From positions 1 through 24,725 of the IMG/VR virus record IMGVR_UViG_3300008113_000556: a stretch of DNA of 24,725 bases; one strand, 5' to 3'. This DNA is from a virus. Below, one piece after another: positions 1-24,725 of this stretch (positions are counted from its first letter, which is position 1; each line of letters starts with the position of its first letter). Both the position numbers and the translations under genes were made by a program. The notes under the pieces were generated by a model. The model did not search any database and had not been told where the DNA came from. It worked only from the letters and a program-made list of their open reading frames with translations.

Positions 1-504
1 AAAAGTTATGAAAAATTTGTAATGGATGGAGAATATATTCCCAATCTTATAAATGAAAAAATAGAACAATCTTTTCCTTACAACTCACCAATAATTAAAC
101 AAATAAAGTTTGATTTTAAGTGGGAGCCTATTGAATTCAACGAACTATCTGAGAATAATTCTAAATTAGGATTCAATAGTGTTTATGGTCCTAATCTTTC
201 TGATCTTTCTAATGTTTGTGCTGCGGGGTTATTACGTATAATTGTTAATAGATTTTTAAGAAAAGGAGACCATCTCTCAGATGAAGCAGCCGTAATAAAT
301 GAAAGAATAGACTCAGCTTTGGCAAAAGCAACAAAAGATATAGGAAGTAAATTAATGTTACCCTCTAATTCTCTTCTCGATAATTCTGGTAGTCACGGAC
401 CAAATTGTTTTGTAAGAGATAAAAAAATTGGCACTACTGACACTTACGATAAGAAAATTGTTTTTAATATTTGGTTGGTTTTAGATAAATCATACTGTGA
501 GTAA
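1..504 (+). CDS. Hypothetical protein, 5' end beyond the window
   Basis: The reading frame is open from base 1. The first in-frame ATG is at 22, but it has no leader of the type seen elsewhere, and the codons before it (K-S-Y-E-K-F-V) continue the frame, so the gene most likely starts upstream. The visible part is about 167 residues with no membrane segment or signal peptide. It is mixed polar, with a Gly/Ser/His-rich patch near the middle (SGSHGPN) and a hydrophobic C-terminal strand (IVFNIWLVLD). I do not recognise the family. It ends 18 bases before the transglycosylase gene, whose own promoter-like TATA box begins just after this stop. Confidence 0.6.
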   Translation, partial: KSYEKFVMDGEYIPNLINEKIEQSFPYNSPIIKQIKFDFKWEPIEFNELSENNSKLGFNSVYGPNLSDLSNVCAAGLLRIIVNRFLRKGDHLSDEAAVINERIDSALAKATKDIGSKLMLPSNSLLDNSGSHGPNCFVRDKKIGTTDTYDKKIVFNIWLVLDKSYCE

Positions 505-512
505 CAAAAGGA

Positions 513-520
513 TATATATT
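513..520 (+). promoter_or_regulatory. Late-type TATA box upstream of the transglycosylase
   Basis: TATATATT lies in the 18-base gap and ends two bases before the ATG at 523. It resembles the T4 late -10 element (TATAAATA) less closely than the boxes before gp18 or the 24009 gene. If used like a T4 late promoter, transcription would begin at or inside the start codon, so this is tentative. Confidence 0.25.
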
Positions 521-522
521 AG

Positions 523-1365
523 ATGTTGAGACATCTAAAAGACTTTAAAAGCTTCTCTTTATTCGAAAATATAAAGATTGAAAAAATGGAACCTTCTTCT
601 TATAAGAGGGAAACTGTAACTGAGTTGCCATATACGGATCTAATAGAAGACAACAGGAATTCTTTTTTAAAAAAAATTATAAAAATATCAGAAGAGCTTG
701 GTATAAAACCTCAATGGCTTTTACATACTATATTCCACGAAAGCAGATTTGACACCAAATATCAGGACGGCATGTCAAAAGCTGTGGGACTTTTGGCTTT
801 TATGCCTTCGGTACTTAAGAATTTTATAAATCCAGAGACAGGAAAAAGCTATACTCCAAATGACGTTCTACAAATGTCCAACCTAGACCAATTAGATCTG
901 GTTAATGCTTTTTATAAATCATGGATATCTGAAATGAATCTTAAGGGTGAAATGTCTCCTGGTGATTTTGCATCTCTAACTTTTTACCCAGAGACAGTAA
1001 GGAAGGATTGGAAATGGGAATTTCCTGCTTATGTGGTAGACAAAAATATAGAGACGTTTAAGAAATTTCCTTCAGGTGGAGGTAAAACTAAGAAAGACTA
1101 CTACGAGTACATAGACCAAATCTTTAATAGTGACGAGGAACAGGACGACACTAACAACTACATCTTAGGTAATTTCACAGGGGCATTTGCTGACCCTAAA
1201 TCATACAGAACTAAAAAGCCATTAGAATATTATCGGGGCATTCTAGATGCAGTTGAGGATCCTTACATGAATCAAGATATTCAAATGCAAGATTTAGAAA
1301 ACACGGAAAAAAATAAGCAGGCTAACGTTAATACAGTGCCTCTAGGAATAAATACAGTGAAATGA
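523..1365 (+). CDS. Lytic transglycosylase (SLT-type), candidate capsid cargo
   Basis: A 280-residue protein with a soluble-lytic-transglycosylase-like fold. Seen: a helix (PQWLLHTIFHESRF) with the likely catalytic Glu at residue 73, followed by the family hallmark AVGLLAFMPS at about 87-96, then helical sequence. The family cleaves peptidoglycan glycan strands. There is no signal peptide or membrane segment. The N-terminus MLRHLKDFKSFSLFE has the shape of a T4 capsid-targeting sequence: a short aromatic/basic peptide ending L13-F14-E15, matching the L/I-x-E cleavage rule of T4 prohead protease gp21. Inferred role: packaged with DNA and injected to open the cell wall, rather than an end-of-cycle endolysin. 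The C-terminal 100 residues are polar and unrecognised. Its stop overlaps the next start (ATGA). Confidence 0.8.
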   Translation: MLRHLKDFKSFSLFENIKIEKMEPSSYKRETVTELPYTDLIEDNRNSFLKKIIKISEELGIKPQWLLHTIFHESRFDTKYQDGMSKAVGLLAFMPSVLKNFINPETGKSYTPNDVLQMSNLDQLDLVNAFYKSWISEMNLKGEMSPGDFASLTFYPETVRKDWKWEFPAYVVDKNIETFKKFPSGGGKTKKDYYEYIDQIFNSDEEQDDTNNYILGNFTGAFADPKSYRTKKPLEYYRGILDAVEDPYMNQDIQMQDLENTEKNKQANVNTVPLGINTVK

Positions 1366-1643
1366 TACTAAAAAGAATAAAAGATTTTACCTTAAAAGAG
1401 AATCTCAGCTATAGCGGTGAAGATGTAACAAAAATGCCCGTTATAGGTAGAGTAATAACCAAACCTATAGGTCCTTTTGAAGAAGCAGAATATGAAGTGG
1501 TCGAAATAATAGAAGATACTAACGGTAGGGATATTTACGTATGTAATAAATGGTATAAAGAATACAAAAGAATACCACAGCTTATACATTCAGAACTTGT
1601 CAAAGAATATATTCCGGTAGCTAAATTCGGAAACTTTTATTAA
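1362..1643 (+). CDS. Small hypothetical protein with a capsid-targeting-like N-terminus
   Basis: A 93-residue protein whose ATG overlaps the transglycosylase stop by four bases, indicating translational coupling. Its first residues, MILKRIKDFTLKE, resemble the neighbour's (both contain L/I-K-D-F followed by L-x-E), with L11-K12-E13 as a possible prohead-protease site. After this the two proteins do not resemble each other. The remaining 80 residues look like a small beta-rich domain (EYEVVEII, DIYVCNKWYKEY, and a YIPVAKFG tail). I do not recognise a function. Coupling to the transglycosylase and the shared leader peptide suggest a co-packaged partner; that is inference. Confidence 0.65.
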   Translation: MILKRIKDFTLKENLSYSGEDVTKMPVIGRVITKPIGPFEEAEYEVVEIIEDTNGRDIYVCNKWYKEYKRIPQLIHSELVKEYIPVAKFGNFY

Positions 1644-1663
1644 TAAAGTTATATAACAATAGA

Positions 1664-1735
1664 ACTAGAGGTTTCTAGTCACTTCCCGGTCAACAAACCG
1701 TAGAGCTTTCAGTAATGGACGCAAAGGAAGGGGCC
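1664..1735 (+). ncRNA. Candidate structured RNA / 5' leader element
   Basis: The 108-base gap between genes is much less AT-rich than other gaps here and holds nested stems. A perfect 6-bp hairpin lies at 1664-1679 (ACTAGA, loop GGTT, TCTAGT). A 5-bp helix CTTCC (1682-1686) pairs with GGAAG (1726-1730) and encloses a 4-bp hairpin at 1687-1700 (CGGT, loop CAACAA, ACCG). The strings CAAACC (1694-1699) and GGACGCAAAG (1717-1726) also occur, in order, in the core of c-di-GMP-I (GEMM) riboswitches. The second GEMM domain and the usual tetraloop hairpin are missing, so I do not call it a riboswitch. It ends 16 bases before the start codon of the next gene. Confidence 0.35.
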
Positions 1736-1751
1736 AAATAAAATAATCTTT

Positions 1752-2560
1752 ATGTATTATTCAACGCCAAGCGTGAATGTGGGAGGTTGTACCGCACACA
1801 TCACAAGAAACAGAAATAGATCTAAGATCTATGGGGATTCCATCTACCTTAAAGACGGAGAAAATTTCGAGATTAATTATTCAATCCCACAACAGCAAGG
1901 GTCCTTGCGAAAATCAATCTAAACGGTAAGAGTATTTCTGAATCTGGTATCGTATTAAGACCAGGAGAAAGAATTTATCTGGAAAGATTTATCGACACAA
2001 ACAATAAGTTTCTTTTTGAGACTTATGAAGTTGATAAATCCAACGAGGCTCTTAACGCTATAATTGATAATGGTATGTTAGAGGTTTCTTTCTATAAAGA
2101 ATCTTTATCTTTAACCAATTATACAGGAAGCAGTTACTATAACGGACCAGCTTACAATCCAACAATTACCATCGGCGGATCTACTGGAATTTATTACGGG
2201 GGTCATACTTCTGATGTTTTTGGGTCTTACTGTTCTGATACTAACTTTTCTTTAGGTGGATCCACCATAACCAATCTATTTACTACTACTAGCATGACTA
2301 ATGATTCAATAAAAGGATCCAATGCTAGTAATAGTTTAGAAACGGGAAGAGTCGAAATGGGAGAATCAAGTAATCAAGAATTTAAAAGCGTGTCTGCAAA
2401 CTTTATGTCAATAGCAGAAACAACTATTAAATACAGAATACTTCCAGAATCACAAAAACCTTTAGAGTCAGCTTCTCTCAGAAACTATTGCACTGACTGT
2501 GGCACTAGGATGAAAAAACAATCTTGGAAGTTTTGTCCTAACTGTGGTACTAAAATCTAA
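1752..2560 (+). pseudogene. Zinc-ribbon phage protein split by a one-base frameshift
   Basis: ATG 1752 opens a frame (MYYSTPSVNVGGCT...) that stops at 1920-1922. The next frame continues seamlessly (VLAKINLNGKSISESG...) from about 1901 to the stop at 2560, and its first ATG (2075) lies inside this continuous sequence. Restoring one base near 1896-1900, for example an A giving CAA AGG GTC, joins both parts into about 269 residues. The joined protein has a beta-rich N-terminal domain, a Gly/Ser/Tyr/Thr-rich middle, and a C-terminal zinc ribbon with two CxxC pairs (CTDC, CPNC). No slippery heptamer is visible, so a sequencing deletion or a real broken gene is more likely than programmed shifting. 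Function unknown. The late-gene style and low-complexity middle suggest a virion-associated protein. Confidence 0.65.
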
Positions 2561-2575
2561 ACCATACTACACAAA

Positions 2576-2606
2576 AAACCCAGGAGAGATCCTGGGTTTG
2601 TAGTTT
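2576..2606. terminator. Bidirectional hairpin terminator between convergent genes
   Basis: A perfect 10-bp stem (AAACCCAGGA, loop GAGA, TCCTGGGTTT) is followed by a T-rich stretch (TAGTTTTTA) on the plus strand and preceded by an A-run that serves the minus strand. It lies exactly between the plus-strand zinc-ribbon gene and the minus-strand gene that ends at 2607. Confidence 0.88.
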
Positions 2607-3410
2607 TTATAGATATTGATCCCAGTTTTGAGCAGTCTCCGCTTGTGAGATCTCTATATCAGTATAAGGTCTAATATTATTTACTGGTGTTCCTTGGTAA
2701 GCCATATAGGCGTCTTTTGGAACTGGTATTTGATATTGTGGTGAAATGTTTGCTGTTCCAGAATTACCAGCAACTACTGGTGTAGTTGATATTGCTGGTC
2801 TATCTTTTGGACCAAACATCCAATCATATGATTTTTTTGCAAATTTTGCTTCTTGTGTGACACCTCTTAAAGCTTTTATTCCTGCTGGATTAGATGCAAG
2901 TTTTGTTAATTTAGCTCCTCCCTTCAGTACGAAATTTTTAAGTGAAGTTAGTATCTTACCAATAAAAGGAGTAATACCTGAAAATTTAGTTAAAAATTTA
3001 GAACTTTTTATAAATCCAACTATCTTAGGAAAAAATTTAGCCACCGCATTTACAAGTGGTTTTAGAATAGATGATCCTAGTGCTTTTCCTTTTCCTAAAG
3101 CCTTTACTAGTAGACTTCCGCCTGCTCCTATATATTGTCCAAAAAGAGGTATGAGTCCAATTGCACAAAGTCCTGCAAGTAAGTATTGCCCTTGCTTAGC
3201 ATAGGAAACTAAATTTATTCCTTCTGCAACAGATCCTACACCAGGGATAAGAGCTGCAAAATCTAGAACCGTATTATACCAAGCTTCCATCAGTGGGCTA
3301 TCATCATCTAAAGAAAGATAATCTAGAGATTCATTAATTTGATCCTGTGTAAAAAATTTAAGAGAACGTGTTTCGAACAAATAGTCCTCCATAGAAAGGA
3401 TGTTATCCAT
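2607..3410 (-). CDS. Hydrophobic Gly/Ala/Lys-rich protein, candidate injected cargo
   Basis: A 267-residue minus-strand protein. The N-terminus MDNILSMEDYLFE fits the capsid-targeting pattern seen in three other proteins here (L11-F12-E13). Residues about 46-100 contain two LIP motifs about 30 residues apart (ALIPGVGSVAEG and GLIPLFGQY), separated by a hydrophobic stretch. This arrangement recalls the pre-toxin regions of bacterial polymorphic toxins. Residues 100-200 are Lys/Gly/Phe-rich and amphipathic (AVAKFFPKIVGFI, LKNFVLKGGAKL), compatible with membrane insertion. The C-terminal 60 residues are Pro/Thr/Gln-rich. No catalytic motif is visible. A membrane-active protein delivered with DNA is an inference. 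A late-type promoter box lies just upstream on its strand, and a terminator follows. Confidence 0.75.
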   Translation of the reverse strand: MDNILSMEDYLFETRSLKFFTQDQINESLDYLSLDDDSPLMEAWYNTVLDFAALIPGVGSVAEGINLVSYAKQGQYLLAGLCAIGLIPLFGQYIGAGGSLLVKALGKGKALGSSILKPLVNAVAKFFPKIVGFIKSSKFLTKFSGITPFIGKILTSLKNFVLKGGAKLTKLASNPAGIKALRGVTQEAKFAKKSYDWMFGPKDRPAISTTPVVAGNSGTANISPQYQIPVPKDAYMAYQGTPVNNIRPYTDIEISQAETAQNWDQYL

Positions 3411-3418
3411 ACTTTTTT

Positions 3419-3428
3419 ATTTTATATA
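3419..3428 (-). promoter_or_regulatory. Late-type promoter box for the minus-strand gene
   Basis: Read on the minus strand, TATATAAAAT ends eight bases before the ATG at 3410. The string matches the box in front of the first gp19 gene (21232-21241). The same motif in front of genes on opposite strands supports a real promoter rather than random AT-richness. Confidence 0.5.
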
Positions 3429-3474
3429 TCCCATTCCGATCGAAATCTTTTATCCTTAAGTTTATATAATTTTT

Positions 3475-3819
3475 ATGCTTTATAGATCAAATAAAATTTA
3501 TGTTGATGATTCATCTGTTCACGGAAGGGGAGTTTTTGCTTCTGCTTCTATTAAAAGCGGAGAAATACTAGAGGAATGTCATTACTTTTTATTACCAAAC
3601 GACATTGAATACACTCAGATTTTAAAAGATCACTTTTTTAGCTGGCCTAAAGGGGGAGAGGGATTAGCAATATGTCTGGGATACGGAAGTATTTTTAATC
3701 ATTCAGATAATTCTTTTAATGCTGACTGGGAGACAGATACAACAAAGAAAAAAATCATTTTCTTTGCTTTGAGGGATATTAATCAAGGTGAGGAAATATT
3801 TACAAATTATCAAAAATAA
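3475..3819 (+). CDS. Minimal SET-domain protein (putative protein lysine methyltransferase)
   Basis: A 114-residue protein that is essentially one SET domain, the fold of S-adenosylmethionine-dependent lysine methyltransferases. Seen: the N-terminal GRGVFA-x-x-x-I-x-x-GE motif (17-30), the cofactor/substrate motif FNHSDN (74-79), and the C-terminal ALRDINQGEEIFTNY (98-112), equivalent to the usual A-x-R-x-I-x-x-GEEL-x-x-x-Y with Tyr112 as the likely conserved aromatic. There are no pre-SET or post-SET cysteines. The size is like that of the chlorella-virus vSET enzyme. It is divergent from the 2607-3410 gene. The target is unknown: a host or virion protein is possible, but nothing in the sequence decides this. 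Confidence 0.8.
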   Translation: MLYRSNKIYVDDSSVHGRGVFASASIKSGEILEECHYFLLPNDIEYTQILKDHFFSWPKGGEGLAICLGYGSIFNHSDNSFNADWETDTTKKKIIFFALRDINQGEEIFTNYQK

Positions 3820-3855
3820 ATTGATAAATCCTTTTTTCCTATGCGGACAATACTC

Positions 3856-3876
3856 TACATTTGGAATGTATAAAAA
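3856..3876 (+). promoter_or_regulatory. Hairpin plus TATA-type box before the 94-residue gene
   Basis: TACATT and AATGTA (3856-3861 and 3865-3870) form a 6-bp inverted repeat with a three-base centre. It overlaps TATAAAAA (3869-3876), which ends nine bases before ATG 3886. The box resembles the late-type elements of this window. The inverted repeat could be an operator or chance. Confidence 0.3.
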
Positions 3877-3885
3877 CAAAACAAA

Positions 3886-4170
3886 ATGGAACCAGAAGAA
3901 ATAGAAAGACTACAGAATTTCGAAAAAGAAGTTGATAAGATGTATGATGCTCAAACACGAAAACTCTATAACTATATGTCTATAGAAGGATCGGAAGCTT
4001 TTAAACCTGGAAAGCCGCTGTACAAGTTTTTAAGCAGCGATCTTTTTAGTAAAATGATTGAGCACTTTGAATTAACTGAAGAATATGAAAAGTGTGCTTA
4101 TGTGCTAGATCTTTCAGTAAAAGTTAAAAGAGAATACCTGCAGGAATCTTTAAAGGAATTTAACAAATAA
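3886..4170 (+). CDS. Small hypothetical protein with an acidic, helical sequence
   Basis: A 94-residue charged protein predicted mostly helical by eye, with no membrane segment or zinc site. Residues about 60-80 (MIEHFELTEEYEKCAYVLDL) resemble the core of the 42-residue gene at 4268 (E/F-E-x-C-x-x-L-V/D-x-L), suggesting two members of one small-protein family side by side. The start is preceded by an A-rich leader (ACAAAACAAA) with no Shine-Dalgarno, as in other genes here. A hairpin and a strong terminator follow. No function assigned. Confidence 0.65.
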   Translation: MEPEEIERLQNFEKEVDKMYDAQTRKLYNYMSIEGSEAFKPGKPLYKFLSSDLFSKMIEHFELTEEYEKCAYVLDLSVKVKREYLQESLKEFNK

Positions 4171-4190
4171 AAAAAGAAACTTCTCAGAAA

Positions 4191-4216
4191 TTCCCAGTAT
4201 AATATCTATATGGGAA
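4191..4216 (+). repeat. Hairpin downstream of the 94-residue gene
   Basis: TTCCCA-G-TATA (4191-4201) pairs with TATATGGGAA (4207-4216), giving a 10-bp stem with one bulged G and a five-base loop. There is no T-run after it. It lies 18 bases upstream of a second hairpin that is a typical terminator, so the two may form a double 3' end structure. Confidence 0.5.
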
Positions 4217-4233
4217 AAGGAAGGAAATATATT

Positions 4234-4262
4234 AAAAAATCTGCTAATGGCAGATTTTTTTT
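4234..4262 (+). terminator. Rho-independent terminator
   Basis: A perfect 11-bp stem AAAAAATCTGC / GCAGATTTTTT (4234-4244, 4250-4260) with loop TAATG continues into a run of eight Ts (4255-4262). It ends the transcript of the SET and 94-residue genes. Because both arms are A/T tracts it could also work on the minus strand. Confidence 0.85.
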
Positions 4263-4267
4263 ATCTA

Positions 4268-4396
4268 ATGGAAGAATCTTTAAAAGAGAATCCCGCCACA
4301 ACGATCGACACTATAAATTATCTTATAAAATGGAACGAGTCAAATCAAAACTTTGAGGCATGTTCTAGACTTGTTAGTTTAAGAGATAGAATATAA
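4268..4396 (+). CDS. 42-residue hypothetical protein
   Basis: ATG 4268 to TAA 4396 encodes a 42-residue acidic, helical peptide. Its centre (YLIKWNESNQNFEACSRLV) resembles residues 60-80 of the preceding 94-residue protein, which is the main reason to believe it is real. It begins six bases after the T-run of the terminator, so its own transcription must come from read-through or from an unseen promoter. An overlapping frame from 4210 crosses both hairpins and is not believed. Confidence 0.5.
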   Translation: MEESLKENPATTIDTINYLIKWNESNQNFEACSRLVSLRDRI

Positions 4397-4425
4397 ATCA
4401 ATTTTTTTGAATCAAAAAGCCTTCT

Positions 4426-4463
4426 TTTGTCTATAATAATAGATTACTAAAATTATAGACAAA
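4426..4463 (+). promoter_or_regulatory. Inverted repeat ending in the start codon
   Basis: TTTGTCTATAA (4426-4436) and TTATAGACAAA (4453-4463) form a perfect 11-bp stem with a 16-base loop. The last base of the 3' arm is the A of the ATG at 4463, so in a transcript from upstream the entire initiation region would be double-stranded. It could act as a translational switch, as known for some T4 late genes with sequestered initiation sites, or as a DNA operator. Confidence 0.55.
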
Positions 4464-4768
4464 TGAGGGAAATTTTTATTAATGAAGGATTAAATGAGGG
4501 AAGAATGGTATCTGGGTCAAAATCTCTATATAGAGAAATGTTTCCGGATAACGAAGTTTATTTCAATGCTAACATTTTTGTTTTAGGTGAGGGAAAAATA
4601 TGGTATGGGGATCTTGATGTCACAAAGGATATAGAAGCCTTACAAAACGTTGCTAGTAGAATAGGTAGCGATCTTTACATCCTCAGAGAAATGGACGGAA
4701 GATTTGAGAATGAAAATATAGGTGATTCTGAAATCATTAGGAGATCAATGTGTAAAATAACTAAATAA
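4463..4768 (+). CDS. Small hypothetical protein
   Basis: A 101-residue protein, probably alpha/beta, with a distinctive central stretch (KIWYGDLDVTKDIEALQNVA, then LYILREMDGRFEN). No catalytic motif, membrane segment or metal site is evident, and I cannot assign a function. The start is taken at the ATG that ends the inverted repeat; the next ATG (4505) would remove 14 residues. Residues 6-8 (I-N-E) weakly resemble a prohead-protease site, but the N-terminus is otherwise unlike the four better candidates. It lies eight bases upstream of uvsX and may be co-transcribed with it. Confidence 0.65.
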   Translation: MREIFINEGLNEGRMVSGSKSLYREMFPDNEVYFNANIFVLGEGKIWYGDLDVTKDIEALQNVASRIGSDLYILREMDGRFENENIGDSEIIRRSMCKITK

Positions 4769-4776
4769 TTTAAAAT

Positions 4777-6012
4777 ATGGCTAAGAAAGAATTTTCGTTT
4801 GCGGAATTGGATAAACAACTATCTAAGATTGATGGATTTGAAATGGGATCAATACTAGAGAATAATGAATTCTCTGAGGTTACTGATTGGATCCCTACTG
4901 GTAACTATTTATTAAATGCTCAGCTTTCTGGGACATTGTTCGGGGGAATTGCTAACAATAGATCAATGGGAATCGCAGGAGACCCACAAACAGGTAAGTC
5001 TTTTCTTTGTATGAATATTGTAAGAGAAGCGCAGAGAAAAGATTATAACGTAATCTATTGCGATACTGAAGGCGCTATTGATAAAACAGGAGCAAAAAAA
5101 TTCGGTATCGACACAAATAAAGTTAGATATCAACCAATAAAGACTATTTCGGACTTTAAAGTATTTGTTGCTAATTTAGTTGATAAAGTTAAAGCATATA
5201 GAAAAGATGGGGCAGATCCTAAAATTGCTCTTGTTTTAGATTCATTAGGAATGCTATCAACAGATAAAGAAACTGGAGACGCATTAAAAGGTAAAAGCGC
5301 AATGGATATGGGGATTAGGTCTAAGGAGCTAAGATCATTATTTAGGGTTATCACTTTAGATCTTACTGCAGTTAAAATTCCTTTAATCTGTACAAATCAC
5401 ACAACAACAGGTAACATTGGTGGTTTTATGCCTACGAAAGAAGCAGCTGGGGGTGACGGTCCAATATTCTCTATGAGTAATGTGATTATGTTATCTAAAG
5501 CACAACTTAAAGAAGGAGACACTAAAACAGGTATTGTCGTTACATCTACTCCCAAAAAAGCTAGATTCACTAGACCATATGCTGTTAAGTTCCACATATC
5601 CTTTATGAATGGTATGAATCCATATGTAGGATTACAAGATTTTGTTTCCTGGGAAAATTGCGGAATACAAAGAGGTAAATTAGAGGTTGATAAAAAAACT
5701 GGGGAGATGGAATTTATCCCCAATGAGTCTTCTCCTAGATGGGCAGTTAGACATTTAGGAAAAACAGTTCCTTCAACTCAAATATTTACTCCTGATGTAT
5801 TTACTGAGGATGTTCTTAGACAATTGGACGAAAATGTTATACAGCCACACTTTAAATTACCTGATTTATTCGATGAATCTGAGCTTGAAGGTTTGATAAA
5901 CGGTGATACGGAAGAGCAAGAAGTAACTGAGTCCAATGGAGAAGAATATATTTGGTTAGAGACGGAAGACCTGACGGTGAATTTTCGGACCAAACTTTTA
6001 ATTCATTTTTAA
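4777..6012 (+). CDS. uvsX: UvsX-like RecA-family recombinase
   Basis: A 411-residue strand-exchange protein of recombination-dependent replication. Seen: Walker A GDPQTGKS (68-75), CDTEG with the likely catalytic Glu99, Walker B IALVLDS (Asp155), and the NH-T-T-T-G stretch followed by GG-F-M-P-T-K-E-A-A-GG, which corresponds to DNA-binding loop 2. The length is close to T4 UvsX (391). The acidic tail fits UvsX, but the last 18 residues in this frame look non-coding, while the -1 frame continues convincingly (see 5931-6143). The true protein is therefore probably about 60 residues longer. The leader TTTAAAAT has no Shine-Dalgarno. It heads the uvsX-41-47-46 cluster. Confidence 0.93.
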   Translation: MAKKEFSFAELDKQLSKIDGFEMGSILENNEFSEVTDWIPTGNYLLNAQLSGTLFGGIANNRSMGIAGDPQTGKSFLCMNIVREAQRKDYNVIYCDTEGAIDKTGAKKFGIDTNKVRYQPIKTISDFKVFVANLVDKVKAYRKDGADPKIALVLDSLGMLSTDKETGDALKGKSAMDMGIRSKELRSLFRVITLDLTAVKIPLICTNHTTTGNIGGFMPTKEAAGGDGPIFSMSNVIMLSKAQLKEGDTKTGIVVTSTPKKARFTRPYAVKFHISFMNGMNPYVGLQDFVSWENCGIQRGKLEVDKKTGEMEFIPNESSPRWAVRHLGKTVPSTQIFTPDVFTEDVLRQLDENVIQPHFKLPDLFDESELEGLINGDTEEQEVTESNGEEYIWLETEDLTVNFRTKLLIHF

Positions 6013-6143
6013 ATCCAGATTGGAAGAAAACTAATCACGGAAAATTAATAAAAGAGTTAATAGACACTGGAATTTTTGAAAAGACTGAGAAAAGTATAGG
6101 AAGTAAAAATTGGTTTAAAATAAAGGACAATCCACATTATTAA
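5931..6143 (+). CDS. Probable C-terminal part of UvsX in the -1 frame
   Basis: From a TGA at 5928-5930 this frame is open to TAA 6143, with strongly coding-like content (IYLVRDGRPDGEFSD..., NPDWKKTNHGKLIKELID, SIGSKNWFKIK). There is no ATG; only a TTG at 5952 could start it. Adding one A to the AA at 5945-5946 would give ...GEE-IYLVRDG..., joining it in frame to UvsX. No -1 slippery heptamer is visible. Readings, in order of preference: UvsX C-terminal domain with a one-base deletion in the sequence; a genuine split; or a separate TTG-started small gene. Gp41 begins three bases after the stop. Confidence 0.55.
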   Translation, partial: VQWRRIYLVRDGRPDGEFSDQTFNSFLNPDWKKTNHGKLIKELIDTGIFEKTEKSIGSKNWFKIKDNPHY

Positions 6144-6146
6144 GAA

Positions 6147-7448
6147 ATGCAGAATCAACACTTAGAAAATATTTGGTTTAGGGCAGTGATAGATAATCCT
6201 GCTTATATAGATGCTACTGATATTAGCTTTTTTAAAAACACGGACTATCAGGAAGTTTTTAAAGTTGTTAAATCTTTTTGGAAAAAATATCAGCAGATAC
6301 CAAGTAAGGTACAAGTAAGAGAATCTGCAAAACTTTTAAAAATAGAGGATAAAATATCGGATAGTCTTTTAGATTCTATGTGGTCTATATCCTTACAAGA
6401 TTATGATCCAGACTGGCTACAACAAAACGTTGAATCTTGGGTTGAATGGAAAACCCTAGAAAAAAGCGCAGTTGATTCAATAAACTACATTAGAAGTACC
6501 GAGGTTACTCCAGACAACATTAAGGATGTTATCAACACTTACAAATCTATAGTTGTTGACAGAAACAAAGTTGATTTTTCTTTTGACATGGGACTTAACT
6601 TTAGAGACCCAGAATCACACAAACAACCTAGTAATTTAACATTTTCTAGCGGATATGATTATATCGATTTCTGTTTAGGTGGTGGATTTTCTGCCAAGGG
6701 ATTATACGTTTTGTTAGGACAACCTAAGGTTGGTAAAACATTATGGCTTGGTAATATAGCAACTCAAGCAATACGGGCTTCAAATAATGTTGCTATCATT
6801 ACTCTAGAATTAGGTGATAGAAAATATATGAAAAGATTGGGATCTAATCTGCTTGGTTTAAGAATGTCTGAATATAAGGATAGTGCGGAGAACGATGTCT
6901 TGATAAAAAAGAAAATAACAAATCTTGCTTTTGAGAATCTAAGAACACCTGGTGAATTAGTAGTAAAAGAATTTCCAACCTCGCAGGCTTCTGCTATCGA
7001 CGTGGAAAACTGGTTAACTAAGGTTGAGCAGATTATGGGAATAAAATTCAAGATTGTGATTATTGACTATATTAACATCATGAAGAACTGGAGAAATCCC
7101 AACTCTGAAAATACATATATGAAGATTAAGCAAATAGCAGAAGATCTTAGAGCAGCTGCTCAAAGAAACCAATGGGCTATTGTAACCGCTACACAAACAA
7201 AACAAAGCGAATTTGACGCTACTGATTTAAGTATGAATTCAGCATCAGAATCATCAGGACTTGTTGCAACTGTTGATGGTATGTTTGGTATAATACAAGA
7301 TCCAATGATGTACACAAATAACGAATACAAGCTAAAGCTATTAGCAAATAGGGACGAGGGCTACAAAAATTCTTACAAGAAATTTATAGTTGATTACAAC
7401 TACATGAGAATTTCCGAGGATCCTAATTCTCAAATAATGAATGATTGA
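6147..7448 (+). CDS. 41: Replicative DNA helicase, DnaB-like (T4 gp41 type)
   Basis: A 433-residue protein with an N-terminal helical domain (about 1-140) and a RecA-like motor domain. Seen: Walker A GQPKVGKT (191-198), the catalytic Glu in IITLELGD (Glu221), Walker B IVIIDYINI (Asp307), and the DnaB H3/H4-like segment ending in ATQTKQ. It unwinds the fork ahead of the replisome as a ring on the lagging strand. The length is near T4 gp41 (475). Its position directly after uvsX matches T4-like gene order. The TGA overlaps the following ATG (TGATG). Confidence 0.93.
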   Translation: MQNQHLENIWFRAVIDNPAYIDATDISFFKNTDYQEVFKVVKSFWKKYQQIPSKVQVRESAKLLKIEDKISDSLLDSMWSISLQDYDPDWLQQNVESWVEWKTLEKSAVDSINYIRSTEVTPDNIKDVINTYKSIVVDRNKVDFSFDMGLNFRDPESHKQPSNLTFSSGYDYIDFCLGGGFSAKGLYVLLGQPKVGKTLWLGNIATQAIRASNNVAIITLELGDRKYMKRLGSNLLGLRMSEYKDSAENDVLIKKKITNLAFENLRTPGELVVKEFPTSQASAIDVENWLTKVEQIMGIKFKIVIIDYINIMKNWRNPNSENTYMKIKQIAEDLRAAAQRNQWAIVTATQTKQSEFDATDLSMNSASESSGLVATVDGMFGIIQDPMMYTNNEYKLKLLANRDEGYKNSYKKFIVDYNYMRISEDPNSQIMND

Positions 7449-7924
7449 TGAAAAAGCAGAAAAAACTGATTGAAGATGAAAAAGACGATCTTAACATAGA
7501 CGGGGAATTAGAAGGGGAAGATACCGGAAAGGGCGAAGCAGAGGAGGAGTTTGAAGTTGACCCAAACTTAGATTATAGAAGCATACAATCTATAGTCACT
7601 TACGACGATGAGGATTACATATATTCATGTAGTTTAAATGATAGAATAGATGAGATATTTCAAGAGTCGAGGTGGACAATTATAAACCCAAGCAAAAAAA
7701 TACCAAAGGATTTAATACCTTTGATATTTCAAGACATATTAAAAGAGCTTGAAGGAACTGAGTTTTCTATGGTTGAAAAATTTGTTGCTATTTGTGACTA
7801 TACAGCTATAAATTATCAAAAGGCTTATGAATCTATTCATATGAAATATAAAGAGCTTATAGTGCAAGAAATGGATCAAAAATATGGTATTTTAGGTAAG
7901 AAAGGAATCAAAAAAATATTCTAA
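7448..7924 (+). CDS. Acidic hypothetical protein in the replication operon
   Basis: About 158 residues. I prefer ATG 7448, which overlaps the gp41 stop, over the TTG three bases upstream. Residues 1-45 are highly charged (Lys then Glu/Asp, with EGEDTGKGEAEEEFEVD) and probably disordered. The rest is a compact helical domain (DRIDEIFQESRW, LIPLIFQDILKEL, FVAICDYTAINYQKAYESI) ending in a basic tail (GKKGIKKIF). No enzymatic motif. Location between the helicase and gp47, coupled at both ends, suggests a replisome accessory role, for example helicase loading, but similarity to T4 gp59 is not evident. Confidence 0.7.
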   Translation: MKKQKKLIEDEKDDLNIDGELEGEDTGKGEAEEEFEVDPNLDYRSIQSIVTYDDEDYIYSCSLNDRIDEIFQESRWTIINPSKKIPKDLIPLIFQDILKELEGTEFSMVEKFVAICDYTAINYQKAYESIHMKYKELIVQEMDQKYGILGKKGIKKIF

Positions 7925-9036
7925 TGGAGAAGTTTCCTAATATAAAAAGAATAATATTTATCACAGATACACACTTAGGGGTTAGAAACAACTCAAATGA
8001 TTGGATAGAGATACACGAGAATTATTTTAAAAATTGGTTTATTCCGCTCTGTAAAAAAATATACAGGCCTGGAGATTGTTTAGTACATCTAGGAGATGTT
8101 TATGACAGTAGGCAATCTTTAAACCTTCGGGTACTTAATTTAGGGATAGAGATATTCGAGGATCTTTCAGATATTTTTAAAGACGGCATTTTTATAATTT
8201 GCGGGAATCATGACATTTATGGTAAAAATACTAATGATGTTAATTCTCTTAAATCATTAAAATGGATTCCTAGAATAAAGATCTACGAGGAACCCGAGAG
8301 CATAATCATGGGAGATAAAAAAATCTTCCTAATGCCTTGGAGAAAAGATCACGATGCGGAGAGAGAAACCCTAAGGGATGTAAAACAACAACATGATTAC
8401 ATGTTTTGCCACACGGATCTTAAAGGTCTAATGTTTAATAAGTTTGTTAGAATAGATGAAGGTCTAGAATATTCAGACATAGACAAATTTGATAGAGTAT
8501 ACTCAGGACATATACATTACTCCCAGACATTTGGTAAAATGAGAATGCTTGGATCTCCCTATCAATTAACTAGATCTGATACTGATAATCCCAAAGGTAT
8601 AACAGTACTAGATTTAGAAAATGGTTATGAGGATTACTACGACAATGATTACTCTCCCAGATTTGTAAGGATGACTTTTGAAAAAGTTCTAAATTCTAAT
8701 CCAGATGAACTTAATCCAATATTTAACAACAATTTTATTGATATTTTAGTTGACCCTGAGTTAGCTGTTAAAGCACCTCTTGGACTACTAACTGAATATG
8801 TTAATCCACCCCTTAAAATATCCTTTACCCCTATCACTAATCCAGAGCAGGATTTAGTCGATGAGGGATTCCACGATTTAGAGGGAAAAAGCTTCTCTAT
8901 CCTAGATCTTACTAAGTTATATCTCGAAAAATGTAACTATGAGGACGATAAGAAGACTAAAATATACAACGCAATAGAGAAATTACTTCACAAGGTTTCT
9001 GTACAAGTTAGAGAAGATGAAGATCAAGAAGATTGA
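7924..9036 (+). CDS. 47: Recombination nuclease subunit, SbcD/Mre11-like (T4 gp47 type)
   Basis: A 370-residue calcineurin-like metallophosphoesterase. Seen: the metal-binding series D-x-H (Asp15, His17), GDVYD (57-61), GNHD (94-97), FCHTD around His163, and GHIH (195-198), all in the usual order. With gp46 it forms the Mre11-Rad50-type complex that resects DNA ends for recombination-dependent replication and, in T4, host DNA breakdown. The ATG overlaps the previous stop (TAATGG), and its 3' end overlaps gp46 by 20 bases, so the two subunits are probably translationally coupled. Confidence 0.95.
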   Translation: MEKFPNIKRIIFITDTHLGVRNNSNDWIEIHENYFKNWFIPLCKKIYRPGDCLVHLGDVYDSRQSLNLRVLNLGIEIFEDLSDIFKDGIFIICGNHDIYGKNTNDVNSLKSLKWIPRIKIYEEPESIIMGDKKIFLMPWRKDHDAERETLRDVKQQHDYMFCHTDLKGLMFNKFVRIDEGLEYSDIDKFDRVYSGHIHYSQTFGKMRMLGSPYQLTRSDTDNPKGITVLDLENGYEDYYDNDYSPRFVRMTFEKVLNSNPDELNPIFNNNFIDILVDPELAVKAPLGLLTEYVNPPLKISFTPITNPEQDLVDEGFHDLEGKSFSILDLTKLYLEKCNYEDDKKTKIYNAIEKLLHKVSVQVREDEDQED

Positions 9037-10684
9037 ATGGAGAAACGTTGCCTCGTATGGTAACAAGATCCAAAAATTAGAATTACCAGAAAAGCCAGGA
9101 TTGGTTCAAGTATTTGGTGAGAATGGTGTGGGTAAATCCACAATCTCAGATGTAATAACATTCGGCTTGTATGGAAAACTGGAAGGCAAAAAATTAAAAG
9201 ATATACCAAATAGATCCAACAAGTGTGCGTGGATGAAGATCGAATTTGAGCAGGATGGGAAGGTCTATGAGGTTGAAAGAGGATTAGAACCAGCTAGTTT
9301 CCAATTATCTATAAATGGTGAGATCTATGATCAAGCTGGGAAAAGCAACGTTCAGGATTATTTGAGCGATGACATACTCAAAATACCCTACTACGTTTTC
9401 AACAACACTATATCTCTATCAATAAACGACTTTAAAAGTTTTTTGAGAATGAGTACAGCTGACAAGAAACTTATAATTGATAAGATCTTTGGATTTTATA
9501 TTTTGAATGAAATGCGAGACATCCTGAAGGAAGAAAGCAAGAGTATAAAATCAACCATTGATAGATTAACTGGTGAAATATTCGCCACCGGAAGATCTAT
9601 AGCAGCATCACAGAGAGAGCTGGAAGAACTACAAAAAAGAATAGTTGAAAATTCAGGAACAGAGATCGAAAAGACCGAAGGCCAATTAGAGGATTATAAA
9701 GCATTATTAGAGATACACACTGACAAGATAAAAGATTTTCGATCTAAAGAAAGTCAAGTAAATAGATCAGTGACAGATTCCTACGAGAAACTCAGCGACT
9801 TATCCGCAAAAATAAAGTCACTGGATTCTAAAATAAATCTTTACAACGATGATAAGTGTCCAACGTGTTCTTCTGATCTGTCCACTGATTTTCATAAATC
9901 TGTTTTCGACGACCTATGTAATCTAAAAGAACAATATGCGGATGATCTTAAAGAGCTTAAGAAAAATTACGAATCTGCTAAAAAATCACAGAACAAAATA
10001 ACGGAAACGAAGAACGATCTTTTCTCTAAGGGCAGTAAAATTGAAACAGGTATAAAAACCCTAAAAGAGAAATTAAAGAGTCTTAAAACAGCTAAAAACA
10101 ATGACGAAGCTAATTCTATAAGGAAGCTCTTAAGCCAAGCGAACGATGATCTATCAGATTTCAACCAAGAAAAAACAGTTTACGAAGAAAAGCAAGGTTG
10201 GATAAAAACCCTTGATGAGGTACTGAGCGAGAAAGGAGTTAAACAATTAGCTATTAAGTCAATATTGCCATCATTAAATAACGAAATATTAAGTACCCTT
10301 CTCTCCTTACATTTACCATATAAGGTTGTTTTTAACGAGGAATTTAATGCCCAGATTTTTCATCTAGGGGAAGAGATATCTCCACAAACTCTCTCAACTG
10401 GAGAAATGAAAAAGGTTGACTTTGCAGTTTTAGTTGCTGTTATAAAACTAATGAAGATAAGATTCTCTTCTGTTAACATTTTGTTTCTTGATGAAATATT
10501 TAGCTCTGTTGATCCTGATGGAGTTCATAGCATATTAACAACACTGAGAAAGCTTTCTGACGATCTAAGCATGAATATCTTTGTAATAAATCATGCTCCT
10601 ATGCCTACTGAGATATTCGATTACAAAATAGAGATATCTAAAAAAAATAATTTCTCTGATATAGCTTTTGACAAGATATCATAA
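9017..10684 (+). CDS. 46: Recombination ATPase subunit, SbcC/Rad50-like (T4 gp46 type)
   Basis: A 555-residue ABC-type ATPase split by a coiled coil. Seen: Walker A GENGVGKST (34-42), long charged heptad-like arms (about 165-275 and 295-400), a zinc-hook CPTC (281-284) at their junction, the ABC signature LSTGEMKK (459-466), and Walker B ILFLDEIFSSVD (Asp492, Glu493), with the switch His in VINHAP. It is the partner of gp47, and the size matches T4 gp46 (560). The 3' end overlaps the convergent minus-strand gene by six bases. Confidence 0.95.
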   Translation: MKIKKIEWRNVASYGNKIQKLELPEKPGLVQVFGENGVGKSTISDVITFGLYGKLEGKKLKDIPNRSNKCAWMKIEFEQDGKVYEVERGLEPASFQLSINGEIYDQAGKSNVQDYLSDDILKIPYYVFNNTISLSINDFKSFLRMSTADKKLIIDKIFGFYILNEMRDILKEESKSIKSTIDRLTGEIFATGRSIAASQRELEELQKRIVENSGTEIEKTEGQLEDYKALLEIHTDKIKDFRSKESQVNRSVTDSYEKLSDLSAKIKSLDSKINLYNDDKCPTCSSDLSTDFHKSVFDDLCNLKEQYADDLKELKKNYESAKKSQNKITETKNDLFSKGSKIETGIKTLKEKLKSLKTAKNNDEANSIRKLLSQANDDLSDFNQEKTVYEEKQGWIKTLDEVLSEKGVKQLAIKSILPSLNNEILSTLLSLHLPYKVVFNEEFNAQIFHLGEEISPQTLSTGEMKKVDFAVLVAVIKLMKIRFSSVNILFLDEIFSSVDPDGVHSILTTLRKLSDDLSMNIFVINHAPMPTEIFDYKIEISKKNNFSDIAFDKIS

Positions 10685-11278
10685 TTGACTAGCGATATCT
10701 AGAAGTATTTTTTTAGTTTTTTCTGTACCAATAGCTTCTTTTATTGGGTTTATTAATTCTATAATTTTTCGTGCGTAATCCAGATCCATAGAAGATTCTG
10801 CGTGATTTGTAGCTTGTGTAAAACCAGAATCACCCCCTATACAAGATATTATTAAATTTTCAAGCTCTTCAATAGCTTTTGACACATCTTCTTTTGAGGT
10901 TTTTCTGTGTCTTATTTTAGGTATTTCATTCTCGAATTTAGCATAATTGAAATTATCAGGAACTCTTAAAGCTATGTGTGTTACCCCACCGCTTCTGCCT
11001 ACGAAATCTCTTCCGCCAATTCGGATTCTAAGAATATTTTCCGAATCGAGTGAAGATCTAGTTTCGTTATCTTTCTGATCACTATATTGATAATTAAAAA
11101 GCTCTCTGGGATTAGTTATGATTAATTTATCAATGTCTCTTTCAGATCCCATTGGTATAGTGGGATCGTCATTTTTTAACGTCTTATATCCATCTGTAGT
11201 TGATCTAATGTTAAATTTTAATCCGCTATCGGAAGACAAGCTTTCGTTAAACGTATTAAAAAAAGTAATGTGCTTCAT
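10679..11278 (-). CDS. Hypothetical minus-strand protein, candidate capsid cargo
   Basis: A 199-residue soluble protein. Its N-terminus MKHITFFNTFNE closely resembles the T4 internal-protein leader MKTYQEFIAE: Met-Lys, aromatic residues, and x-x-E at residue 12. Here the P3 residue is Phe rather than Leu/Ile. The remainder is polar, with a central Gly-rich strand region (ILRIRIGGRDFVGRSGG) and C-terminal helices (VSKAIEELENLIISCI, YARKIIELINPIKEAI). No known domain recognised. It faces the end of gp46 and is divergent from the 11323 gene. On its own strand a TATATAAGGAAAAG segment lies about 10-20 bases upstream and could serve as promoter and weak ribosome site. Confidence 0.7.
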   Translation of the reverse strand: MKHITFFNTFNESLSSDSGLKFNIRSTTDGYKTLKNDDPTIPMGSERDIDKLIITNPRELFNYQYSDQKDNETRSSLDSENILRIRIGGRDFVGRSGGVTHIALRVPDNFNYAKFENEIPKIRHRKTSKEDVSKAIEELENLIISCIGGDSGFTQATNHAESSMDLDYARKIIELINPIKEAIGTEKTKKILLDIASQL

Positions 11279-11312
11279 TGATGAATCTTTTCCTTATATA
11301 TCATATAGAAGA

Positions 11313-11322
11313 TATATAAAAT
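11313..11322 (+). promoter_or_regulatory. Late-type TATA box directly before a start codon
   Basis: TATATAAAAT ends immediately before ATG 11323. The string is identical to the boxes before the first gp19 gene and the minus-strand gene starting at 3410. With T4-like spacing the transcript would start at or just inside the ATG, so either initiation is leaderless or the spacing differs. Confidence 0.4.
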
Positions 11323-11751
11323 ATGGCAGAAATATATCCAGCAGGAACGGAATCGATAAGAAATCTCACACCAACTTTTAGCTATTTTTTAGTTGTTAAG
11401 GGTGATGCTTTATCTGTGGGAATACCACAGAAAGAATTTTTTGTTTACCGATACAAAGTACCAGTCTCTAAAAAGGACGGGGTTGCTCAATTAGTATCAT
11501 ATTTTAATTCCTTAGGGGATTCCACTATTTCTGAATGTAGAGAGGTACCAGATTTAGAATACGCAACAGGTATTTTTACCCATCCAGAATACACTACTAT
11601 TAATAGACAGCCGTTAAAATTTAAAATGAGAGATATCCCCATCTATTCACAATCACAGATAAGAGTAATAGATTTAGAAAAAGATCCATACCAATATGGA
11701 AGTAAACCTATTATTAAGGATAACACTGCTGTTATAATAGACAATCAATAA
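11323..11751 (+). CDS. Hypothetical late protein at the head of the structural block
   Basis: A 142-residue, mostly beta-rich soluble protein (FSYFLVVKGDAL, FFVYRYKVPVS, then PLKFKMRDIPIYS). No enzymatic motif or membrane segment. It lies nine bases upstream of the gp15-like gene and starts with MAE, preceded by a late-type TATA box, so it is probably a virion or assembly protein. By position it could be a head-tail completion protein such as gp3 or gp13, but I see no sequence evidence for either. Confidence 0.65.
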   Translation: MAEIYPAGTESIRNLTPTFSYFLVVKGDALSVGIPQKEFFVYRYKVPVSKKDGVAQLVSYFNSLGDSTISECREVPDLEYATGIFTHPEYTTINRQPLKFKMRDIPIYSQSQIRVIDLEKDPYQYGSKPIIKDNTAVIIDNQ

Positions 11752-11760
11752 TATTAAAAT

Positions 11761-12597
11761 ATGAATTTTTTAGAAAAGTATAACACAGACGACGTATTTT
11801 TTAGAGGCATTATAATAGGGCTCTTAAGTAAAATGAATGAGGTTATCACTTATGAACAAACCGATAGCGATCAGAATGTAAGTAAAATCTATATTCCCTT
11901 CTTTTACTCAATGGTAGGAGATGAGCCATTCTTACAAGATTTTTATTTATCTTATGAAGACTGCGACGGAAAACCAGCATTTGCAGAGGGTAATTATGAC
12001 GTAGTTCCTAGAGGAATATTGGAATTAGGAACTATTAGAATAGACACAGGCTCTGCTACTACTAAATTCGTTAGAGGATCTTATACTAAAGAGGTGGAGA
12101 AAGAAAACGGTAGCGAGATGGTGACTTATTCTGCTTATCTGTATCCAATTCCTTTAGGGATATCTGTTAATGCTAAAATAAAAGCAGATACAACTTTAGA
12201 TGCTTTTAAAATACAACAAAGCGTGCTAGAAATACTTTACAAAAGATTCGTTTACTATTTCTATTATAAAGGATTTAGAGTTCCAGTTCAAGTTAGTTTA
12301 GGAGACGCACCACCTGACAAACAACCTAATAATTTCCAGATGTCTTATGGATCCCAAAGAGGAGAGGCTATAACTCTTAGCTTTAGTATGGAGTTGGAGA
12401 CTTACTTACCTGATCCGGATTTAACTACAGAGAGATTTAGAGGAAACTTAATGCAAGGAGGAATAAAATTAAATGTTGAGCTAGGAACAGCTCCCCCAGA
12501 TAACAGCACAATAATATCTGGTCTCGGAATATATGATATCAAGAAAGATATTACAGGTGCAACTGGGGCAACTGGCGAAGCTCCTTCGAATCCTTAA
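11761..12597 (+). CDS. 15: Tail-terminator / sheath stabiliser-like protein (T4 gp15 type)
   Basis: A 278-residue protein resembling T4 gp15 (272 residues) in length and pattern: an N-terminal helix followed by a strand (IIIGLLSKMNEVI, KIYIPFFYS), DVVPRGILELGTIRI, a central YPIPLGISVNAKIKADTTLD segment leading into a helix (FKIQQSVLEILYKRF), then strands ending in a FSMELETYLPDP motif. In T4, gp15 caps the finished tail and joins it to the head. The C-terminal GATGATGEAPSNP tail is collagen-like and low-complexity. Position before gp16-gp17-gp18-gp19 agrees with T4 order. The assignment rests on pattern similarity, not on a search. Confidence 0.55.
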   Translation: MNFLEKYNTDDVFFRGIIIGLLSKMNEVITYEQTDSDQNVSKIYIPFFYSMVGDEPFLQDFYLSYEDCDGKPAFAEGNYDVVPRGILELGTIRIDTGSATTKFVRGSYTKEVEKENGSEMVTYSAYLYPIPLGISVNAKIKADTTLDAFKIQQSVLEILYKRFVYYFYYKGFRVPVQVSLGDAPPDKQPNNFQMSYGSQRGEAITLSFSMELETYLPDPDLTTERFRGNLMQGGIKLNVELGTAPPDNSTIISGLGIYDIKKDITGATGATGEAPSNP

Positions 12598-12914
12598 GAG
12601 TTTAGAGGTAAATCCTCCGGACTAGACTCAGGTGCTTGTTCCTCTTTAGTTCCATCTAAGTTTTCAATACCTGCATCTCTAGATTTTCTATAGCCAAGAA
12701 GAGTAGCACCAATAGAAACAAGTATAATAGATTGAGTTAGGATATCTACACTTTTATCTAAAAACATTTTATCGATACATCCAAGTAAAAAACAGATACC
12801 ACCTATAAAAACAACATATAGTCCTGCTGTACCGCTTCCTGATGTTTTACCATCGGAATTTGAAGTAAGCTGTGCAAAGCTAAACTTCTCCATTTGAGCT
12901 CTAAATTTTTTCAT
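12594..12914 (-). CDS. Small membrane protein on the opposite strand
   Basis: A 106-residue protein with two probable membrane segments (about residues 31-52, GLYVVFIGGICFLLGC..., and 60-76, SIILVSIGATLLGYR), a polar N-terminus and an acidic Glu/Pro/Ser-rich C-terminal tail. The stop codon shares a TTAA palindrome with the gp15 stop, so the genes meet with no spacer. It is a single inverted gene inside the late operon, as expected of a recently inserted or separately regulated gene. A holin- or lysis-control-like role is possible from topology only; nothing specific supports it. Confidence 0.65.
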   Translation of the reverse strand: MKKFRAQMEKFSFAQLTSNSDGKTSGSGTAGLYVVFIGGICFLLGCIDKMFLDKSVDILTQSIILVSIGATLLGYRKSRDAGIENLDGTKEEQAPESSPEDLPLNS

Positions 12915-12928
12915 AGTGTTTTTTCTGA

Positions 12929-12936
12929 TATATATT
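12929..12936 (+). promoter_or_regulatory. TATA box in the divergent gap before the gp14-like gene
   Basis: TATATATT lies in the 38-base divergent gap between the inverted membrane gene and ATG 12953, leaving 16 bases to the start. This AT-rich segment probably drives the gp14-16-17 genes, and may also serve the minus strand. Confidence 0.4.
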
Positions 12937-12952
12937 AAAAACGTTAGCCAAA

Positions 12953-15142
12953 ATGGCAGAAGCCTTAATAGATTTTTCGGCTATAGGAAACTATAGAATT
13001 GTATCCTGGTCAGAACCATTCAAAAACGTTCAGTCGTTTAATGGATGGGTTATAGATACAAGCGGAGAAGATCCGCCACATATATATTTATATCTAGAAT
13101 ATAGATGGAGCATTAATGGGTCCAACTGGTCTTTGTGGACTGAATTAACCCAACAGTCAATATCTGCTATTCAGATTTCTCCAGATAATCCTTTTTGGAT
13201 AGAGATCAGATTAACTGCAGTTTCTGATGAAAATGCAAGTCCATACTATCCTCCAGGAACTCCATTAAGCCCACCAATAGTTTTATTAGATTTTGAGCTG
13301 GATCTTCAATATAAAACAGTGGATCCCCGAGATTTAATGACGAATCCTCCTGCACCTCTTTGTAGTAGAGAGCTTACTAACTATCCTATAGTTTTTTCTG
13401 ATTGTAATTTCACATTTAGACCTTATGATATTAACAGGTCTATCAACATGTATCAGGATTTAAGTAAGATTGTTAACAATGTCTTTGGGCATGAGGTTGT
13501 TTATTATTCAGTACAGCCACAAGGAAGGGGAAAAGATGTAGTGCTTAAAGAGTATAACTTGTTTAATGTTGTTGACGAAAAATGCGTTAAGGTCATGGTT
13601 CCTAATAACCAATTTCCTGATGCAGCATTAACTTTCGAAACTTGGGGATTAAATTTTGCCCAGCCATTTGAAATTCATATCGATAGAAAATATTTCGAAA
13701 GCATTTTTGGTAAAGGATCACAACCAAGAAAAAGAGACATAATTTATTTCCCAATCACAAACAGGATCTATCAAATCGATTCTATGTACGTTTTTAGGGA
13801 TATTAATAATTACCCAGTTTATTTTAAGATACAGCTAACTAAATACGAGGTTAAGAAGAACACTACATTTATTAATCCAGAAGCAGAGACTGAACTTTTA
13901 GATTATACGGTTAACACTAAAGAACTATTTGGTGAGGAGGTAAAAAACGAAGAAATAGAGTTAACAAAACCTCAGCAATATGCTATTACATCACAAAGAA
14001 GATTAGAAGATCCTATAAGATCTTACGTAAGTAAAGATCTTCCAATTATAGAATACGATTTAAATAACAACTGGACTATCGTATTTAACAACTATTATGA
14101 TCTAGACAGAATATTTGTGGATTCACAAGCACAAGTTGATCCTATATCCCCTGCAACTCTAGTTATTGAAAGAGATGCTGTTAGATGGAAAGCAGATCCA
14201 GTATTAACAGCAAGCGAGGAAAGATCCTTTTTGTGTTGGTTTAGAATTAGAAATTATTTAGACAGAGCAAAGTTAGTTCCTAAACCTGCTCCAAAGGTTC
14301 CTATAACTATAGATAATATAGGGACAGGAGAAATAACTTATAGCACTTATCCAATAATACACAAATTGTCAATGGGAGAAAATCCTAATGGGTTTGTTTC
14401 TATACTAGCAGATGGAACTAGATCTGGCGGATTTGAGCTATTAGAAATTGTTGACGCATATAGATTTAAAATAAAAGACGAGGGCGCTCCCTCTCCCGCT
14501 AGCACGGCAGGGTGGAAAATGCAAAAGGCGCAGGCCAGAACATTATTTGATGGTTACTATAATGGATCAGGTCTACTTATAGATCTTATTTGGAGTGGAT
14601 CTAATGCTGTTAGTAGCCCTACAGATAACAATTATATACAAACCGGAAGTTTAAGGTTTAGGATAAATAATCTAGAGGTTTCTTCTCCTTTTGGTGCTGG
14701 TATACCAAGTACAATTGGTGAATTTATACCAACTACAGATGATTGGTATGGATTTGTTTTTAACTTCTCTAATATATTTAGACAGTACTCTATGAAAGTT
14801 TGGAGACTCACATACGACCCAGATAATCCAGCAACACAAACTTCAGACTTAAGTCTTGTTCACTCATTGGACGGGGTAACAACACAAGCTTACACTTTTA
14901 ATATAACACCAGTTATAGAGGAAGATTATGACAGTCCTTTTTATGGAACTAATAACTACTCATACAAAACAAGATCCTGTCCATTATGGGCAACTAATTA
15001 TAGATTTTTTAAACAAATGGTAGAGGAAGAGAAACAATCAACTATGCTGAATCAGAACATAGTTGGGGATGCTCAACTCGGTATTATTATAGATAATGCT
15101 AAACCAATACTGAAACTTCCAAAAGTTGCCAGAAACAGATAA
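12953..15142 (+). CDS. Large neck/structural protein with a gp14-like domain
   Basis: A 729-residue late protein. Residues 1-120 look like a beta-sandwich domain (IGNYRIVSWSEPF, IYLYLEYRWSINGSNWS). Residues about 165-305 carry the pattern of the T4 neck protein gp14: GHEVVYYSVQP, FETWGLNFAQPFEIHI, then RDIIYFPITNRIYQIDSMY and FKIQLTKYEV. The remaining 420 residues are beta-rich, with lectin/laminin-like stretches (GSLRFRINNLEV, DDWYGFVFNFSN). T4 gp14 is only 256 residues, so this would be an expanded neck protein, perhaps with surface-exposed or carbohydrate-binding domains. It lies between gp15 and gp16 rather than before gp15 as in T4. It ends three bases before the gp16 start. Confidence 0.6.
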   Translation: MAEALIDFSAIGNYRIVSWSEPFKNVQSFNGWVIDTSGEDPPHIYLYLEYRWSINGSNWSLWTELTQQSISAIQISPDNPFWIEIRLTAVSDENASPYYPPGTPLSPPIVLLDFELDLQYKTVDPRDLMTNPPAPLCSRELTNYPIVFSDCNFTFRPYDINRSINMYQDLSKIVNNVFGHEVVYYSVQPQGRGKDVVLKEYNLFNVVDEKCVKVMVPNNQFPDAALTFETWGLNFAQPFEIHIDRKYFESIFGKGSQPRKRDIIYFPITNRIYQIDSMYVFRDINNYPVYFKIQLTKYEVKKNTTFINPEAETELLDYTVNTKELFGEEVKNEEIELTKPQQYAITSQRRLEDPIRSYVSKDLPIIEYDLNNNWTIVFNNYYDLDRIFVDSQAQVDPISPATLVIERDAVRWKADPVLTASEERSFLCWFRIRNYLDRAKLVPKPAPKVPITIDNIGTGEITYSTYPIIHKLSMGENPNGFVSILADGTRSGGFELLEIVDAYRFKIKDEGAPSPASTAGWKMQKAQARTLFDGYYNGSGLLIDLIWSGSNAVSSPTDNNYIQTGSLRFRINNLEVSSPFGAGIPSTIGEFIPTTDDWYGFVFNFSNIFRQYSMKVWRLTYDPDNPATQTSDLSLVHSLDGVTTQAYTFNITPVIEEDYDSPFYGTNNYSYKTRSCPLWATNYRFFKQMVEEEKQSTMLNQNIVGDAQLGIIIDNAKPILKLPKVARNR

Positions 15143-15145
15143 TTT

Positions 15146-15922
15146 ATGCCAAGAAGAAAACCCAAAACACCCAATTTATCAAAGGAGCAAGAGCTTAACC
15201 TTAAGGATAGGCTTGATAGTATAATCCTAGCAGACGAGATGCTTTCTGGTCTGAGTACTCCAGATATACCAACGATTAAGCCACACAGAGAACTTAAGGT
15301 TGATGCTGTAAAGAGCGAGGTTGAAATGGAAGCTAGAGCTATACTAGATTCGCTATCCAAGTTCTACAATGATATGGAGAACGTCTCAGAAGATTCCTAC
15401 ATCAAGCACAAGCAAAAAATAGATGCGATGAGCATCTCCACTATGGCTTTTCAAATAAGAACTGCTCAACATGCTATAGCCAAACTTATAGAAGAAATAG
15501 ACTCTGGTAGAGTAGAACCTAGACTTTTTGAGGTTCTAGCACAATTACAAAATCAAGTTATGCAAATGCCAAAGAATTTTTCTTCCTATATGACACAGAT
15601 GGAAAAAAACTATAAGCAACTAAAATCTGAATCTGAAGAAATAAAAAGAGGAGGCGGAGATCTTCAATTTGACGAGAACGGAAATATAATACAGTCCAAA
15701 GAGAACGAGGATCTATTAAAAGCTAGAGGAACTAGAAGCTTAATGGAAAACCTACAAAACGTTATGAAAAACGGAAATCTCGTTAAAGACGCGGAGATAG
15801 TTAAGAACAATCCTCCTGATGACAGTCTCATAAATCCACGAACTAAATTTGGTGGAACATCAGACCTTTTAGGTGGCGATGACGATATGGATTTTGAAAT
15901 TGAGGACGATATATTTGAATAA
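15146..15922 (+). CDS. 16: Small terminase subunit-like protein (T4 gp16 type)
   Basis: A 258-residue, highly helical protein directly upstream of gp17. Basic N-terminus (MPRRKPKTP), then helices, a central segment MAFQIRTAQHAIAKLIEEID followed by PRLFEVLAQLQNQVMQMPKNF (about 120-145), and an acidic C-terminal tail (GGDDDMDFEIEDDIFE). The central R/P-x-x-F/Y-E-V-L/A-x-Q-L pattern and coiled-coil content are typical of T4-type gp16, which forms a ring that selects DNA and regulates gp17. T4 gp16 is shorter (164 residues). The identification relies mainly on context plus this pattern. The gp17 start follows within two bases. Confidence 0.7.
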   Translation: MPRRKPKTPNLSKEQELNLKDRLDSIILADEMLSGLSTPDIPTIKPHRELKVDAVKSEVEMEARAILDSLSKFYNDMENVSEDSYIKHKQKIDAMSISTMAFQIRTAQHAIAKLIEEIDSGRVEPRLFEVLAQLQNQVMQMPKNFSSYMTQMEKNYKQLKSESEEIKRGGGDLQFDENGNIIQSKENEDLLKARGTRSLMENLQNVMKNGNLVKDAEIVKNNPPDDSLINPRTKFGGTSDLLGGDDDMDFEIEDDIFE

Positions 15923-15924
15923 TT

Positions 15925-17730
15925 ATGAATGTCAAAGACGAAAGATCAAGTAATTTCTGGTCTACAGCTAAGGTTGACAAGCTAATATACGATGCGGAAG
16001 AAAATGGTGTCGATTATAAAGATGTAGACAATCCCTTTCACGAAAACGATCCTGAGCTGAGGAAAGGAAATATCCTATTCGAATACACCGAATGGGAATT
16101 GGAAGAAATTAAAAAATGCGCGGAGGATGTTGTTTATTTTGCTGACAATTACTGTCACGTAATGACTGATGAAGGAATTAGGCAAATAAAACTTAGGGAC
16201 TATCAGATACAGATTCTCAATCAGTACCAACACCACAGAAAAAATGTTTTTGTGTCCCCTAGACAATCTGGCAAAACTATTACATCATCAATATTTCTTT
16301 TGTGGTACCTGCTCTTTAATTTTGAAAAAAATGCCATGATTATGGCAAACATTGGCGACACTGCTGCGGAATTAATGGACAAGATCAAGGTTATCATGAA
16401 GGGTTTACCATTCTTTTTAAAACCAGGATTGGTTGTTTATAATGTAATGACAATGAAGTATGATAACGGGTGTAGAATAATGGCCAAGACGACGACTAAA
16501 ACATCCTCTATCGGTTATACTATTCACATGTTATACATGGATGAGTTTGCTCACATTAACCCAAACTTCATCAACCAGTTCTTTAAATCTGTTTATCCCA
16601 CTATCTCTTCGTCACAGATAGCTAGAGTTATTATTACATCTACTCCTAACGGAATGAATAAATTCTGGGAAATTTACAAAGGAGCTATAGAAGGAGAAAA
16701 CGAATTCAATCCAATTAGGGTTGAATGGTGGCAAGTACCAGGAAGGGACGAAGAATGGAAGAGAAAAGAAATAGCAGCTCTAGGATCAGAAGAGGATTTT
16801 AACCAAGAATATGGGTGTCAGTTCTTATCATCATCTAGACTTCTTTTAGATTCTAACACATTAAAAAGATTAAAAAATACTGAAGAGCAATTTATCTTCC
16901 ACGAATTATGGCCTTTTGAAAAAAGTCCGATCGATTACTCAGGTCTTCTGTGGCACCCTAAATTTGATCCAGCATCGGTATTTGAAAAAGATGGACAAAA
17001 ATTTTATATCTCTATAGACACTGCCAGCGGAGGCGGGGGAGATTATTCGGTAGCCAATATATTTAAGGTTGCTCCAATGCCCAGCAACGTTATAAAAAAT
17101 AAAAGATTTTTTGAAGACGAAAGCGATTTCTTTTGTCTTTTACAGGTGGGAATATTTAGATCTAACAACATTGAAATAGATGAGTTTAAGGCTTTTCTTG
17201 AAATCCTAATAACAGGTGTTCTTGGAGTCGATAATGCGAGAATAGTTCTTGAATTAGATCACAAAGGTGAAATGCTAATGGACAAACTAATGGATTGTGA
17301 AGACTTCTTTGATGAGATGTTTGTTTATACTAAACACTCAGAAGCAAGTACTAAATTAAAACCAGGGGTTAAGCTAACTGTTAAAAACAAGGAAAAATTT
17401 TGCTACGACTTAAAAATAAATGCTAGAGGATTTAAAATTATTCCATCAAACAAGAACGGAATACACGAACTAGCTAACTTTGGTATAAATCCAAATGGGA
17501 GTTTTTCGAGCCAAATAGGGAAAGATGATGAAGCCATGACCCTAGTTAATTTAAACTGTGTTTTTGATAATGGAGATTTCCAAGAGACTGTCATGGATCT
17601 GTATGATATAATACCTGAAAAGTTTAGAAAACTCATAGAAGAAAGACTTTCTGAAAACAACGAAGCAGCACAAAACAAAACTAGTGATCTATCAAACTAT
17701 ACTTTCTTAAACGGACTCCTTGATTCTTGA
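15925..17730 (+). CDS. 17: Terminase large subunit, DNA-packaging motor (T4 gp17 type)
   Basis: A 601-residue packaging ATPase and nuclease, near T4 gp17 length (610). Seen: the Q-motif region RDYQIQILNQY (91-101), Walker A SPRQSGKT (111-118), Walker B MLYMDEFAH (Asp206, Glu207), coupling motif ITSTPNG (237-243), and the RNase H-like nuclease domain with ISIDTASGGGGD (Asp365) and VLELDHKG (Asp445). It translocates DNA into the prohead and makes headful cuts. It lies immediately downstream of gp16 and 70 bases upstream of gp18. Confidence 0.96.
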   Translation: MNVKDERSSNFWSTAKVDKLIYDAEENGVDYKDVDNPFHENDPELRKGNILFEYTEWELEEIKKCAEDVVYFADNYCHVMTDEGIRQIKLRDYQIQILNQYQHHRKNVFVSPRQSGKTITSSIFLLWYLLFNFEKNAMIMANIGDTAAELMDKIKVIMKGLPFFLKPGLVVYNVMTMKYDNGCRIMAKTTTKTSSIGYTIHMLYMDEFAHINPNFINQFFKSVYPTISSSQIARVIITSTPNGMNKFWEIYKGAIEGENEFNPIRVEWWQVPGRDEEWKRKEIAALGSEEDFNQEYGCQFLSSSRLLLDSNTLKRLKNTEEQFIFHELWPFEKSPIDYSGLLWHPKFDPASVFEKDGQKFYISIDTASGGGGDYSVANIFKVAPMPSNVIKNKRFFEDESDFFCLLQVGIFRSNNIEIDEFKAFLEILITGVLGVDNARIVLELDHKGEMLMDKLMDCEDFFDEMFVYTKHSEASTKLKPGVKLTVKNKEKFCYDLKINARGFKIIPSNKNGIHELANFGINPNGSFSSQIGKDDEAMTLVNLNCVFDNGDFQETVMDLYDIIPEKFRKLIEERLSENNEAAQNKTSDLSNYTFLNGLLDS

Positions 17731-17782
17731 GAGAAGAATGATATATACATAGAAAAAGAAGTAAGAGGCTATCTTCTTAAAA

Positions 17783-17790
17783 TATAAATA
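17783..17790 (+). promoter_or_regulatory. T4-type late promoter upstream of gp18
   Basis: TATAAATA is an exact match to the T4 late -10 consensus and lies in the only sizeable gap of the packaging/tail run. ATG 17801 follows after ten A-rich bases. By T4 spacing the leader would be only about five bases. Strong independent expression of the abundant sheath protein fits. Confidence 0.7.
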
Positions 17791-17800
17791 AAAACTAAAA

Positions 17801-20800
17801 ATGGCAAAACAAGTCAAACTTGATTTATCCCAATTTAAAGCATCTGGTGTTTATACTCTGGAATTTGATGCTAGTGAGAATATTATTATAAACCCATCTA
17901 CGATTAGATTGGTAGTGGGATATTCCACAATCGGTCCTTTTAATACACCAGTTTATTGTCCGGATATAACAACATTCCAGTCTGTATTTGGAGATATAGA
18001 CAAGGCTATGGAAAAGAAAGGATCTTTCTTCCACAGATCTTCACTAGTGTGTTTACAAAGTGGACCTATCTTTGCTCTTAATTTAAGATTATTAAATAAT
18101 TCAGTAGACGTGAATGGTGATCCTGACTATGCGGCAGGAGCAGATGTTGCTAGATATAGAGCATTCTCTATGGATACTGAGGAACAAAATGGTTCAAATG
18201 CTACTGGTGGATATTCAGACCCTCTTACTAAACAAGATAAATTATTATCTTCGTACTATAACAAAGAGAAATTCTGGTTCCCAGATACTACATATTTGTT
18301 AGCTACAGAGGACACATCAGGAGCTCAACCAGATTCAAGAAAGTTATTTAGTATAGTTAATCTTGGACAAAATCCAGTTAGTATTATAGTTAGAAAATCT
18401 CTTGACTCTAGATTTCCTTTAAAAGGATTTGATATTACAGCAAGAGAATACTTTGGTGCTGATAATGTTCCGTCTTATATGAATCAATACGATTATCTTT
18501 CAGATTGGTTTATCGATGTTATTGCAGTAAGTGGAAATTGGACAGACTATCAAGCTTTAGCTAATGACCCTGTTTACAGCGCATATTTTACATCTAAAGG
18601 ATTTATTAAGTCTCAGATAGACAATTTCTTATCTTTGGATGGAGTTAATATCGTACTAACAACAACAGGTACAATTATTCCTAACTTCACCGACCAAAAT
18701 GGTACTTTAAGATACATTCAAACACTTATTAACAATCAGACAGCTACTACAGGTATCTTCTGTGCAGTTAATGAAGAGGCTTTGGATGATCTAGTAGATA
18801 ACTCTTCAGTATTTGACTTAGTTGGTCACCACTTAGTTGATGAGATAGGTAATGATTCAGATATAACTGCTGTACCAAAAAATCTTAACTTCTTATCATA
18901 TAGCCAAAATTTATTTGCAGACTACACTTACTATAAAAATATAGACGGTGCAACAGGTGGTACTGAGCTAGAAGACAACGTTTCTCCCTCTAACCCAGGT
19001 ATGGACATATTACCAGAAACAGGAACTTTACTTCTAGATACACTATACAATGCAACAGGTGATGCTGGTATACCAACCTCACTTTGGGATACTTATAGTC
19101 CTTCTGCAAGAGATGGTGGTGCTATTTACATAGACACAAAGTTCATATCTCCTACGTTACATGATGATCAGGTAACAGCTTTAGATGATTTCGTATCTGT
19201 TTCAACTACTGCTCCAGCAGATAGATGGGTATTAGGTAAAGTAACTTCTAACCTTCCTACACCAGGATATCTTGGATTTTATGAGGGAGATCTAGTTAAA
19301 CTAAGAATAGTAGAAGCTAAAAATATTACAAATTCAACTCTTCCTGTTGGGCTTAGAGCACAGCTTAGACTAAGATTAAAACATCCTTTAGTTGGATCTA
19401 CTGCTGCTACAACTTATGTTGAACCTTATGATATTACAAATAAAAGTACTGCGGCTGCTTATCAAATAGGCAATCCAGACTATTTTGATAATGATGATGT
19501 TTACTTCTCTCCCGATATTCCGGTAGGAACTGATTCTTACTTAGCTTATGAAAACTCTGAAATGTACAGAGACTGGGTTAAAGGAAACATCGGAGATGGT
19601 GACGTTGATTGGAAAGACGATTCTGGTTCATTACTACAGTATTTGAAATTTGAAGTTAATGTCGACAGAGATGGATACAACATCCTAGTTTGTAGAGCGT
19701 ATGGCGACGACACATTTACAACACCTGAAGTTATCTCTACTTGGGACACAACTTACATAAGTTCTCTTCCTGTAGGTACTAACCTAACTTCAGGCGAAAG
19801 CTTTAATATCGTATCTACTGCAGGTAATGTAAGCGACTATGTAGATATTATAACTCAATTACAGCCTAATGTTATCGAGCTATCTACTGCAGTTGCCAAC
19901 TCATCAGCAATAAAAGTTGGAGATCTACTTGTATCTACCGATGTTCAGATCTATGATAACCCATTAACTGAAAATCTTCAGTCAAGATTAACGAGAGTTT
20001 TAGAAGTTAAAACAGTAGCTTCTGCAACATCTCCTGGGGTTTACACAGTACAGGTTAAAACAGAAAGACCTATTCAACTTTACCCTGGTGTAACAACAAG
20101 AGTTTGGAAATTTAAAAACATCCAAGAGTTTGTTAAGACATTTAATTTCACATATCTTCCTGGAGCAGATATCAAGGCAGCTTCTATGCCTAATGGTACT
20201 GATACAAGGATGAACGATATATTAGACGTTCTTACCGACACTAATCTTGCTAGAACATTAGCTGATACTGACGTAATTACTTTCAGATACATCATTGACA
20301 CATTTGATGGAGGTATACAGCCAAACTGTAAATATCAACTTACTAGACTTGCTAAGAACAGACAAAAATGTTTAGCAATCTGTAACCTTCCTTCAATGAA
20401 GAAATTTGCTGATTCTACAGATCCTAGATTTACTTCTGCTCCTACTGCAACTGATCCTGCTCCACTTTTACAAGCTAGATACATTGCAGACGGAGGTAAC
20501 TTAAGTTTAAATCCTTCATTTACATTCTCTTTACCTGATGAAGATCTTGGAGCTAAATTCTCTGGATTCTTTGCTCCTTTCTTAACCATTAGAGAGAACA
20601 ATAAGAACTTGAATGTTCCACCAGCAGCTTACGTTTCAAATAACTTTATTCGTAAGTTTATCACAGGTGAACCTTATTCAATAGTAGCAGGACTTAAGAG
20701 AGGTATTATCTCAGCTAGTAACTTAGTAGGATTAGAATATGACTTTGATATTCAAGACAGAGAATACTTAGAGCCATTTGGAATTAACCCTATTATTAGA

Positions 20801-21202
20801 AAAAGAGGTGTTGGTATTGTTATCTACGGTAACCAAACAAGCTACCAAAGAACAAACTCTGCGTTTAACAACCTACACGTTAGAGACCTTCTAATTACTG
20901 TTGAAAGCGCAATTGAGGATATTCTTTCTAACTATGTGTTTGATTTCAACGAAGATAACGTTAGACTTGAAATTAAAACATTAGTAGATAATTACTTATC
21001 TGGAGTAAGATCTGTTGGAGGCGTTTACAACTACTTAACTATCATGGACTCTTCTAATAATACCCCTGCAATCATCGATCAAAATATCGGTATAATTGAT
21101 GTTATCATCGAACCTGCAAGAGGTATTCACAAGTTCATTAATAGAATGACAGTTACTAGAACAGGAGGTATATCTTCCGGAGGATTTATACAATTCAGCT
21201 AA
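17801..21202 (+). CDS. 18: Contractile tail sheath protein (T4 gp18 type), enlarged
   Basis: A 1133-residue protein. The N-terminus (about 20-100: VRLVVG-like strand, GPFNTPVYCPDITTFQSVFG) and the C-terminal 170 residues (GINPIIRKRGVGIVIYGNQT, AFNNLHVRDLLITVE, ending IDVIIEPARGIHKFINRMTVTRTGG) have the conserved sheath core pattern that builds the contractile lattice. T4 gp18 has 659 residues, so the middle (about 120-850) contains large insertions, probably domains facing outward from the sheath. There are no frame disruptions. It is followed by the tail-tube genes in T4 order, preceded by a consensus late promoter, and has an A-rich leader without Shine-Dalgarno. Confidence 0.9.
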   Translation: MAKQVKLDLSQFKASGVYTLEFDASENIIINPSTIRLVVGYSTIGPFNTPVYCPDITTFQSVFGDIDKAMEKKGSFFHRSSLVCLQSGPIFALNLRLLNNSVDVNGDPDYAAGADVARYRAFSMDTEEQNGSNATGGYSDPLTKQDKLLSSYYNKEKFWFPDTTYLLATEDTSGAQPDSRKLFSIVNLGQNPVSIIVRKSLDSRFPLKGFDITAREYFGADNVPSYMNQYDYLSDWFIDVIAVSGNWTDYQALANDPVYSAYFTSKGFIKSQIDNFLSLDGVNIVLTTTGTIIPNFTDQNGTLRYIQTLINNQTATTGIFCAVNEEALDDLVDNSSVFDLVGHHLVDEIGNDSDITAVPKNLNFLSYSQNLFADYTYYKNIDGATGGTELEDNVSPSNPGMDILPETGTLLLDTLYNATGDAGIPTSLWDTYSPSARDGGAIYIDTKFISPTLHDDQVTALDDFVSVSTTAPADRWVLGKVTSNLPTPGYLGFYEGDLVKLRIVEAKNITNSTLPVGLRAQLRLRLKHPLVGSTAATTYVEPYDITNKSTAAAYQIGNPDYFDNDDVYFSPDIPVGTDSYLAYENSEMYRDWVKGNIGDGDVDWKDDSGSLLQYLKFEVNVDRDGYNILVCRAYGDDTFTTPEVISTWDTTYISSLPVGTNLTSGESFNIVSTAGNVSDYVDIITQLQPNVIELSTAVANSSAIKVGDLLVSTDVQIYDNPLTENLQSRLTRVLEVKTVASATSPGVYTVQVKTERPIQLYPGVTTRVWKFKNIQEFVKTFNFTYLPGADIKAASMPNGTDTRMNDILDVLTDTNLARTLADTDVITFRYIIDTFDGGIQPNCKYQLTRLAKNRQKCLAICNLPSMKKFADSTDPRFTSAPTATDPAPLLQARYIADGGNLSLNPSFTFSLPDEDLGAKFSGFFAPFLTIRENNKNLNVPPAAYVSNNFIRKFITGEPYSIVAGLKRGIISASNLVGLEYDFDIQDREYLEPFGINPIIRKRGVGIVIYGNQTSYQRTNSAFNNLHVRDLLITVESAIEDILSNYVFDFNEDNVRLEIKTLVDNYLSGVRSVGGVYNYLTIMDSSNNTPAIIDQNIGIIDVIIEPARGIHKFINRMTVTRTGGISSGGFIQFS

Positions 21203-21231
21203 TGAATTTGAGTACAATTCTCTAAGGTAAA

Positions 21232-21241
21232 TATATAAAAT
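21232..21241 (+). promoter_or_regulatory. Late-type promoter box upstream of the first gp19
   Basis: TATATAAAAT ends six bases before ATG 21248, in a 45-base gap after gp18. It matches the box of the minus-strand gene starting at 3410 and that of the 11323 gene. Confidence 0.55.
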
Positions 21242-21247
21242 AAAAAC

Positions 21248-21820
21248 ATGGCGGGATTACCACATTATACGAGTTCTAAGGCTTCGGTTAATAAGTACGA
21301 ACCTATTTTCCTCAACCAGTTTGAGGTTACTATTACTCCACCTACTGCTATCCCTGTGCAAGCAGGGAACCCAGGTGCTGCTAATATATTATTGGAACAA
21401 GTAACTAGAGTATCTGGTCTACAAGTTGATCAAAATGCTGGGGAGATTACTCAACAGTATAAGTTCGCTAAAAGATACTACTCTGGTGCTGCTCCACAAA
21501 GAACAGGTTTAGATGTTGACATAGAATTTGAAATAAACCTTAACGAGAACAATTCGATGTATGTTTTTAAAACATTACGTCAGTGGTCAGATTTAATTTA
21601 CAATCCTCTTACTGGAGCGATGGGGCTTAAAAAAGATTACACAGGAAACATTCTTATTAACGTTTTCAATAAGCAGGGCGATATTTTTAGAAAGATAAAT
21701 CTAAGAGATTGCTTTCCTATGACACCAATCCCAGAAATGGCATTAAATTATACCCAGACTTCAATATACAAATTGAACCTAACTTGGGCAGTTGATTATT
21801 TCGACGACATATTTATATAA
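21248..21820 (+). CDS. 19: Tail tube protein (T4 gp19 type), copy 1
   Basis: A 190-residue protein beginning MAGLPHYTSSKAS, with NQFEVTITPP, a central VSGLQVD and the characteristic late-half pattern FKTLRQWSDLIYNPLTG, GNILINVFNKQGDIFRKI, then DCFPMTPIPEMALNY and a closing LNLTWAVDYFDDIFI strand. This is the gp19/VgrG-like tube fold that stacks as hexamers inside the sheath. T4 gp19 has 163 residues. It follows gp18, as in T4. The downstream copy is clearly paralogous, with identical or near-identical residues over long segments. Confidence 0.88.
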   Translation: MAGLPHYTSSKASVNKYEPIFLNQFEVTITPPTAIPVQAGNPGAANILLEQVTRVSGLQVDQNAGEITQQYKFAKRYYSGAAPQRTGLDVDIEFEINLNENNSMYVFKTLRQWSDLIYNPLTGAMGLKKDYTGNILINVFNKQGDIFRKINLRDCFPMTPIPEMALNYTQTSIYKLNLTWAVDYFDDIFI

Positions 21821-21830
21821 AAAATAGAAA

Positions 21831-22409
21831 ATGGCAGGATTACCACATTTTACAGCATCAAAGGCAGCAGTACAATTATACGAACCGGTATATCTTAACC
21901 AGTTTGAAGTTATTATACAGCCACCAGCTGGGGTTGCTTTAGAGCAAGGTAACGGAGGAAGAACGCTCTTAGTAGAGAACGTGCTTTCCGTTTCAGGTTT
22001 ATCAGTAGATAAAAACCCAGGTATAGCGGAGCAAAGATATAAATTTGCTAGAAGAAGATATGCTGCTGGTGCAGTTGATGACACTGGTATTAAGGTAAGA
22101 ATTGAATTTGAAACAAACCTTAATGATAACAACAGTAACTACGTATTTAAAGCATTAAGACAATGGTCAGATTTAATTTACAATCCATTAACTGGTGCCA
22201 CTGGTATTAAATCAACTTATGCAGGAGGAACATACATACTTGTCTCTATCTTTAATAAGCAGGGAGACGTATTTAGAAGAATTAAGTTAGTAAATTGTTT
22301 CCCAGTGGATCAGATCAAGGCATTAGACCTTGATTATACCAACGGTACTACTCCTTATAAAATACCTTTATCTTTTAGAGCGGACTACTTCGAAGACGTT
22401 TTTAACTAA
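21831..22409 (+). CDS. 19: Tail tube protein (T4 gp19 type), copy 2
   Basis: A 192-residue paralogue ten bases downstream of copy 1. Shared landmarks: MAGLPH-[YF]-T, LNQFEV, ALRQWSDLIYNPLTGA, FNKQGDVFRRI, NCFPVDQI and ADYFEDVF. Differences concentrate in the first third and the GRTLLVEN / AGAVDDTG loops, so subunit contacts or lumen residues may differ. Either the two mix in one tube, or one copy makes a special segment such as the baseplate-proximal or terminal ring. The leader AAAATAGAAA follows a TATATAAAAAAT stretch overlapping the stop of copy 1, which may be an extra promoter. Confidence 0.87.
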   Translation: MAGLPHFTASKAAVQLYEPVYLNQFEVIIQPPAGVALEQGNGGRTLLVENVLSVSGLSVDKNPGIAEQRYKFARRRYAAGAVDDTGIKVRIEFETNLNDNNSNYVFKALRQWSDLIYNPLTGATGIKSTYAGGTYILVSIFNKQGDVFRRIKLVNCFPVDQIKALDLDYTNGTTPYKIPLSFRADYFEDVFN

Positions 22410-22429
22410 TTTTATTTTTGTCAATATAT

Positions 22430-22461
22430 AAATGGAGGCTCAACAAAGTCTCCATTTTTTG
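22430..22461 (+). terminator. Rho-independent terminator after the tail-tube genes
   Basis: AAATGGAGGC (22430-22439) pairs with GTCTCCATTT (22448-22457) as a 10-bp stem with one G-T pair and an 8-base loop, followed by a T-run (22455-22460). A TATAAATG string overlaps its 5' arm and is probably part of the hairpin flank rather than a promoter. Confidence 0.82.
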
Positions 22462-22511
22462 TTTTTGGTTAAAACTAAAAATGTTAAATTAAAATAATAT
22501 GGACGACGATT

Positions 22512-22727
22512 GTGAATCAGAAAAACAGAACAAGAACGGCTTCAGTATGTTTAGTTTTAGCAACTTTCTTCAATCCCTTCGGATTCGATATCCTTTTTGC
22601 AACAATAATGAAATGGACAAATTCCTATTGGCATACAGTAGCAATTTTTTACTTCCTTTCGGGTGTTTTCTTTGGGCTTTATTTCTTTTTGTCATTAAAT
22701 AAGAAACTAAAATCGAAAGATCAGTAA
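22512..22727 (+). CDS. Small two-pass membrane protein, GTG start
   Basis: A 71-residue protein, VNQKNRTRTASVCLVLATFF..., with two hydrophobic segments (about 11-31 and 42-61), a positive N-terminus and a positive C-terminus (KKLKSKDQ). The frame has no ATG before GTG 22512. An overlapping frame from ATG 22499 also encodes a hydrophobic tail but has poorer coding content (Cys/Asn/Phe-rich). If one T of GATTGTG is an insertion error, the two would join as MDDDVNQK.... Its place between tail tube and gp26 has no T4 counterpart I recognise. Function unknown; a small inner-membrane peptide. Confidence 0.55.
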   Translation: MNQKNRTRTASVCLVLATFFNPFGFDILFATIMKWTNSYWHTVAIFYFLSGVFFGLYFFLSLNKKLKSKDQ

Positions 22728-22748
22728 AATGAGATATAAGAAAAGATT

Positions 22749-23792
22749 ATGGCAGAAAATCCAGATGATGAACTATTAAGACAGCTACAACAAAGAGAGT
22801 CAGCTTCTAAATTTGAGTATGATAATGATCCAGATGTTAATAATTATCAAATACCATCATGGATCGCTAACGAAGCAAATCAACCCAATCCTACACAGGG
22901 TGCTGGAGCTCCTCAGCAATCCAATAATTTAGGAAAGGTTAACGTTTCTAGAACACCACTAGGAATGGAAAACGAATGGAAAAATATACCGGTTGAGAAT
23001 TTACCTTCTAAAGGATTTGGATATCCCCCAGGATTTGAAATTGCTATAAAAGCAGCAGAAGTTAGAGAAATAAGACAGTTTTCAACAGTTGATGAGAATG
23101 ATAGGATAGATCTTGACGACAAACTAAATTCTATTCTTTCTAAGTGTATGAAGATAAGATGGAACGGAGGATTCTTAGAATCATTTGATCTTTGGTATGA
23201 GGATAGGTTTTATATTATAATGTCAATTAGGGACGTTACCTTTATACGAGGGGAGAATAAAATATTATTACCCGTAACAAAAAATTGCACTAAAACGGAA
23301 TGCAACGTTCCGGATATGATAGAACTTAGATCCAATCTACTAGATAGTTTTATCGTGGATCCTGAGATTCTTAAAAGATATAGCACAGAATCATATTCAT
23401 TTAAATTCATACCTAAAGACGGTACATCTTCACTAGATCTTTATATACCAACTGTCGGGGTTACTACTATTTGTAGAAAAATCATAGCAGATAAAAGAAG
23501 AAAGGGTAAAAAATTCGACGAGAGTTTTGCTAAAGTTGCAACTTTTATAATTCCTGATTGGCGAGGATTAGATGAAGCCTTATACGATCAGTATGAGCGA
23601 GCTTCCTTAGACTGGACTCCAGTTCAATTTTCTATAGCAGATCAAGTAACGGAGAAGATAAACTTTGCAACAAAATCTAGAATTTATACTAAATGTGAGA
23701 GCTGTGAGGGGGAGGTCACAGCTGATATATCATTTCCCGGAGGGTATAGATCTCTTTTCGTTATTTCAGATATCTTTAGCCAATTACTTTGA
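22749..23792 (+). CDS. 26: gp26-like baseplate hub / tail assembly protein (possible chaperone)
   Basis: A 347-residue protein. Residues 1-80 are Gln/Pro/Asn-rich and probably disordered. The T4_baseplate (gp26) family pattern follows: NLPSKGFGYPPGFEIAIKAA (84-103), EVREIRQFSTVDE, DKLNSILSKCMKIRW, and RFYIIMSIRDVTF. A C-terminal zinc-finger-like CESC (316-319) precedes ISFPGGYRSLF. T4 gp26 has 208 residues. The gene ends in CTT TGA (23787-23792), and an in-phase +1 frame continues for 60 codons without a credible start, so part of the product may be extended by +1 frameshifting. Position between tail tube and a possible tape-measure gene matches tail-assembly-chaperone genes of other phages. 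Confidence 0.75.
   Translation: MAENPDDELLRQLQQRESASKFEYDNDPDVNNYQIPSWIANEANQPNPTQGAGAPQQSNNLGKVNVSRTPLGMENEWKNIPVENLPSKGFGYPPGFEIAIKAAEVREIRQFSTVDENDRIDLDDKLNSILSKCMKIRWNGGFLESFDLWYEDRFYIIMSIRDVTFIRGENKILLPVTKNCTKTECNVPDMIELRSNLLDSFIVDPEILKRYSTESYSFKFIPKDGTSSLDLYIPTVGVTTICRKIIADKRRKGKKFDESFAKVATFIIPDWRGLDEALYDQYERASLDWTPVQFSIADQVTEKINFATKSRIYTKCESCEGEVTADISFPGGYRSLFVISDIFSQLL
23787..23792 (+). promoter_or_regulatory. Candidate +1 programmed frameshift site CTT TGA
   Basis: The gp26-like frame ends with the codons CTT TGA. This is the shift site of the bacterial prfB gene, where tRNA-Leu slips +1 at a weak UGA. A +1 shift here reads CTT-GAT-ATT-AAG and enters the frame that ends at 23970. 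There is no SD-like stimulator three bases upstream as in prfB of E. coli. An alternative is one extra T in the TTT run. Confidence 0.5.
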
Positions 23793-23970
23793 TATTAAGT
23801 TTAGACTTTGGGATGAATTCAAATTATCAATAGATGCTTTAGAATCAATGCCCTTTTATGAATATCAATTGTTTATAGATAAGCTTAATGAAAAAATAGA
23901 AAGAGAAAACAAAAGAGTAGAACAAGGAGACATGGTAGAAGCATTCTCATTTAAAAACCCAAAAAGATAG
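23791..23970 (+). CDS. +1-frame extension of gp26-like protein (GT-like chaperone segment)
   Basis: 60 codons from 23791, DIKFRLWDEFKLSIDALESM..., ending KNPKR before TAG. The frame is open back to 23662 but the only non-ATG start (TTG 23665) lies deep in gp26, and those upstream residues look like a shadow; the single later ATG (23848) would remove a third of the segment. The content is helical and coding-like: SIDALESMPFYEYQLFIDKLNEKIERENKR resembles the second helical modules of tail-assembly chaperones. I infer it is made as a gp26 fusion by +1 frameshifting, or by coupled reinitiation at ATT 23794. The terminator stem overlaps its last codons. Confidence 0.55.
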   Translation, partial: DIKFRLWDEFKLSIDALESMPFYEYQLFIDKLNEKIERENKRVEQGDMVEAFSFKNPKR

Positions 23971-23985
23971 CTTTTTTGGGTTTTT
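23953..23985 (+). terminator. Rho-independent terminator overlapping the preceding stop codon
   Basis: A 13-bp stem AAAAACCCAAAAA (23953-23965) pairs with TTTTTGGGTTTTT (23973-23985); loop GATAGCT contains the TAG stop. The 5' arm encodes the last residues of the upstream frame. A late promoter follows six bases later, separating the gp26 unit from the next gene. Confidence 0.75.
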
Positions 23986-23990
23986 AGGTA

Positions 23991-23998
23991 TATAAATA
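23991..23998 (+). promoter_or_regulatory. T4-type late promoter upstream of the 24009 gene
   Basis: TATAAATA is an exact late-consensus match directly after a terminator and ten bases before the TTG start at 24009, the same spacing as at gp18. Confidence 0.7.
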
Positions 23999-24008
23999 AA
24001 AAAATATT

Positions 24009-24725
24009 TTGGCAGGAGAAACAGGCACAACAGGATCGGGATTCCCAGTTTTTAAATCAGAGGGAGGAGCATTTGATAGGGCTAAGCTACAAAGCACTAT
24101 AAGAGCTGGTGCAGGATCAACAATATCTAAAGAAACATTTGCGGCTATGGAAGCTGCTGATAGTGTTTCATCAGCAGCAAAAACATTCTATGACGACATT
24201 TTTGATAAAACACTAAAAGAATTAGACCCTGCTCTGGATCCTAATTCTATATTTTATAAGAAAGCCTACGACGACAGCGGTTCAGATAGGGGTGAAATAA
24301 GTCGTAAAATAGATAAAGGTGAGGCGGTCGACGGGAAAGAAATTTTCGAAATGGCTAAAGGATCAGCCTCAAATAAGATAGAGAATGTAAAGGTTTTAAA
24401 AACAGGAAAACCCACGGAGATAATAGAAAATATAGGGTATAGAGATATAGAAAAATTTGAAGCCTTCGAAGAAATTAAAAACGATTTCAATAAGAAAGTA
24501 ACAGATGATAAGTTTAAGTTTGAACCTTTAGCAGATAAATTTTTAGATATCCTTTCCTATTTTAATAGCAAAACTCCTCTAGATGCTAGAACAGCAGGAT
24601 TACTATACACTCCAGAAAATAATGCTATAATTTCAGCTATTTCTAAGATATTAGAAGCTAAAGGATTTAATAGTGAAGCAGTTTTAAACATGTCCAAAAG
24701 ATATGACGAAAATATAAACAAACTC
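24009..24725 (+). CDS. Long late protein, 3' end beyond window; tape-measure candidate
   Basis: A frame open from TTG 24009 to the window edge (239 codons, no stop). An in-frame stop lies just upstream (23997-23999) and there is no early ATG; the first, at 24147, would discard 46 coding-like residues. TTG GCA GGA corresponds to the ATG GCA GGA start of both gp19 genes (MAG...), and a late promoter lies at the same distance as for gp18, which makes TTG the likely start. The N-terminus is Gly/Thr/Ser-rich (AGETGTTGSGFPVFKSEGGA), then Ala-rich helical sequence (ETFAAMEAADSVSSAAKTF) and charged helices, with no cysteines seen. Position after the gp26 pair suggests tape measure or baseplate hub. 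Unproven because truncated. Confidence 0.65.
   Translation, partial: MAGETGTTGSGFPVFKSEGGAFDRAKLQSTIRAGAGSTISKETFAAMEAADSVSSAAKTFYDDIFDKTLKELDPALDPNSIFYKKAYDDSGSDRGEISRKIDKGEAVDGKEIFEMAKGSASNKIENVKVLKTGKPTEIIENIGYRDIEKFEAFEEIKNDFNKKVTDDKFKFEPLADKFLDILSYFNSKTPLDARTAGLLYTPENNAIISAISKILEAKGFNSEAVLNMSKRYDENINKL

Follow-up and report, generated by a model that had tools for sequence, protein, structure and literature searches.

Do unrelated proteins of an uncultured phage share a T4-type leader that would send them into the capsid? The question is raised by four open reading frames (ORFs) in the window, that is, the whole 24,725-nt stretch of viral DNA analysed here, which a first-pass annotation had singled out as a candidate set of injected cargo. 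The four leaders are present as described, each coinciding with an ORF start under a simple longest-ATG rule (Table 1), and the bodies behind them are indeed mutually dissimilar.

Table 1 Candidate leaders and tagged ORFs in the window.
Feature	Position	Strand	Remarks
Leader MLRHLKDFKSFSLFE, next residue N	523..567	+	Predicted cut E15/N16
Transglycosylase-like protein (SLT type), tagged candidate cargo	523..1365	+	Pfam, PHROG and PDB matches
Leader MILKRIKDFTLKE, next residue N	1362..1400	+	Predicted cut E13/N14
93-aa protein, predicted small beta (SH3-like) barrel, tagged candidate cargo	1362..1643	+	Structure model
Leader MDNILSMEDYLFE, next residue T	3372..3410	-	Predicted cut E13/T14
267-aa hydrophobic helical protein, solitary gene, tagged candidate cargo	2607..3410	-	Leader profile score 19.5
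Leader MKHITFFNTFNE, next residue S	11243..11278	-	Predicted cut E12/S13, weakest site of the four
199-aa protein, accessory gene inserted singly between gp46 and its neighbour, tagged candidate cargo	10679..11278	-	Empty-site comparison

A leader profile across relatives and held-out phages

The window on its own makes a thin case, because 7 of its 27 ORFs match the rule of the first-pass annotation (a leader of at most 15 residues ending in [LIF]-x-E) when as many as 2.9 are expected, and it is the relatives that decide. The ORFs at 22 and 4463 and UvsX at 4777 also fit this loose rule. A bare regular expression (M.{5,13}[LIVFM].E) was uninformative as a detector, matching 22–62 ORFs per relative contig. 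Training a leader profile on the window and eight relative contigs gave the consensus M-x-x-[IL]-x-x-[FY]-x-x-F-[ILV]-x-E. At a score of ≥10, the profile was matched by 53 of the 1543 N-termini in the relatives, where internal segments lead one to expect 1.9 and shuffled N-termini 2.8. As these N-termini had also served for training, independent support has to come from held-out phages. At ≥12, the profile recovered 21 of 664 N-termini in LR756500 (1.1 expected) and 26 of 942 in LR745206 (0.9 expected), and at ≥8 it recovered three of 260 in T4 (0.2 expected), namely ipII, ipIII, and gp61.1. The same scan matched none of the 291 N-termini of PAU at ≥8 and one of the 304 of PTm1 at ≥12, which is no enrichment; both phages encode gp21. 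The prediction that larger relatives would carry further tagged proteins was thus borne out, and the tagged set appears from these sequences to be far larger than four, with up to dozens of members per genome.

The 99 N-termini of the profile set include false positives, namely SmpB, a 2OG oxygenase, the window ORF at 4463, and three paralogous KNYEKQIEE-type starts, while a 60-aa ORF (G004 98966) is probably another. SmpB and the oxygenase exemplify ordinary enzymes in which the native N-terminus happens to look like the tag. A Pfam/PHROG scan covered 87 of the 98 listed proteins, leaving out one that crosses a region end and ten that are mostly short or doubtful. In LR745206, the union set comprised 100 tagged-looking N-termini of 942, in 92 body clusters, with about 10 expected by chance. 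Many more N-termini have the aromatic part with no cleavage site after it.

Within the window, the profile passed only the 267-aa protein and the ORF at 4463 (MREIFINE, score 12.7); the latter was rejected as tagged, its motif Glu not being kept in homologues. The other three leaders fail the strict profile in that their spacing differs. Their orthologues carry a canonical form, namely MLKHLRDFKNFLNE for the transglycosylase-like protein (21.0; L009 and L013), MKIKRLRDFLVE for the 93-aa protein (8.8), and MKTFKDFIYE for the 199-aa protein (17.1). Support is strong for the leader of the 267-aa protein and good for those of the transglycosylase-like and 93-aa proteins. It is weak for that of the 199-aa protein, because its F-N-E lies outside the L/I-x-E rule and three of the eight contigs encoding the body (L292–L294) have no cleavable leader. 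Other homologues of this protein start with the canonical form above (L290, L291, and L295) or with MKYLIPFNE (L296). An alignment query found seven relatives of it (a first scan had found none), and one alignment row (L004) was dropped as a shortened reading of a contig already present as L018. Its insertion site is empty (10–54 bp) in 46 of 48 contigs, the gene being found in the window and one other.

The leader of the 267-aa protein scores ≥8 in 17 of 20 rows across relatives, and across 16 sequences no column ahead of F20 other than M1 and E13 is invariant; one homologue (L156) is without a cleavable leader. The protein has 21 loci in viral contigs, no relative in genome_contigs, and no Pfam or PHROG match. 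Its structure model was unusable (pLDDT 47), and a profile search against solved structures gave weak matches only, the best of which (a ribosomal protein, E=0.012) was not adopted. For the transglycosylase-like protein, which has 14 loci in IMG/VR, the Glu and the [LM]-x-E end are kept in all 17 distinct sequences, indels notwithstanding. The body matches Pfam SLT below the cut-off (E=0.0033, 17.4 bits versus 21.3), a PHROG transglycosylase (5e-5), and the lytic transglycosidase 9udh in PDB (E=0.0028), and a Glu-Ser motif is visible in its sequence. In the 93-aa protein, F9 and E13 are invariant in A3, and [LIV]-x-E is kept in 10 of 10 sequences; the same body stands behind MLKHISEYPDFINE, MLNHLSPYSEFLNE or MKIKKLTEFLIE in other relatives. 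The model of this protein (pLDDT 72 overall, about 80–88 across residues 21–60) gave structure matches that were middling at best (VIA Z<5). The top Foldseek row (PHIKZ014, E=0.056) hinted at a ribosome-binding role, which was not adopted, the VIA Z of 4.5 being tied with many SH3/Sm-like folds.

Predicted cleavage sites, the prohead protease, and exchange of tags

The constrained profile positions -6, -3, -2, and 0 correspond to residues 4, 7, 8, and 10 of T4 IPIII, of which 4 and 7 are reported to control targeting and 8 and 10 processing (PMC9026906). They are matched by the clade profile and by the 267-aa protein directly, and by the other three window proteins through their orthologues. 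The residue after the Glu lies outside the profile; it was S, N, A or G in 52 of the 99 leaders, a count made with the false positives still in the set (p=3.6e-9), and in 20 of the 25 [LI]FE leaders of LR745206 (p=1.2e-8). The first-pass annotation had also called for a gp21-type protease gene. Neither gp21 nor gp23 was found in the 24.7-kb window; gp21 (PF03420) was detected above the cut-off in six of 20 contigs and in four of five reference phages, with a weak match in the fifth. The proteases of the relatives conserve the motifs GELDHP and SSR, which presumably include the catalytic residues of T4 gp21, His85 and Ser140. The Gp23 major capsid protein (E=5e-40) adjoins gp21 in the relatives and bears the site HSLNE/SAGAY in six of six clade proteins (the slash marking the predicted cut); the corresponding sites are HSINE/N and HELYE/N in the two huge phages, and FLTE/A in T4. 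The bias after the Glu and the matching capsid site point to a prohead protease as the probable agent cutting the leaders.

The leaders also behave as modules. The 99 leaders fall on 76 body clusters, and two LR756500 genes with unrelated bodies (313909 and 315677) have the same 39-nt leader (39/39 nt), as against 41% identity in the body and 47% upstream. A single body may carry different leaders among relatives, and homologues retain a leader while bodies differ, as had been anticipated. On non-homologous bodies, leader similarity was 25.4 within a phage versus 18.5 between phages; this difference of 6.8, compared with ≤2.2 in 300 shuffles, indicates lineage dialects. Tagged genes are less conserved than other genes and scattered, sometimes as single-gene insertions. 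The expected over-representation of cargo among solitary opposite-strand genes was likewise recovered (13 of 95 tagged genes versus 70 of 1324 others, p=0.0025). Tagged bodies in the relatives include SLT, CHAP, RNA ligase, PNK3P, LRR, and 2H-phosphoesterase domains, the last with weak resemblance to the anti-CBASS protein Acb1.

Comparison with known systems and alternative readings

The closest likeness is to IPI–IPIII of T4 (Tequatrovirus), which share with the clade an N-terminal propeptide of 10–19 residues with aromatics at matching spacing and an L/I-x-E end, a common leader on unrelated bodies, and the presence of a gp21-type protease and Gp23. However, the clade phages are very distant from T4 (terminase identity <40% to any named phage), their leaders are mostly 13 residues long and come in lineage-specific dialects, they have many more tagged proteins, and their bodies include peptidoglycan hydrolases and RNA ligase, LRR, and 2H-phosphoesterase domains. 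In phiKZ and SPN3US, many packaged ejection proteins are reported to be trimmed after Glu by a gp21-related protease, but several of the propeptides described are longer than 100 residues, and a single one has the length of a CTS (PMC5694885, PMC9026906), whereas the clade leaders have 10–16 residues and a recognisable consensus. An N-terminal segment of DarB of phage P1 can by itself carry a reporter into the capsid, but the available text of that source reports no shared consensus among the Dar proteins (PMC9024508). The literature covered, with most subscription papers and all preprints outside its scope, yielded in its available text no T4-type leader set for the clade or for LR756500 and LR745206. 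Equating the clade with the bS21-encoding Bacteroidetes phages (PMC9723584) was not adopted; bS21 occurred in three of 12 records, including two of the eight clade contigs.

What the computations establish is the motif and how it is conserved, a protease and a matching capsid-protein site in relatives, and exchange between tags and bodies. Together with the profile enrichment and the retained leaders, they support the T4-like interpretation, and we consider it probable that the leaders are capsid-targeting sequences whose proteins would be packaged, cleaved, and, some or all of them, delivered with the DNA. An unlikely alternative is that they are gp21-cleavable head propeptides of structural proteins belonging to the core of the prohead or to the inner head, rather than of injected effectors. 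Head-cluster proteins beside gp21 and gp23 do have N-terminal [IL]-x-E sites as well (IDEGFLSSLFG, LNEGLGDTI), and the same protease is reported to process T4 core proteins (PMC9026906), but the lower conservation and scattered placement of the tagged genes, together with the enzymes and repeat proteins among their bodies, suit delivered cargo better than scaffold.

Less likely still, the leader might be a general localisation tag, for a membrane or a replication compartment, with a Glu that is not a cleavage site; the large union set of LR745206, which includes nucleic-acid enzymes and many members with no obvious cleavage site, would fit this. However, the prohead protease is indicated both by the S/N/A/G preference following the Glu and by the occurrence of this site in the capsid protein as well, and the profile recovered T4 internal proteins independently. 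That the shared N-termini reflect translation initiation, codon bias or chance in AT-rich genomes seems very improbable. The genomes are AT-rich, early codons often read ATGAA(A/G)(T/A)AT, and the excess in the window alone is small, but conserved residues are encoded by different synonymous codons (TAT/TAC, ATA/ATT, TTA/TTG), homologues with indels in the leader regain [LI]-x-E, and the excess over shuffled N-termini at ≥10 is about 19-fold. Protein-level conservation thus largely contradicts this explanation.

A possible delivery system and its implications

We infer packaging, cleavage, and injection, as well as the functions of the individual proteins. As the prohead assembles, the amphipathic leader, with its aromatic pair three residues apart, would bind the scaffolding core and recruit the attached protein into the head. 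The gp21-type serine protease would then cut after the Glu of [LIVM]-x-E and free the body, in the same round in which the major capsid protein is trimmed at SLNE/S. DNA would be packaged around the freed proteins, some or all of which may enter the host with it and act immediately on entry. Peptidoglycan hydrolases such as the putative SLT enzyme of the window could open the wall for the large genome, and other bodies could act against host defences or in DNA or RNA repair. Any body behind the tag would become cargo, and the repertoire would therefore turn over quickly.

More speculatively, and with rather less confidence, some huge T4-related phages might run a general protein-delivery system, in which a cleavable, lineage-specific zip code on about a tenth of the proteome (LR745206) spreads as a small DNA cassette and dozens of proteins are injected. 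The cargo of such a system would include LRR proteins, RNA-repair enzymes, peptidoglycan hydrolases, and the weakly Acb1-like 2H-phosphoesterase.

On the sequence evidence, the capsid-targeting system of T4 appears to be present in a distant clade. Known internal-protein sets are small, with three in T4 and at least 10 reported across relatives, and T4 Ip1–3 are all reported to block type IV restriction enzymes (PMC12373910), so anti-defence proteins are expected among such cargo. Single genomes here have 20 or more tagged proteins at the strict threshold. Lineage-specific tags would suit targeted loading of proteins into phage heads. If the reading is true, the leader would mark, on sequence alone, which of the hundreds of uncharacterised proteins of large uncultured phages ride in the virion and are the first to reach the host.

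Leader enrichment in the window and its relatives

T4-like genes are present on the window, a 24.7-kb viral fragment, and its terminase is nearest to those of huge uncultured phages and of PAU and PTm1 (33-39% identity). The first-pass annotation had proposed four ORFs with 12-15-residue leaders ending in L/F-x-E, and these were found as described (see table). Under its loose leader rule, 7 of 27 window ORFs match where 2.9 would be expected. These include ORFs 22, 4463 and UvsX, which fall outside the proposed four; within the window alone, leaders barely exceed chance.

Relatives were collected for the 280-aa protein (14 loci), the 267-aa protein (21) and the terminase (79), and eight relatives of 100-245 kb were read as whole contigs. 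A Glu-anchored profile (Glu = position 0) was iterated from a seed regular expression, with 1543 ORFs called on the eight contigs and the window. At a score of at least 10 it recovered 53 of 1543 N-termini, where internal segments predict 1.9 and shuffled N-termini 2.8; the tagged set exceeds the four proteins first noticed. Because the seed itself imposed the motif, two seed-free checks were run. Compared with internal sites, 601 N-terminal [LIV]-x-E sites had roughly double the frequency of aromatics at -6 (0.21 vs 0.12) and -3 (0.20 vs 0.11), with smaller increases at -4, -5, -1 and +2.

Outside the training set, scores of at least 12 were reached by 21 of 664 N-termini in the huge phage LR756500 and 26 of 942 in LR745206 (about 1 expected in each), and by 1 of 304 in PTm1; none of 291 in PAU reached 8. 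Three T4 ORFs scored at least 8, namely ipII, ipIII and hypothetical gp61.1 according to the T4 record. A looser targeting motif (hydrophobic-x-x-aromatic-x-x-aromatic) was carried by 113 of the 1498 ORFs that start with ATG in the clade and window, versus 12.8 expected; in 73 it is followed by [LIVMF]-x-E (1.7 expected). It was also seen in 86/917 of LR745206 (9.2 expected) and in 41/651 of LR756500 (5.8 expected). It was not enriched in PTm1 (3/294 vs 3.3 expected) or PAU (1/289 vs 2.1).

Coordinates of tagged genes and of other genes observed
Feature	Location	Strand	Observation
280-aa protein	window 523-1365	+	proposed cargo
93-aa protein	window 1362-1643	+	proposed cargo
267-aa protein	window 2607-3410	-	proposed cargo
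199-aa protein	window 10679-11278	-	proposed cargo
Zinc-ribbon gene	window 1752-1922 + 2075-2560		split by a frameshift; single frame of 251-288 aa in relatives
ORF beside the 267-aa tagged gene	window 3475-3819		also in relative contigs G001 and G003; start (GRGVFA...) presumably resembles a SET domain
uvsX end and small downstream gene	window ~5940-6143		look frame-disrupted vs G001 and G003; small gene 97 aa there, 63-aa TTG ORF here
106-aa membrane-like protein	window 12594-12914	-	solitary, leaderless; kept near terminase in many relatives
Four successive genes	LR756500 313382-316693		near-identical leaders, differing bodies; 39-nt leader DNA same in two
2H phosphoesterase + RNase_T exonuclease fusion	LR745206 448257-449573		tagged; Acb1 profile 6.7e-5, under cut-off
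gp61.1	T4 NC_000866 18966-19130		annotated hypothetical; starts MKTFKEFIKE; top profile score among T4 ORFs

Exchange of bodies and gene setting

In the 280-aa family, [LM]-x-E is kept in 17 of 17 sequences despite variable leader length, and homologues L009 and L013 have canonical leaders. F9 and E13 are invariant across 10 sequences of the 93-aa family, and remoter copies of this body carry entirely different yet canonical leaders (MLKHISEYPDFINE, MLNHLSPYSEFLNE and MKIKKLTEFLIE, the last with a GTG start); L312 and L313 have an additional domain inserted between a leader-like start and this body. Homologues of the 267-aa protein score at least 8 in 17 of 20 rows. Of the positions separating Met1 from Phe20, only Glu13 is invariant across 16 sequences, and the homologue L156 lacks an obvious cleavage site. 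The 199-aa gene is an accessory insertion, missing at the same site in 46 of 48 contigs, where the flanking genes lie 10-54 bp apart. Eight contigs encode its body, with a Glu-ended leader in five and none in three, and in G003 it is located elsewhere.

The 99 strict leaders, known false positives included, fall on 76 body clusters, bearing out the claim of a common leader on bodies without mutual resemblance. On unrelated bodies, leader similarity was 25.4 within a phage versus 18.5 between phages (difference 6.8; shuffles at most 2.2). Two neighbouring LR756500 genes (313909 and 315677) have identical leader DNA (39/39 nt), with 41% identity in the body and 47% upstream; averaged across every pairing of its 21 strict leaders, identity was 0.72 in the leader, 0.37 in the body and 0.39 upstream. 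Tagged genes had homologues in 2.04 of 7 sister contigs versus 2.96 for others (p=0.005), and the share without any was equal (0.24). The solitary opposite-strand placement that the first-pass annotation called common for accessory cargo was enriched among tagged genes (13/95 vs 70/1324, p=0.0025), which also cluster (17 adjacent pairs, 6.2 expected).

Possible functions of the bodies

Peptidoglycan hydrolases recur in non-homologous forms, since a putative SLT transglycosylase (window), PHROG endolysin families (G004, G005) and CHAP (G006) are all tagged. G006 also has a tagged AAA ATPase, LR756500 has five tagged LRR proteins and a tagged PNK3P phosphatase, and in LR745206 a T4-type RNA ligase, SMODS-associated NUDIX and DHH carry the leader. 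SmpB and 2OG oxygenase matches probably represent native N-termini. In T4, according to two papers, the leader is the only common part of Ip1-3, each of which blocks type IV restriction enzymes (PMC12373910), and leaderless IPIII is functional if produced inside the host (PMC9391042).

Protease, capsid protein and the T4 leader

The gp21-type protease that the first-pass annotation called for is present in relatives: PF03420 exceeded its cut-off in six of the 20 relative contigs, where the frames measure 415-701 codons, and in all but one of the five reference phages; the exception, LR745206, gave a weak 20 bits. Segments GE-x-x-HP and S-[ST]-R are kept in aligned gp21 copies and, by eye, in that of LR745206; they hold T4 His85 and Ser140, which we take to be catalytic. 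The protease ORF spans 589-707 aa in G001, G004, G005, G007, G008, LR756500, LR745206 and PTm1, 413 in G006, 246 in PAU and 212 in T4, and because of this length difference from T4 it seems to be fused to a long second region.

The Gp23 gene (E=5e-40) adjoins gp21, and all six clade capsid proteins have HSLNE/SAGAY near residue ~43; the site reads HSINE/N and HELYE/N in the two huge phages and SFLTE/A in T4. Among the 99 leaders, 52 have S, N, A or G directly behind the Glu (background 24.9%, p=3.6e-9); LR745206 also has a second leader form, M...[LI]FE, for which this holds in 20 of 25 cases (p=1.2e-8).

A T4 head-assembly review places gp21 cleavage after the Glu of L/I-x-E, with IPIII residues 4 and 7 controlling targeting and 8 and 10 processing (PMC9026906). 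In MKTYQEFIAE these are Tyr4, Phe7, Ile8 and Glu10, at -6, -3, -2 and 0, which are also the positions that the new profile constrains. T4 gp61.1 is possibly a further small internal protein of T4.

Computationally, the proposal of T4-like capsid-targeted cargo holds. Judged from sequence, the leaders belong to the T4 capsid-targeting system in an altered form, and the tagged proteins are predicted to be packaged, cut and injected.

Follow-up and report, generated by a model that had tools for sequence, protein, structure and literature searches.

A single gene in the tail region of this uncultured virus very probably directs the synthesis of two tail assembly chaperones, the longer one reached through a net +1 frameshift at CTT TTC. 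The window analysed here is the whole 24,725-base viral record IMGVR_UViG_3300008113_000556. According to the ORF listing of the window, the +1 frame relative to the upstream gene (ORF1) is open from 23662 to a TAG at 23968–23970, and the window has no ATG in that frame upstream of 23850. The extension that we call ORF2 overlaps ORF1 by about 128 nt; this overlap had escaped the preliminary description and is itself conserved. The features of the locus are as follows.

22749–23792, plus strand: ORF1, 347 aa, a gp26-like short tail assembly chaperone (TAC-N), predicted from the ORF, its relatives, its family link, and its fold.
23700–23723, plus strand: RNA hairpin AGCTGTGA-GGGGGAGG-TCACAGCT with a Shine-Dalgarno-like loop, a candidate 5' stimulator, recognized by near-zero synonymous change, fold z, and covariation.
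23733–23738, plus strand: invariant TTT CCC, lying downstream of the hairpin and ahead of the shift site, from the close-clade and second-clade alignments.
23754–23759, plus strand: predicted frameshift site CTT TTC (net +1 through a CUU_U slip; alternatively −2, with re-pairing from UUC to UUU), from the switch in selected frame.
23758–23970, plus strand: +1-frame extension of 70 aa (SLFQISLANYF...NPKR, then TAG), from a phrog_634 match and the fusion alignment.
ORF1 residues 1–336 plus the 70-aa extension: predicted long form (TAC-NC) of 406 aa with a T4 gp51-like C-terminal module.
23787–23792, plus strand: CTT TGA, the ORF1 terminator and the slip site first proposed, not conserved as such.
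23952–23986, plus strand: terminator-like hairpin around the ORF2 stop (fold z −5.2; inverted match).
23991–23998, plus strand: TATAAATA, found by motif search before the next gene, which we take to be a T4-type late promoter motif.

In the mechanism that we propose, most ribosomes would translate ORF1 to its TGA and make the short form, while a fraction would slip at CTT TTC, in the simplest version by movement of the peptidyl-tRNA-Leu from CUU to UUU. These ribosomes would then read 70 codons in the +1 frame to complete the long form, with a predicted tryptic junction peptide of SLSLFQISLANYFDIK. The shared part would be a body of the T4 gp26/gp51 type and the added part a gp51-type C-terminal module. 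If the pair works as gpG/gpGT does in lambda, the tape measure would be coated by the short form, and the long form, the scarcer of the two, would connect it to the tube subunits. We infer both that shifting takes place, at a ratio favoring the short form, and that the products act as chaperones in this phage. The evidence is comparative throughout. It upholds the preliminary proposal of a programmed net +1 shift in a gp26-like gene giving a short and long pair of the G/GT type, through both the relatives and the frame switch described below.

Profile matches place two tail-tube-like genes (21248–21820 and 21831–22409) and a sheath gene upstream of ORF1. The two adjacent tail-tube-type genes are paralogous, with both matching phrog_32623. 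The locus had initially been placed between tail-tube genes and a possible tape measure gene, and the profile matches bear out the first half of that placement. The next gene (24009–24725 in the window) has a TTG start and encodes about 570–650 aa across relatives; its product as read in one of them (L311, 566 aa, 1501–3201) is rich in Thr/Gly/Ser low-complexity sequence and unlike a typical tape measure protein. The putative late promoter motif that precedes this gene also occurs at 17783–17790, directly before the sheath gene (17801), and two further copies on the minus strand (21817 and 13092) lie inside genes. Elsewhere in the window, a RecA/UvsX-like ORF (4777–6143 region) stops at 6012, and an overlapping frame at 5952–6143 is coding-like, a possible frame break.

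The window's ORF1 had no direct Pfam match in profile searches. It does match phrog_36717, a family that includes PAU gp93 (E 6e-16), and ORF1 relatives score above the PF12322 cut-off of 24.5 (33.9 bits for PAU and 29.2 bits for L226). The +1-frame stretch matches phrog_634, the T4 gp51 type, with an E-value of 8.8e-7 (1.9e-5 for the fusion); together with the conservation of the frame and the missing upstream ATG, this bears out the early impression of a coding-like frame without a usable ATG. T4 gp26 and gp51, which a review of T4 lists as hub assembly chaperones (PMC3004832), form one family (PF12322, phrog_150), in which gp51 carries the C-terminal module phrog_634 and gp26 does not. When the fusion is aligned with them, T4 gp26 stops (GLKEFFELL) where the others shift, and gp51 runs on. 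These matches argue for placing ORF1 in the T4 gp26/gp51 family, with its +1 tail as the gp51-type C-terminal module.

Structure models were made for ORF1 and its core domain, and the fold link draws on weak VIA-align scores. Against the core-domain model, only one PDB chain reached a Z of at least 5: 2ob9, a tail assembly chaperone of HK97 (Z 5.4, a weak match, across 74 residues). The whole ORF1 model gave a Z of 3.2 against the same chain. Weak as it is, the match points toward a tail chaperone. A Foldseek search of the ORF1 model against the PDB returned nothing below an E-value of 1. Sequence searches of the PDB found no match to ORF1, and the profile of one alignment (A3) gave a single chance-level row (E 0.99, a ubiquitin variant).

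Searches recovered ORF1 from 58 viral contigs and ORF2 from 45, and the +1 relation is the same wherever both are readable. Every relative read has both, with their relative frame unchanged; about forty-five of these are distinct close haplotypes, and no relative shows the single uninterrupted frame that had been named as grounds for rejecting a programmed shift. A second clade, at about 25 per cent identity, adds 38 more 3'-end haplotypes with the same relative frame, and alignment-based searches added ORF1 relatives down to 41 per cent identity. The same layout is found in isolated phages and megaphages, including PAU (gp93/gp94), PTm1, MA9V-1, MaF61, LR756500, LR745206, and LR756501. Judged across these sequences, the arrangement is far from chance. 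In Lak phages the continuation likewise lies in the +1 frame, with in-frame stops that we take as recoded TAG. Two Lak homologues (L109 and L110, at ~3777) end in GAT TTT TAA with a +1 continuation, a pattern that a UUU_UAA slip together with recoded TAG may explain. Rhodothermus phage RM378 (L139, ~2040) reads TCC TTT TTT TGG at the homologous point, again with a +1 continuation, and a net +1 shift (UUU_U) is possible there.

We located the shift from the pattern of substitutions. Synonymous difference in ORF1 averages 0.39 among the 45 haplotypes but falls to about zero in two islands, codons 315–324 and 336–345, and CTT TTC is invariant in all 45. From TTT CCC to the TCT at 23751–23753, most variation is synonymous in frame 0 but harmful in +1: changes at 23744, 23747, and 23753 are silent in frame 0 and radical in +1 (G to D, T to I, and L to P, the last in nine of 23 ends). 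From 23760 on, changes mostly alter frame 0, and those at 23760, 23769, 23775, and 23778 are silent in +1. The site counts give a Fisher P of 0.047 from 30 distinct ends, with small counts. By these patterns, the selected frame in the window's clade switches from 0 to +1 between 23753 and 23760, at CTT TTC, and because it switches there we place the shift at this site, 33 nt before CTT TGA. The switch is less sharp in the second clade. Distant phages have CTT TTC, ATT TTC, or ATT TTT at this position. One subclade (L396–L401) has lost the CTT (TTA or CTA TTC) and kept AAA AGT two codons upstream; from its sequence it must use another site, perhaps AAA A, and the slip may have moved. We also considered the CCC at 23736 and rejected it as the place of the slip. 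Although the whole close clade keeps it, distant relatives carry CAA, CGA, CCT, or other codons there, and immediately downstream selection is not on the +1 frame.

Against a +1 reading of CTT TTC stands its A-site codon: +1 shifting usually involves a slow codon there, and UUC is not one. The ATT TTC of several distant relatives, which offers poor +1 re-pairing, counts against this reading as well. Among bacterial +1 slips, CUU_U is the one known best (PMC5009743). A −2 shift at the same place would lead into the same frame: the A-site tRNA-Phe would re-pair from UUC to UUU (and the P-site tRNA from CUU to CUC), adding one residue to the product. Its junction would read S-L-F-S-L-F-Q, against S-L-S-L-F-Q for +1, and its tryptic peptide would be SLFSLFQISLANYFDIK. 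Such shifts are known in phage Mu (PMC5009743), and NTT TTY, which provides a UUU two bases back for the A-site tRNA, is kept in nearly all relatives, including those with ATT TTC. Both tRNAs could re-pair in the TCT variants, but P-site pairing is broken in the TCC CTT TTC variants (C at 23753 in 14 of 30 distinct ends) and A-site pairing is broken in L396–L401. We regard the −2 shift as a serious but rather unlikely alternative to the net +1 slip.

An internal start would make ORF2 a separate overlapping gene, beginning at TTG 23665 or at GTG 23695 or 23704, perhaps with the GGGGAGG hairpin loop as its ribosome-binding site. Both the window and many relatives do have a TTG or GTG farther upstream in the +1 frame, and existing annotations treat PAU gp94 and cyanophage gp51 each as a small gene of its own. 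However, several relatives (L040, L100–L102, L215, L216, and L226) have a +1-frame stop between such codons and the shift site. In ten of 63 loci, the stretch from the last +1-frame stop to the shift site lacks ATG, GTG, and TTG alike. Two relatives (L100 and L101) lack all three throughout the remaining +1 ORF, which also removes the conserved downstream ATG that had been considered as a possible counter-explanation. Because of these stops and missing start codons, ORF2 can be reached only from ORF1. In addition, no start codon follows the Shine-Dalgarno-like loop, and upstream of 23756 selection is not on the +1 frame. We consider a separate gene very improbable.

A slip at CTT TGA (23787), as the preliminary description had proposed, has equally little in its favor beyond the presence in the window of CUU_UGA, the shift site of prfB. 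Aligning the homologous loci, as had been suggested, did reveal a conserved +1 frame with synonymous-biased change, but CTT TGA is not conserved, with relatives carrying CTT TAA, TTT TGA, or CTA TGA. The +1 frame is already selected about 30 nt upstream, frame 0 drifts from 23760 on while changes in +1 are silent, and the earlier +1 residues SLFQISL are part of the conserved module. This slip would predict a junction of ...FSQLLDIK, as opposed to SL(F)SLFQISLANYFDIK for CTT TTC. Finally, in a single metagenomic contig one might suspect an indel from sequencing or assembly, such as the one-base insertion first held to be the main alternative, or else a gene in decay, but the same frame break recurs in relatives (over 100 independent contigs as well as isolated phages), and a local indel is therefore excluded.

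The hairpin upstream of the shift site folds, with its flanks, at −13.6 kcal/mol (z −4.7 against shuffles). Among 21 distinct sequences, 95.9 per cent of pair cells are kept, with ten double-change cells compared to 3.4 expected; none of 500 shuffles scored as high, and versions slid along the alignment reached at most 65 per cent pairing. By inspection, the second clade and PAU have a hairpin in a neighboring register. A DNA search of the region against isolated phages matched in only one place, the hairpin-to-shift stretch at 23673–23771 of the window. No RNA structure 3' of the shift site rose above shuffles. The covariation argues that the hairpin is under selection, and it probably stimulates the shift; the TTT CCC downstream of it could pair with its loop. 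At about 30 nt from the shift site, the hairpin is too far upstream for a Shine-Dalgarno effect of the prfB type. One tentative model is a net +1 shift on a fast sense A-site codon, driven mainly by the 5' hairpin (with its Shine-Dalgarno-like loop and perhaps a pseudoknot with TTTCC) as it refolds behind the ribosome. To our knowledge, no 5' refolding-hairpin stimulator has been described for bacterial +1 (or −2) shifting.

Like the −1 system of lambda gpG/gpGT, the locus would pair a short chaperone with a less abundant, frameshifted long form, close to the tail tube genes. There is no detectable sequence relation between the two; the window's predicted shift is net +1 (or −2) and, unlike that of lambda, lies within a 0-frame end that is conserved and runs on for about 33 nt past the site. 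T4 gp26/gp51 (PF12322) appear to belong to the same family as ORF1, and the end of their short form and the start of the long-form module fall at the homologous point. T4, however, has two separate full-length genes, where the window appears to have one gene and a frameshift, and the end of T4 gp26 (TTC TTT GAG) contains no slippery run. In cyanophages, phiM12, Cr30, and phiW-14, the gp26/'gp51' pair adds the same module by a frameshift at the homologous point: in P-SSM2, Syn9, phiM12, Cr30, and phiW-14 the module lies in the −1 frame behind T TTT TTC/T, and T TTT TTC stands one codon before the stop in all 80 cyanophage-type loci fetched. The cyanophage type is thus a −1 shift at a classical heptamer directly before the stop, whereas the window's clade has a predicted net +1 shift, earlier, at CTT TTC and with a 5' hairpin. 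Annotations give three such modules as tiny genes in their own right, each with a start codon (NC_006883 7217–7390 and NC_008296 7248–7391, both 'gp51', and JQ362498 67403–67540, PAU gp94). The short '+1' genes of PAU and PTm1 and the cyanophage 'gp51' are probably mis-annotated fragments of the frameshifted product.

With prfB (RF2), which uses frameshifting for a different purpose, the window shares CUU_U as the probable slip. It has UUC at the mapped site where prfB has UGA in the A site, and the Shine-Dalgarno sequence that prfB carries 3 nt upstream of CUU is absent; the nearest purine run, GGAGGG, lies 9 nt upstream and is variable. Net access to the +1 frame is also found in the tail chaperones of HSTV-2 (+1, probable) and phage Mu (−2) (PMC5009743), which belong to other phage families than the window's phage.

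A 2016 review names T4 as an exception to the widely conserved tail-chaperone frameshift (PMC5009743). According to two papers that cite it (PMC10885494, PMC12846349), Vladimirov, Gautam, and Davidson (2022) identified tail chaperones of T4-like phages, some of which encode the short and the long form in separate genes and others of which carry poly-T −1 signals. As relayed there, the tail-chaperone identity of the T4 pair and the −1 sites in T4-like phages are already published. The searchable literature, which covers few subscription papers, yielded no description of the +1 form, of CTT TTC as its site, or of the hairpin. The initial remark that no such arrangement was familiar for T4-type gp26 holds for the +1 form in this literature but not for T4-like phages as a whole, where −1 versions and the split pair of T4 are reported by the citing papers.

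One protein family would thus reach its long chaperone by three routes: a −1 shift in cyanophages, a net +1 shift in the window's clade and several huge phages, and separate genes in T4. This places the two genes of T4 at the same junction, and transitions between the routes become testable. The covarying hairpin is a new candidate frameshift stimulator that can itself be tested and, if the hairpin-driven model is true, this type of stimulator has been kept across very diverse large phages.
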